Positions 1 to 64,000 of a stretch of 64,000 nucleotides of DNA are shown one piece after another. This DNA comes from Cordylochernes scorpioides (Eukaryota; Arthropoda; Arachnida; Pseudoscorpiones; Chernetidae): contig CP092870.1 in NCBI GenBank assembly GCA_030710605.1, forward strand, positions 56,505,532-56,569,531. Direction: 5' to 3'. Each line of letters begins with the position of its first letter. Within the stretch, counting starts at the first letter, position 1. Made by a program: the position numbers and the translations under genes. The notes beneath the pieces were generated by a model, which saw nothing but the letters and a program-made list of their open reading frames with translations, ran no database searches and was not told where the DNA came from.

Positions 1-108
1 ATGGGCGAAGCCATATCATCATTTTTAGTAATCAGGAACAAAATTATAACAGGAAAACATCAGTCGAGCAGAAGACACACGAAGCCAGGTCATATCTCTA
101 TATAAAAT
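1..108 (+). mobile_element. Helitron fragment (relative of the 43.2-44.0 kb element)
   Basis: This edge sequence matches, in reverse complement, the interior of the element around 43,390-43,500, including the shared 'cgagcagaagacac' and 'gaagccag' blocks. It has no coding content and is cut by the window edge. Confidence 0.45.
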
Positions 109-130
109 ATTGCTTCTCAGCCTTTTGGCT
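109..130 (+). other. U2 snRNA 5'-end-like fragment
   Basis: The 22 bases closely resemble the 5' terminus of spliceosomal U2 snRNA (block CTTCTC[A/G]GCCTTTTGGCT), then diverge at once. It is too short to be a U2 gene and lies at the junction between a Helitron fragment and the BEL element. It could be a template-switch remnant or chance; the match was judged from memory of the family. Confidence 0.3.
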
Positions 131-169
131 TTCGAGGTTAAACAGAGAGATCAGAGAAACGCACTGGCG

Positions 170-1112
170 CGTCGACATTTTCTAAAAACAGTCCAACATT
201 CTGTTTCTGGAAGATATGTTGTTTCCCTCCCGTGGACTAGGAGAAAGCTAAAATCGCGGACAACAGGGAGAGATTAGAACAGACGACCAAAAAATTGATC
301 TCTTTGAATCTTTATGAGGACTATGATGATAATTTCCGAGGCTGGTTGGCTGATGGGATAATTGAGAAAGTCCCAGCTGAACAAAACGACGCTGAGGCCT
401 TCTACCTGCCTCATCGTCCAGTGGTGAAACTCTCCAGTGGGACTACGCCTATAAGGCCTGTTTTTGATGCTTCTAGCAAGGTCTATAGATCCTCATCTTT
501 AAATGACTGTCTTGTAAAAGGACCCAACCTCATAGAGATGATTTCCAACCTTATGCTAAGGTTTAGAAAAGGCAAGTTTAAGTGTCGTGGCAGACATTAA
601 AAAAGCGATTCTGAAGATTGAGGTGAATGAAAGGGACAGATATTACCTGCATTTTCTGTGGTATTCCAAAAATGGAGAAAAGACAGAAGTATTCAGACAT
701 AGACGTTCCGTGTTAACTGCAGTCCTTTTATTTTGGGGGCAGTAATCGAATACCACCTATCTAATGTTCGACCTGAACATGTTAACTCAGAGGTTGCAGA
801 AATCCTTTTATGTGAACAATTTAGTCACAGGCGTGAGCTCTTTTGAAGAGTTACAAGAACTTATATTGACCGCAACGTCCATCATGAAAAATGCTCGGTT
901 GGAGCTAAGCCGTTGGGAGCATAGCCTGGACGTGTCCTCCTATACTTGCCCCTTTGAAAAAGCAGAGATGTCTAAAGTGCTTGATATATGTTGGTATAAA
1001 AGAGAAGATTGTTTGTCATGTGAAATCCCTGTAACCATACCCCCCAAGATAACCAAAATGTCCTGCTTAGCTCAAATCTATGATCCTATTGGATTTCTGA
1101 GCCCAATACTAA
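170..1112 (+). pseudogene. BEL/Pao retrotransposon pol, reverse transcriptase part (broken)
   Basis: Reading frames at 295-600 and 764-1112 carry BEL/Pao reverse transcriptase blocks: a W-L-x-D-G-I-I-E start region, Y-L-P-H-R-P-V, I-R-P-V-F-D-A-S, S-L-N-D-C-L-x-K-G-P-N, a degenerate F-Y-V-N-N where the family has F-Y-V-D-N/D, and D-P-I-G-F-L-S-P. Frameshifts lie before 295 and between 600 and 764, and a catalytic aspartate appears to be Asn, so it cannot be active. Remains of the preceding domain (R-Y-V-V-S-L-P-W) are readable from about 170. The frame is cut at 1112 by the Helitron array and resumes at 17,489. No 5' LTR is visible in the window. Confidence 0.85.
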
Positions 1113-1802
1113 TCTATATCTATATATATAAAATTGAATGTCTGTCTGTGTGTACTCTATAGATTCAAAAACCATACATCCAATCGCCGTGAAATTCTGG
1201 GATATTATTAGGTATATCCCCGGGAAGGTTTTTGAAAAATAATTTCTTGAATTTCTTGAATATCCTTAGAGTTATTTGCAGATTTGTAGATTTAACTCGC
1301 AAGCAGCGTCACCATTGCGACGATGATAACAAGTTTTTTTATCTATAAGTTTTATTATCACTAAGTTTATTATCTTAAAGATTATTTATAAAAAGTAAGA
1401 TTATCTCAGGATGACACGGCAATTTATTTGAGACAAGAATAATGATACAATTCCAAGGCGAAGATACTATACCTTTAACTTCCAATTACCGAGGGAACCA
1501 ATTATTATTGATTTTATTCAACTTATCGAGTATTTTTCAAGGGACCGGGAAAAATGTTCACTAGATAAAACGATGATTTTGTAATGTAGAAAATTAGGAA
1601 AGGCAAAATTCATGATGACACGGCACACAGGGACCGGGAAAAAATGTTCACTTTATCGAGAGATTCAAATTTACGAGTTTCAAATTATCAAAATATATCT
1701 ATTATTTTTTTTATAAGTTTATAGAGAATTGTTTTAACAAATGTTCGTTAGACAAGCCTTTACTCGGGTAAAACCCCGGGCGAAGCCGGGTACATCCGCT
1801 AG
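1113..1802 (+). mobile_element. Non-autonomous Helitron copy 1 of a tandem array
   Basis: It begins TCTATATC with a TA-rich run, then a TCTG microsatellite, and ends in a hairpin (CCCGGGCGAAGCCGGG) followed about 9 bases later by CTAG. These are Helitron termini. It is inserted between A and T in the BEL coding sequence, with no target duplication. No coding capacity. Confidence 0.75.
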
Positions 1803-2715
1803 TCTATCTATCTATATATATAAAATTGAATGTCTGTCTGTCTGTCTGTCTGTGTATGTGTGTCTCCTCTATGGATTCAAAAACCATACATCCAATCGCC
1901 GTGAAAATTTGGGATATTATTAGGTGTATCCCCGGAAAGGTTTACGAAAAATAATTTCTTGAATATCTTGAATATCCTTAGAGTTATTTGCAGATTTGTA
2001 TATTTAACTCGCAAGCAGCGCCGCCATTGAGACGGAGATAGGCTTAGTTTGCTGCTTCTGATGACCTTGGGTCATCGTGTGAGTCACAGCATGATGCTAC
2101 AAAAACACTCTCTCTGGGGATTTTACAGCGTCGACAACCTGTAAGATTGCCTCTCTCATATATTATACTTTAAACATCTGCTTAATTAAAGCATTTTTCA
2201 TTTGAAAGAGACTGCTCTCTTAACCCCCTTTAGACAACATTAAATGATATCCCGTGTCGATGATTTTGTAATGTATAGAATTAGGAAAGACAAAATTCAC
2301 GATGACACGGCTCACAGGGAACGGTGAAAAATGTTCACTTTATCGAGGAAATACAAAATTCGGGATGACACGGCACACAGGGACCGGGAAAAAATGATCA
2401 CTTTATCGAGAGATTCACGACCATGATTTTATTCAACTTATCGAGTATTTATCAAAGGACCGGGAAAATATGTTCACTAGATAAAACGATGATTTTGTAA
2501 TGTAGAAAATTATGAAAGACAAAATTCAGGATGACACGGCACACAGGGACCGGGAAAAAATGTTCACTTTATCGAGAGATTCACATTTACGAGTTTCAAA
2601 TTATCAAAATATATCTCTTTTTTTTATAAGTTTATAGAGAATTGTTTTAACAAATGTTCGTTAGACAAACCTTTACTCGGGTAAAACCTCGGGCGAAGCC
2701 GGGTACGTCCGTTAG
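1803..2715 (+). mobile_element. Non-autonomous Helitron copy 2
   Basis: The 5' TC follows directly on the CTAG of copy 1. The 3' end is TTAG, a one-base variant. It differs from its neighbours by a private interior at about 2035-2240, beginning after the shared 'gacggagataggctta'. Confidence 0.7.
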
Positions 2716-3398
2716 TATATATATAAAAGTGAATGTCTGTCTGTGTGTACTCTATAGATTCAAAAACCATACATCCAATCGCCGTGAAAATTCGGGATAT
2801 TATTAGGTATATCCCCGGGAAGGTTTATGAAAAATAATTTCTTGAATTTCTTGAATATCCTTAGAGTTATTTGCAGATTTGTAGATTTAACTCGCAAGCA
2901 GCGTCACCATTGCGACGATGATAACAAGTTTTTTTATCTATAAGTTTTATTATCACTAAGTTTATTATCTTAAAGATTATTTATAAAAAGTAAGATTATC
3001 TCAGGATGACACGGCAATTTATTTGAGACAAGAATAATGATACAATTCCAAGGCGAAGATACTATACCTTTAACTTCCAATTACCGAGGGAACCAATTAT
3101 TATTGATTTTATTCAACTTATCAAGTATTTTTCAAGGGACCGGGAAAAATGTTCACTAGATAAAACGATGATTTTGTAATGTAGAAAATTAGGAAAGGCA
3201 AAATTCATGATGACACGGCACACAGGGACCGGGAAAAAATGTTCACTTTATCGAGAGATTCAAATTTACGAGTTTCAAATTATCAAAATATATCTATTAT
3301 TTTTTTTATAAGTTTAAAGAGAATTGTTTTAACAAATGTTCGTTAGACAAGCCTTTACTCGGGTAAAAACCCCGGGCGAAGCCGGGTACATCCGCTAG
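2716..3398 (+). mobile_element. Non-autonomous Helitron copy 3
   Basis: Nearly identical in layout to copy 1: TA run, TCTG stretch, conserved body, GAA-loop hairpin and CTAG. Its first bases are TATATA rather than TC, so the 5' terminus is imperfect. Confidence 0.7.
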
Positions 3399-3708
3399 TC
3401 TATATATATATAAAAGTGAATGTCTGTCTGTGTGTACTCTATAGATTCAAAAACCATACATCCAATCGCCGTGAAAATTCGGGATATTATTAGGTATATC
3501 CCCGGGAAGGATTATGAAAATTAATTTTTCGAATATTCTTAGAGTTATTTGCAGATTTGTAGATTTAACTCGCAAGCAGCGCCACCATTGCGACGATGAT
3601 AACAAGTTTTTTTTTATTTATAAGTTTTATTATCACTAAGTTTATTATCTTAAAGATTATTTATCAAAAGTAAGATTATCTCAGGATGACACGGCAATTT
3701 ATTTGAGA

Positions 3709-4464
3709 CTAGCGGATGTGCCCGGCTTCGCCCGGGTTTTACCCGAGTGAATGTTTGTCTAACGAACATTTGTTAAAACAATTCTCTTTAAACTTATAAA
3801 ACGTACTCGGCTTCGCCCGGGGTTTTACCCAAGTAAAGGTTTGTCTAGCGAACATTTGTTAAAACAATTCTCTAAAAACTTATTAAAAATAAAAAAGATA
3901 TATTTTGATAATTTGAAACTCGTAAATTTGAATCTCTCGATAAAGTGAACATTTTTTCCCGGTCCCTGTGTGCCTTGTCATCCTGAATTTTGTCTTTCCT
4001 AATTTTCTACATTAGAAAATCATAGTTTTATCTAGTGAACATTTTTTCCCGGTCCCTTGAGAAATACTCGATAAGTTGAATAAAATCAATATTAATTGGT
4101 TCCCTCGGTAATTGGAAGTTAAAGGAATAGTATCTTGCCTTTGAATTGTATCATTATTCTTGTCTCAAATAAATTGCCGTGTCATCCTGAATTTTGTCTT
4201 TCCTAATTTTCTACATTACAAAATCATCGTATCATCATGATAATATTTAGAGCAGATTGTTGAATTATAACAGATAAATTAGAATATATATCTTGATTAT
4301 TTCTAGGCGAAAAGTTATTTCAAAAATTTTATTTGCTAGAAACCTTCCCAGTACTATACTAAATAACTTCCCAAAGTTTCATGGCGATCCAATGAGTGGT
4401 TTGGTCAGGCATAAAGGACAAACAAAAAAACAGACACACATACATTCATTTTTATATATATAGA
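3709..4464 (-). mobile_element. Minus-strand Helitron nested in copy 4
   Basis: It starts CTAG plus the hairpin complement and ends GA (the complement of a 5' TC). The host word 'gagacaagaataat' is restored across it. It carries two 3'-type hairpins in series (about 3722-3738 and 3808-3824), so its end is partly duplicated. Confidence 0.7.
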
Positions 4465-4726
4465 CAAGAATAATTATACAATTCAAGGCGAAGATACTAT
4501 TCTTTTAACTTCCAATTACCGAGGGAACCAATTAATATTGATTTTATTCAACTTATCGAGTATTTTTCAAGGGACCGGGAAAAAATGTTCACTAGATAAA
4601 ACGATGATTTTGTAACGTAGAAAATTAGGAAAGACAAAATTCAGGATGACACGGGACACAGGGACCGGGAAAAAATGTTCACTTTATCGAGAGATTCGAA
4701 TTTACGAGTTTCAAATTATCAATATA

Positions 4727-4973
4727 TGTTGTGGGTCGGTGATGCAAAAAGAACAGTCAAAAGAAATGATTTATGAATATAGGATTATTATTTAATATAA
4801 GGATATATGAGGATATATATGATGACACAGCAGTAAAAACAAAGGCAGGCTTAAGACTATATACAAGATGACGCACGGCAGAAGGGGAGGGGCGTTCCCA
4901 TTGGTTAGTCATTTCCATGCAGCGCCGCCAAGAGGTGCCCGTGTCCACGCCTGTGTCCACGCTTCTCTCATCA
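4727..4973 (-). repeat. Copia 3' LTR
   Basis: 247 bp, TGATGAGAG...CACAACA on the minus strand. It differs from the 5' LTR at two sites seen by eye. It lies directly after the polypurine tract. Confidence 0.85.
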
Positions 4974-5110
4974 TTCCCCCACTGAAGCGCTGGACAGGAG
5001 AACAGTTCATGAAGTCACAGGCGTTCTTGTGAGCCACTTTGCTCAGGGTCTTAGTGAAGACGTCGGCCAGGTTCTCCTTTGTAGAGATGTAGACAATCTT
5101 GATCTCTCCG

Positions 5111-7330
5111 CTAATTATTCTTTTCTCTGACGTGATGGTATCTTATGTCAATGTGTTTGGATCTGTTGTTCTCCACATTATTTTTGGAAAAGTCTATAGC
5201 GGATCTATTATCGCAATGAATTATCAAGGGAAAGGCAAAATTCGATAAGAACTTTAATTCTTTCAAGATGGTAGCGATCCAAACTGCTTCCTTAGTAGTC
5301 TGGGATAGCGCTAAATATTCTGCCTCCATTGTGGAAAGTGAGACACACTTCTGTTTGCAAGTCTTCCATATGACTAAGGAATGTCCTATAGTGATAGCGA
5401 TCCCACTATTGGACCGTCTGTCATCGATGTCGCTAGCCCAATCTGCATCACTGTATGCACAAACATCATTGGAATCAGTCCGGCGATAAACGAGAGATAG
5501 ATTTATGCTCCCGTGTAAATATCTTAAGACGTGTTTGGCAGCTTGCCAATGTCGACGTCCAGGGTTGCTAGAGAATTGAGCTAATCTCGTAACGGAAAAC
5601 ATTAAGTCTGGCCTAGTACAATTCGCAAGATAAAGTCGCCATTCTAAGTCGCCATATAGATAAGCGTTATCTATGTCGAGATGTCTATTCTACCATTTCA
5701 TGTTCAAACTTAACGTTATCAAAACTCTGATTACAGCTAAGTTAATAACAGGTGCATAAGTTTCCTGAAAATCGATTCCTTGTTTCTGTGAGAAACCTCT
5801 AGCTACTAAACGTGCTTTGAAACGCTCTACATTTCCGCTCTCATTTGTCTTCACCTTATTTACCCATCTGCTGCTAATCGGTTTCTTCCCCAGCGGTAAT
5901 GTTGATAACTCCCAAGTGCCTCGTTCCTGAAGCACTCTAAGCTCATCGTCCATTGCTTTTCTCCAATACACGGCTTCGGGGGATTGGACTGCCTCTTCAA
6001 AACTTTGCGGCTCGGTAACATCTAAAAAATTTAACTCTACTCTTGGTTTACCTTTTCTCCCATATGGATTTCGAACAATGTTTTTGGAGGTGGAGGGTTG
6101 TGGTAGAGTGTCCTCTACCCCCACTGAATCCAAATTACTTGGTAATTCATTCTCTAGGTCGTTATCATGATTAGTCTCAGGTTCTAGCCAAACGTGGTTG
6201 TACCTTTCCGGTTCTGTCTCTTCGACTATTTTGGTCCACTCAAGTCCAATTTTAGACTCATCGAATCTAACATGTTTTGTTTCAATCACCTTTTGTAATT
6301 CTGGGCACCAGAGACGGTATCCACGTGTTTGAGTAGAGTATCCTACCAGAATACATCTACATGCCCGATGGTCTAATTTTCGCCTTCTTTCTCTTGGTAT
6401 ATGGCTATATGCCAAACATCCAAATGCTTTTAGGTGTCTTACACTAGGATTTCTTTCTAACCAAAGTCCATCAGGTACTTTGTCTTTTAGAGCACTATTA
6501 TAACATTTGTTCTTAATGTAAGCAGCTGTGTTTACCGCCTCTGCCCAAAATCTTTGGGGGAGATTAGCGCTATGTAAACAAGCGCGGGCCATATATAAAA
6601 GTGTTCGATTTACACGTTCTGCCACACCGTTCATTTGCGGAGAATACACGTTTGTGCGTTCATGCTTTATCCCTAGTTTTTGTAATTTGTCTTGAAAATC
6701 TCTATTGCAAAACTCAAGTCCATTATCCGATCGTAACACTTTAATTTTATTACCAGTTTGTCTCTCTACAGTGGCTCTATAGATATCGAAATGTTTTAAT
6801 ACCTCATCTTTGTTTTTCAGAAGATACACAGTAATCCTTCTTGAGAAATCATCAACAAAAGATAGAAAGTATCTATTGCCTCCGGTTGATTTTACCGGCA
6901 TTGAACCGCAAATATCTGTGTGGATAAGCTCCAAGGTCTGTTTAGATCTAATATTGCCTAGGTTTTTATGTGACGCTTTAGTGGATTTGGCGATACAACA
7001 ATCGTCGCATAGGCCTTTGTCTCTAGAGGAAATTTTTAAGCCTATTACGAGCTCTTCCCGCGCCATCTTTTCAATGGCGTTACTGTCAATATGGCATAAC
7101 CTTTGATGCCACGTTCTTAAGGAATTGTTCTGAAAATGGTCCCTTTCACTATTAAAAGCTGTTTTACTGGAGTTTAAGGTCTTACCTTTCACAATGTAGA
7201 GGCCATTTACATTTGTCGCTTTCGCTATAATCCTGTTTTCTGGGTTGAAAACGCGAGCTACCATATTACGGAAGGTCACACGGTTGCCGTTTTCTTCTAT
7301 CTTGGAGACTGACAGCAGATTCCTTCGCAC
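5111..7330 (-). pseudogene. Copia pol: integrase, reverse transcriptase remnant, RNase H
   Basis: From high to low coordinates: an integrase zinc region (His-His-Cys-Cys, W-H-Q-R-L to C-D-D-C-C), a catalytic core with D (H-T-D-I), D (S-D-N-G) and E (N-G-V-A-E-R), then the Copia RT entry (E-R-F-K-A-R-L-V-A-R-G). A TAG at about 5687 ends the frame. Past it, the same frame continues and jumps near 5640 from the first RT helices to the C-R-P-D-type segment, so the RT palm with the Y-V-D-D box is deleted. RNase H follows (D-A-D-W, M-E-A-E-Y, C-D-N-R-S). The extreme C terminus (about 5110-4975) is in another frame. Integrase looks intact; RT is dead. Confidence 0.85.
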
Positions 7331-8349
7331 ATTTGGGGGACGTACAGCACATTGTTTAGCTTGATTCCGATGCTTTCATTATGGATAGACGTCTGGAGAA
7401 ATATGTGTCCATATCCTTTGGCCTCAGTTGTCCCACTCGCAGTCATAATAGGATCAGAAGACACCTCCCGAAGGTCAACGAACCAGTCCTTGTTTCTGCA
7501 TACATGGTTGGATGCTCCGCTATCCAGCAGCCACGAATCCTCGTCGCTCGTTAGGTTAAGTGCAGCCAGGAAGTTATCTGATTTGTTTACCTTCCTCTGA
7601 TAATGCTGATTATCGCGGTTTCTAGTTGTTTGCTTCATTCCTCGGCAGTTGGTGGCGATGTGACCGATCTTCCCGCATCGGTAGCATTTTCTTCGACTGT
7701 CGGTGCTGTTGTTATTTTGAAGCTTGTTCACCTGTAGCACCTCCTTGGATGAATCCTCCTTTCTGGTTGTTCTCCTCTCGTGTTCCGTTAGCAGGACCTG
7801 CCTCACCTTGGATGACGTGAACTCATCATCCGTCATGTTGCTAAAGTTCATTATAATCCCATCATAGGAGTCTGGTAGTCCAGCTAGCATAGAGTATGCC
7901 AGATCTTCATCCTTTACTTCACATCCCGCTTCTCTGAGATGATCACTGCAGGTCTTGAATCTTGATAGGTAATTTATCATATTTTCTTCTTCGATGAACT
8001 TGATGTTCACGAATTGTTTCTTGAGTTGAAGAATTCGCGCCCTTGATTTCGGTTCAAATATTTGTTCCAGGGTCGTCCAGGCTTCACTTGCAGTCTTACA
8101 GTCGATAACGTGTATTTGTTGCTCTGTAGAAATCGATAGAGCAATCGTTGCCAGTGCCTTTTCTTGTTTAATTTTTGTCTTTTCATATTTTCTTTGATCC
8201 TCATCAGCGTCGATCGCTTCTTCGTTAATTACACATTCCCATAATCCTCTTTCGATCAGGAGCATCTTCATGTTAAATTTCCATGATTGATAATTGCTGC
8301 CGGTGAGCTTCTCGACGTTCAGGGCAAGCGCTTGGGAAGACGACGCCAT
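7297..8349 (-). pseudogene. Copia gag-protease
   Basis: A 350-codon frame with a Copia gag head (L-x-G-S-N-Y-x-x-W-K), a CCHC zinc knuckle (C-Y-R-C-G-K-I-G-H-I-A-T-N-C) and an aspartic protease site (L-L-D-S-G-A-S). It starts at an ATG 57 bases inside the 5' LTR boundary. At about 7330 the frame shifts by one base into pol at a run of five G (plus strand). Copia elements normally keep gag and pol in one frame, so this is a lesion or a sequencing error in the homopolymer. Confidence 0.85.
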
Positions 8350-8405
8350 CTTGGTTTCACTTACTTTTCGTTCTTTTTAATGCAGCTAACCACGCTCTGC
8401 TACCA

Positions 8406-8652
8406 TGTTGTGGGTCGGTGATGCAAAAAGAACAGTCAAAAGAAATGATTTATGAATATAGGATTATTATTTAATATAAGGATATATGAGGATATATATG
8501 ATGACACAGCAGTAAAAACAAAGGCAGGCTTAAGACTATATACAAGATGACGCACGGCAGAAGGGGAGGAGCGTTCCCATTGGTTAGTCATTTCCATGCA
8601 GCGCCGCCAAGCGGTGCCCGTGTCCACGCCTGTGTCCACGCTTCTCTCATCA
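8406..8652 (-). repeat. Copia 5' LTR
   Basis: 247 bp, TG...CA, followed on the minus strand by the initiator-Met-type primer-binding site. Confidence 0.85.
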
Positions 8653-8754
8653 ATATATATATTTATAAGTTTATAGAGAATTGTTTTAACAAATGTTCGT
8701 TAGACAAACCTTTACTCGGGTAAAACCTCGGGCGAAGCCGGCTACATCCACTAG

Positions 8755-9478
8755 TATATATATAAAAATGAATGTCTGTCTGTGTGTACTCTATAGATTC
8801 AAAAACCATACATCCAATCGCCGTGAAATTTTGGGATATAACTAGGTATATCCCCGGAAAGGTTTTCGAAAAATAATTTCTTGAATATCTTGAATATCCT
8901 TAGAGTTATTTGCAGATTTGTAGCTTTAACTCGCAAGCAGCGCCACCTTGCAACGGAGATAGGCTTAGGTCTGCCTCACCCCCTGTCGAGAGAATGTAAT
9001 CGTCCGGCCGCCGGCCGGATGGACAGTCCAAGTACCCACCGACCAATCAGAGGGGTCAAGAGGTCCTAGCGCGCGGGGGCAGAGTTGGTGACACAGCTGT
9101 GCCAAGTAGACAAGAAAAAAAGCCTCGCGGGGCTTGCCCAAGATGACCTCCGGGAACTTCGTCCATCTTCCATAAACAACCATGATTTTATTAAACTTAT
9201 CGAGTATTTTTCAAGGGACCGGGAAAAAATGTTCACTAGATAAAACGATGATTTTGTAATGTAGAAAATTAGGAAAGACAAAATTCAGGATGACACGGCA
9301 CACAGGGACCGGGAAAAAATGTTTACTTTATCGAGAGATTCAAATTTACGAGTTTCAAATTATCAAAATATATCTATTATTTTTTTTTATAAGTTTATAG
9401 AGAATTGTTTTAACAAATGTTCGTTAGACAAACCTTTACTCGGGTAAAACCCCGGGCGAAGCCGGGTACATCCGCTAG
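8755..9478 (+). mobile_element. Non-autonomous Helitron copy 5 with GC-rich cargo
   Basis: TA/TCTG 5' end and hairpin plus CTAG 3' end. The interior at about 8965-9180 is unlike the sister copies: GC-rich, with 'cggccgccggccgg' and a CCAAT-like 'accaatcag'. This looks like captured host sequence. No long reading frame is convincing there. Confidence 0.65.
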
Positions 9479-9726
9479 TCTATATATATAAAATTGAATG
9501 TCTGTTTGTTTGTTTGTTTGTATTCTATAGATTCAAAAACCATACATCCAATCGCCGTGAAATTTTGGGATATTATTAGGTATTTCACCGGAAAGGTTTT
9601 TGAAAAATAATTTCATGAATATCTTGAATATCCTTAGAGTTATTTGCAGATTTGTAGATTTAACTCGCAACCAGCGCCCCCATTGTGACGATGATAACAA
9701 GTTTTCTTATCACTAAGAACTAAGAA
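9479..9726 (+). mobile_element. Helitron copy 6, 5' part only
   Basis: It starts TCTATATATATAAAATTG directly after the CTAG of copy 5 and keeps about 250 bp of the body, then runs into a 32-bp minisatellite. No 3' hairpin belonging to it is seen. Confidence 0.6.
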
Positions 9727-10811
9727 GATTTTCTATATGATATAAAAAGCCAACAATGAAGAGTGAATGTAAGATAAAAAGCCAACAATGAAGAATGAAT
9801 GTAAGATAAAAAGCCAACAATGAAGAGTGAATGTAAGATAAAAAGCCAACAATGAATAGTAAATGTAATATAAAAAGCCAACAATGAAGAATGAATGTAA
9901 GATAAAAAGCCAACAATGAAGAGTAAATATAATATAAAAAGCCAACAATGAAGAATGAATGTAAGATAAAAAGCCAACAATGAAGAGTAAATATAATATA
10001 AAAGCCAAAAATGAAGAGTGAATGTAAGATAAAAAGCCAACAATGAAGAGTAAATGTAATATAAAAAGCCAACAATGAAGAATGAATGTAAGATAAAAAG
10101 CCAACAATGAAGAGTGAATGTAATATAAAAAGCCAACAATGAAGAATGAATGTAAGATAAAAAGCCAACAATTAAGAGTGAATGTATGATAAAAAGCCAA
10201 CAATGAAGAGTAAATGTAATATAAAAAGCCAACAATGAAGAATGAATGTAAGATAAAAAGCCAACAAAGAAGAGAAAATATAATATAAAAAGCCAACAAT
10301 GAAGAGTGAATGTAAGATAAAAATCCAACAATGAAGAGTAAATGTAATATAAAAAGCCAACAGAGTGAATGTAAGATAAAACGCCAACAATGAAGAGTGA
10401 ATGTAATATAAAAAGCCAACAATGAAGAATGAATGTAAAATAAAAAGCCAACAATGAAGAGTGAATGTAATATAAAAAGCCAACAATGAAGAATGAATGT
10501 AAGATAAAAAGCCAACAATGAAGAGTGAATGTAAGATAAAAAGCCAACAATGAAGAGTAAATGTAATATAAAAAGCCAACAATGAAGAATGAATGTAAGA
10601 TAAAAAGCCAACAATGAAGAGTAAATATAATATAAAAAGCCAACATTGAAGAGTGAATGTAAGATAAAAAGCCAACAATGAAGAGTAAATGTAATATAAA
10701 AAGCCAACAGAGTGAATGTAAGATAAAAAGCCAACAATGAAGAGTGAATGTAATATAAAAAGCCAACAATGAAGAATTAATGTAAGTTAAAAAGCCAACA
10801 ATGAAGAGTAA
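9727..10811. repeat. 32-bp minisatellite (about 34 units)
   Basis: The unit is about 32 bp around 'aaaaagccaacaatgaagag', alternating between 'gataaaaag' and 'tataaaaag' starts, so a 64-bp higher-order dimer is visible. Because 32 is not a multiple of 3 and the unit has no stop in any minus frame, three long overlapping minus-strand open frames arise. They are artefacts of the repeat, not genes. The array abuts Helitron ends on both sides. Confidence 0.9.
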
Positions 10812-10848
10812 ATCTCTATATCTCTATCTCTATATCTCTATATATATA

Positions 10849-11436
10849 TGTAGTAATCCCGAAGTGGAATGTGCTGGGCAGTCGTGGGTGCGTGATGGGA
10901 TTCCCGCACTGGGACAGCAAGAGACAGAGGCAGGTCTAGATGGTAACTCCAAGAAGGTAGAGGTAGACCACGGACGAAGGCAAGTCGGACCACGGGCGCC
11001 GCGGATGCCTACATCGCGGATAGAAGGGGGGTGAGAGCTCCCACCGACCTTATAACGGCGTCGCTCTGAAAACCAACTACAACTGCTTTGTCCCAATCTT
11101 GGAGGGCTTTTATATGAGACGCTCGCAGATGGCGGCGAGTTCTGATTGGCTCCCGTAATCACGCCACCTGTCAAGCGCTGGGTTATTTATCACGTCTGGC
11201 CACCTGTTGACGGGGTAATTGAACTCATTAACATAAACACCTGTTCGCCTGGGTTGTTTATCACGTCTGGCCTTTGTCGTCTGGTCCATGGTGTCGTCTG
11301 GACTACCTCTACTCCTTTTGTTTTATTTGTCACTTCTATTGTTACAAGTTTGATACATGTTTTTATATACAGATATGGGGTTATATAATAATTATTAGAA
11401 GAAGATTGTGATTTATCTATGTCAAAATATACTACA
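10849..11436 (-). repeat. LARD 3' LTR
   Basis: Near-identical to 15,109-15,693 and homologous to the solo LTR at 36,991-37,567. Confidence 0.8.
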
Positions 11437-14400
11437 GAATGTGTCCCCGGTGATGAAGGTTTGTTTGGGGGAATGACATGCAATGAATGATAACCTAACA
11501 AACCTATTATAAAAAATAAAAGAAATAATTTGTATACAAATTAGTTAAAATTATTATTAAGCTACAAATTAAAAAGAGAAAGATGTTGTAATGGTGGTGT
11601 GTCAATGAAATAAAATTCAGGGTTATAAAAATAAAAACGCACAAAATGACTGATAAAAGATTAAGGGAAAGTATATAATACAAAATGTTAAATATGTTAA
11701 AATGAATCGTACAAGGCAAATAATATCTTATTGCATAAAAGATGAGAGGAAAAAAAGTATTTAGTTAGTTTATTAACTGAACGTATAATGTGACGCTAAG
11801 GTAGAAAAAGGGAAAGGGGGTATCTGAGCATGTTTCTGCAAAGTAGTATCCCAAACATTCTGCAATGCAATGCGAACTTATTTAAGTGAGGCATTGTTTT
11901 CATTAACAGAAGGCCTAAGATATTCCGTCTGCATCATTAGCTCAGACAGCGAAAAGAGGTGGGAAGATTGATGGAGGTAAAAGGGAGAGGTAGAGGTAAG
12001 AGGGATCCCTGTTGTCCATAATGATTGTGCCCGGTTGAATTATGAAAAAAAAGTGAAAAGTTGAAAAATGGTGAATTGATATGATGAGTCGGGCGATGAG
12101 AAAAAATAAAAAATCGCCTGGATATCCTGAACTCACTATTGGGAGTGGGTATAGCGAGGAAGGATTGTTCCAGTCGGATTAATCAATGAAAAAAACAAAA
12201 ATGTTCGGCGAACTGGAATCCCTTGGAAAGTAGTTGGAGGTTTGAAGGATGCGGAAAAGGAGAGGTGGGTGTAAGAGAATTATTGCTGTCAATTTTGATT
12301 GTGTCCGGCTTGTGTGGTGAAAAAAAAAGTTGAAAGATGAAAAAATGATGAGCCGGACGATGAGAGAAAAAAAAAAAACTAACTGGGTCTCCTGAGCTCA
12401 CTGTTGGGAAATGTACAGCGAGGAAGGGTCTTCTAGTTAGTTTAATCAATAAAAAAAAAAAGAAAATGGCTGACGAACAATAATCTCTTGATGGGTGTAA
12501 AAAGTTGGGAGGAAAGGTTCATGGGATAGAGTTAGAGGTTGTAAGGGAAGCGTCAAAAATAACATTTTGAAAATCTATTAAGAAAAATAAAATGATAAAT
12601 GTTTTATATGTTTAATAAATATTATAAATATTGTTAGGTGTAGGTTTTTTAAAATGGTGCCTAAAATAGTTGAAGTTGTAAAATCCTAAGTCTAAGCATG
12701 ATGAAAAAAAAGAAAATAAAAATATTAAAGGTAATAATATATAAAGGGTTGATTGGTATTTGATGGCATTAATGTTGATGGTTAATAAACAAAATGATAT
12801 TATCGATTAATATTGAAATATTTTATCTACATCTGTAAGTTAAAAAACAAAGTCCAACACCACAAAACTAGTAAAACTGTAAGTCTATTTACAAATAAAT
12901 GAGAGAAAAGCTAGCAAACCTATTAAATGGGAAATAATTTGGGGCACAAAAATTAGTTACTAGAATAAAATAAAGATAAAGGGGAGTAGTGGTGACACAC
13001 TGATATAATATTATAAAATTACAAAAAATATATAAGAGGAGTAAATAGGAAGGATAAATTTAAAGTAAACACACACAATAGCGAAAGTAAATATTTGGGA
13101 AAGTTGGTATACTAGTTACAGTTTTCTGTTACTTAAGGTGCCTTGAATATTTACAACATAGTTTCAGGGATGTAATACAGGAAGGAGGAGAAGTAGAGGT
13201 AATAAAAGTAAAATTAAAATATAAAAGAAAATTGACTTAAGCAAAAGGTTTGCGATAGGTAGTGACGCAGTGAGGAATAAAGGAAGAAGGTCTGAATTGG
13301 TTTCTGCAAAGGACATCTCAGGAGTCCTGCCCTGCAATACGAGCTTAGAAGCGAAGTATTGTTTTCAGGGTTCAGCAATCTCAAGATGTTCTGTAAGTAG
13401 CATTAGATCAGATGGGCAAAAGGCGTGAAGATCGAAGGAGAGGTAGGTAATGGGAGAATATGGGAAAGAAATTTTTTTCTGAGAGAGGTTAAAAAGAGAT
13501 GGTGGCTCAAGAGCTGCGCTGCTGTCGGTGATTGAGCTCGACCAGATGAAAAATAAAAGTAAACGAAAAATGAGTGGGCGCATCGTGCTAATGATGACCT
13601 GGGTCGAGCGTTAGAGAAAAAAAAGTCTCGCTGGTTACCCAAGCTCTCCGTGTGGAGTTAACATGGGGAGGAAGAGTGTACCAGGTCGATGAATCATTAA
13701 AAAATAAAAATACAAAAAATGTTGACGAGCAGGAGTCTCAGGAACCGTTGAAGAGGTTAGAGGGTGGAGGTAAATTGTGAAAACAGGGCTCGACTGTTGC
13801 CATTGATTGATTGAACCCGGGTTTGAGGAAAAAAGAATGAAATAAAGAATGCTTGGACGGTGACCTGGGTGTAAATAAAAAAAGGTCGGCACACAGGAAC
13901 TCTGCGATGGACGAGGGGTGGTTAGAACGAAGGCATAGAAGGCCAATGGAAAATGATCAAGAGACGAGAGAAGCATGGAAGGCCTATAATTGAATGATTG
14001 ACAGGTAAGAGTGTTGAAGTAGGAAGGACTATCTCTGCTAATGATGGATGCTAATGATGTAGCAAGGTCATTCCACCCCTTTAGAAGTAGGGATGGGAAA
14101 AGACGAAGTAGAAAAAAACTGGGGGGGGGGGGGGGGGTTCAATCCGTCCTTGAGCTGTCGTTGGGATGAAGATTGGAATTAATTGTCCTTTTAGGAGGAT
14201 ATGATGGTGTCATGTACAGGATCGATTTTAGAGATGATGGGGAACTCTTCATTATAATATTGTAATTTATAGTTGTATTTGTAATTGTGGTAAAAATGGG
14301 AGGCACATTATGAGATGAGATCATTTAAAATTGGTATTTATAAAAATACAAATCTAGGACTATTTTAAAACTTTTAAATATTGAGAAATATCAATTGAAA

Positions 14401-15108
14401 TAGTAATAGGTTAAGTAAAATAAAGAGCGTAATAAATTTAAATATTAATACTATGGCCATAAATAAGGTATTAAAAAAACACACAAATAAGTCTAGAAAA
14501 TATGATTCGAGTAATTAAAATACAATATGATTTTTTATGTAAAATTGAAAGTTGCGTATTTGGATAATGCCATTTTAGGTGAATTTAAGAAAGGCATGTA
14601 AGATTAATAAATTGACAAAAATGCGTGATTGAATATTTTTAATAATAAAATTGAAAATGATGAATTAAAATTTAGAATTTGATTAAAATAAAAGTAAAAA
14701 TGATAAATGAGAGTGTGAAAGTTTTAAAAGTTGAATAAAAATGATATAAAAAAGGTTATAATTGATTTTAAAATGCTTAAAGTGAAAATATAAGTATAAA
14801 ATTTATGGGGAAAATGGCAGAAACAAAGTTTAAAGTACCTTGAAATGGCTGATGCTGGCTGGAGTTGATCTCTGGAGATGGCTGTATGGAAGAAGGCTGC
14901 TTGTTGCGTGGGATCCGTCGAAAGAGGAGATGAGGGCTTCCTCCGCACGAGGTACGGCTAGTCCCCGAATGGCGTCTGTTAGGCGGCTTACTAGGTCTTC
15001 GCAGTGGGGCTGCATGTTGGTGAGGGCATCCGCGACGTAGTCGTCTCTGACCTCCGTCATCCTCTGCATGCTGCTGTCCTCAGTCATCCTGTCGACTTTA
15101 ACGGGTTC

Positions 15109-15693
15109 TGTAGTAATCCCGAAGTGGAATGTGCTGGGCAGTCGTGGGTGCTGATGGGATTCCCGCACTGGGACAGCAAGAGACAGAGGCAGGTCTAGAT
15201 GGTAACTCCAAGAAGGTAGAGGTAGACCACGGACGAAGGCAAGTCGGACCACGGGCGCCGCGGATGCCTACATCGCGGATAGAAGGGGGGTGAGAGATCC
15301 CACCGACCTTATAACGGCGTCGCTCTGAAAACCAACTACAACTGCTTTGTCCCAATCTTGGGGGGCTTTTATATGAGACGCTCGCAGATGGCGGCGAGTT
15401 CTGATTGGCTCCCGTAATCACGCCACCTGTCAAGCGCTGGGTTATTTATCACGTCTGGCCACCTGTTGACGTGGTAATTGAACTCATTAACATAAACACC
15501 TGTTCGCCTGGGTTGTTTATCACGTCTGGCCTTTGTCGTCTGGTCCATGGTGTCGTCTGGACTACCTCTTCTCCTTTTGTTTTATTTGTCACTTCTATTG
15601 TTACAAGTTTGATACATGTTTTTATATACAGATATGGGGTTATAATAATTATTAGAAGAAGATTGTGATTTATCTATGTCAAAATATACTACA
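15109..15693 (-). repeat. LARD 5' LTR
   Basis: Carries the TATAAAAG promoter box on the minus strand (around 15,370). A few substitutions and single-base indels separate it from the other LTR. Confidence 0.8.
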
Positions 15694-15919
15694 TATATAT
15701 AAGTCAATTTCTGTCTGTCTGTCTGTTTCGCGATAAACTCAAAAACTACTGAACCAATTTGTACCAAATTTTGCATGTCGCTTTTTATAAACCTGAGGAA
15801 AATTTTCGGCTGCATTTTGATTTGTATTTTTGGCTATTTCTTTTTTTCATTTGAAGAACTTTTTTTTACACGGACTAATCTGGAATGGAATGAATACCTA
15901 AATATGGCCATTTTTTTAA

Positions 15920-15990
15920 GCATCGGTGGTTCAGTAGTAGAATGCTCGCCTGCCACGCGGGCGGCCCGGGTTCGATTCCCGGCCGATGCA
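15920..15990 (+). tRNA. tRNA-Gly (GCC)
   Basis: A 71-nt cloverleaf: a seven-pair acceptor (GCATCGG/CCGATGC), box A 'tggttcagtagtag', an anticodon loop CTGCCAC with GCC, box B 'ggttcgattcc', and a Pol III terminator of nine T directly after. It departs from the usual metazoan tRNA-Gly-GCC at only a few bases and all stems pair. It looks functional although it sits inside a repeat block. Confidence 0.92.
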
Positions 15991-16025
15991 TTTTTTTTTA
16001 CAATTTTTAAAACTCATTTATATTA

Positions 16026-16783
16026 TCTTATATATATAAAATTGAATGTCTGTCTGTCTGTACTCTATAGATTAAAAACCATACATCCAATCGCCGTGAA
16101 ATTTTAAGATATTATTAGGTATATCACCGGGAAGGTTTTTGAAAAATAATTTCATGAATATCTTGAATATCCTTAGAGTTATTTGCAGATTTGTAGATTT
16201 AACTCGCAAGCAGCCCCCCCATTGTGACGATAATAACAAGTTTTCTTATCACTAAGTTTGTTATCTTAAATATTATTTATCAAAAGTAAGATTATATCAG
16301 GATGACACGGCAATTTATTTGCGATAAGAATAATGATACAATTCCAAGGCGAAGATACTATTCCTTTAACTTCCAATTACCGAGGGAACCAATTAATATT
16401 GATTTTATTCAACTTATCGAGTATTTCTCAAGGGACCGGGAAAAATGTTCACTAGATAAAACTATGATTTTCTAATGTAGAAAATTAGGAAAGACAAAAT
16501 TCAGGATGACAAGGCACACAGGGACCGGGAAAAAATGTTCACTTTATCGAGAGATTCAAATTTACGAGTTTCAAATTATCAAAATATATCTTTTTTATTC
16601 TTTAATAAGTTTTTAGAGAATCGTTTTAACAAATGTTCGCTAGACAAACCTTTACTCGGGTAAAACCCCGGGCGAAGCCGAGTACGTTTTATAAGGTTAA
16701 AGAGAATTGTTTTAGCAAATGTTCGTTAGACAAACATTCACTCGGGTAAAACCCGGGCGAAGCCGGGTACATCCATCCGCTAT
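16026..16783 (+). mobile_element. Non-autonomous Helitron copy 7
   Basis: It begins TCTTATATATATAAAATTG after an A. The body is as in copy 1, with two 3' hairpins in series (about 16,665-16,685 and 16,750-16,766), ending CTAT. The next copy starts immediately. Confidence 0.65.
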
Positions 16784-17488
16784 TCTATATATATATAATT
16801 GAATGTCTGTATTTTTGTACTCTATAGATTCAAAAACCATACATCCAATCGCCGTGAAATTTTGGGATATTATTAGGTATATCCCCGGGAAGGTTTTTGA
16901 AAAATAATTTCTTGAATATCTTGAATATCCTTAGAGTTATTTGCAGATTTGTAGATTTAACTCGCAAGCAGCGCTCCCATTGCGACGATGATAACAAGTT
17001 TTTTTATCTATAAGTTTTATTATCACTTAGTTTATTATCTTAAAGATTATTTATCAAAAGTAAGATTTTCTACCTATTAATTGCGCACAAGTCAAAGTTA
17101 GTTTTATCATTTATCTGCAACATATATATTGGGAGAATAGATAAAATGATGATTTTGTAATGTAGAAAATTAGGAAAGACAAAATTCAGGATGACACGCC
17201 AATTTATTTGAGACAAGAATAATGATACAATTCCAAGACAAGATACTATTCCTTTAACATCCAATTACCGAGGGAACCAATTAATATTGATTTTATTGAA
17301 CTTATTGAGTATTTTTCAAGGGACCGGGAAAAATGTTCACTTTATCGAGAGATTCAAATTTACGAGTTTCAAATTATCAAAATATATCTATTATTTTTTA
17401 TAAGTTTATAGAGAATTGTTTTAACGAATTTTTGGTAGACAAACCTTTACTCGTGTAAAACATGGGCGAAGCCGGATACATCCGCTAT
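16784..17488 (+). mobile_element. Non-autonomous Helitron copy 8 (end of array)
   Basis: TC start, conserved body, weakened hairpin and terminal CTAT. The next base is the T that continues the BEL reading frame, so this is the far end of the array inserted at 1112/17,489. Confidence 0.7.
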
Positions 17489-18650
17489 TAAAATCTAAAA
17501 TTTTTCTGCAAAAAGCTTGTACTCTAAAGTGTTGGCATGGAAGGACGAATTGGACCGTCACTACAAGGATGAACTAAGTCTATGGTTCGACGGCCTTCAG
17601 CTGCACAGAGGCATGGCAATTTTTAGGACTTTCAAACCATTGATGGTACCGCAGAAGGACTGGCAGATACGAGTACACACGTTTGTTGATGCTAGTAATG
17701 AAGCTTATGCTGCTGTGGTCTTCCTTAGGACACAGGTTGCTGACAAAATTGAAGTGCATATGATGGCGGCTGTCTCGAGTCGCGCCTCTCAAGAGACCTA
17801 CGATACCAAGACTTGAACTTTTAGCCTGTGTTGTAGGAGCACGGTTAAACAAGATGATCTCTGAAGCTCTAGAGTGGAAAGATGTCACAAATATATTCTG
17901 GTCTGATGCTACAACAGCCCTCGTTTGGATAAAACGCGATGACCTGTGGGGTACCTTTGTCGGGAATCGCGTTAAAGAGATTTGCAGACTTAGTGATCCA
18001 GGAGATTGGAGATATGTTCCTAGCGAATGCAATCCAGATGATTTACCCTCCAGAGGATGCAGCCTCTCCCAACTGATACAGTCTAGGTGGTGGGAGTTTG
18101 TTCCCTCAAATATATACTAAAAAGAATGCTCGGAACATCAACATTGACATATCAACAATTGATGACCCTGCTGTGTCATGCAGAGGCAGTGATGAATGGA
18201 AGGCCCATGACCTATGTCAGCGACGATCCGAATGATCTTGTGACACCTTCCATGTTTCTACAAGAACAGACAGATGTCGAGTTTCCCGAGTGCCAGAATA
18301 TGGGACCTAATTCAACGACACGGAAACTGCGCTATTTGAACAAGCTGAGGGATGAGTTAAAATCACTATCCAGGAAGGATTATTTGCACCTCCTTGTGTC
18401 CAGAGAAACAGACGGATATAAAATCCAAAACTCCAGGTTGAGGATGTTGTCCTTGTTGGCATGGACAATAAAAAGCGTAACTTCAGGTCATTAGCAGTGA
18501 TCGAGGAGATATTATTTGGAAAAGATGGAGTGAATAGATTAGTGAAGGTGAAAACCGCAGTAGGAACCTTCCTAAGACCTATTCAGAAAATATATCCCTT
18601 GGAAATATCATCAACAGCAGTTTCTTCGCGCTTGCTGAATAATTAAAAAG
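17489..18650 (+). pseudogene. BEL/Pao pol, continuation: RT end, RNase H, truncated integrase
   Basis: The first codons continue the frame left at 1112. After a one-base slip near 17,517, RNase H-type blocks follow (F-V-D-A-S-N-E-A-Y-A-A-V; then W-S-D-A-T-T-A-L-V-W-I after another break near 17,815). The typical BEL linker (V-P-S-E-C-N-P-D-D-L-P-S-R-G) is clear. At about 18,120 it jumps to the integrase C-terminal part (E-A-V-M-N-G-R-P-M-T-Y; L-R-P-I-Q-K-I-Y-P-L-E). The integrase zinc region and first catalytic residues are missing, so a deletion is inferred. Confidence 0.85.
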
Positions 18651-18762
18651 AAAACTGCAAATATTCAGACTAGATAGGGAAGAACCGTTTGTATACCAAA
18701 CCGATTAGACGATTATTATTGTTTTCCTATTGTGTGCCTAGAGGAAAACAGGTGGGAGGAAA

Positions 18763-19020
18763 TGTGAAATAATGGAGATCCACTTCGGGACGTCGGCCAG
18801 ACAGATTGGGTGACAGCAAACAAACAAACCCCAGCGGCGTCAGCCGTCAACAAAGGAATAGCGTGCGGTCTGGTCTGCTGACCGGTTGGGTGTTTTCCTC
18901 TGTCCTCTTAACATGTTTAAATAAAGTTAGTTTAAAGGAGACTTTTACCCTCTCCTTTCTGCTATTTAGTGATCTGACTAAAATCCTTGCAACTGCCAAA
19001 TAAAAGAATATTCACTGCCA
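18763..19020 (+). repeat. BEL 3' LTR (right end uncertain)
   Basis: A purine tract (GGTGGGAGGAAA, 18,751-18,762) is followed by TGTGAAATAATGG, the expected LTR start. An AATAAA lies at about 18,920. The right boundary was set only roughly, as several CA ends are possible. Confidence 0.5.
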
Positions 19021-19482
19021 AATTCTTATACCGAATTTCGCATCATTGTTTTGTGAAACATTTACCAGACTATTTTCTTCACAACTAATACTATATTCAA
19101 TATAATTATAAAAAATCGAAAATACAGCTTGAAAATGAAAATATTTTTATCAAAGGGTGAAATGTTGTCATTAAAGTGAATTCTATATATACTTATAAAC
19201 AATATTAACATTCTTGCAAATGTATTAATATATCTGCAAAAATGATTCCTATTACGCAACTCTTTCATTATAATGTTAAATTCTAGATGAATAAGATTAA
19301 AAATGAAAAAAATAGTTTTCAAATTCATTTTAAATTGAACATTTTTAAATATTTAAAAATCAATGATTTATTATTTAACTCTGTTTAATTATTTCATGCT
19401 CTAAATTTACTTTGTCATACTTAGATTATATTTATTAACCTATTTTAACACAATTCTTTTTTAAGGTTTTTTTTTCTTTTCT

Positions 19483-22400
19483 ATGTCAGGTATACAAAAC
19501 CTTAATTCTTTCGGTAAGTAATTCTTTTTCGTTAAGAATACTTTTGAGTTTAAAATTTTTGAAAATTCTTAAAAAAAAAAACTATAGTGGTTATGCTCAG
19601 TATATAACTGTGACTTTTTCATTTTACTTTTATTGTGCTAATTTTTATTCGTATTTTATAATCACTTTGATAAAAGTAACGAGAAAGTTTGTCTATTTTG
19701 TAATTGTAAAATGCCTTGTTGGCAAAAATTATGAAAGTTATTGTTAACGGACAAAATTAAGACTCCTATATTTTAAACTTGACAATTTTCGTTGGTCTTA
19801 AAGAAAATTCAAATATGCCGTTAATTATAATTGTTAAATTGCATTAAACACTAAGTTAATATTAATATGCATACGATTACAATCCAGTTAATTGTTTTAA
19901 CACAACAAAACAAATTCAATCTGCTAAGAAATTAGTAAAGTTTTACTATAGCTTTAAAGTGTTTTCAGAACCATTTGTACAATGGATTTTTGAATTTCGT
20001 ATAAAAAAGAGTTGTTTTGAACTATTAGAATTTTAAAATCTTATCAGATAACAAATACATGTGAAAAAATTGCAAGTCATTCTACAAAAAATCATTTTTG
20101 GCTCTTTGTCATTTGACTAAGGCCTATAAATTATGTAATATTTTTACTATTTTTTTGGTGAATGTTTTCTTAATTTTTTAAGTTTAATAATTGATACAAC
20201 ATTTGAATGTTTGTTAATGGTGACTCAAACTTCCAAGTTCCAAATAACTTTATTAGGTGCCGCTCAAAAAGAGCAACCTAGATCATCATATTTACAATAT
20301 ACTGTGGGGGATGTACAGGGTTTGTTCATTTACAATTATAATTTATATTGATGTCGTTGGGTCCTCAGGTCCTTGGGGATATTGTTCTTGAGAAGGTTTT
20401 TCTGGCTTGTTTGATATTCAAGGTGGGTTTATTTTCCCTTTTTTCCCCACTTTTCGTCATTCTGGATTAATTGATGGAGTATTTGTCTAGGTTTTAAATT
20501 TCTTACTTTCCTTTTTCCGCATTTGTAGTTTGTGGCTTCCTTGAAGGTGGGGTTTTCTAGTTTTTCGTATTTTTCGTAGAAGACTCAAACTTAGATGACA
20601 CTTGTTCATTTACAATAATGTAATGTACATGGGAGGTATCAGTTACTTAATAGGAAAGATGTAATCACCTTTTTTTATATTGGTTGGGTAGGAAAATAAA
20701 CTGTAAACATTTTTCAGCATATTTCTTTGTTTTTAATAACAAAATATTTCGTATATACTTTTGTTACATATTTATTTCGACTTAAAGCTAGGTCCTACTA
20801 GGGACACTTGCACTTTAAAGGTAGACTAAGCATAGAGAGAAAAGAAAAATATATTTGAAATATATACAAGAATTAGCATGCAAGTTAGATGAAAAGAGAA
20901 AAAAATATCAACACAAATGAAATATCTACCAGGGGTTGGTATGCAAATTTAGTTAAATGAAATCAATTTGTATTGTGTGTATTCGAGGATATTTTGTATA
21001 GACTTTTGTTACATGTTTTATTAATGCTTATTTGTATTAAAGGTCCATGGTTCAATTGGGTTAGATTTTACCAGAAGCTGATTATATCAAACCCTATTAA
21101 TTTCTACAATTATAAGTAATAATTTTTGAATTCTAAATTCAAAAATTTAAAAGAAAACGAGGTAACAAAAGCAAGATTGTTTAACATCACTGACACAATT
21201 TTCAAGCAAAAGTTCTAGTTACAAAATTTTACTAGGTACTGCTAAAAAAGACGAACATAGCTTATGATATATACAACAAGGAATATTGTGTGAAGGTTAT
21301 TCACTTGTTAAAACAGTGTTCAATGCGGGATTGGATCCCGGTTCATGGCTGTCGATAATCGAGGGTTTTCCCTCTCGTCCACCGCCATTTTAGAGCAAAA
21401 GTTCTAATGTCAAGTATGTTATTTTATAATTTGATAGCTCTTTGCTTTTACATATTTCCGTTGAATACTGATTGAAATATTTTCTAAAATAAATTTTATT
21501 TGCAAAAAGTTATAAATACAGTAGAACCAATCCAATCCATCAGACCAAAGTTTGAGGCCTTAATATATAGCTCTCAATTTTCAATGGTTATATAATTTTT
21601 ACTGTAACAAGGTTAAAATTTCAATATACAATATCAGTTTTGCCATGACATTAATTTATCCTCTAGTATTAAAATACAGTAGAACCTCCCTGTAAAGGAC
21701 ACCTAATTGCAGAGCCAAAGTTATTTTGGGAGAGGTGTCTTCTTACTGGAGAGTTGCTAAATTGTAAAAATGGAATTTTGCAAATGAAAACTGTCCTTTG
21801 TAGAGGTCCGCTAACGGGGTGTCCGCTAAAGGGAGGTTCTACTGTATATCTGTACAGTAGACTCTCCTATAACGCGAGTTTTTACAACGCGATAAAAAAA
21901 TTGTGACAATTTATTTATACAACGCAAATTTTCGTATAACGCGTTATAAAATAAAACAATTTACCCTAACAACATTCGCGATATACAAGTTTTATTTCGT
22001 ACAACGCGAATTCCTATAACGCGATTTCATACAACACAAAACACATTAATCGCGTTATAGGAGAGTTTACTGTAAATATATTTGAAGCCTATATATAAAG
22101 ATATTGCTAGGACACAGTTTGGTTATAGATTAAGAATTTCAAGGTAATAGACCCAATTCTAATAAATGTTTGTGAGGATCGGTTGAGGAGTTGTGGTAAT
22201 AAAGTGTGAGTGGTTTTATGGTAAGTTATCATTGGACAAAAGACAATATTGAAAGGACTGAAATTCACTCTTGACTGGTAGCAACGCTGCTAAACGTCAC
22301 ACTATTAATTTGTATTTGTGTTATTACCTTGTAAAGGTCTTGTTTTATTTTTGTTCCATTTTGTTGATTAGAGTATATTTCTTTTAAGAATATAAAAAGA

Positions 22401-25400
22401 TTCTTTAAATTATTTAAATATTTCGCATCATAATACAGTAGAACCTCCCTTTAGCGGACACCTCCACAAAGGACAGTTTTCATTTTCAAAATTACTATTT
22501 TTACAATTTAGCAACTCTCCGGTAAGAAGAAACCTCTCCCTAAAGGACACTTTGGATCTGCAATTAGATGTTGCCCTTTACAGGGAGGTTCTATTGTATA
22601 TTTATTTTAGATTTTTAGAGAATGCTATAATTGTGATCCAATGATTTTTTTTTAATTCTCAGCATAGAATTTTTTTATATTTAATTTGAGATAATATTCA
22701 TGTTTTCCAGATATACATGGAAATTCAATTATAGGCATCAATTTCTGCGCTTGTGTAGAGCAAAATCATTATAATTTTTTAAATCAAATATCGATATAAG
22801 CAAAAATCTAGATAATGCAAATTAAAACTTTTATTCACAAAATAAATTAACAATTTTGGTAAAAGGCTTTTATATTTTTGACAGATCATATTTAAGATTT
22901 TTGAATCATTTGTCTTAAATTTTGCTAATTCAACTGATGACAGGCCAAATAGCTAGGATTTGCCGTAGTAATTTGGTCTGACCATGGTCACAAAGCTTTT
23001 TTTAAAAAGGTTTTATTTTACTTATATGGTCTTGTCATCTCATTTATAATCCAAATCGAGTAGTATTTTAAGACTATCCATAAACAGATATCCAGTTTCA
23101 ATGAACCAGGTAATAAACTAAATGTATGCAAATTCCTCACTCTTTATAAAAATTTTATCACACTCTAACCAGGATACTTAAAATACTATTCTTAAATAGA
23201 TCAACTAAATGCTGCTTCAGACATCCAGAGAAACTCCTGGGATCAGTAAATAGGAAAGTTTCTTGCTGTTGTTGCCTTTTTTAACAATAAAACTTGGCTC
23301 CTCAAGCGGAAGAAATGAGGTGAACTGATATGTTGTACTTGCCTGTGTCTGAATATTGTCACAATTATTAAATGATGGTACAATGTGTTTTGACTTAAAG
23401 TTACCTTAACTGCATGCAGGATAGGAAGTGGTGGTTTTGGCCTTGTTCTCTTGGAGTTGAGAGTATAGCTAGCCTTTGTTTCATTCCTATGAATCATTTT
23501 TAATTTAAAACTTCTCTGGTCAAAAGTATGATCACTTATGTCTTGGTTGTTCCCAAGGCCATATAGTTGTAAGTTGTGCCAATATACACCTGCCAGAGAA
23601 TCCAATACATAGCAGCATTTCCCTAAAATTTATCTTATTTATGTATATTACCAAACCTTGCTCTAATATTGCTTTAAACCAATAGTTATAACCAGTATAC
23701 CATTGTTTCCATAGCCAAATTGTTACAACCAGGCAGTGGAATGTGGAAGTTGAACTGGCAGTGGGCAAGTGTTTACATCACTCATTGGAAGTGTGCCATC
23801 ATTGTTGACTGCCAAGTTACATCTCCTGCTATCCCAGAGTCAATACCCTCCAACAAGATGCCTTCTCGTAACTACCAGTAAATAGCTGGTGATTAACCTC
23901 CACTTATAATTAACAAAAATTGATATCCTCAATTTTCATGTCAAAAAGCTTGCTGTGTTCAAGGAATTTTATAAGGGGTGGTATAAACAGTTGTTTTTTG
24001 ACAGCCACAACTTTGCATTCATTTCCATATTGGAACACTTTTTCTGAAGAAAAAAATTGCTTTAATGGCTCTTTTACACTTGTGCTAACTGCTTTCTAAA
24101 TGTTTAAACATGCGGTGTACTAACAGTAAAAATATTTGCTAGATAGCCACCTTGATTATCATGTCTAGATAGTTACTTGATAAGATAGTGTTCTAATTTG
24201 CAAGAAGGTATTTTTTTTATCACCACTATGTAATTAAAGCTGTATGTGATTGTTGCAGACCCCTTTGCTGATGCAAACAGGGGAGATGAGCAGGCTGTTC
24301 AAGATGGAATGATACATATCCGTATTCAACAACGTAATGGCCGTAAGACCTTAACCACTGTCCAAGGCATTGCGGTCAACTTCGATAAGAAGTTGATTGT
24401 GAAATCTTGCAAAAAGGTAAATACCCCTGATTTAGCTTGGTTCTTATTTCTTTAAATATCAAGGAAAGTTTCTTATATCCAATTTGAATGTTTATCAACC
24501 ATCAAAATATTTTAATCTTTATAAAAGTCAGCGTATGTATGTAATGCTTGTCGGCTATACAAATCCTCAATAAGGACGTAACTTGGCTGAAATTTTACCG
24601 CGACAGAGAAAAGATCTTATTGTCGCATTTTAGCTGAGAAAAATAAATATTGACAAAGTACTGGCCAAAATACTTTTTTAGGCAAAAAAAAAATGATAAT
24701 GCTGTTTCATGTTCAATTATCAGATACCCAATTCGTCCGGGGGAAAATTAAGCTGGCCAAGTCAGATTATAATTTAATAGGCAGGAACAAAATTCAGTAG
24801 AGAGGATGTTTTCTCGGTCAAGGTGATAGCCAGCCCTGATAACAGGCGCAAAGTTTACACACTACACAACGAGAGAGGCTCTGATATTGCTGTGGCGAAA
24901 CAAGTTCACACCACAAAATAAAAATTGCGTAATGGTTGCACAGGAGTTTGCCTGCAATGACTCAGTGGTGGAACAGGTTTTCCCCACAGAATGAGGGTGG
25001 CTCCAATAGCAGCAATAGTTGTGCAGGAGTTTGCCTGCAATGGCAGTGGTGGAACAGGTTTCCCCCACAGAATGAGGGTGGATCCAATAGTGCAATAGCA
25101 TCACGGGAGTTTGCCTGAAAAGGCACAGAGGCATGATGGTTTGAATGGCTGTTCAAAGGAGTTTTATATTTTCACAGTGGTGGAACAGGTTTTCACAAAA
25201 AGAATGAGGCTAATTTGAATGGTTGCTCTCAGGAGTTGGACATTTTTTCACCAATTTCTTCAATGATGCAATGTCTGTGCAGGAGTTTGCCTGCAATGGC
25301 ACGGTGGTGGAACACCCGGAGTACGGCGAGGTGATCCAACTCCAGGGCGACCAGCGCAACAAAATCTGCCAGTTCCTCACCAAGATGAACATTGCCAAGC

Positions 25401-25429
25401 CGGAACAGCTCAAGGTGCACGGCTTCTAA
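19483..25429 (+). CDS. eIF1: Eukaryotic translation initiation factor 1 (eIF1/SUI1), three coding exons
   Basis: eIF1 binds the 40S subunit near the P site and enforces AUG selection during scanning. Coding exons: 19,483-19,513 (31 nt, ATG to a split G), 24,259-24,416 and 25,283-25,429 (stop TAA). All introns are GT-AG (donors GTAAGT and GTAAAT; acceptors TTGTTGCAG and CTGTGCAG). The parts sum to 336 nt, 111 residues plus stop, the usual family length. Family blocks are intact: N-terminal I-Q-N-L-N-S-F-D-P-F-A-D, the basic loop R-I-Q-Q-R-N-G-R-K-T-L-T-T-V-Q-G, F-A-C-N-G-T-V, E-H-P-E-Y-G-E-V-I-Q-L-Q-G-D-Q-R and C-terminal Q-L-K-V-H-G-F. The first exon was recognised by its split-codon phase and motif. 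An upstream 5' UTR exon is possible (TTTTTTAAG acceptor before the ATG) but unproven. Only uninterrupted host gene in the window. Confidence 0.95.
21677..21844. mobile_element. Pogo/Tc1-like MITE with TA target duplication
   Basis: 168 bp with inverted ends CAGTAGAACCTCCCT / AGGGAGGTTCTACTG, flanked by TA on both sides. Non-coding. Confidence 0.8.
21855..22072. mobile_element. Second MITE family, TA target duplication
   Basis: 218 bp with inverted ends CAGTAGACTCTCCTATAACG / CGTTATAGGAGAGTTTACTG, TA on both sides. The interior repeats 'acaacgcga' and 'tataacgcg' motifs. It starts 10 bp after the preceding MITE. Confidence 0.8.
22436..22596. mobile_element. Pogo/Tc1-like MITE, copy 2 of the 21,677 family
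   Basis: 161 bp in inverse orientation to the first copy (it begins CCTCCCTTTAGCGGACACC), TA-flanked. One arm ends CTATTG, slightly decayed. Confidence 0.75.
24925..25282 (+). repeat. Array of partial exon-3 starts inside eIF1 intron 2
   Basis: At least four degenerate copies of the exon-3 acceptor and start precede the real exon: 'cacaggagtttgcctgcaat' (24,930s), 'tgcaggagtttgcctgcaat' (25,021), 'cacgggagtttgcctgaaaa' (about 25,096) and a weaker one with 'cagtggtggaacaggtttt' (about 25,178). The first two are followed by 'ccccacagaatgagggtgg'. The true acceptor is at 25,281-25,282. Several copies keep an AG that could serve as a cryptic acceptor. Confidence 0.8.
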
Positions 25430-25466
25430 TCCTGCCCTGTGGAGGAAGTGGTACATCACCATCTAC

Positions 25467-25472
25467 AATAAA
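25467..25472 (+). terminator. eIF1 poly(A) signal
   Basis: AATAAA 38 bases after the stop codon, within a short 3' UTR and followed by T/GT-rich sequence. Confidence 0.75.
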
Positions 25473-26309
25473 CTTTTGTAACCTACCGTGTCTTTCTCGT
25501 TTCCGGCAAATTCCTTTAGATGTTTTCATATACTATACTACCATTAAGGATATCCTTTTAATATATATATATATATAGTGTAAAAACTATATAATAAAAA
25601 AATAATAGTGATTCTATATTTAAAATTTAAAGAGTAAACTGATAAGCATGATAATTTATATCAAGTAGATTTGATTAGATTAGCAAGCTAAATCTAAATT
25701 AATTATAAAAATAAATAGTTGTTTAGTTTTATAGTTTAGTTTTGTATTAAAATTATCTTTATTACTTTGATTATTTAAATTCAAATTATAAAATTTGTAA
25801 ATTGTTATTATTTAGTAGAGAGAGAGAAAAAAAATCCTTTACTTATTACACATCATCCAATTAATTATATATTTATAATTAATAACAATAAAATTTAACA
25901 ACGTAACGTCTTTTGCATCGGCTTTTACACGTCATTTAGACATACTCTAATTTGTATATAGAATAATAGAAGTGAGAATATATTTAATAGTATAAATTTT
26001 AGTAGTTATATAGAGAAAAGAGAGAAAGACAGAACCATGCACTTTTTTTCAAACTAATAATAAGAAAAAATGAAATTTTTGTAAAGAAGGTAGATAAGAT
26101 TGTTAGTATATATATATATATACTAGACGAATGGCCCGGGCAACGCCCGGGTTTTACCCGAGTGCGTATATATTTTAAAAATGTTTTAATTAAAATACTA
26201 TACGTTACAATTATAAATTGGCGCCGTGGATGTCTCTCTTGTGAAACGTCCCGCCCCAAACTGTGTGTGTCTCGAAAATTTAAAAATAAAAATTTGAACG
26301 GAAAAATAT

Positions 26310-26345
26310 GTCCAGGGTAGCCTAGTGGTCATGGCACGAGCACAA
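26310..26345 (+). repeat. tRNA-like module, degenerate
   Basis: It shares 'gtccagggtagcctagtgg' with the better-preserved module at 28,241. The anticodon arm and T arm are lost. Confidence 0.4.
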
Positions 26346-26404
26346 CACCTGACCCACTTATCTTTTATTTTTTCTATTTTTTTTTCATATATATATATTT
26401 TAAA

Positions 26405-26494
26405 TACAGTGAAACCTCTCTATAGTCAACCTCAATGGAACTGAACCTGTGGTTCACTATAGGCATGGTTCAATATGACCATAGACTATTGTAT
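26405..26494. mobile_element. Short MITE-like inverted repeat
   Basis: The ends CAGTGAAACCTCTCTATAGTC and ...GACTATTGTA flank about 90 bp with internal symmetry around 'ggttcactatag'. A decayed pogo-like terminal pair. Confidence 0.4.
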
Positions 26495-26495
26495 A

Positions 26496-27784
26496 TCTAT
26501 ATATATAAAAATGAATGTTTGTATGTTTGTCTGTTGGTCTGTATGCACGGTATACAAATTCGCAGTAGTTCACTAATTCAAACCAAAATTTCCATACACA
26601 GGTAAAAAATAACGGGGATGACGATAGGCTATTTAAAAATATATATAAATCAATTATTAAAACTATATATTCAAATTATTCTACTTAGCTCACGAACAGC
26701 GCCCTCTATCAAGTACTAAAAGGTTATAAATACGTTTAAAATCTAAATCTTCTCAATATTTTATTAATAATAGTTCGCTTAATAACACATATAATATAAA
26801 TATTTATATAATAACTGCTCTAATTTGAAATATTTGGTAGGTTTTATTTATTTATATATTTTCATTTTTAGATATAACTGATCTAATTCGCCGTTTAAAA
26901 TATCTAATAATAGTTCGCTTAATAACACATATATAAATATTTATATAATAACTGCTCTAATTTGAAATATTTGGTAGGTTTTATTTATTCATATATTTTC
27001 ATTTTTAGATATAACTGATCTAATTCGCCGTTTAAAATAACTGCTCTTGAAATATTTGGTATGTTTTGTTTATATATTTTCATTTTTAGATATAACTGAT
27101 TTAATTCGCCGTTTAAAATAACTGCTCTAATTCGAAATATTTGGTATGTTTTATTTGTGTTCACTCTATTTCTATTTATTTGAAGTATTATAATTTCCAT
27201 GTTTCAAAACCCTATTTCAAAAAGGTCGTTAGAAATATGTAAGGCCTGAAATAGCTTTACATGCGAATATTTATGATGCCAAGCGTAGCTTAATGGTTAG
27301 GTGTGCGGCTTCGTATTTCCACAACCTTGGTTCGAAATTTAGCCTGGGTGTTTTTTATATTATTGAAACAAAGTTTTTTTACAGTACCAAAATTTCCATA
27401 CATAGGTAAAAAAATACGAGGAAAACGATAGGCTATTTTAAATTATATATAAATTAAATATTAAAACTATATATTCAAATTATTCTACTTAGCTCATGAA
27501 CAGCGCCCTCTATCAAGGTTATAAATACGTTTAAAATCGAAATCTTCTCAAAATTTTATTAATAATAGTTCGCTTACTAATTAGAATACTTGATCTAAAT
27601 CGAAATATTTATAGACGCTCGCTCGATTTGAATATTTATATCGTAACTAATCTGACTGTAAAGTTTGGAGCGGGACGTTTCACAAGAGTGACATCCACGG
27701 CGCCAATTTATAATTGTAACGAATAGTGTTTGAATAAAACATTTAATCGGGTAAACCCGGGCGTTGCCCGGGTCATTCGTCTAG
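26496..27784 (+). mobile_element. Helitron with GTT-loop 3' hairpin
   Basis: 5' TCTATATATATAAAAATG then a TTTG/TCTG microsatellite. 3' hairpin CCCGGGCGTTGCCCGGG and terminal GTCTAG before T. 1,289 bp, no Rep frame. The interior contains two near copies of a block of about 160 bp (about 26,800-27,050) and a tRNA-like stretch at 27,283-27,352 (box A-like 'tagcttaatggttagg', box B-like 'ggttcgaaat'). Confidence 0.7.
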
Positions 27785-28240
27785 TAATATATATAATATA
27801 ACGGTATAAAGTAATAATGAGCCTATCGTTCAAATATAAAATATAATATAATATATAATAATATAAATAATAATATAAAATATAATATATAATATAATAC
27901 AATAAAATATAAATGAGATACTAAAAATTAAATTTCTATTTAATGAATTACATATGTTATTCTTATAAAGATTATCGATTAAAGTTACTTATATATATTT
28001 AAAGGTTCTCATAAAGGTTACCGATTTAAAAGTTTATTTTATTTTATTTAAAGAAACATATTTTCATTCAAGTATTGTTATTTATTTTAAAAGATTAAGT
28101 AATTGTGCAAAACGATAATTGCCTTAAAAAGAAATTGCCTTAAAAAAAAAGAAACATTCGCGGTGATTTTGTCTTGCATTCGTTTATACAATTATTATAT
28201 ATATTGGCATCATATATTAACTTTATGAACGGAAAAATAT

Positions 28241-28313
28241 GTCCAGGGTAGCCTAGTGGTCATGGCATCTGCCCGGTAAGCGGAAGGTCGTGGGTTCGAT
28301 TCCCATCCCTTGA
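28241..28313 (+). repeat. tRNA-like module (tRNA-derived repeat)
   Basis: Cloverleaf-like: 'tccaggg' acceptor strand, a D arm, an anticodon arm TCTGC/GCGGA with a 7-nt loop CCGGTAA, and a T arm GTGGGTTCGATTCCCAT. The loop base before the anticodon is C rather than U, and GGT is not a normal eukaryotic Thr anticodon, so a repeat rather than a working tRNA is likely. Confidence 0.55.
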
Positions 28314-28616
28314 CACTTTTTTTATTTTATCCATTCTGACCAAAATCTATCCGTGAACTTCACACAGTGAACTTCACACAGACAGAATAAGCCAATTATA
28401 TAAGTAGATAATACAAATTGTGCCTTATCACACACTATATTTTTATTTGGCCTTATTACCTTGTGTTTATAATCTATGACGTAATGCCGGCGGCGCGCGC
28501 CCGTTGGCTGCCGGCGAGCACGTGACCTCCCTGTGCGCGCGCATCCGTGACAGCGGCCGATGAGGAATTGAGGAAAGACGGTTGTGACTATATAATAATA
28601 ATAATAATATTTAAAA

Positions 28617-28740
28617 TCTATATTAATAAAATGCAAATTTCATAAGAGTACATCACTATAAACTTTCGTTACAATGCATCAATTTCAACCAAATTTTCAA
28701 CATTTATGTAAAACGAGATGGAGCAGGTTTTGCTTAACAT
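28617..28740 (+). mobile_element. 5' end of a third Helitron family
   Basis: TCTATATTAATAAAATGCAAATTTCATAAG-type start (first 20 bases TCTATATTAATAAAATGCAA), shared with 46,050 onward. Its 3' end could not be assigned; the Rep frame at 30,129 may belong to it. Confidence 0.45.
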
Positions 28741-30128
28741 CAAAATATTTTTCCTAACTTTAAAATACATAACTTTGCTGTTATCGATAAAATACAAAAA
28801 AATTCAACAGAGTAAAAGTATTTATACTTTCAAAAGTGTTTACTTTCCGCTACTTGCTAACTGCTCTAATTTGAAATATTTGGTAGGTTTTATTTATTTA
28901 TATATTTTCATTTTTAGATATAACTGATCTAATTCGTCGTTTAAAATAACTTCTCTTGAAATATTTGGTATGTTTTATTTATTTATTTATATTTTCATTT
29001 TTAGATATAACTGATCTAATTCGCCGTTTAAAATAACTGCTCTAATTCGAAATATTTGGTATGTTTTATTTGTGTTCACTCTATTTCTATTTATTTGAAG
29101 TATTATAATTTCCATGTTTCAAAAACCTATTTCAAAAAGGTTGTTAGAAATATGTAAGGCCTGAAATAGCTTTACATGCGAACATTATGATGCCAAGCGT
29201 AGCTTAATAACTGCTCTTGAAATATTTTGTATGTTTTATTTATTTATATATATTTTTTCATTTTTAGATTTAACTGATCTAATTCGCCGTTTAAAATAAC
29301 TGCTCTAATTCGAAATATTTGGTATTTATTTATTGAAGTCCTTTTTTAAATTTTCTTATGGAGTTTTTTAATTATTGCTTTTATCTTTTAAATACAGTTT
29401 ATTTATTATATTTTCTACATATATGGGTTGTATCTAAAAAATAGGTTATTTATATTTTTAAATAAGCGAGGGATTTCTTTAACAGATTCATTTATTTGTC
29501 TTTTTGAGGTCCTTTTTCAAAATTTTATTTAAGATATTTTAATTTATTTGATTAAGTATTTTATATTTAGATTATTTATAGTTTTTTTTAACATATAGGG
29601 GTTGTATTTTGTATTTTAGAAAATTATTTCTATTTTTTTCCTCAAAAAAGCATGCTTTTTCATTGCCGTGTCCTGCGGTTGGTCTATTTTTGAGGCTTTT
29701 TAATGATAACTGGTTTGTACATTAATTTTTTAGCTTTTTAATATTATGCTTTTAGTTTTTTATAATCTTTTTAACATATCTGGAAGGTTATTTTGAAGAA
29801 AAAGCATGCTTTTTTCTTATTTCTTATTTCTTATTTTTCTTATTTCTATTTTTTTCCTCAAAAAAGCATGCTTTTTCATTGCCGTGTCCTGCGGTTGGTC
29901 TATTTTTGAGGCTTTTTAATGATAAATGGTTTTGTACATTAATTTTTTAGCTTTAATATTATGCTTTTAGTTTTTTATAATCTTTTTAACATATCTGGAA
30001 GGTTATTTTGAAGAAAAAATTTAGGAATTTTGATTTTTACCTCAAAAAGACAGGTATTTTTTATGCTTTGTTTATAAATTGCTGGTTTTTAAGCTTTTGT
30101 TATTAATCTCAATATTTTTTTTCAGAAT

Positions 30129-30371
30129 ATGCCTCGCCGCAGCCGACCTTTAATTGGTAGGAATACGGCTGCTTCCAGGAGATATAGGAATGCTATAGCT
30201 ATTGAGACACCACTTCAAAGTGAGACGCGTCGTGCGCTTCGCCGTCTTAGGTATTCTGAAGCCCGCGTCGCAGCTGCAAAAACTATGCAAGTTCCTGTTC
30301 AGCGTATTCAGCTTTGGACTCATAAGCCGTTTTCAGGTTTGCAGTATAATACCCATATTGATAACCCATAA
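30129..30371 (+). pseudogene. Helitron Rep/helicase, N-terminal fragment
   Basis: An 80-residue frame starting MPRRSRP, rich in Arg with R-R-A-L-R-R-L-R-Y and A-R-V-A-A-A-K stretches, the kind of basic start seen in Helitron proteins. It follows a pyrimidine-rich acceptor (TTTTTTTTCAG). The zinc, HUH nickase and helicase parts are absent. Compare the longer relative at 40,193. Confidence 0.55.
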
Positions 30372-30968
30372 AATACAATATAACGCGGCTGATGATTGTA
30401 AAACGAAAATTAAAATTATACCGCGAATGTTTCTTTTAAAAATCGAAATTTCTTTTCAAAGAGAAATAGCGACATTTCTAACTTTGAGGATGAGGTATGG
30501 AAAGGTGAAACATGAAGAGTAATGGAGAACGGAAAAATAAAAAGTGTCCAGGGGCGGGAATCGAACCCACACCCTTCTGCTTACCGGGCAGGTGGTTCAC
30601 CTTTATATATAATATCCTCAAAGTTAGAAATGTCGCTATTTCTCTTTGAAAATAAATTTCGATTTTTAAAAGAAACATTCGCGGTATAATTTTAATTTTC
30701 GTTTTACAATCATCAGCCGCGTTATATTGTATTTTAAATGTTACTTTAAATATAAGTTATGAACGGAAAAATACGTCCAGGGTAGCCGAGTGGACAAGGC
30801 ACCTGCCCGGTAAGCAGAAGGGTGTGGGTTCGATTCCCGCCCCTGGACACTTTTTATTTTTCCGTTCTCCATTACTCTTCATGTTTCACCTTTCCATACC
30901 TCATCCTCAAAGTTAGAAATGTCGCTATTTCTCTTTGAAAATAAATTTCGATTTTTAAAAGAAACATT
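30370..30968. repeat. Nested inverted repeat built on a tRNA-derived unit
   Basis: The order is A (30,370-30,489), C (30,490-30,592, which contains the T-arm half of a tRNA-like module on the minus strand), A' (30,612-30,738, inverse of A), then C' with a full tRNA-like module (30,776-30,848, plus) and its tail, then part of A'. So one unit is present as a truncated inverted copy followed by a second copy. The tail includes 'aaaagaaacattcgcg'. Confidence 0.65.
30776..30848 (+). repeat. tRNA-like module, best-preserved copy
   Basis: Acceptor TCCAGGG/CCCTGGA pairs fully, D arm GCC/GGC, anticodon arm CCTGC/GCAGA with loop CCGGTAA, T arm GTGGG/CCCGC around TTCGATT. C instead of U precedes the anticodon and no Pol III T-run follows directly (ACACTTTTT does, four bases later). 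It is probably a tRNA-derived SINE head, though a transcribed tRNA-like RNA is possible. Confidence 0.55.
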
Positions 30969-32786
30969 TTTAATAATAATAATATAATAATAATTATTAT
31001 TATTATTATCATTAGATAATGATAATGATCATAATGATGATGCACGCGCATCCGTGACAGAACCGGCCCATGACGGTCGTGACTATATATAGGGATTTTT
31101 ATAATTTTATATTTTATCTTTTTTTTTTTTCAAGATTTTTTTATTTTTTTTTTATAATATGAATATATCTAGTTGTATTTAGTGAAATATCTATAATATG
31201 TATTAACTTTTGTTATAAATTTGTTTATTATGTTTTGAAACCCTAATGGTAGATCAGACATATACAAAAAATTCAAAATGAATTAATTAGTGGAAAGAGA
31301 GATATGCTGGACCGGAGATTTTCAAATAGAAATCCAGCTGACATTTCACTCCTGCTCTATTATGTCATATGACTCTCTTAGACCGTTTTATATGTGTTAA
31401 TATTAAGTTGTTTTTGTGAAACATTTATATACACAGATCCAACAAACATAATTGTTAAGAAATTCTAAATGTAACCTACCTCGTCTGTGACGCCTTCCTC
31501 TGTAAACAGCTATTTCTGGTCAACATCTGTTGCGGGGGGGGACTCGTGTTCCTCCCTTTAAAATTAGATTGTTTTCTCAGAAATTTCAGAATAATAAGAC
31601 AACTGAAGAAGAAAGAAAATAGTTAAGGGAAGAAAGCCAATCTTTATAATCTTTACAGTTAGTTATATTAATATAACTGATTCAATTATTAGGTTACATT
31701 TAGAATTTCTTAACAATTATGTTTGTTGGATCTGTGTATATAAATGTTTCACTAAAACAACTTAATATTAACACATATAAAACGGTCTAAGAGAGTTATA
31801 TGACATAATAGAGCAGGAGTGAAATGTCAGCTGGATTTCTATTTGAAAATCTCCGGTCCAGCATATCTCTCTTTCCACTAATTAATTCATTTTAATTTTT
31901 TTGTATATGTCTGGTCTACCATTAGGGTTTCAAAACATAATAATCAAATTTATAACAAAAGTTAATTCATATTATAGATATTTCACTAAATACAACTAGA
32001 TATATTCATATTATAAAATAAAAAAATTTAAAAAATCTTTAAAAAAAAAAGATAAAATATAAAATTATAAAAATATATATATATATACTAACAATCTTAT
32101 CTACCTTCTTTACAAAAGTTTTATTTTTTCTTATTATTAGTTTGAATAAAAGTGCATGGTTCTGTCTTTCTCTCTTTTCTCTAACTACTAAAATTTATAC
32201 TATTAAATATATTCTCACTTCTATTATTCTATATACAAATTAGAGTATGTCTAAATGACGTGTAAAAGCCGATGCAAAAGACGTTACGTTGTTAAATTTT
32301 ATTGTTATTAATTATAAATATATAATTAATTGGATGATGTGTAAGAAGTAAAGGATTTTTTTCTCTCTCTCTACTAAATAATAACAATTTACAAATTTTA
32401 TAATTTGAATTTAAATAATCAAAGTAATAAAGATAATTTTAATACAAAACTGAACTATAAAACTAAACAACTATTTATTTATATATATATGATTTTAAGG
32501 CCATTACTGTTACTAATTATACTATTTACTACAACTTTGAAACATCAAATAACATCAATCTGTACCGCTTAAGACTGTAATAAAGTATAGCAACTGTACA
32601 GATAGAAGGAATGGAGAATTACAGGAGAAACTTAAGTCTAAAACTGATCAGGCCTAGTACAATTAGGAAACGAAGGTTAAGAACCCCAGTCCAAGTTTCA
32701 CGAGGTCATGGTACTCTTGGCTGATTTAACCCCCCCCCCCCTGATTACGTCAGAAAGGGCAGTGACCTGCCTAGACCCGTGGAAGC

Positions 32787-32794
32787 TATAAAAG
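32787..32794 (+). promoter_or_regulatory. TATA box of an unidentified repeat or gene
   Basis: TATAAAAG in GC-richer sequence following a poly-C run (32,731-32,740). A pyrimidine-rich start region follows at about 32,820 and a splice-donor-like CAG|GTAATC at about 32,870. The layout resembles 36,340-36,480, so a retroelement LTR is one possibility. Confidence 0.35.
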
Positions 32795-33059
32795 GAGTCT
32801 TCCAAACCTAGGTAGTTAGTACGTTTTCTTCCGTTAGCGAGTGCCTTGGTCCACGTCAAATCGATCGCCAGGTAATCCTTTCCTGCCTGAATCCTCCTCT
32901 TTTTATTCCTTCTTGACGACAGCCACTTTTTCTGTGGAATCTGTTTGCTTATTTAACCTTTGACTAAGCTGTGTCGCCTTTCCCACGACTGCACGGTAGC
33001 GGTGACATCGAGGCTCATCTAGTATCAGATAACACTGGTCCGAGAGGTCCCAAGATATC

Positions 33060-33892
33060 ACATAGACATATATATTTATCTTCCCCCTGTATAGTAAAAA
33101 TCTATTCAATAAATATAATAAAATCGTTTGACAGTTGTGCTGATGTTAGAACACTCCTATCTTCCAAGAAGCAATAAATGTATGTTTATCTGAGGTGAGA
33201 CTTTACTCGGTTTATACCATTCAACTTCAGACCCCTTTTTGGTTTTTTAGAAATTGCTTAATAGTGAGCAGAATTTCAGCACATTAAACTTAGTCCCAAT
33301 TAAAATTTCGAACTAATAAAATGAATTATTAAAAAGCTAAAAACAAATTTTGTAACCGCCTGGTTACCATTCAGAACTTTTGTCTGATGGCAATAATGTT
33401 GTTACTGAAGTGTTACAAATATTTGAATTTGTTTTTTAAGAAAATTTTTGTCACCTGTTAATGATTTTTCAAGATGATAAAACCTACCCTTTTTTGGTCA
33501 GCTTGCATCACGCTGATGAGGGCCAACAGCCCAAAATATGTATGGTATCTTTTCTTAATCAAGAAAGGATATTTGGCCAAATTCTGGAATAATTGAAAAA
33601 TCAACGATTAGTGATATTTTTTCCGACACATTGTGCAAGCCATCAAACTTATCAAGCTATCAAATTTTTAGTTTCACAATCAAGATGTTTTGTTAATTTA
33701 TCCACCTGATCCCAATATAAATTTACCATTTGTATTAAATATTTGAATATGGTTTTATTACCCTATTTTCAAGCTACTTATTTTTCTATTTCTATCCAGT
33801 TTTATTCTGTATTTTTCAAAAATTATAAAAATCCCTAATATATTTTAAGCTTTCTAATTGTCATTTGTGCAAAAAGTTTTTATTGTGGACAG
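33060..33892 (+). repeat. Left copy of an inverted duplicate, containing a decayed hammerhead-like motif
   Basis: Matches the reverse complement of 58,780-59,410 with clear divergence. At 33,511-33,545 it reads CTGATGAGGGCCAACAGCCC then AAAATATG, where a hammerhead would need GAAAC. No coding region recognised. Confidence 0.6.
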
Positions 33893-33952
33893 GTAGCCGT
33901 GAAGATGTGCACCACGCCGGACAACATCAGCGAGTTGGCGGCTCTGGCTTGA
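33893..33952 (+). other. Possible terminal exon, unknown protein
   Basis: After a good acceptor (TTTTTATTGTGGACAG) 19 codons and a TGA read V-A-V-K-M-C-T-T, four variable residues, S-E-L-A-A-L-A. The inverted copy at 56,943-56,884 keeps the same ends with changes only in the middle. The function is not recognised. It may be the last exon of a gene just downstream of eIF1 or part of a repeat. Confidence 0.35.
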
Positions 33953-33979
33953 CCGACTAGGGTGAGGCCGCGGGTCAAG

Positions 33980-35531
33980 GGGGCACACCTTACTATAGCA
34001 CCCTCAAGAAGTGCGAGGAGATGTTACTGGGCGGAGAATGACGTTCCTGGTGTTTATTCCAGCCCAGTACCTGTAGCTGCCCCGATGTCGTGGAAATGCC
34101 AAGCTGAGACTCTAGACGGACCCGCCAGGCGCCGTACCATAGGCCCCTGCTCTTCGCGAAGTTGATGCTTATTCCCGAAGCGTACCGTAAGTCCTCGAAG
34201 ATGGTGCTCACCACGTCGAAGAGCTAGTCACACTCAGTAGGCACTGAGTCACCAAGACGGGAAGATGGAGCCTCAGATGCTAGAGGAGGATGTTGCACAG
34301 GACGCGGTAGTCCGCCGTTAGAAGAGATTGGCCAAAGCCACTGAACCCGAGTCCACCATTGGACTTCTGCACGAGGCATATAGTGCTTCACCGAATTCGC
34401 GGAATTTGGAGGCTTCGAAGACGCGCCTTAGAGCTTATACGAAGTCCTCATAAGCGATCAGGAACTCGCAGGGCAAGTCGTCCCACCCGCGAGGCCTTTC
34501 GAGCGGTAGTCGACGGATGCCCGCCGCGATCTCTACGTCAGCGATCTGAGGGCGCAGCAGTGGGTCATCTTCCAGGGTGAGTGTGGTGGTCGTCCCCCGG
34601 AAGAACTCAGGGGCGGCCATGGGGTTGCAAGACTAACGCGCAAAGCGGCGCTGGTAAATGGAGTTTGTTTGTCGTCGCAGCTCCCCACCCTCGATGATGT
34701 TGCCATCTTCATCGCGGATATTCATGCCAGCGAGTTATCGGACGCGAAGCGAGCCCTCGAGGTCAGGCAGCGATGAGAAATCGACGGCTGACGAAGCTGC
34801 CTCCAGCCTGGCCTGCAAAAACTGCCTGGGCGCGCGATATGGTAGTCGTCGGCGACGGGTGGAACATGGAAGGATCTCACCTCCGCCAGGAGTTCGGCCT
34901 TGATCTTCGATCAGCTTTTTCATAGATCATCGCTGGCCATGTCCGCGATAGATTCAAATGTTCTCTTCATTGATGCCCGGGGATGTTCATCCACCAACGC
35001 CAAACAAAGAATGGCGGCCATGTAGGGCTGGCGAGGGGAAGGAGACGAACCCAGCTGGTTGAGAACAGATTGATAGTCAGAGAGTCTGTAGTAGATGGTC
35101 TTGTACTGTGTCACTCTCTCCAGGAGTCTTCTCAATTACGAGGCCTTTCTCGATGAAGCATCCGCGAAGGCCTCGTGGCCATTCATTTTGTGAAGCTGGA
35201 TGATGCTGCCTTCTCCCACCAGATTGTCCAGCGCCCGAACATACTGAAGCTGGCTGAATTCAGGGCAGTTCACAACATAGACGCACTAGTCCATGGTGCC
35301 CGAGGCCTGCTGTTCCCTTGCTTCCGCAATGTTCTTGTGCATCGCCTTGATCTTCTTGGCGAGAGGGTGACGCCTGGCTGGAAGTCCGCATCGGGTGGCG
35401 TTGGCGCTCCTCTGAGCTGGTACTGCACTGCCTGACTGTGCCGCCAGAACACGCTGCGAAACCGATGTCCTTCTTTTCCGTTCGACCTTGGTGAAGGGAG
35501 CAGGCTCGTTTGTCGGGTCCTGGCGCTCCAT
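33980..35531 (-). pseudogene. Non-LTR retrotransposon remnant (L1/Tx1-like)
   Basis: The minus strand holds broken pieces in the order expected for a LINE. 35,531-35,140: a short upstream frame with C-V-Y-V-V-N-C-P-E-F and A-L-D-N-L. About 34,620-34,435: the RT approach region (I-R-R-L-P-L-E-R-P-R-G-W-D-D-L-P-C-E-F). About 34,320: A-D-Y-R-V-L-C-N-I-L-L. 34,214-33,993: the S-G-I-S-I-N-F-A-K-S box. Stops and shifts separate all pieces and the catalytic F-x-D-D box is gone. A relative of the last piece lies at 56,591-56,782. Confidence 0.55.
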
Positions 35532-36029
35532 GGCCTCAGCCTAGTTCAATATCCAAGCACCATCAGCGCCGGGAGCCGTAGTTGGAAGGCATAAGCGAAC
35601 AGCCGCTGCCGAATTTGCATTTATTTCAATATTTTCCGTGGATCGATTTTTGCATCTCCGCTATATTTAATATTTGTTGATATCTAATTTTCTTCAAGAA
35701 TTTCCATTTTTTCCGTCGATTTGTCAAAATTTGCAGGGATTTATAGCACATGAGTTACAGAATCACGTTCTTCATGCTCTTGGCTTTCAGCCAATCGCTC
35801 AAAAGGTTTATCAAGTTCGATCATCTCCATCTCGAAAAACGCCGAGTTCGCGCATCGCACGGCCGAGAGAGGGATAATATTCACCAGAGAGAGAATATTA
35901 TCGTAAGAAGTACAAATTCGTGAGACCAAGTTCTTCTGATATTATATAGTCCCAAGTGATTATTCAACTTATAGAGTGAGAAAATAGTTTCGAGAGATTG
36001 AGATTGAAACTACTTTATAAAATATTTCA

Positions 36030-36800
36030 TATACAACCTTATATTGTATAATACTTATAACAAGATTTTCATGTTGTATAAAAGAAAAACATCTAAAAAT
36101 AATTATACGCATGATTGACATGTGTAATTACATTATCATATGTAATGTACTTTGTACAAACTGAGGATAAATAAATAAAACTCTGTAATAGATTAAGAGT
36201 TGAGCTAAAGAAAGAGATTGAGATGGAAGTCCAACAACATCTAAAGATAGGGAACTGTCAGGGCGGCGCTAGTGTACAATTTCAAATCCGATCTATGCTC
36301 TTGTTGCACATCCGCTGAAATTCAATACTTCCTCTCTCGGCAAAGATATATAAGACCTCCACCCTTGCCAAAAATATAGTCACTTCACCATCAGCGGTAG
36401 CCCTCATCGGTTGTCACCAAGGTCCTTCTCATTCACCATGTAGACCAGTAAGAACTCTTCTGTCTCCATCTTTCGCTCCTAGCTCAACTTTTTTCTGTTG
36501 GCGGAACTTTCCTAGTGCAACTGTGGCTTCGTTTTTTTTGTGTGGACATTCCCAAGCTTTCCAATCTGCCTCGACCACGACTGCCTGTACTCTGTGAGAA
36601 CTGTTAAAGGTCTTCCAAGGTGCAGAGAGGTACTGGAAAACTCTCCACGCCCTGACTGTTCCTCTCGGTTAACACAGTATAGCGAGAGTCGAAAGGATAA
36701 CACACCACAGTTTAAGTCGACTGGATACCTCATCACATATATATTTATATATGTCTTCATAAAAATCGAATCAGCAGAGAGAAGATATTTGTTGGTAAAA
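36030..36800 (+). repeat. Repeat with TATA-type promoter; inverted copy at 56,104-56,560
   Basis: A TATATAAG box at about 36,345 and pyrimidine-rich sequence follow. The 36,030-36,560 part matches the reverse complement of 56,104-56,560. No coding region. It may be part of an LTR. Confidence 0.5.
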
Positions 36801-36880
36801 TATTTTTTTTAATCAAATATTCGTTAGGCCAACTTTCACTCGAGTAAAATCCGGCGGGCGAAGCCGGCTACATCCGCTAG
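36800..36880 (+). mobile_element. Helitron 3' end
   Basis: A variant hairpin (CCGGCGGGCGAAGCCGG) then TACATCCGCTAG. The 5' part is not recognisable. Confidence 0.5.
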
Positions 36881-36990
36881 TTTATTATAAATATCGATTC
36901 AGTAGAGAGTGGATATTTACTGATATATTTATTTTTTTAATAAAAATGTATATAAATATAGACATTTATATATATATATATATATATATA

Positions 36991-37567
36991 TGTAGTATAT
37001 TTTGACATAAGTAGATCACAGCCTTCTTCTAATATTTATTATAACACCATATCTATATAAAAATATGTATCAAACTTGTAATAATAGAAGTGACAAATAA
37101 AACAAAGGAACAAAGAGGTAGACCAGACGACAAAGTCCAGACGACGCCATGGACCAGACGAACAGGTGTTTATGATAATGAGTTCATTCCCCCGTCAGCA
37201 GGTGGCCGAACAGGTGGCCAGACATAATTAATAACCCAGCGCTTGACAGGTGGCGTGATTACGGGAGCCAATCAGAACTCGCCGCCATCTGCGAGCGTCT
37301 CATATAAAAGCCCAGAAATGGGACAAAGTTAGTTGTTCAGCAGGTTGTTTTCAGAGCGACGCCGTTATACGGTCGGGTCTCTTACCCCTATCCGCGATGT
37401 AGGCATCCGTGACGCCCGTGGTCTGTCTGCCTTCGTCCGTGGTCTACCTCTGCCTTCTTGGAGTTACCATCTAGACCTGCCTCTGTCTCTTGCTGTCCCA
37501 GTGCGGGAATCCCATCACGCACCCACTACCACGACTGCCCAGTACATTCCACATCGGGGTTACTACA
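36991..37567 (+). repeat. Solo LTR of the LARD-like family
   Basis: 577 bp, TG...CA, homologous to the LTRs at 10,849 and 15,109 but in opposite orientation and clearly diverged. TATAAAAG lies near 37,303. TA runs flank both sides. Confidence 0.75.
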
Positions 37568-37583
37568 TATATATATCCTTATA

Positions 37584-39894
37584 TCTATAAAAATGAAATG
37601 CGAAATCGATGTTTGTTATCGCATCACGCAAAATCTACTGACTCAATCATTATGGAATTTCGCATGTAGGTAGCTGAAGATTTCGTTTAACATATAGGCT
37701 ATTCAAAAAAACTACAAAGGTTAATGTACTTTTTTTAAAAATTATTTAACTGAAATGGATTAGTTCCCGCCTTTTGCCGCTTGGTGGCGCACTGGTCGCG
37801 ACGATAAATGAATTTGATTGGTTAATAATTTTACACGTTGTTTGTTTTTAATTTGTTGTTTTGTAATTTTACACGATGAATGTCTTTAGAAGGTAAGATT
37901 ATTTATATATTTTTAAACTCTTTGGAGATAATATTAATCGATCGTTATCAAATTTATACGTCCCCGGAACCTGGGTTAATTAAAACTGTATTGTGAAATA
38001 TCGCGCGTAGTTAGCTGAGGTTTTAGTTTAGCGTTTAGGCTAAAAGTGCAAAAATTGCATTTCGAATAACCTTTTTTTTTCCTTTTTAGAAGTTAAGATT
38101 TTATTTATTTATTTAGTAATATTTTTTCGAATTAAATTAATTGGCAATATTATTTATTTCGCAGCTTATTCATATCTTTTTTGCTTCGTTTAATTTTAGT
38201 TAGTGTAAATATAACGATCTACATTTTAAAAGATAAGGTTTACTATTTGATTCTCATAAGGAATATTCCTATTTTAAGACAAATTGAGACAGTATTCTAT
38301 TTTTTTTCTTATATTTAGAGTAAGTATACATTTTATTGAAGTTGTAAAAAGTATATTTCTTGAAAAAAAGTATGTTTTTCTATATAACTTGCTACGTATA
38401 TTTTACTATATGTTTGTTCCATGTAATATGTTTATGCTCTAATAGCATTTATATTGTAAGCAGCAGCTATGCATTTTCAGTAACTGCTTTTTTAAGGGTA
38501 GGCTCAAATTATTTTTGCTGTTATTTGTTTAGTTAGGGTTTATATTTATCTGCTTCACAATAAATAACTGCTCATATATATCTATAGGGTAATACCATAT
38601 TTTTGAATAAATGTATTTAGATATATAGATGCAAATATGCTCATATTTAAATAAAGAAATATACAATCAGCAATCGATTGGTGCATAATTTTACATGATG
38701 TTTGTTTCTAGACTAAATTTATTCAAATCAAGATAGCTTTTTTCATGCTTTTAAAAATAAAGATAATATATTTAACGTTTCATAATACTTTTCAAATTAA
38801 AGTCTTTGGAAATAATATTGCTTTTTTCCCATCCTGCAGATCAACATTACACTGCAACATGCTATCTTAACTCTGGCTTTTGGCATTGATATTTATGTAC
38901 TGTTTGCTACCTTAAGCTCTGGAGAGATTATAATGTAGATCCATCATGTGGAAATCACACCACAGTAAAATAGAACGCATATAGCTGGTAGCACAATATG
39001 TACCCTGTGTGAAGCTAGCGTTCAAAATTTGCTTTTTTTAAAAATGATATTTCAATTGTTGGCCTTATTTTCACATGTTATTGACCCATATCGCGGATCC
39101 ATATAGGGTTAATTAATAACTCATTTGACATTTTACTTTTATTTAAGGTCTTGGCATTATATATATTCTCCTTTTTAGGCAAAAATATAATTGAGGTATA
39201 TTTTGAAATATAGATAAGAATCACAAGGAAGCAAGACCTAATCCAAATAAATAAATTATGTGTGTGGTTTCAGTAACAGCATTGTTACCATCTTCAGACA
39301 AAAGTACTGAATACATTCAGTAATTTTGTCTTAATAAGGTAACAATGCTGTTACGGCACCAATAACTAATACAAAATTCTTCCAAGTCCAGGTATTTCAA
39401 TATTGCAGAAATATATTACATTTATAAAAGTTGCTTAACTATTTAGATATGTAAATGCCGGATTAGGTGCCCTTTAAAATGTTTGCTATGGCTGTTTCTT
39501 ATTGGACAGCCGAGAGTGAAGTGGCCAAAGTGAAATTATCAGGTTGTGCCGACCATTTTCCTTTATTCACACTAATCATTAGATTTTTTATTTTTATTTT
39601 TAAGAATAAAAGCCCAGTTTGGTTACTTGCACTCACTGGAGGGGTTGGACTTTTTCATGAATCAGGAGCCAGCCATTGGGGCAATTTTATTTTTTTTTCA
39701 GATTTTTTTACAAGCATTTTCGATATTGCTGTTTGCGCTTTATCTCCATTTTGCTGAAAGAAAATTCATTACATTTGAGTTTACAAACAGTTGGGGCCTC
39801 TATTCATTCATGAGCGAACCTCGCTCGAACACTACCCAGGCGAAGCCGGGTCCAGTCGGGTAAAACCCGGGCGTTGCCCGGGCCATTCGGCTAT
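37584..39894 (+). mobile_element. Helitron, GTT-loop family, no Rep frame
   Basis: Putative 5' TCTATAAAAATG after A. 3' hairpin CCCGGGCGTTGCCCGGG and terminal CTAT. A strong hairpin lies at about 39,272-39,354 (arms 'agtaacagcattgttacc' and 'ggtaacaatgctgttac'). The last 1.2 kb is duplicated at about 41,870-43,232. Confidence 0.55.
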
Positions 39895-39895
39895 A

Positions 39896-42800
39896 TCTAT
39901 ATATGTTCTACTCATATTTATTGTGCATATTTTTTCAGCAAATTATACTTTTTTTTTACGTCTTCTTCCATTTGATTTTTTTAATCGGTTGTTTTACGTT
40001 TTCACTGAGTTTTATGCATTTTCCCCCTCCTTTCAGATTATTTCTATGCATTTTTTTATTTTGGCCTTAGTCATGAGTCGAGCTTATTTTAATACACTAT
40101 TTTTATTTTTTTTCTTCATTCTTGGCCCTTGATGTTTTACATTTTTCAGTTATCCTTATTTTTATTTTTACTAATGCTTTGTGTTTGTAGGTATGCCAAG
40201 CCATAGGAGAAGCAATCTTTCTCAGCGTTCCAATAGCTCTAGGGTTCAGCATGCTTACAGACTGCGCGAAACCAGAGGACAGAATATTCGAAGATTGCGT
40301 GCACAGTCCGCGCGTCAAGCCGCTGTGCGGTCGTTAGAGACACCTGATCCCATCCATTCTCGCTTACAGGCTCATTCAGAAATATATTCTTCTACTCAGA
40401 GGAATACTAGAACAAATAATTTTTTCAGCTGCGTTTGGTCTTCTATGTAGAATGCTGGTTTTAATTATTCTGTTGCTGTTGGATACTTTAAGCACCCTTT
40501 AATTTCCCTTGGGATGATGGACACTACATGCAGGTTTTGTGGGGCCTTAAGATGGAAAGATGCGTCTTCTGGAATGTGCTGTTCAAACGGGAAAGTCCGT
40601 TTGCCATTAATTGACTTACCTCCCGAGCCACTTCGCAGCCTATTATCTGGAGAGAATTCTGATTCAGTCCATTTTTTGCGTAATACTCGCAAATATAATT
40701 CCTGCTTTCAAATGACATCATTTGGAGCTGAAAACCAAACCCACTCTGTTACTTTTCCAACCACATTTTCTATCCAAGGCCAGGTCTACCACAGAATAGG
40801 TTCACTTATGCCATCTGAGAACCAGTCAAGTAGATTTCTTCAGATCTATTTTATGGGCAATGCTGATGATGATAATATTCAGACTGATCGAAGATGCCAG
40901 CAAATACAGGGAGTACATCGTAATATTGTACAGGGTTTGCAGCGCATGTTGCACCACCACAATCTACTGGTTCAACAGTTTAGAACTGCACTTGAAAATC
41001 TCCCCAGTGATGCATACAGAGTTGTTGTAAATGCTGATCGGACACCTCCTGGTCAACATCCTAGACGGTATAATGCTCCTACAGCTAATGAGGTTGCGGT
41101 TCTCTTAGCTGGTAATCAGTTTGGCTCACGTGACATTGTTTTACATCAGCGCGATAATTTGCTGCAACATGTTAGCGACACACATCGCTTTTATGATGCC
41201 CTTCAATATCCTTTAATTTTCTGGAAAGGCCAAGAGGCCTTTTGGGAAGCTTGACTTTTGTAAATACATAATTTGTTATCATTATTGCTCTACTGTTGTT
41301 TCATCAATAAAGCTTTTTTTACTTTATTTTATTTTAGTTTTTTCACATTTAATTCATTTACATAACTCTATTCTTGAAAATTGTTTTTTTTTATGGTATC
41401 AACATTTCTGGTTCAATTAAGGTTTTTGTTAGCCTGCAACACACCTTATCATAGCTCATTGCATTTATCAGGATAACTTTGCTGTTTTAATTTTTACACC
41501 ATTAGTATTTTCATGGCTCTATAATATTATATTTGTTTGCAGATTTTTATAGACAATTTGGTTTGGGTTATGTGTACATTAAGAATTTGTAAAAATATAA
41601 AGGTCAAAGTTTTACAACAAAAAAAAAAATTTTGGAACACCATTTCTCTCCCATTTAATTTAATGATGCTTGATTTATGATTTTTAGAATTGCATTATTT
41701 TTATGCATATTATTTTTAAAAATTTGTGTTAGCAAGACATGGTATATTGTTAAGTTAATGTAATATTAACAGAAACTTTACCAACCCGTGAAGCGTTAGC
41801 TCCAGTCTTTTACCGCTGGGGGCAGCACTGTTAGAGCTAATAAAGGCTTTCGATTGGTGCTTACTTTTACATGCTGTTTGTTTTTAGACTAAATTGATAC
41901 ACATCAAGTTAGCATTTTTTCATGCTTCAAAAGTTAAGATTATATTTTTAACGTTTCTTAATACTTTCAAATTAAAGCCGGAAATAATATTGCTTTTTCC
42001 CATCCTGCAGGTCTACATTAAACTGCAACATGCTATCATAACTCTGGATTTTGGCATTGATATTTATATACTGTGAAAGTACTGTTTGCTACCTTAAGCT
42101 CTGGAGAGATTATAATGTGTCTACAGATCCATCATGTGGAAATCACACCATAGTGAAAATGCATTTAGCTGGTAGCAATGTATCACATTTGTAGACATGT
42201 GGTGCGCTTACAGTAAAAGCAGTCGCTACCTACCCACCATGGTTATCATGGCCTGTACCACGCGTACTAGGGATAATTAAAAAAAAGGAAGCAAGACCGA
42301 ATACAAATAATTACATTATGTGTGGTTTCAGTTACATTTTGGCTATCTTCAGACAAAGGTACTGAATACATTCAGTAATTTTGTCTTTATATGGCAACAA
42401 TGCTGTTACTGAAACATCACACATATATATATATATTTTTTTATTTGGTCTTGCTTTTTTGGTATTTTTACAATTGCCCTTGACTATTAAAAAATTATGC
42501 AAATTTCCTTTTTATTTTATATACCATTTTAAAAATTATATTCTTTTGTTAAAATATCCAATTTCCCACACTTTTCTAAAACTGCAACAATAACTAATAC
42601 AGAATTCTTCCAAGTCCAGGTATTTCAATATTGCAGAAATATATTACATTTATAAAAGTTGCTTAGCTATTTAGATATGTAAATGCCGGATTAGGTGCCC
42701 TTTAAAATGTTTGCTCTGGCTGTTTCTTCTTGGACAGCCGAGAGTGAAGTGGACAAAGTGCAATTTTCAGGTTGTGCCGACCATTTTCCTTTATTCACAC

Positions 42801-43232
42801 TAATCATTAGATTTTATTTTTAAGAATAAAAGCCCAGTTTGGTTACTTGCACTCACTGGAGGGGTTGGACTTTTTCAAGAAACTGGAGCCATTGGGGCAA
42901 TTTTTTTTTTCAGAACAAAGTGTCTGAATCTGCATTCGATGACCCCGGGTCATGGTTTTTAAAAATCAACAGTTTAGACCACTCCTCCAAACAGCACTCT
43001 ATTCATTAGATGTGTTTGTGAAATGGATCCTATATTACAGATTTTTTTACACGCATTTTCGATATTGCTGTTTGCAATTTATCTCCATTTTGCTGAAAGA
43101 AAATTCATTACATTGAGTTTACAAACAGTTGGGGCCTCTATCCATTCATGAGTAAACCTCGCTCGAACACTACCCAGGCGAAGCCGGGTCCAGTCGGGTA
43201 AAACCCGGGCGTTGCCCGGGCCACTCGGCTAG
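39896..43232 (+). mobile_element. Helitron carrying a Rep N-terminal frame
   Basis: It starts TCTATATATG two bases after the preceding element and ends in the GTT-loop hairpin, CTCGGCTAG, then T. It holds the Rep fragment at 40,193-41,254 and, in its 3' third, a near copy of the preceding element with the same internal hairpin (about 42,330-42,410). Confidence 0.6.
40193..41254 (+). pseudogene. Helitron Rep N-terminal protein, one in-frame stop, HUH and helicase parts missing
   Basis: A single frame from MPSHRRS runs 353 codons to a stop at 41,252-41,254 and is interrupted only by a TAG at 40,448. It shows the Helitron N-terminal architecture: a basic head; C-R-F-C-G-A-L-R-W and C-C-S-N-G-K-V zinc-type pairs; then G-Q-V-Y-H-R-I-G, F-L-Q-I-Y-F and the closing Y-D-A-L-Q-Y-P. 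Full Helitron proteins exceed 1,300 residues and continue with the HUH nickase and Pif1-type helicase; here a stop follows and then an AATAAA (about 41,310). An acceptor-like TTTGTAG precedes the ATG. Either a truncated remnant or a stand-alone N-terminal product. Confidence 0.75.
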
Positions 43233-43246
43233 TATATATATATATA

Positions 43247-43978
43247 CTAGCCGAATGACCCGGGCAACGCCCGGGTTTTACCCGATTAAATGCTTTTATT
43301 CAAATACTATTCGTTACAATTATAAATTGGCGCCGTGGATGTCACTCTTGTGGAACGTCCCGCTCCAAATTTGTGTCTGAGAAGCGATATTTTTATTGAG
43401 AGATGATCTGGCTTCGTGTCTTCTGCTCGAATGATTTTTTTTCTATTAGAATTTTGTTCCTGAATACTAAAAATGAACTGGCTTCACCCGTGGTCTCTGC
43501 TCTTTGGAATTTTTCCCGATATAATTTTGTATCTGATAATCAAATGATGAAACAGCAATATCGTCATCATCATTTTCTGACTAAAAAAAAAAACAACTAT
43601 TTTTGCCCAAAACCTGTCAATTTCAAATTTTCTTGGCTAAAAATTCGACAAATATCCTTTCCATATTTTTCTCTATGTCCTGTTAAACCCCTTTTTAGAT
43701 GTACATTAGGTCAGCTGATATTACCTTCCATCTTCACCGCTAGAGGCGCTGCTTGCGAGCAAAAGGGCAAATTTGCAACGCAATTTGCAAATAACTCGAC
43801 GAATATTCTGAATAGAGACCTGAAATTTTCACTATAAGTTGTTTCAGATTCTACTCTATATACTGTTAAAATTTCAGTCAGATTAGTAACGTATTGTGGA
43901 CGTGTATAGGCAACATAGGAACAAACAAACAAACACACACACACATAATACATACACTGACTTTTATATATATAGGGA
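43247..43978 (-). mobile_element. Short Helitron, minus strand, tail-to-tail with the preceding one
   Basis: It begins CTAG plus the hairpin complement and ends GGGA (minus TCCC) before T, 732 bp. With the Helitron ending at 43,232 it forms a palindromic junction around a TA run. A relative of its 5' half follows at about 44,000-44,360. Confidence 0.65.
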
Positions 43979-43999
43979 TAGAGATTTATACTTCATTTT

Positions 44000-44360
44000 G
44001 TTCATAGATAAATGGCCGAGAAGCGATATTTTATATCAAAAGATGACCTGGCTTCGTTTGTCTTCTGCTCGAGTGAATGTTTTGCTGTTAGGATATTGTT
44101 CCTGTCTATTAAAAAATGATCTGGCTTCGCTTGTGATCTACTTTATGGAATTTTCCTCGAAAGGATTTTGTATCTGATAACCTAACATGATTCAGCAATA
44201 TTGTCATCATTTTCTGACTGAAAAATAACTATTTTTACCAGTACTGGGTCAATTTTAATTTTTGTTGGCTAAAAATGCGACAATAAACTATTCCAGATTT
44301 TTCTCTTTTGTTAAAATTTCAGGCAAATTAGGTACTTATTGAGGACGTGTATAGCCGACA
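44000..44360 (-). mobile_element. Partial copy of the 43,247 Helitron family
   Basis: The blocks 'gagaagcgatattt', 'gatgacctggcttcg' and 'gaggacgtgtatagccgaca' repeat the order of the neighbouring element. Ends are not preserved. Confidence 0.5.
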
Positions 44361-44399
44361 ATCTCTCTCTCTATTTATTCATATATTTATATAATCTTA

Positions 44400-45097
44400 C
44401 TAGCGGACGTACCCGGCTTCGCCCGGGTTTTACCCGAGTAAAAGTTTGTCTAACGAATCTCTCGATAAAGTGAACATTTTTTTCCTGGTCCCTTGAAAAA
44501 TACTCGATAAGTTGAATAAAATCAATATAAATTGGTTCCCTCGGTAATTGGAAGTTAAAGGAATAGTATCTTGCCTTGGAATTGTATCATTATTCTTGTA
44601 AGGATGTACCCGGCTTCGCCCGGGTTTTACCCGAGTAAAGGTTTGTTTAACGAATCTCTCGATAAAGTGAACATTTTTTTCCCGCTCCCTTGAAAAATAC
44701 TCGATAAGTTGAATAAAATCAATATTAATTGGTTCCCTCGGTAATTGGAAGTTAAAGGAATAGTATCTTGCCTTTGAATTGTATCATTATTCTTGTCTCA
44801 AATAAATTGCCGTGTCATCCTGAATTTTGTCTTTCCTAATTTTCTACATTACAAAATCATCGTATCATCATGATAATATTTAGAGCAGATTGTTGAATTA
44901 TAACAGATAAATTAGAATATTTATCTTGATTATTTCTAGGCGAAAAGTTATTTCAAAAATTTTATTTGCTAGAAACCTTCCTAGTACTATACTAAATAAC
45001 TTCCCAAAGTTTCATGGCGATCCATTGAGTGGTTTGGTCAGGCATAAAGGACAAACAAACAAACAGACACACATACATTCATTTTTATATATATAGA
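44400..45097 (-). mobile_element. Non-autonomous Helitron, GAA-loop family
   Basis: CTAG and hairpin complement at the left, GA before T at the right, with the CAAA/CAGACACA microsatellite next to the 5' end. The hairpin segment is present twice (44,410 and 44,608). Confidence 0.7.
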
Positions 45098-46049
45098 TTT
45101 ATTCGTATCTATTTAATTTTTTAATTAACAATATATAATCTTATATGAACATTGTAATAAATCAGTTTCAATCTCAATCTCTCTCTCTCTCTAGATGGGA
45201 ACATCCCTGGACACTTTATATTTTCCGTTTATCATTACTCTTAACAATTCATTCTTTCATACTTCATCCCTAAGGTTAGAGATAATCGTCATTTCTCCTT
45301 AAAATAAATTTCGATTTTTCGTTCGAAAGAAACATTTGCGGTATAGTTGTCCAACTTCGTTTTAAGAAATCTTAAATCTGAACAAGTACTAGACAAAAAT
45401 ACTTATTTTTAGTCAGCAAATGATGATGATAATACTTCAGTGTCATGTTTAATTGTCAGAATCGAATTTTTCGTGGACAAAATAATCATTCGAGAAGCAG
45501 AAGGCGGATGAAACCAGGTAATCCCTATCTATAAAACAAAATATCAAAGCCAACTTTCAGACTATCTTTTAATTAAAACTACAAATCAAAATTATAAATT
45601 TAACAGCGTATATGTTCAAATGATGAATTAATTTAAAATATAGGATATACAAAGCCTATTCATATTAAACTAATATCAAATTTTGTGATAGAAAAATTAT
45701 GGATTTATATTTAACCCTATAATTAGAAAATATTTTAATATCAGACTGATTTTCGCGTCAGTAAATGTGATGCTAATATTTCAACATCATGATTGATATT
45801 AATGATTTCTTATTAGAACATTAGAACTTTCTCTGATCAGGTCTAGAATAGCAGCCTGTCCTAAGGCCCATTAAAGTTTTATCTCAGTAAAACTTAAAAT
45901 AAAGTACATGTGAGAGTATGTTTTTCTCTTTCACTCATTAATATATTTTTAACTCTACTTGAAGTAGAAATATTGAAAAATAGGATTTCCAGAAATAATG
46001 TTTCAGATAAAGTGTTATCTATTTTAACACAAAGCAATAACGCGCCATA
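45098..46049. other. AT-rich stretch, little recognised
   Basis: 45,190-45,360 repeats the tail of the tRNA-derived unit of 30.8-30.97 kb ('cctggacactt...', 'aataaatttcgattttt'). 46,014-46,045 matches, inverted, the start of the 52.9-kb repeat unit ('acacaaagcaataacgcgcc'). The rest shows no genes or motifs I can name. Confidence 0.45.
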
Positions 46050-46330
46050 TCTATATTAATAAAATGCAAATTTCATAAGTGTTGTTCACTAAAAACTTTC
46101 GTTACAATGCATCAATTTCAACCAAATTTTCAACATTTATGTAAAAAGAGATGGAGCAGGTTTTGCTTAACATCAAAATATATTTCCTAACATTAACATG
46201 CGTAACCTCGCTGTTATCGATTAAATACAAAAAAAATCAACAGAGTTAATTTTATTTATATATAAATACAAAATTAAATTTCAACAGAGTTAATTTTTTT
46301 ACATACTAGCTAATAATCTCAATCTAAAAA
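46050..46330 (+). mobile_element. Helitron 5' end (same family as 28,617)
   Basis: TCTATATTAATAAAATGCAA start after A; it then runs into the 32-bp minisatellite. Confidence 0.45.
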
Positions 46331-47203
46331 TATAATATAAAAAGCCAACAATGAAGAGTGAATGTAAGATAAAAAGCCAACAATGAATAGTAAATGTAAT
46401 ATAAAAAGCCAACAATGAAGAATGAATGTAAGATAAAAAGCCAACAAAGAGTAAATCTACTTATTTAATTGCCTTATTCTGTCTGTGTGAAGTTCACTGT
46501 GTGAAGTTCACAGATAGATTTTGGTCAGAATATAATATAAAAAGCCAACAATGAAGAATGAATGTAAGATAAAAAGCCAACAATGAAGAGTAAATATGAT
46601 ATAAAAAGCCAACAATGAAGAATGAATGTAAGATAAAAAGCCAACAATAAAGAGTAAATGTAATATAAAAAGCCAACAATGAAGAATAAATGTAAGATAA
46701 AAAGCCAACAATGAAGAGTAAATATAATATAAAAAGCCAACAATGAAGAATGAATGTAAGATAAAAAGCCAACAATGAAGAGTAAATATGATATAAAAAG
46801 CCAACAATGAAGAATGAATGTAAGATAAAAAGCCAACAATAAAGAGTAAATGTAATATAAAAAGCCAACAATGAAGAATAAATGTAAGATAAAAAGCCAA
46901 CAATGAAGAGTAAATATAATATAAAAAGCCAACAATGAAGAATAAATGTAAGATAAAAAGCCAACAATGAAGAGTAAATATAATATAAAAAGCCTACAAT
47001 GAAGAATGAACGTAAGATAAAAAGCCAACAATGAAGAGTAAATATGATATAAAAAACCAACAATGAAGAATGAATGTAAGATAAAAAGCCAACAATGAAG
47101 AGTAAATGTAATATAAAAAGCCAACAATGAAGAATAAATGTAAGATAAAAAGCCAACAATGAAGAGTAAATATAATATAAAAAGCCAACAATGAAGAGTA
47201 AAT
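46331..47203. repeat. 32-bp minisatellite, left part of second locus
   Basis: Same unit as at 9,727. It is interrupted at 46,457-46,530 by a short segment matching, inverted, 28,330-28,400 (tail of a tRNA-like repeat). About 25 units. The minus-strand open frames are repeat artefacts. Confidence 0.9.
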
Positions 47204-47479
47204 TGATGTGGATGAACTTAAAAAAAATAATTAAATATGAGTGATTGAATATTAATTAATTTATTTTTCTATTGTTTTTTGACCAAGAAAAGGTAAAATT
47301 CAATCTATCAAAAGATATGTAAATTTTGTTCGTTCAATTTTAATTTTAATTTTAGTTTTGCTTGAGTTGCATGTAAATATACTTAAGGAAGAAAAATAAA
47401 CTTCTTTTTCTTTTATAAGTGCAGACTTCTTCTGTTTGATATAAATTTCTAGAAAATTAATTAAACATCAAAGTTAACA
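47204..47479 (+). repeat. Mag-like element 5' LTR
   Basis: TG...CA, ending AAGTTAACA immediately before the ATG of the polyprotein. Confidence 0.9.
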
Positions 47480-50400
47480 ATGGCGACGAGGCTTTCGTTC
47501 GAACCTTATGTAATGAAAGAAGAACCTTTCGAAAACTATATTCAACGATTCAAACAGTACATTTTTGTGAATGAAATTGAAGGTAAGAAGATTGTTCCTT
47601 TTTTTATTATGTCTATTGGACCAAATACTTATGGAATTCTGAAAGAATTGATCTCACCTAGAGATGTTTGTGCATTAGAATTTGAAGAAATTGTTAGTGT
47701 TCTACTTACTCATTTTACACCTAAGCTAAATATTATTTTTGAAAGATATGAGTTCAGCCAATTGATTCAGGAACATGGAGAAAAAATAGAAGAATATGTC
47801 CTTAAATTAAAAAAACAAGCTAATAAATGTAATTTTGGCTTAAATATTGAAGAACATCTAAGGGATAAATTCATTGCAGGCGTTTCTAATCAAGTTATTT
47901 TGAAAAGATTACTTCAAGAGCCTGAGCTCACTTTTAATATGGCAGTAAATATTGCTACCACAATAGAATCGGTAGATTGTAATGTGTTGAAAATGAAGTC
48001 TTATGCTGAAACTAAAGAAATAAACAAATTACATTCTAAATGCAAACATTGTGGAAAGATGAATCATCATTCGGACAGATGTTTTTTTAGAAATTCTTTC
48101 TGCTATTCTTGTAAACAATTGGGACATATATCGACTGTTTGTCATTCAAAATCTAAGAATGGATATTTTCAACCAAGAAAGAGCGAAGCATCTGCCCACG
48201 GAGAATCATTTTCGGGAAAGAATGGTGAGTCCATCAATAATATAGAATATCTGGCTAATAAATTTGAAAGTATTTTGTATGTCTTCGACATAAAATTCTT
48301 AGCAGAAATTGACACGGGTGCAGCTTTAACAACTATGTCAAAAGATCTATTTTTAAAATATTTTGAACATGTTAAATTATTTCCGTCTAAATGTTATTTA
48401 ACCGATTATCAAGGAAAGGGCATTTCCTCTATTGGAGAATGTAAAGTAAAAGTAAGATATAAAAATAAAATAGGCCATTTAAACTTAATAGTAACAAATA
48501 TTGAAAATAATAAATTTCTCATAGGAAAAGACTGGATAGTATATTTTGATATGGTACAAATTAATGTCCAACAAAATAATAATTTTGATACTAATTTTAT
48601 TTTTAATAAATATTGTAAACTTTTCAAAGATATAGTCTTGCCAATAAAGGATATTTCCGTACACATTAATGTAAAAAATAATTTTGCACCAAAATTTTAT
48701 AGATTTAGACCTGCTCCCTTTGCTATTAGAAATTTAATTGAGGAAGAACTATTATTTTTATTGAATAATGATATTATTGAAAATATAGTGGATAGCCCAA
48801 TAGCTTCACCGCTAGTATGCGTCCCTAAGAAAAACGGCAAAATTAGAATTTGCGCGGACTTTAAAAGAACCTTAAATCCATTTATCGAGGATGTAAAGTA
48901 TCCGATACCGAACATCGATAATGTTTTACATTCATTTTTTGGTAAAAGTATATTTAGTAAAATTGATCTTTCAAGCGCATACCATCAGATACTTCTAGAC
49001 GAGGAATCTCAAAAATTGACAGTTATTTCTACCCATAAAGGCCTTTTTAAATATAAAAGGCTGCCCTTCGGTATCAAGTCCGGAGCAACTATTTTCCAAA
49101 GAACTATGGACAATATTTTTTCCGGTCTTAAAAATGTAATAATATATTTAGACGATATTCTTGTAGCATCGTCTGATGTAAATGAGCATATTTCAGATAT
49201 TGAAACAGTCATGAATAAATTATCGGATTTTAATTTTTCAATTAATAAAGAAAAATCTTTGTTTTTTGTTGATGAAATCGATTATTTAGGACATAAAATA
49301 AATAAAAATGGAATCTATCCCCTTGAGGATAAACTGGACAGTATAAAAAAATGTCCTAAACCGAGTAACATTTCAGAATTGAAATCTTTCTTGGGCATGT
49401 TGTCATTCTACAGTAAATTCGTTAGAAATTTATCCATACATGCAAATCCTTTATTCTCTCTATTGAAAAGAAGTTATAATTGGAATTGGAAAAATGAACA
49501 TGACCAGGCTTTCGAAAAATGTAAAAATTTGATTAGTACAAAAACTTGTTTGACGCATTATTCGCAAGATTTACCTCTTTATGTTACTTGTGATGCATCA
49601 AATTATGGTATTGGAGGATATATTTCCCATATTGTAGACGGCACTGAGAAACCAATTACTTTTGTTTCAAGAACACTAAATGACACAGAAAAGAAATATT
49701 CCCAAATAGAAAAAGAAGGATTAGCAATATTCTTTACCTTAAACAGGCTAAAACAATTCCTTTACGGAAGAAAATTTATTATTAATACAGATCACAAACC
49801 ATTACTAGCCATTTTTGGCGATAAAAATAATTTACCAGCCTTAGTGGCAAATAGATTACATAGATGGTCACTCTCAATATCAAATTTTAATTTTGAAATT
49901 AAGTATACTAAGGGAAGTGAAATACCTCTTGCAGATTTTCTTTCAAGATTTCCAAATCCTGAAAAAGGGGAGAAGGAAGAGGAAATGGGAGAAATATTAT
50001 TAATAGAAAATTCGATATTAGATTACGTCTTGGTATCGTACAAAACCCAAGAAGATCCAACTCTTAGAAAACTATATAAGTTAGTCAAGTACGATAGGTA
50101 TGATGTTGACTCAGAGGTAGATATAAAACCTTATAATAGAATTAAAAACGAGATAACAATAGTAAGAAATTGCCTGTTTTTCGGAAATAGAATGATCATC
50201 CCCGATTCCTTAAGAGAATATGTTTTGAAAATCATCCATGAAAATCATATTGGAGTAAATAAAATGAAAACTCTGGCCAGAAGTTCTGTCTATTGGCCGG
50301 GAATGGATGAGCAAATTGAGAAACTGTCTAAAAGCTGTAGCACTTGTATGGAAAACACATCAAAGCTGCCAAAACAGGAATTTACCGAGTGGACTCCACC

Positions 50401-51274
50401 AAACAAAGTTTGGAAGAGAATTCATCTTGACTATTTCTATTTTGCGGGAAAAACTTTTTTGATATTGGTGGATGCGCATTCTAATTGGATAGAATGTCAA
50501 ATGGTTCCAAATACATCGGCGGGATTCTGCATAGACTTTTTGAGAGAATGTTTAGCGAGATATGGTATCCCGGAGGTGGCGGTAATGGATAATGGGCCCC
50601 CGTTTAGAAGTTATGAAATAAAGACATTTTTCGAAAGAAATGGCATACATGCGATGTTCAGCCCCGCTTACCATCCGGAGAGCAACGGACTAGCGGAAGT
50701 ATCTGTAAGAGAGATAAAAAAAACTATGAAAAGAATTATTTCGGAGGAAAGGGAATTGCCCCTTGAGTTTGCTTTGATTAAGGTTTTATATGCATATAGA
50801 CTGAGTCCTTTGACTAGAACGGAGAAATCCCCGGCTGGAATATTTTTAAATCGCGAGATTAGAACGAAGATTTCCATGTTGAGCAAGAAATCAGTAAGAG
50901 TGGGGAGATTGAAAAATAAAAAACAGAACAATAGATACAAAGTAAATGATAGAGTAAGATACAGATGGATGGAAAGAGGAAAACCGAAATGGATGTTTGG
51001 GATTGTAAAGAGAATAGTGGGAAGCAACAGCTGTATGATAGAAACTGATGGAATAGAAAGGAAAGTACACACTAACTATATGAGGAGAAGTATGGAGAGA
51101 AAGGATGTTTCGTCATCAGAAGAAGGAATAAGCTACCCAAGGCCTCAGACGTCAAGTCCCCTGACTCCTGCTACAATAGTAGCAGAATCTACACCTGGAC
51201 CACCGACTGAATCTACACCTTCCCGGAGATATCCACTACGAGAGAGGAGACCACCGGATAGATATGTACCTTAA
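47480..51274 (+). CDS. Gag-Pol polyprotein of the Mag-like retrotransposon
   Basis: 1264 residues in one frame. Order by approximate residue: gag (1-180), two CCHC knuckles (about 187-200 and 207-220), aspartic protease D-T-G (about 278), reverse transcriptase with Y-L-D-D (about 556-559), RNase H starting C-D-A-S (about 704), integrase zinc region H-H-C-C (about 918-955), catalytic D (about 983), D (about 1036) and E (about 1067), then a basic C-terminal tail. All catalytic residues named are present. The Mag group of Ty3/gypsy is inferred from the knuckle pair and the integrase wording. The ATG is one base from the presumed primer-binding site (TGGCGACGAGG), so there is almost no leader. 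No env frame follows. Confidence 0.93.
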   Translation: MATRLSFEPYVMKEEPFENYIQRFKQYIFVNEIEGKKIVPFFIMSIGPNTYGILKELISPRDVCALEFEEIVSVLLTHFTPKLNIIFERYEFSQLIQEHGEKIEEYVLKLKKQANKCNFGLNIEEHLRDKFIAGVSNQVILKRLLQEPELTFNMAVNIATTIESVDCNVLKMKSYAETKEINKLHSKCKHCGKMNHHSDRCFFRNSFCYSCKQLGHISTVCHSKSKNGYFQPRKSEASAHGESFSGKNGESINNIEYLANKFESILYVFDIKFLAEIDTGAALTTMSKDLFLKYFEHVKLFPSKCYLTDYQGKGISSIGECKVKVRYKNKIGHLNLIVTNIENNKFLIGKDWIVYFDMVQINVQQNNNFDTNFIFNKYCKLFKDIVLPIKDISVHINVKNNFAPKFYRFRPAPFAIRNLIEEELLFLLNNDIIENIVDSPIASPLVCVPKKNGKIRICADFKRTLNPFIEDVKYPIPNIDNVLHSFFGKSIFSKIDLSSAYHQILLDEESQKLTVISTHKGLFKYKRLPFGIKSGATIFQRTMDNIFSGLKNVIIYLDDILVASSDVNEHISDIETVMNKLSDFNFSINKEKSLFFVDEIDYLGHKINKNGIYPLEDKLDSIKKCPKPSNISELKSFLGMLSFYSKFVRNLSIHANPLFSLLKRSYNWNWKNEHDQAFEKCKNLISTKTCLTHYSQDLPLYVTCDASNYGIGGYISHIVDGTEKPITFVSRTLNDTEKKYSQIEKEGLAIFFTLNRLKQFLYGRKFIINTDHKPLLAIFGDKNNLPALVANRLHRWSLSISNFNFEIKYTKGSEIPLADFLSRFPNPEKGEKEEEMGEILLIENSILDYVLVSYKTQEDPTLRKLYKLVKYDRYDVDSEVDIKPYNRIKNEITIVRNCLFFGNRMIIPDSLREYVLKIIHENHIGVNKMKTLARSSVYWPGMDEQIEKLSKSCSTCMENTSKLPKQEFTEWTPPNKVWKRIHLDYFYFAGKTFLILVDAHSNWIECQMVPNTSAGFCIDFLRECLARYGIPEVAVMDNGPPFRSYEIKTFFERNGIHAMFSPAYHPESNGLAEVSVREIKKTMKRIISEERELPLEFALIKVLYAYRLSPLTRTEKSPAGIFLNREIRTKISMLSKKSVRVGRLKNKKQNNRYKVNDRVRYRWMERGKPKWMFGIVKRIVGSNSCMIETDGIERKVHTNYMRRSMERKDVSSSEEGISYPRPQTSSPLTPATIVAESTPGPPTESTPSRRYPLRERRPPDRYVP

Positions 51275-51304
51275 TGAGTATTGCTATCTTAAAAAAGGGG
51301 GAGT

Positions 51305-51580
51305 TGATGTGGATGAACTTAAAAAAAATAATTAAATATGAGTGATTGAATATTAATTAATTTATTTTTCTATTGTTTTTTGACCAAGAAAAGGTAAAAT
51401 TCAATCTATCAAAAGATATGTAAATTTTGTTCGTTCAATTTTAATTTTAATTTTAGTTTTGCTTGAGTTGCATGTAAATATACTTAAGGAAGAAAAATAA
51501 ACTTCTTTTTCTTTTATAAGTGCAGACTTCTTCTGTTTGATATAAATTTCTAGAAAATTAATTAAACATCAAAGTTAACA
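51305..51580 (+). repeat. Mag-like element 3' LTR
   Basis: No differences from the 5' LTR seen by eye. AATAAA occurs about 80 bp before the end. Confidence 0.9.
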
Positions 51581-51808
51581 TAAATGTAATATAAAAAGCC
51601 AACAATGAAGAATGAATGTAAGATAAAATGCCAACAATGAAGAGTGAATGTAATATAAAAAGCCAACAATGAAGAATGAATGTAAGATAAAAAGCCAACA
51701 ATGAAGAGTGAATGTAAGATAAAAAGCCAACAATGAATAGTAAATGTAATATAAAAAGCCAACAATGAAGAATGAATGTAAGATAAAAAGCCAACGATGA
51801 AGAGTAAA
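51581..51808. repeat. 32-bp minisatellite, right part of second locus
   Basis: About seven units continuing the array of 46,331-47,203. It ends in 'gagtaaa', where a Helitron begins with TC. Confidence 0.9.
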
Positions 51809-52443
51809 TCTATATATATAAAATTGAATGTCTGTCTGTACTCTATAGTTTCAAAAACCATACATCCAATCGCCGTGAAATTTTGGGATATTATTAGGTA
51901 TATCACCGGGAAGGTTTTTGAAAAATAATTTCATGAATATCTTGAATATCCTTAGAGTTATTTGCAGATTTGTAGATTTAACTCGCAAGCAGCGCCCCTA
52001 TTGTGACGATGTAACAAGTTTTCTTATCACTAAGTTTGTTATCTTAAATATTATTTATCAAAAGTAAGATTATCTCAGGATGACACGGCAATTTATTTGA
52101 GACAAGAATAATGATACAATTCCAAGGCGAAGATACTATTCCTTTAACTTCCAATTACCGAGGGAACCAATTAATATTGATTTTATTCAACTTATCGAGT
52201 ATTTTTCAAGGGACCAGGAAAAAATTTTCACTAGATAAAACTATGATTTTCTAATGTAGAAAATTAGGAAAGACAAAATTCAGGATGACACGGCACACAG
52301 GGACCGGGAAAAAATGTTCACTTTATCGAGAGATTCAAATTTACGAGTTTCAAATTATCAAAATATATCTTTTTTTTTTTAAATAAGTTTTTAGAGAATT
52401 GTTTTAACAAATGTTCGTTAGACAAACATTAACTCGGGTAAAA
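51809..52443 (+). mobile_element. Non-autonomous Helitron, 3' end missing
   Basis: TCTATATATATAAAATTG start; the body closely matches copies 1 and 7 of the left array, up to 'aactcgggtaaaa'. The hairpin and CTAG are replaced by the next repeat. Confidence 0.65.
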
Positions 52444-52445
52444 TA

Positions 52446-52536
52446 TACATATAAAATAAAAGGATTTAAAGCGCGAATGTTTCTTTTATACATAAAACGA
52501 ACTTCTACTGTCCTTACTGCGATGAAAAAATATATT
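52446..52536 (-). repeat. Inverted partial unit of the ribozyme-bearing repeat
   Basis: About 90 bp equal to the reverse complement of the start of each following unit (for instance 52,894-52,977). It makes a long hairpin with the first unit. Confidence 0.75.
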
Positions 52537-52821
52537 ACAGGACAGTAGAAGTTCGTTTTATGTATAAAAGAAACATTCGCGCTTTAAATCCTTTTATTTT
52601 ATATGTTTAGATGGCGCGTTATTGCTTTGTGTTAATTTATTCCTAACTGTCCTTGTTTTTATAGTTTGCTGAAGAGTATTGCTCGCGGCAAATATTTGAA
52701 TGTAATTCTACTGTCCTATAAGCTTATGTCCATAGTTTACTTGAAAACCATTTCTAAGATTCTATCCTTCAGTGTAGCATATAAAAGCAGAATGACCCAA
52801 TACAGTATTAGAGCTCTGAGA

Positions 52822-52888
52822 AGCGGTCTGGTGGATTAAATTGGCGAAACCGCTGGGAGGGTTCACCACTGATGAGCCAAGCCCTCCC
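52822..52888 (+). ncRNA. Hammerhead-like self-cleaving RNA core, rewired strand order, copy 1
   Basis: Segment S: AGCGGT-C (cleavage expected after 52,828) then TGGTGGA. Segment B: TTGGC-GAA-ACCGCT (52,841-52,854). Segment A: TTCACCA-CTGATGA-GCCAA (52,862-52,880). Pairings give stem III (AGCGGT/ACCGCT), stem I (TGGTGGA/TTCACCA) and stem II (GCCAA/TTGGC), with the invariant CUGANGA, GAA, A15.1-U16.1 and C17 in place. The order S-B-A is not a circular permutation of the known S-A-B, so it folds only as a pseudoknot or between repeat units. An eight-pair stem TGGGAGGG/CCCTCCCA brackets segment A. Confidence 0.6.
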
Positions 52889-53125
52889 AATATATTTTTT
52901 CATCGCAGTAAGGACAGTAGAAGTTCGTTTTATGTATAAAAGAAACATTCGCGCTTTAAATCCTTTCATTTTATATGTATAGATGGCGCGTTATTGCTTT
53001 GTGTTAATTTATTCCTAAGCTTATAAGCTTATGTCCATAGTTTACTTGAAAACCATTTCTAAGATTCTATCCTTCAGTGTAGCATATAAAAGCAGAATGA
53101 TCCAATAAGTATTAGAGCTCTGAGA

Positions 53126-53192
53126 AGCGGTCTGGTGGATTAAATTGGCGAAACCGCTGGAAGGGTTCACCACTGATGAGCCAAGCCCTCCC
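53126..53192 (+). ncRNA. Hammerhead-like core, copy 2
   Basis: Same three strands and core bases as copy 1. The only change seen is GGAAGGG for GGGAGGG in the outer stem, which introduces one mismatch. Expected cleavage after 53,132. Confidence 0.58.
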
Positions 53193-53497
53193 AATATATT
53201 TTTTCATCGCAGTAAGGACAGTAGAAGTTCGTTTTATGTATAAAAGAAACATTCGCGCTTTAAATCCTTTTATTTTATATGTATAGATGGCGCGTTATTG
53301 CTTTGTGTTAATTTATTCCTAACTGGCCTTGTTTTTATAGTTTGCTGAAGAGCATTGCTCGAGGCAAATATTTGAATGTAATTCTACTGTCCTATAAGCT
53401 TATGTCCATAGTTTACTTGAAAACCATTTCTAAGATTCTATCCTTCAGTGTAGCATATAAAAGCAGAATGATCCAATACAGTATTAGAGCTCTAAGA

Positions 53498-53564
53498 AGC
53501 GGTCTGGTGGATTAAATTGGCGAAACCGCTGGGAGGGTTCACCACTGATGAGCCAAGCCCTCCC
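53498..53564 (+). ncRNA. Hammerhead-like core, copy 3
   Basis: Identical to copy 1 through the core. Expected cleavage after 53,504, 372 bases from copy 2. Confidence 0.58.
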
Positions 53565-53858
53565 AATTTATTTTTTCATCGCAGTAAGGACAGTAGAAGT
53601 TCGTTTTATGTATAAAAGAAACATTCGCGCTTTAAATCCTTTTATTTTATATGTTATCTATTTTAACAATATATGTAATGTCATCTGAAACTATACCATG
53701 TTTTTATGTCATATGAAAGTTTTTTTATATAGATTTCATTATTTCAACATTATTCCAACTTTCTCATTCGCGATGTTCCAATTTAATTATTTAGAATATT
53801 TTAAAATATATTTCTATCCTATCTTTCCCTCTATATATAAATGTCAAAATATATATAT

Positions 53859-54489
53859 GTCGTAAACCCGGGTAAGACAACAAGTGAGTTGGAAGCAGTC
53901 GGGGTTGAGTGGCAAGGCGTGCAGAGTGGGAAGTCCGCACGGGACAGTAAGGACAAAGTTTGGGATCAAAATACGCTCTCCTAGTACGTCTCAAGTGGCA
54001 CCATAACCAGGGGAAATTTGAGGATTAACCGAGGAAAGCTCGGCGTCCAGCCTGAAGCCGCGGAGGCAGAGAGGAGCCAAAACGGCGGCCACGAGGACCG
54101 TCGTGAGATGGCCACGGACCTAGTATAGAGCAGGCCTTTCCGAAAATATCCACTGTAACCTTACTAACTGTCAACATCCGGACCAAACGCCCCTTCTTTG
54201 TCCCTCTCTGGATCCCCCGGGTGTCCGGTGGCAAGCTGGTGTCACTTTGAGACGACAGGAAAAGACGTCATACTTTATTAATTACATATCACATTGTTTA
54301 AATTATGATAGAATGTGCCCCAGGTGAGAAAGGTTTGATTAGGGGAGTGAAATAAAATGGAGCGAAAAGCTAGGAAACCTATTAAAAGGGAAATAATTTG
54401 GGGCACAAATTAGTTACTAGAATAAAAATAAATAGGAGAGTAGAGAGAGAGAAAGAGAGAGAGAGTGGTTACACACTGATATAATATTA
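53859..54489 (-). mobile_element. Fragment of a LARD-related element
   Basis: 54,308-54,489 matches the interior of the 10.8-15.7 kb element ('cctattaaa.gggaaataattt', 'ggggcacaaa', 'agttactagaataaa'). The GC-richer 53,859-54,307 lies where an LTR would be but has a different sequence. Cut by the following Helitron. 53,666-53,858 holds nothing recognised. Confidence 0.4.
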
Positions 54490-55193
54490 GTAGCGGATGT
54501 ACCCGGCTTCGCCCGGTTTTTACCCGAGTAAAGGTTTGTCTAACGAACATTTGTTAAATCAATTCTCTATAAACTTATAAAAAAAGATATATTTTGATAA
54601 TTTGAAACTCGTTAATTTGAATCTCTCGATAAAGTGAACATTTTCCCCGGTCCCTTGAAAAATACTCGATAAGTTGAATAAAATCAATATTAATTGGTTC
54701 CCTCGGTAATTGGAAGTTAAAGGAATAGCATCTTTGCCTTGGAATTGTATCATTATTCTTGTCTCAAATAAATTGCCGTGCCATCCTGAATTTTGTCTTT
54801 CCTAATTTTCTACATTACAAAATCATCATTTTATCTATTCTCTCAATATATATGTTGTAGATAAATGATAAAACTAACTTTGACTTGTGCGCAATTAATA
54901 GGTAGAAAATCTTACTTTTGATAAATAATCTTTAAGATAATAAACTTAGTGATAATAAACTTATAGATAAAAAACTTGTTATCATCGTCGCAATGGGGGC
55001 GCTGCTTTCGAATTAAATCTACAAATCTGCAAATAACTCTAAGGATATTCAAGATATTCAAGAAATTATTTTTCAAAATCCTTCCTGGGGATATACCTAA
55101 TAATATCCCAAAATTTAACGGCGATTGGATGTATGGTTTTTGAATCTATAGAGTACAGACAGACAGACATTTAAGTATATATTTATATATATA
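54490..55193 (-). mobile_element. Non-autonomous Helitron, minus, first of three in tandem
   Basis: Left end GTAG plus hairpin complement (mutated CTAG). Right end with CAGACAGACAGACA and a TA run. The body is as in the left array. Confidence 0.65.
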
Positions 55194-55712
55194 CTAGCGG
55201 ACCCGCCCGGCTTCGCCCGGGTTTTACCCGAGTAAAAGTTTGTCTAACGAATCTCTCGATAAAGTGAACATTTTTTTCCCGGTCCCTTGAAAAATACTCG
55301 ATAAGTTGAATAAAATCAATATTAATTGGTTCCCTCGGTAATTGGAAGTTAAAGGAATAGTATCTTGCCTTTGAATTGAATCATTATTCTTGTCTCAAAT
55401 AAATTGCCGTGTCATCCTGAATTTTGTCTTTCCTAATTTTCTACATTACAAAATCATCGTATCATCATGATAATATTTAGAGCAGATTGTTGAATTATAA
55501 CAGATAAATTAGAATATTTATCTTGATTATTTCTAGGCGAAAAGTTATTTCAAAAATTGTATTTGCTAGAAACCTTCCCAGTACTATACTAAATAACTTC
55601 CCAAAGTTTCATGGCGATCCAATGAGTGGTTTGGTCAGGCATAAAGGACAAACAAACAAACAAACAAACAAACAAACAGACACACATACATTCATTTTTA
55701 TATATATATAGA
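55194..55712 (-). mobile_element. Non-autonomous Helitron, minus, second
   Basis: CTAG plus hairpin complement at the left, (CAAA)n, CAGACACACATACATTC and TATAGA at the right. Close to the element at 44,400-45,097. Confidence 0.65.
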
Positions 55713-55728
55713 TATATATATATATATA

Positions 55729-56103
55729 CTAGCGGATGTACCCGGCTTCGCCCGGTTTTTACCCGAGTAAAGGTTTGTCTAACGAACATTTGTTAAAACA
55801 ATTCTCTATAAACTTATAAAAAAAAAGATATATTTGGATAATTTGAAACTCGTGAATTTGAATCTCTCGATAAAGTGAACATTTTTCCCCGGTCCCTTGA
55901 AAAATACTCGATAAGTTGAATAAAATCAATATTAATTGGTTCCCTCGGTAATTGGAAGTTAAAGGAATAGTATCATGCCTTGGAATTGTATCATAATTCT
56001 TGTCTCAAATAAATTGCCGTGCCATCCTGAATTTTGTCTTTCCTAATTTTCTACATTACAAAATCATCGTATCATCATGATAATATTTAGAGCAGATTGT
56101 TGA
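55729..56103 (-). mobile_element. Non-autonomous Helitron, minus, third, truncated
   Basis: CTAG and hairpin complement present; the 5' part is lost where the next repeat starts after 'agagcagattgttga'. Confidence 0.6.
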
Positions 56104-56560
56104 GTGGAAAGCTTGGGAATGTCCAAACAAAAAACGAAGAGACACAGTTGTACTAGGAAAGTTCCGTGAACAGATAGAGTTGACCTAAGAAGTGAAAGAT
56201 GGTGATATAAGAGTTCTTACTGTTCTCTCTACATGGTCGATGAGGTGGACCTTAGACTCAACCGACAAGGGCTTCTGCTGATTGTGAAAACTATAGGAGT
56301 GGATCGGAAGAGTCGTTGTACACTGGCAACGCCCTGACAGCTTCCTATCTTCTTTTTTAGATGTTTTTGGATTTCTATCTCAATCTTTGCTTATTTAGCT
56401 CAACTCTTAATCTATTACATAGTTTTATTTATTCATCCTCAGTTTGTATAAAGTACATTACATATGATGATGTAATGACACATGTCAATCATGCATATAA
56501 TCATTTACAGATGTCTTAATTATACAACATGAAAATATTGTTATATTATATACAAAATGA
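56104..56560 (-). repeat. Inverted copy of the 36,030-36,560 repeat
   Basis: Shares 'tttagatgttttt', 'aaagtacattacatatgatgatg' wording and a TATA-like 'gatataagag' with the left copy, in reverse orientation, with many substitutions. Confidence 0.6.
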
Positions 56561-56590
56561 AGTTGTAGATTTATATTACCATATATATGT

Positions 56591-56782
56591 TTGTCAGCTA
56601 TGCAAATCCTCCTTATGGTCCTAATTTGGCTGGACTTACGAAAACTTACGGCGCGCTTCGGGAATAAGCATCCACTTCGCGAAGAGCAGGGGCCTATGGT
56701 ACGGCGCCTGGCGGGTCCGTCTAGAGGCTCAGCTTGGCATTTCCACGACATCGGGGCAGCTACAGGTACTGGGCTGGAATAA
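56591..56782 (+). pseudogene. LINE remnant (relative of 33,993-34,214)
   Basis: 63 codons matching an alternative frame of the left-arm LINE remnant ('gggcctatggtacggcgcctgg' region). Frameshifted and without catalytic motifs. Confidence 0.45.
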
Positions 56783-56883
56783 ACACCAGGAACGTCATCC
56801 TCCGCCCAGTAACATATCCTCGCACTGCTTGAGGGTGCTATAGTAAGGTGTGCCCCCTTAACCCGCGGCCTCACCCTAGTCGG

Positions 56884-56943
56884 TCAAGCCAGAGCCGCCA
56901 ACTCGCTGGTGTACTCCACCGTGGTGCACATCTTCACGGCTAC
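56884..56943 (-). other. Possible terminal exon, copy of 33,893-33,952
   Basis: After the acceptor TTATTGTTGGCAG the minus strand reads V-A-V-K-M-C-T-T, four residues (V-E-Y-T), S-E-L-A-A-L-A, stop. Conservation of both ends and the acceptor between arms suggests it was once coding. Confidence 0.35.
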
Positions 56944-57113
56944 CTGCCAACAATAAAAAAATACCACAAATGGCACATTATGGCAATTAAAAATCTTGCA
57001 AAAATATAGGAATTTTTTATATTTTTGCAAATAATACAGGGTAACACTGAATAGAAAAAGAGTAGCTTGAAAATAAGGTAATAAAACTATATCCAAATAT
57101 ATAATACAAAATT

Positions 57114-57475
57114 GATGGAAATTTTGCCGGGAGGATATTGATATAAAGAGACAAAGGTCGCCTCTCCCGTCAAAATAGACGTCAAAACTAGACGTCATCT
57201 ATTGACCGTCGCCGCAACTAGCGGCCTCGGGTCGGTGACAAAGCCACAACACCAGCTTTGGAAAACTGAAAAGCGTCCAACTAGAGACCATGGTTTCGGG
57301 CTAATGGCCCTCGTCAGTCTAGGTAGGACTTTATTCCATGAGATCCACACGGGATCTAATGGAATCTTGACAATCTGCCAAAGAGGTGTTTAGCTGGCAA
57401 AGTGGCTGGGCCAAATCTATGGCTAAAGTATAGATGGAAATTTTGCCGGGAGGATATTGATATAAAGAGACAAAC
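57114..57475 (-). mobile_element. Penelope-type or retrozyme-like terminal unit with ribozyme
   Basis: A roughly 40-bp direct repeat ('gatggaaattttgccgggag' and following) at 57,114 and 57,432 brackets about 280 bp that holds a hammerhead ribozyme on the minus strand. Penelope-like elements carry such ribozymes in their terminal repeats. No GIY-YIG or RT frame is present here. Confidence 0.5.
57276..57323 (-). ncRNA. Minimal type I hammerhead ribozyme
   Basis: Minus strand: stem I 3' strand CTAGA (57,322-57,318), core CTGACGA (57,317-57,311), stem II GGGC-CATTA-GCCC with an additional loop base (57,310-57,298), GAA (57,297-57,295), a self-complementary stem III ACCATGGT (57,294-57,287), then C (57,286) as cleavage base, and stem I 5' strand TCTAG (57,285-57,281). 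All invariant bases fit. The very short palindromic stem III is typical of Penelope-associated hammerheads thought to cleave as dimers. Confidence 0.8.
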
Positions 57476-57550
57476 GACGGGAGAGGCGACCTTTGTCTCT
57501 TTATCCACCTGATCCCAATATAATTTCACATTTTGTATTATAAAGAGACA

Positions 57551-58720
57551 CACCAGGCTACATACTACGCATGGAAACCGGACGCTTCTCACTAGGAGTC
57601 ACAGCAACCAAACTAATTCTAAAGTTCTGGTTAAGAATATTAAAAATGGAAAAATCCAGATTGCCCGCAATCTGTCTAGCCCAATTATGGGAAACATCCA
57701 CTCTAACGAATACCTTTATAGGTTTCACAGAAAATTTAATGAATATCCTAAACTCAACTGGATTCATGTGGTTAAAGAATTGTTCAAATCCCAATATTCT
57801 ACAGAAAGCAATACCTCAAATTATCAGAATTACTATAGAACAGTCTATCCAAACCGATCAATCAAGAATAACCAATTCGAAGCTACACACACACTACAAA
57901 TATTTACATAAAACATTCGCAGCAGAGAACTATCTACTAAGTGAACTCCCACTGCCGACTAAACGCCTCATTGCGAAATTGAGAATTCTATTTGTTTTAT
58001 ATCGAGAAGACCATATAAAATATCTAAGGACAGAAGACTTGTATTGCCAACTACGCAAAAATAGAACCGAAAATGAATTAGAACATTATATATTTGAATG
58101 CAAGCCTCTTGACACGGAAAGAAAAATACTCTTTTCTAAGATAGGCCATACACACTTCACATTATATTCTTTATTATCCAACTTTATAGACAATAGTTCA
58201 GTAGCTCTGAATCTATATAACTTCCATAAAAATGCTGAGAAAAAGAAAGACTTAACCGAACATAAACATACCAAAATATTCTATTTGATGAGAAGGACAG
58301 AACCAACATCCAATTATTTGTTTAGGCAGATACGATAAGTTAACCCCCACACTGATAAAACGGTGTTTACCTTACAACCCTGAACACTCGGATTTTCCTG
58401 GAAAATCTCTTGAAGATTTCTTGAAAAAGCCATGGTCCACTGCAGAAGAACTTAAATTGACTTGTTCCATATGTAAATACCTGCTTTCTTTCCTCTCTTC
58501 GCTCTCCACTTCTCCCATCCATATTTCCAAATTTTTTTAAATTTATTTTTAAAAATTCTTCTTATTTCTTTATTCTTTCTTATAATCTGTATATATTTAC
58601 CATATGTATATATTCTTTCACCATTTTTATTTCCCACTTTCTCCGTTTTGTAACCCCAAGGAGAATCCTCTGTAAGACCTGTGTGTCTTAATAAAGGCTT
58701 TTTGTATGTGTGTGTGTGTG
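57551..58720 (+). mobile_element. 5'-truncated LINE with 17-bp target duplication
   Basis: Flanked by TGTATTATAAAGAGACA at 57,534-57,550 and 58,721-58,737. The 3' end is a (TG)n tail after AATAAAGGC. Only the C-terminal part of the second frame is present. Confidence 0.8.
57571..58338 (+). pseudogene. LINE second-frame C-terminal fragment
   Basis: 255 residues without stop. Near residue 170-180 it has E-L-E-H-Y-I-F-E-C, the His/Cys element typical of the C-terminal region of jockey/I-type LINE proteins. The catalytic RT is upstream of the truncation, so it cannot act alone. Clade assignment is tentative. Confidence 0.6.
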
Positions 58721-58779
58721 TGTATTATAAAGAGACAAAGGTCGCCTCTCAACATCAAAATATTTTAGTTTCACAATCA

Positions 58780-59410
58780 CGATGTCATTTATCCACCTGA
58801 TCGACATATCGTGATTGTGAAACTAAAATTTGTTGATTGCTTACACAATGTGTCAGAATAAATATATCAACTAATCGTTGATTTTCAATTATTCCAGAAT
58901 TGTTTTTTTTTCTTGATCAATCAAGAAAAGCTACCACACACATTTTGGGCTGTTGGGCCTTCTCAGCGTGATGCAAGCTGACCAAAAAAAAGGTTTTTGA
59001 ACATTCTAAAAAATCATTAAACAAGTGTGACACAAAAATGTATTTTTCTTAACAAATACAAATAGTTGTAACATTTCAATAACTCTATTATTGCCATCAG
59101 ACAAAAATGCTGAATAGGAACCAGGCTGCTACAGAAGGTGTTTGTTATGTTTTTAACTTTTAACAATCCATTTTATTAGTTCAGAACTCATATTGAGACT
59201 ACATTTAATATGCCTAATTTCTTCTCACTATTGAGATATTTCCAAATTCCCAAAAAGGTCTGAAGGTGAATGATAGAAACCAATTAAAGCCTCACCTCAA
59301 GTAAACATACATTTATTGCTTATTGGAAAATGGGGTGTTCTAACATCAGCACAACTCTAAAACCATTTTATTATTTTTATTCAATTAATTTTTACTATAT
59401 GGGGGAACAT
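58780..59410 (-). repeat. Inverted copy of 33,060-33,700
   Basis: Includes the same hammerhead-like relic on the minus strand (CTGAGAAGGCCCAACAGCCC then AAAATGTG, about 58,945-58,970), with core bases lost, and the 'attattgccatcagac' block. Non-coding. 59,420-59,870 shows nothing recognised. Confidence 0.6.
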
Positions 59411-60061
59411 ATATATGTAGCAATGTAGTTTGTTATCCTGTTGGAAAACTGTAGTGTGGCATGTTAGTTGCAATCGTTTTGGCCACAATGTTTAGAGTGG
59501 TTTCAGGCGTGGAATTGGGATTGCACAAAAGGACGAGACATGTTGGATGTCACCATAGAGATGGCGAGAGAGTAAGTGAAGCCTACACCGGTCAGGGGAG
59601 ATCTGTCGAGAGGGGTCTGTCAATCATTGTATCTCAAAGCGGACTAATCTGTTTGAGCTAGAAGGGGGCACACCTGGGAATCCGACTTGTTTTCGGACCT
59701 TTTTCCTCCACTGGCGCCGGCTATCACTCACTCGAAATTTTATTTCTGTCACCTTGGCAATTGCATTATAACTATAAAACACATGGGGATATAGGTATAT
59801 ATTGGAATATATTACAACATATACATATAAGATAATAAAAAGGCATATATTGGTTTGAATAAAATTTCTATATATAAATTAAAAGAATATCCTAAATGGT
59901 AGTATAGTATATGAAAACATTTAAAGGAATTTGCAGGAAACGAGAGAGACACGGTATGGTACAAAAAGTTTATGGAGAGAACAAACAAACAAAAAAAAAA
60001 AGGCCAGAATTTATTGTAGTAGGAGATGGTGGTGTACTACATCCTCCTCCACAGGGCAGGG

Positions 60062-60208
60062 TTAGAAGCCCTGCACCTTGAGCTGCTCCGGCTTGGCAAT
60101 GCGCATCTTGGTGAGTAACTGGCAGATTTTGTTGCGCTGGTCGCCCTGGAGTTGGATCACCTCGCCGTACTCCGGGTGTTCCACCACCTTGCCTTCGCAG
60201 GAATACTT
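60062..60208 (-). pseudogene. eIF1 paralogue exon 3, distal copy
   Basis: A 147-nt exon equal in length and frame to eIF1 exon 3, after acceptor TTTCTGTGCAG. It keeps E-H-P-E-Y-G-E-V-I-Q-L-Q-G-D-Q-R and ends Q-L-K-V-Q-G-F. Substitutions: K-Y-S-C-E-G-K for E-F-A-C-N-G-T and Q for H near the end. A poly(A) signal analogous to the left gene is degenerate. It lies about 1 kb from a near-identical copy. Confidence 0.7.
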
Positions 60209-60209
60209 C

Positions 60210-60800
60210 TGCACAGAAATTTTTCCATTGTGAAGAAATTGATCTAAAAATGTCCAAACACTGCCATCGCAGGCAAACATGTGAAGATTTATTGCACCAT
60301 TGAAAAAACTGGTGTAAAAATATTCAACTCCTGTGAGCAGCCATTCAAACCACTCTCATTCTTTGGGGCAAACCTGTTCAACCTCTGTGCCATTTCAGGC
60401 AAACTCCTGTAATGCTATTGCACTATCGAAGTATTTGGTTTAAAATGTCCAACCACTTTACCATTCCAAGCCAACACCTGTGAAAAGCCATAGCGCCATT
60501 GAAGAAACTGGTGTAAAAATGTCTAACTCTTGTTAGCAGCAATTCAAACCACCCTCATTCTGTGGGGCAAACCTGTTAAACATCTATGCCATTGCAGAAA
60601 AACTCCTGTGGTGATATTATACATCAGATCCACCCTCATTCAGTGGGAAAAACCTGTTTGCAGGCAAACTCCTGTGCAACCAATGGTGCTATTGGACCCA
60701 CCCTCATTCTGTGGGGAAAACCTGTTCCACCACTGAGCCATTGAAGGGAAACTCCTGTGCAACCATCACGCTATTTTTTGTGGTGTAAACTTGTTTCGCC
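60210..60800 (-). repeat. Array of degenerate exon-3 starts, distal
   Basis: Repeated 'aggagtttgcctgcaatgg', 'ggtggaacaggttt' and 'cccacagaatgagggtgg' blocks on the minus strand, as in the intron of the left gene but more numerous. Confidence 0.65.
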
Positions 60801-61094
60801 TCAGTATCATTGGAGCCACCCTCGTTGTGTAGTGTGTAAATTTTGCGCCTGTTATCAGGGCTGGCTATCACCTTGACTGGAAGGTTGGAGCTATCTCGCG
60901 ATGATGTGTCTAAACATCCTGCAAGAACTGCCTCAACTCCCCAGTTTATAGAGCCAGAATTGTCTCAAATTCAGTAAGGATGGTCCTGATTTAACAATTA
61001 GCTTATATGAATTCTCAAGCAGACAAGTAATATAGGCCAGAATTTATTGTAGTAGGAGATGGTGGTGTACTACATCCTCCTCCACAGGGCAGGG

Positions 61095-61241
61095 TTAGAA
61101 GCCCTGCACCTTGAGCTGCTCCGGCTTGGCACTGCGCATCTTGGTGAGTAACTGGCAGATTTTGTTGCGCTGGTCGCCCTGGAGTTGGATCACCTCGCCG
61201 TACTCCGGGTGTTCCACCACCTTGCCTTCGCAGGAATACTT
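61095..61241 (-). pseudogene. eIF1 paralogue exon 3, proximal copy
   Basis: Nearly identical to 60,062-60,208 including flanks, showing a tandem duplication of about 1 kb (60,010-60,990 and 61,025-61,975). In frame, through a 21-nt remnant of intron, with the additional exon-3 piece upstream. Confidence 0.7.
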
Positions 61242-61262
61242 CTGCACAGAAAATTTTCCATT

Positions 61263-61380
61263 GTGCACCCTGAGCTGCTCTGGCTTGGCAATGCGCATCT
61301 TGGTGAGGAACTGGCAGATGTTGTTGCGCTGGTCGCCCTTGAATCGGATCATCTTGCCGTACTCCGGGTCTTCCACCACC
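61263..61380 (-). pseudogene. Additional partial exon 3 fused in frame
   Basis: Encodes V-V-E-D-P-E-Y-G-K-M-I and then L-R-V-H, i.e. most of exon 3 without its start or stop. It joins the next exon copy through N-G-K-F-S-V-Q, a 21-nt piece that in the single-exon copy is intron and acceptor. The result is an open frame with two tandem eIF1 C-terminal modules (minus, 61,460-61,095). Confidence 0.65.
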
Positions 61381-61760
61381 AATTTTCCATTGAGGAAATT
61401 GATGTAAAAATGTCCAAACACTGCCATTGCAGGCAAACATGTGAAAATCCATTGCAGCATTGAAAAAACTGGTGTAAATTATTCAACTCCTGTTAGCAGC
61501 CATTCAAACTACCCTCATTCTTTGGGGCAAACCTGTTCAACCTCTGAGCCATTTCAGGCAAACTCCTGTAATGCTATTGTACAATCAGATCCACCCTCAT
61601 TCAGTGGGAAAAATCTGTTTGCAGGCAAATTCCTGCACAACCATTGCTGCTATTGAACCCACCATCATTCTGTGGGGAAAACTTGTTCTGACACCGTCCC
61701 ATTGAAGGGAAACTCCTGTGCAACCATCACGCTATCTTTTGTGGTGTAAACTTGTTTCGT
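61381..61760 (-). repeat. Array of degenerate exon-3 starts, proximal
   Basis: Same repeated blocks as at 60,210-60,800, consistent with the 1-kb tandem duplication. Confidence 0.65.
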
Positions 61761-62230
61761 CACAGTATCATTGGAGCCACCCTCGTTGTGTAGTGTGTAA
61801 ACTTTGCGCCTGTTATCAGGGCTGGCTATCACCTCGACTGGAAGGTTGGAGCTATCTCGCGATGTGTCTAAACATCCTGCAAGAACTGCATCAACTTCCC
61901 AGTTTATACAGCCTGCATGGTCTCAGATTCAATAATGATGGTCCAGATTTAGCAACTAGCTTATATGAATTCTCAAGCAGACAAGTAATATGCAGTTACA
62001 GTAAGGACCATGTAAAATTAATAACTAACCTTGGCTGGAAACTAATATAAAATGTATAAAATGGGAAAATGTTTAAACCTCTCAGAAAAAGGTTTACCAT
62101 TAAGGTGTTACATTTTCCATTTGTACATATCATTGATATTGAAAATGTACCACAAGTAAATGTATTCCAACCTCCTACAACCTTTTTTTTATGAAACAAA
62201 TATTTTTACATAAAAAAATTGCATATATTA

Positions 62231-62640
62231 CTAGCGGATGTACCTGGCTTCGCCCGGGTTTTACTCGAGTACAATATTGCCTGACGAATATTTGGTAAGA
62301 AAATTTTCCAAGCAAACATCCTATCTCTACTGAATTCTGTTCCAGCCATCTAAAAATGATGATCTGACCTCGCCCGTGATCTGCCTTATGGAATTTTTCC
62401 CGAAATAATTTTGTATCTGTTAATCAAACATGATATCGCAATATCGTCACCCTTTTTTGCCTAAAAAAGAACCAATTTGTCCAGTACTTAGCCAATTTCA
62501 ATTATTCGGGCTAAAAATGCGTCCATAAACTCTTCCAGAATTTTCTCTTTGTCTTGTTTATTTTTTTTCCAGTTTAGGTCTTTATCGTGAATTTGTATAG
62601 CCGAAAAACATACATACACTGACCTTTATTAAGATTAAGA
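62231..62640 (-). mobile_element. Helitron in the intron of the eIF1 paralogue
   Basis: CTAG and GAA-loop hairpin complement at the left; GA before T at the right after 'acatacatacactgac'. 410 bp. It resembles the 43,247 family in its body and the array family in its 3' end. Confidence 0.65.
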
Positions 62641-62730
62641 TATTTCTTGTTTATTAACATTCAAATTGAATATCATAAACTGCCTTGATATTTTAGGAAT
62701 CTAGGTCCAAGCTAAATCAGGGGAATTTAC

Positions 62731-62885
62731 CCTTCCGAAATATTTTACAATCAACTTCTTGTCGTATTCGACCGGAATGCCTTGGACAGTGGTTAAGGGC
62801 ACAAGGCCATAAAATAGTTGAAAACGGATATGAATTAATCCGTCTTGAACAGCCTGCTCATCTTCCCAGTCTATACCAAAGGGGC
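62731..62885 (-). pseudogene. eIF1 paralogue exon 2
   Basis: Bounded by acceptor GATTGTTGCAG and donor GTAAATT at the same places as the left gene, 155 nt against 158. Open frame. D-E-Q-A-V-Q-D-G-L-I-H-I-R and P-L-T-T-V-Q-G are kept, but the basic loop Q-Q-R-N-G-R-K reads Q-L-F-Y-G-L-V. In eIF1 this loop faces the decoding site, so normal function is unlikely. The first exon would lie beyond the window. Confidence 0.7.
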
Positions 62886-64000
62886 CTGCAACAATCACAT
62901 ACAGATTTAGTTACTGTAACACTGCAGGCTTTGCATATTAGAACACTCTCTTATCAAGTAATTATCTAGACTAGTACTTAAAAGCCAAAGTACAAACTGT
63001 ACGACCCAGATAATCAAGGTGGGTATCTAAATACTCCTTTTACTGTAAGTAGACTGCATGTCTAAACATGTATAAAGCAGTTAGCACAAGTGTGACAGAT
63101 CCATGTTAGATACTTGCATTCACTGGTAGGGTAGAACTTTTTGAAAGAATTAAGGGGGGCCATTGAAGCAATTTTTTTCTTTAAAAAAAAAGTGTTCCAA
63201 AGTGGAATGCAATGCCAAGTTATGGCTGTCGAAAATAACTTTATACCACTTCAACAAAAATTAAGGATGATTAATGCCCATTATGATATTTTATTTGAGA
63301 GTTGAAGGGGGCGATAGAATTTAAGCTATTTACTGGTAGTTATGAGAAGGTATCTTGTTGGAGGGTATTGACTCTGGGATAGCAGATGTAACTTGTTAGT
63401 AAACAATGATGGCACACTTCCAATGAGTGATGTAAACACTTGCCCATCGCCAGTTCAACTTCCACATTCCACTGCTTGGTTGAAACAATTTGGTTATAAA
63501 AATAAAAATCTTTGTTTAAAGCAATATTAGAGCAAGGCTTAGTAATGGATATAATTGGGATAAATTGTAGAAAAATTCTGTTTGAGAATGTGCTGCAATT
63601 AAACAGGAAAACAAACAAACCTTTATTGGATTCTCTGGCAAGTGTATATTGACACAAATGACAAATATATGGCCTTGGGACTAACCAAGACATAAGTGGT
63701 CATACTTGACCAGAGAAAGTTTTAATTTAAAAATGATTCATTGCAATGAAACAAAGGCTAGCTACACTACCAACTCCCAAGAGAATAACAAGGCCAAAAC
63801 TAAAACATTCTATCCTGCATATATTAAAGGTAACGTTAATTCATAACACATTGTAAAATCATTTAATAATTCTGACAATATTTACAAACCACTGGCAAGT
63901 ACAACATGTCAGTTCACCTCACACCTATTAACCTATTCTGCTTGAGGAGCCAAGTTTTATTGTTAATAAAGGCAACAACAGCAACAAACTTTCATATTGT
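62886..64000 (-). other. Intron of the eIF1 paralogue (window edge)
   Basis: Collinear, in inverse orientation, with eIF1 intron 1 from about 24,258 down to about 23,240 (for example 'aggcaacaacagcaacaaac' at the right edge). No gene recognised. Confidence 0.65.

Follow-up and report, generated by a model that had tools for sequence, protein, structure and literature searches.

Type-SGC hammerhead ribozymes in high-copy, probably retrozyme-like tandem elements of the pseudoscorpion Cordylochernes scorpioides

The element and its hammerhead cores

The window, a 64,000-nt stretch of contig CP092870.1 (positions 56,505,532 to 56,569,531, forward strand; assembly GCA_030710605.1) of Cordylochernes scorpioides, contains an element in which a short inverted arm is followed by a direct array of ~371-nt units bearing three complete hammerhead cores (Table 1). 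The initial annotation had recognized the tandem repeat; the element itself is wider than was then described and starts with the inverted arm. The cores are unevenly spaced (304 and 372 nt) because one unit lacks about 68 bp. No open reading frame of 150 aa or more occurs in 52444-53654, so the 371-nt unit has no reverse transcriptase or GIY-YIG frame. The target repeat of this element is only 6 bp.

Table 1. Features of the SGC element in the window (window coordinates)
Feature	Position	Strand	Basis or remark
Whole element	52444..53654		Matches the 371-nt unit in both orientations; its two outer ends fall close to unit positions 261-264
Left arm, inverted, unit positions 172-264	52444..52536	-	93 nt, 100% complementary to 53193-53285
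Direct array	52539..53654	+	~371-nt unit
First right-arm unit, 5'-truncated, unit 194-371	52539..52716	+	Matches L001 1236-1413
Second unit	52717..53018	+	Lacks about 68 nt of its 3' part
TATA box candidate	52780..52785	+	49 nt upstream of the first base past the cut
Type-SGC hammerhead 1	52822..52888	+	H17 = C at 52828; predicted cut between 52828 and 52829
Hammerhead 1 stem III	52822-52827/52849-52854	+	Descriptor scan
Hammerhead 1 stem I	52829-52835/52862-52868	+	Descriptor scan
Hammerhead 1 stem II	52841-52845/52876-52880	+	Descriptor scan
Hammerhead 1 interaction stem	52855-52861/52882-52888	+	Pairing count
T6 run	52895..52900	+	Directly 3' of the ribozyme
Full 371-nt unit (reference)	53022..53392	+	Unit matches
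Box AAGCTTATGTCCATAGTT	53025..53042	+	Common to family B; unit position 4
Type-SGC hammerhead 2	53126..53192	+	H17 = C at 53132; predicted cut between 53132 and 53133; one A.C mismatch in interaction stem
Box GCAGTAAGGACAGTAGAA	53209..53226	+	Common to family B; unit position 188
Last unit	53393..53654	+	Stops at the outer end of the element
Type-SGC hammerhead 3	53498..53564	+	H17 = C at 53504; predicted cut between 53504 and 53505

Other repeats surround the element. It abuts a truncated long repeat, CCCGGCTTCGCCCGGG, at 51805-52443, which is present in inverted orientation on the other side (54518-55189). An open Ty3/gypsy-type frame of 1264 aa with gag, RVT_1, RNase H, and integrase lies beside it (47480-51274, plus strand), a Ty1/copia-type frame with RVT_2 and integrase is found at 5690-7330 on the minus strand, and one 32-nt satellite forms three arrays (9742-10813, 46328-47203, and 51583-51809).

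A core descriptor scan of both window strands in all six block orders returned exactly three matches, all with the strands ordered substrate, GAA, CUGAUGA (S-G-C). These coincide with the cores and the H17 cytosines of the initial annotation, and its reading of a pseudoknotted hammerhead is upheld. All type-SGC invariants (CUGANGA, GAAA, and U16.1-H17) are present, together with stem III (AGCGGU/ACCGCU, 6 bp), stem I (UGGUGGA/UUCACCA, 7 bp including one G-U), and stem II (GCCAA/UUGGC, 5 bp). On their other sides, stems I and II are connected by a UUAAA linker and by an interaction stem, GGGAGGG/CCCUCCC. This GC stem had been credited with eight pairs; seven were counted, and the possible eighth is a U-G that competes with stem I. 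On its own, the ribozyme strand has a minimum free energy fold in which stem III and the interaction stem each form a hairpin. The loops of these hairpins bear the sequences that pair as stems I and II; in effect, the pseudoknot is a double kissing contact built around the core.

Chance occurrence was evaluated in 6,000 windows simulated with a second-order Markov model and scanned on both strands. The weaker 5/4/5 descriptor gave two SGC matches, and the 6/5/6 descriptor gave no SGC match and one GCS match. In 120 prokaryotic or viral loci with a 19-nt ribozyme signature, no core of any order was found at 5/4/5. Given the three matches in the window against these controls, a chance origin of the cores was rejected. 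At least 119 stretches in bacterial genomes carry the signature, none with a core among the matches listed; in viral contigs, two longer patterns had zero matches and the 19-nt signature had one, without a core; and the patterns searched revealed no relatives in phages. Rfam models returned no hammerhead in a gathering-level scan of the window or in a permissive scan of 52400-53700.

The topology had been thought undescribed, which is incorrect: it is the type-SGC (non-circularly permuted) hammerhead published by Eckert et al. 2023 (PMC10085705), and it is the genomic mobile setting that is new. According to the available text of that paper, 583 type-SGC sequences were predicted from metatranscriptomes, with no genome of a known organism among the sources; self-cleavage was demonstrated in vitro, and disruptive and compensatory mutants covered all four helices. 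The window ribozyme shares with the HRIMA-1 motif and type-SGC variants described there the S-G-C order, the invariant bases, stems I-III, the short linker that connects stems I and II, and a helix uniting their other sides. It differs in having a linker of 5 nt, compared with typically 3 nt, and in being genomic, in ~371-nt mobile units of very high copy number (PMC10085705). No further reports of SGC ribozymes were found in the literature searched, a body of work to which most subscription papers and preprints did not belong.

Copies and their ends across the genome

With up to 3 mismatches allowed, the 19-nt signature occurs at 202,897 places in the 2.6-Gb genome, compared with 185 for a reversed control; these are counts of signatures rather than of intact ribozymes. 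The copies are organized as ~371-nt units in tandem, and head-to-head arms are frequent among them. A sample of 91 copies was drawn from the first 100 exact places listed, which all belong to a single chromosome; the other 9 are further units of arrays already included. A full core, with each stem at least 4 bp, is present in 36 of the 91, all of which had been chosen for an intact 19-mer, and 56 extend upstream of the ribozyme core. Two side observations concern the surroundings of copies: a family B copy at L002:1900-2500 ends in a T-run directly before a LINE-like 5' end and first frame (by eye), and a long near-perfect hairpin adjoins an SGC copy at L036:2080-2200.

The sampled copies fall by their 19-mer into two families, A (48) and B (43). 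Comparison of one unit from each showed 62 of 67 ribozyme positions identical, compared with 35/61 on the promoter side, 16/33 in the leader (plus 10 gap columns), 61/87 across positions 172-260, and 52/100 in another stretch, where the B sequence may partly be flank. Two 18-nt boxes that lie outside the ribozyme are identical in the families. From A to B, the outer pair of stem II changes from U-A to C-G and H17 from C to A, and in B the stem I pair 12-43 is lost to an A.C mismatch; the linker and interaction stem are retained in both. Among copies (L098 and L099 left out of the ribozyme alignment), only 1 of 25 pairs covaries, that in stem II, and probably represents a single event, so the copies by themselves are no proof of the fold.

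Of 66 copies with 5' starts between -160 and +35 of the predicted cleavage site, 8 start at the site itself (-1/0), where 0.67 were expected (p = 4e-7); after removal of 3 with ambiguous microhomology, the count is 5 of 63 (p = 5e-4). The remaining 25 of the 91 starts fall outside this range and include ends of the reference sequence and the edge set by the 19-mer. Copies at L036 and L058 likewise begin at the predicted site. Head-to-head junctions near the site number 16 in family A and 192 in family B, of which 50 were listed and 42 kept after 8 near duplicates were dropped. Among the 32 family A arms, 10 stop precisely at the site and 5 fall one base short of it; none extends by a single base, and 17 run through the site to scattered points, no other end having more than 3. 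Of the 84 family B arms in the listed junctions, 34 stop precisely at the site, 8 fall one base short, 27 extend by a single base, and 15 go beyond. The family A end is sharp because the next template base is G, and the family B end is blurred because the T one base further may be template or filler. The junction patterns are blind to arms that fall short by more than one base. The evidence for an excess at the site is the spread of ends within those patterns together with the 91-copy sample. The 17 family A arms that pass through the site imply that many templates were uncut, and the inner ends of high-identity arrays are varied and do not lie at the cleavage site.

Two further features of the junctions were observed. 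Arms reaching at least 3 bases past the site make up 15/84 in family B (deduplicated listed junctions) and 17/32 in family A, as if family B RNA were cut more completely. Several identical junctions are paired 30-200 kb apart, some inverted (for example, C1:156754810 and 156875385), as in segmental duplication or assembly redundancy.

The piled-up arm ends are read as the trace of RNA that would have been cut in vivo at the predicted bond before reverse transcription, and they are the strongest point of the overall reading. A transcription start site or a stop of the reverse transcriptase could also pile up ends. The TATA box upstream is compatible with the former, and stable RNA structure, which is able to stop reverse transcriptase, with the latter. 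However, the TATA box lies 39 nt from the site in family B (L002) and 49 nt in family A, so a start site common to the two families, which share the end base, is unlikely, and reverse transcriptase halted by structure should stop where it meets the 3' edge of a helix, not immediately past H17. Both explanations are considered very improbable, and ribozyme cleavage remains the preferred origin of the shared end.

The same promoter-like features invite the view that the unit is a small Pol III gene, with a TATA box, a transcript of ~90 nt, and a T5-T6 terminator, whose arrays were moved by unrelated means. A run of at least 5 T follows the ribozyme in 78/91 sampled copies, and TATA[AT]A occupies the matching stretch in 34 of the 39 that reach so far. 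However, most outer ends lie beyond the T-run (unit position 178) and the arrays continue through it, so the RNA that was copied had passed the T-run; this makes the Pol III gene an unlikely account of the unit.

Outer ends, movers, and a second SGC-bearing element

Most outer ends lie near unit positions 254-267 or 285-296, and inner ends vary. By eye, 16 of 24 two-armed elements combine an outer end near 254-267 with one near 285-296; both ends are near 254-267 in the window's element and in L006, and the other six have an end outside these ranges. Priming on the two DNA strands may use different sites of the RNA. Target repeats of 10 bp or more (10-16 bp) flank 15 of 34 elements, compared with a mean of 0.5 and a maximum of 3 for swapped flanks; this set is without L035, which has the same flanks as L029, and without elements truncated where a fetched stretch ended. 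A DNA transposon with terminal inverted repeats was rejected because the arms are tandem arrays, the inner junctions vary, and the target repeats are of variable length.

Metazoan non-LTR retrozymes offer a close parallel, being non-coding tandem hammerhead units of a few hundred bp with target repeats and high copy number (PMC7229834). The 371-nt unit falls within their range of about 150-450 bp, and target-site duplications of at least 10 bp accompany 15/34 elements as noted above. In the axolotl, 126,247 hammerhead motifs were counted (Cervera and de la Pena 2020, PMC7229834). The retrozymes in the available text of that work carry type I hammerheads, unlike the window unit, whose three matches are type SGC. 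Abundant unit-length circular RNA is a further mark of metazoan retrozymes.

The layout also recalls Penelope-like elements. A purified Penelope-like protein cut and extended both strands, preferred AT-rich DNA, and began copying within the RNA (PMC11167929); by analogy, the SGC elements resemble such elements in their tandem layout and AT-rich targets, and in what appear to be internal starts of reverse transcription and extension of both strands. A genome search for GIY-YIG domains gave at least 146 matches, with 150 of 17,015 candidates scored. By eye, 11 or more close pairs among the matches listed face outward, and no pair faces inward. At two of the three such loci that were read, L277 and L278, reverse transcriptase precedes GIY-YIG, and no SGC core was found in the stretches read of these or of the shorter pieces L275 and L276.

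At the third, L279, the order is apparently reversed. In its frame of 828 residues, GIY-YIG occupies residues 34-114, and motifs of a reverse transcriptase follow downstream by eye, with Pfam RVT_1 not listed up to E 10; this arrangement would resemble that of endonuclease-first Penelope-like elements (Naiad). In the 2021 Naiad paper by Craig and colleagues, endonuclease-first elements are reportedly without canonical hammerheads. Both arms of L279 nevertheless bear an SGC core in which stems III and I have 6 pairs each, stem II has 5, and the interaction stem (CTCAGGT/ACCTGAG) has 7, with a 3-nt TAA linker. This differs from the hammerheads known in Penelope-like elements, which are minimal type I variants according to the available text of PMC7761336. 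The ribozyme stretch has at least 41 matches, with 40 of 1,215 candidates scored, 37 of the matches being identical over the full length. Around L279, ribozyme copies recur at 5,259 and 5,289 bp on the two arms, as would be expected for the terminal repeats of a Penelope-like element. One partial copy begins 4 nt past its own cleavage site, not at it.

Helix covariation, proposed in the initial annotation as a check, was nearly uninformative between copies and would be informative between the two ribozymes if these share common descent. Of 24 pairs, 12 differ between the L279 and window cores on both sides, 2 differ on one side, 10 are the same, and none is broken.

L279 also bears on whether the active form might be conventional, with the GAA strand supplied by the next unit of a multimeric transcript (S-C-G, type III-like) and the order within a unit incidental. 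Many arrays are tandem, and the strands, pairs, and cleavage bond would be identical to those of the SGC fold, so the mapping of ends cannot separate the two. Against this fold, stem II would need a closing loop of about 300 nt, both families keep the short linker and interaction stem, and in L279, where the next copy on that arm is about 5.26 kb away, the within-unit order recurs together with a separate 3-nt linker and 7-bp interaction stem. The cross-unit fold is thus less likely than the within-unit SGC fold, and it is given very little weight.

Taken together, each ~371-nt unit is read, with a probability of about 0.83, as a type-SGC hammerhead in a retrozyme-like mobile life cycle, in which transcription, catalysis, circularization, and Penelope-like mobilization are inferred steps. 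Transcription would start from the TATA box just upstream, and the ribozyme would cut after H17, removing the leader; multimers would yield unit-length RNA. The cleaved linear, circular, or multimeric RNA would then serve as a template for a retroelement's machinery, able to open the two DNA strands and to prime on each of them from favored internal sites. Such double priming could produce arms joined head to head, with outer ends that recur and with inner ends that fall at the cleavage site where the template had been cut. The mobilizer may be a Penelope-like element such as the SGC-bearing one at L279.

The analysis as a whole suggests that these are retrozyme-like elements with an SGC ribozyme, probably moved by Penelope-like machinery; the tie to a mobilizing element is the weakest point of this reading. 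The 371-nt unit and the L279 element have no detectable sequence in common, and a LINE-like frame (by eye) adjoins one family B copy (L002), both of which would suit retrozyme-like elements that owe their movement to a LINE or some other retroelement and have no Penelope-like tie. The recurrent two-sided outer ends, head-to-head arms, and AT-rich target repeats instead fit the Penelope-like cleavage and extension of both strands described in PMC11167929. A LINE or other mover is therefore a less probable explanation, though one to be taken seriously, and Penelope-like machinery is preferred. A more specific proposal, on which opinion is evenly balanced, is that an endonuclease-first Penelope-like branch carries SGC ribozymes in its terminal repeats and that small parasites with SGC ribozymes of their own have multiplied to about two hundred thousand copies by means of such machinery.

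Significance for retrozymes and Penelope-like elements

Type-SGC hammerheads, formerly drawn from RNA of unknown origin, can now be placed in a genome, with a count of signature copies and a likely life cycle. The copy ends at the predicted bond would allow cleavage in vivo to be read from the DNA of an assembled genome alone; if this is true, the pile-up documents that a pseudoknotted hammerhead cleaved in vivo. The layout of window-type elements also bears on a question posed in PMC7761336, that of the machinery by which animal retrozymes are moved. The L279 element suggests that retroelements thought to be hammerhead-free may hold permuted hammerheads missed by current models. If the wider reading is true, the SGC ribozymes of metatranscriptomes would have their genomic home in animal retroelements of the endonuclease-first Penelope-like kind.
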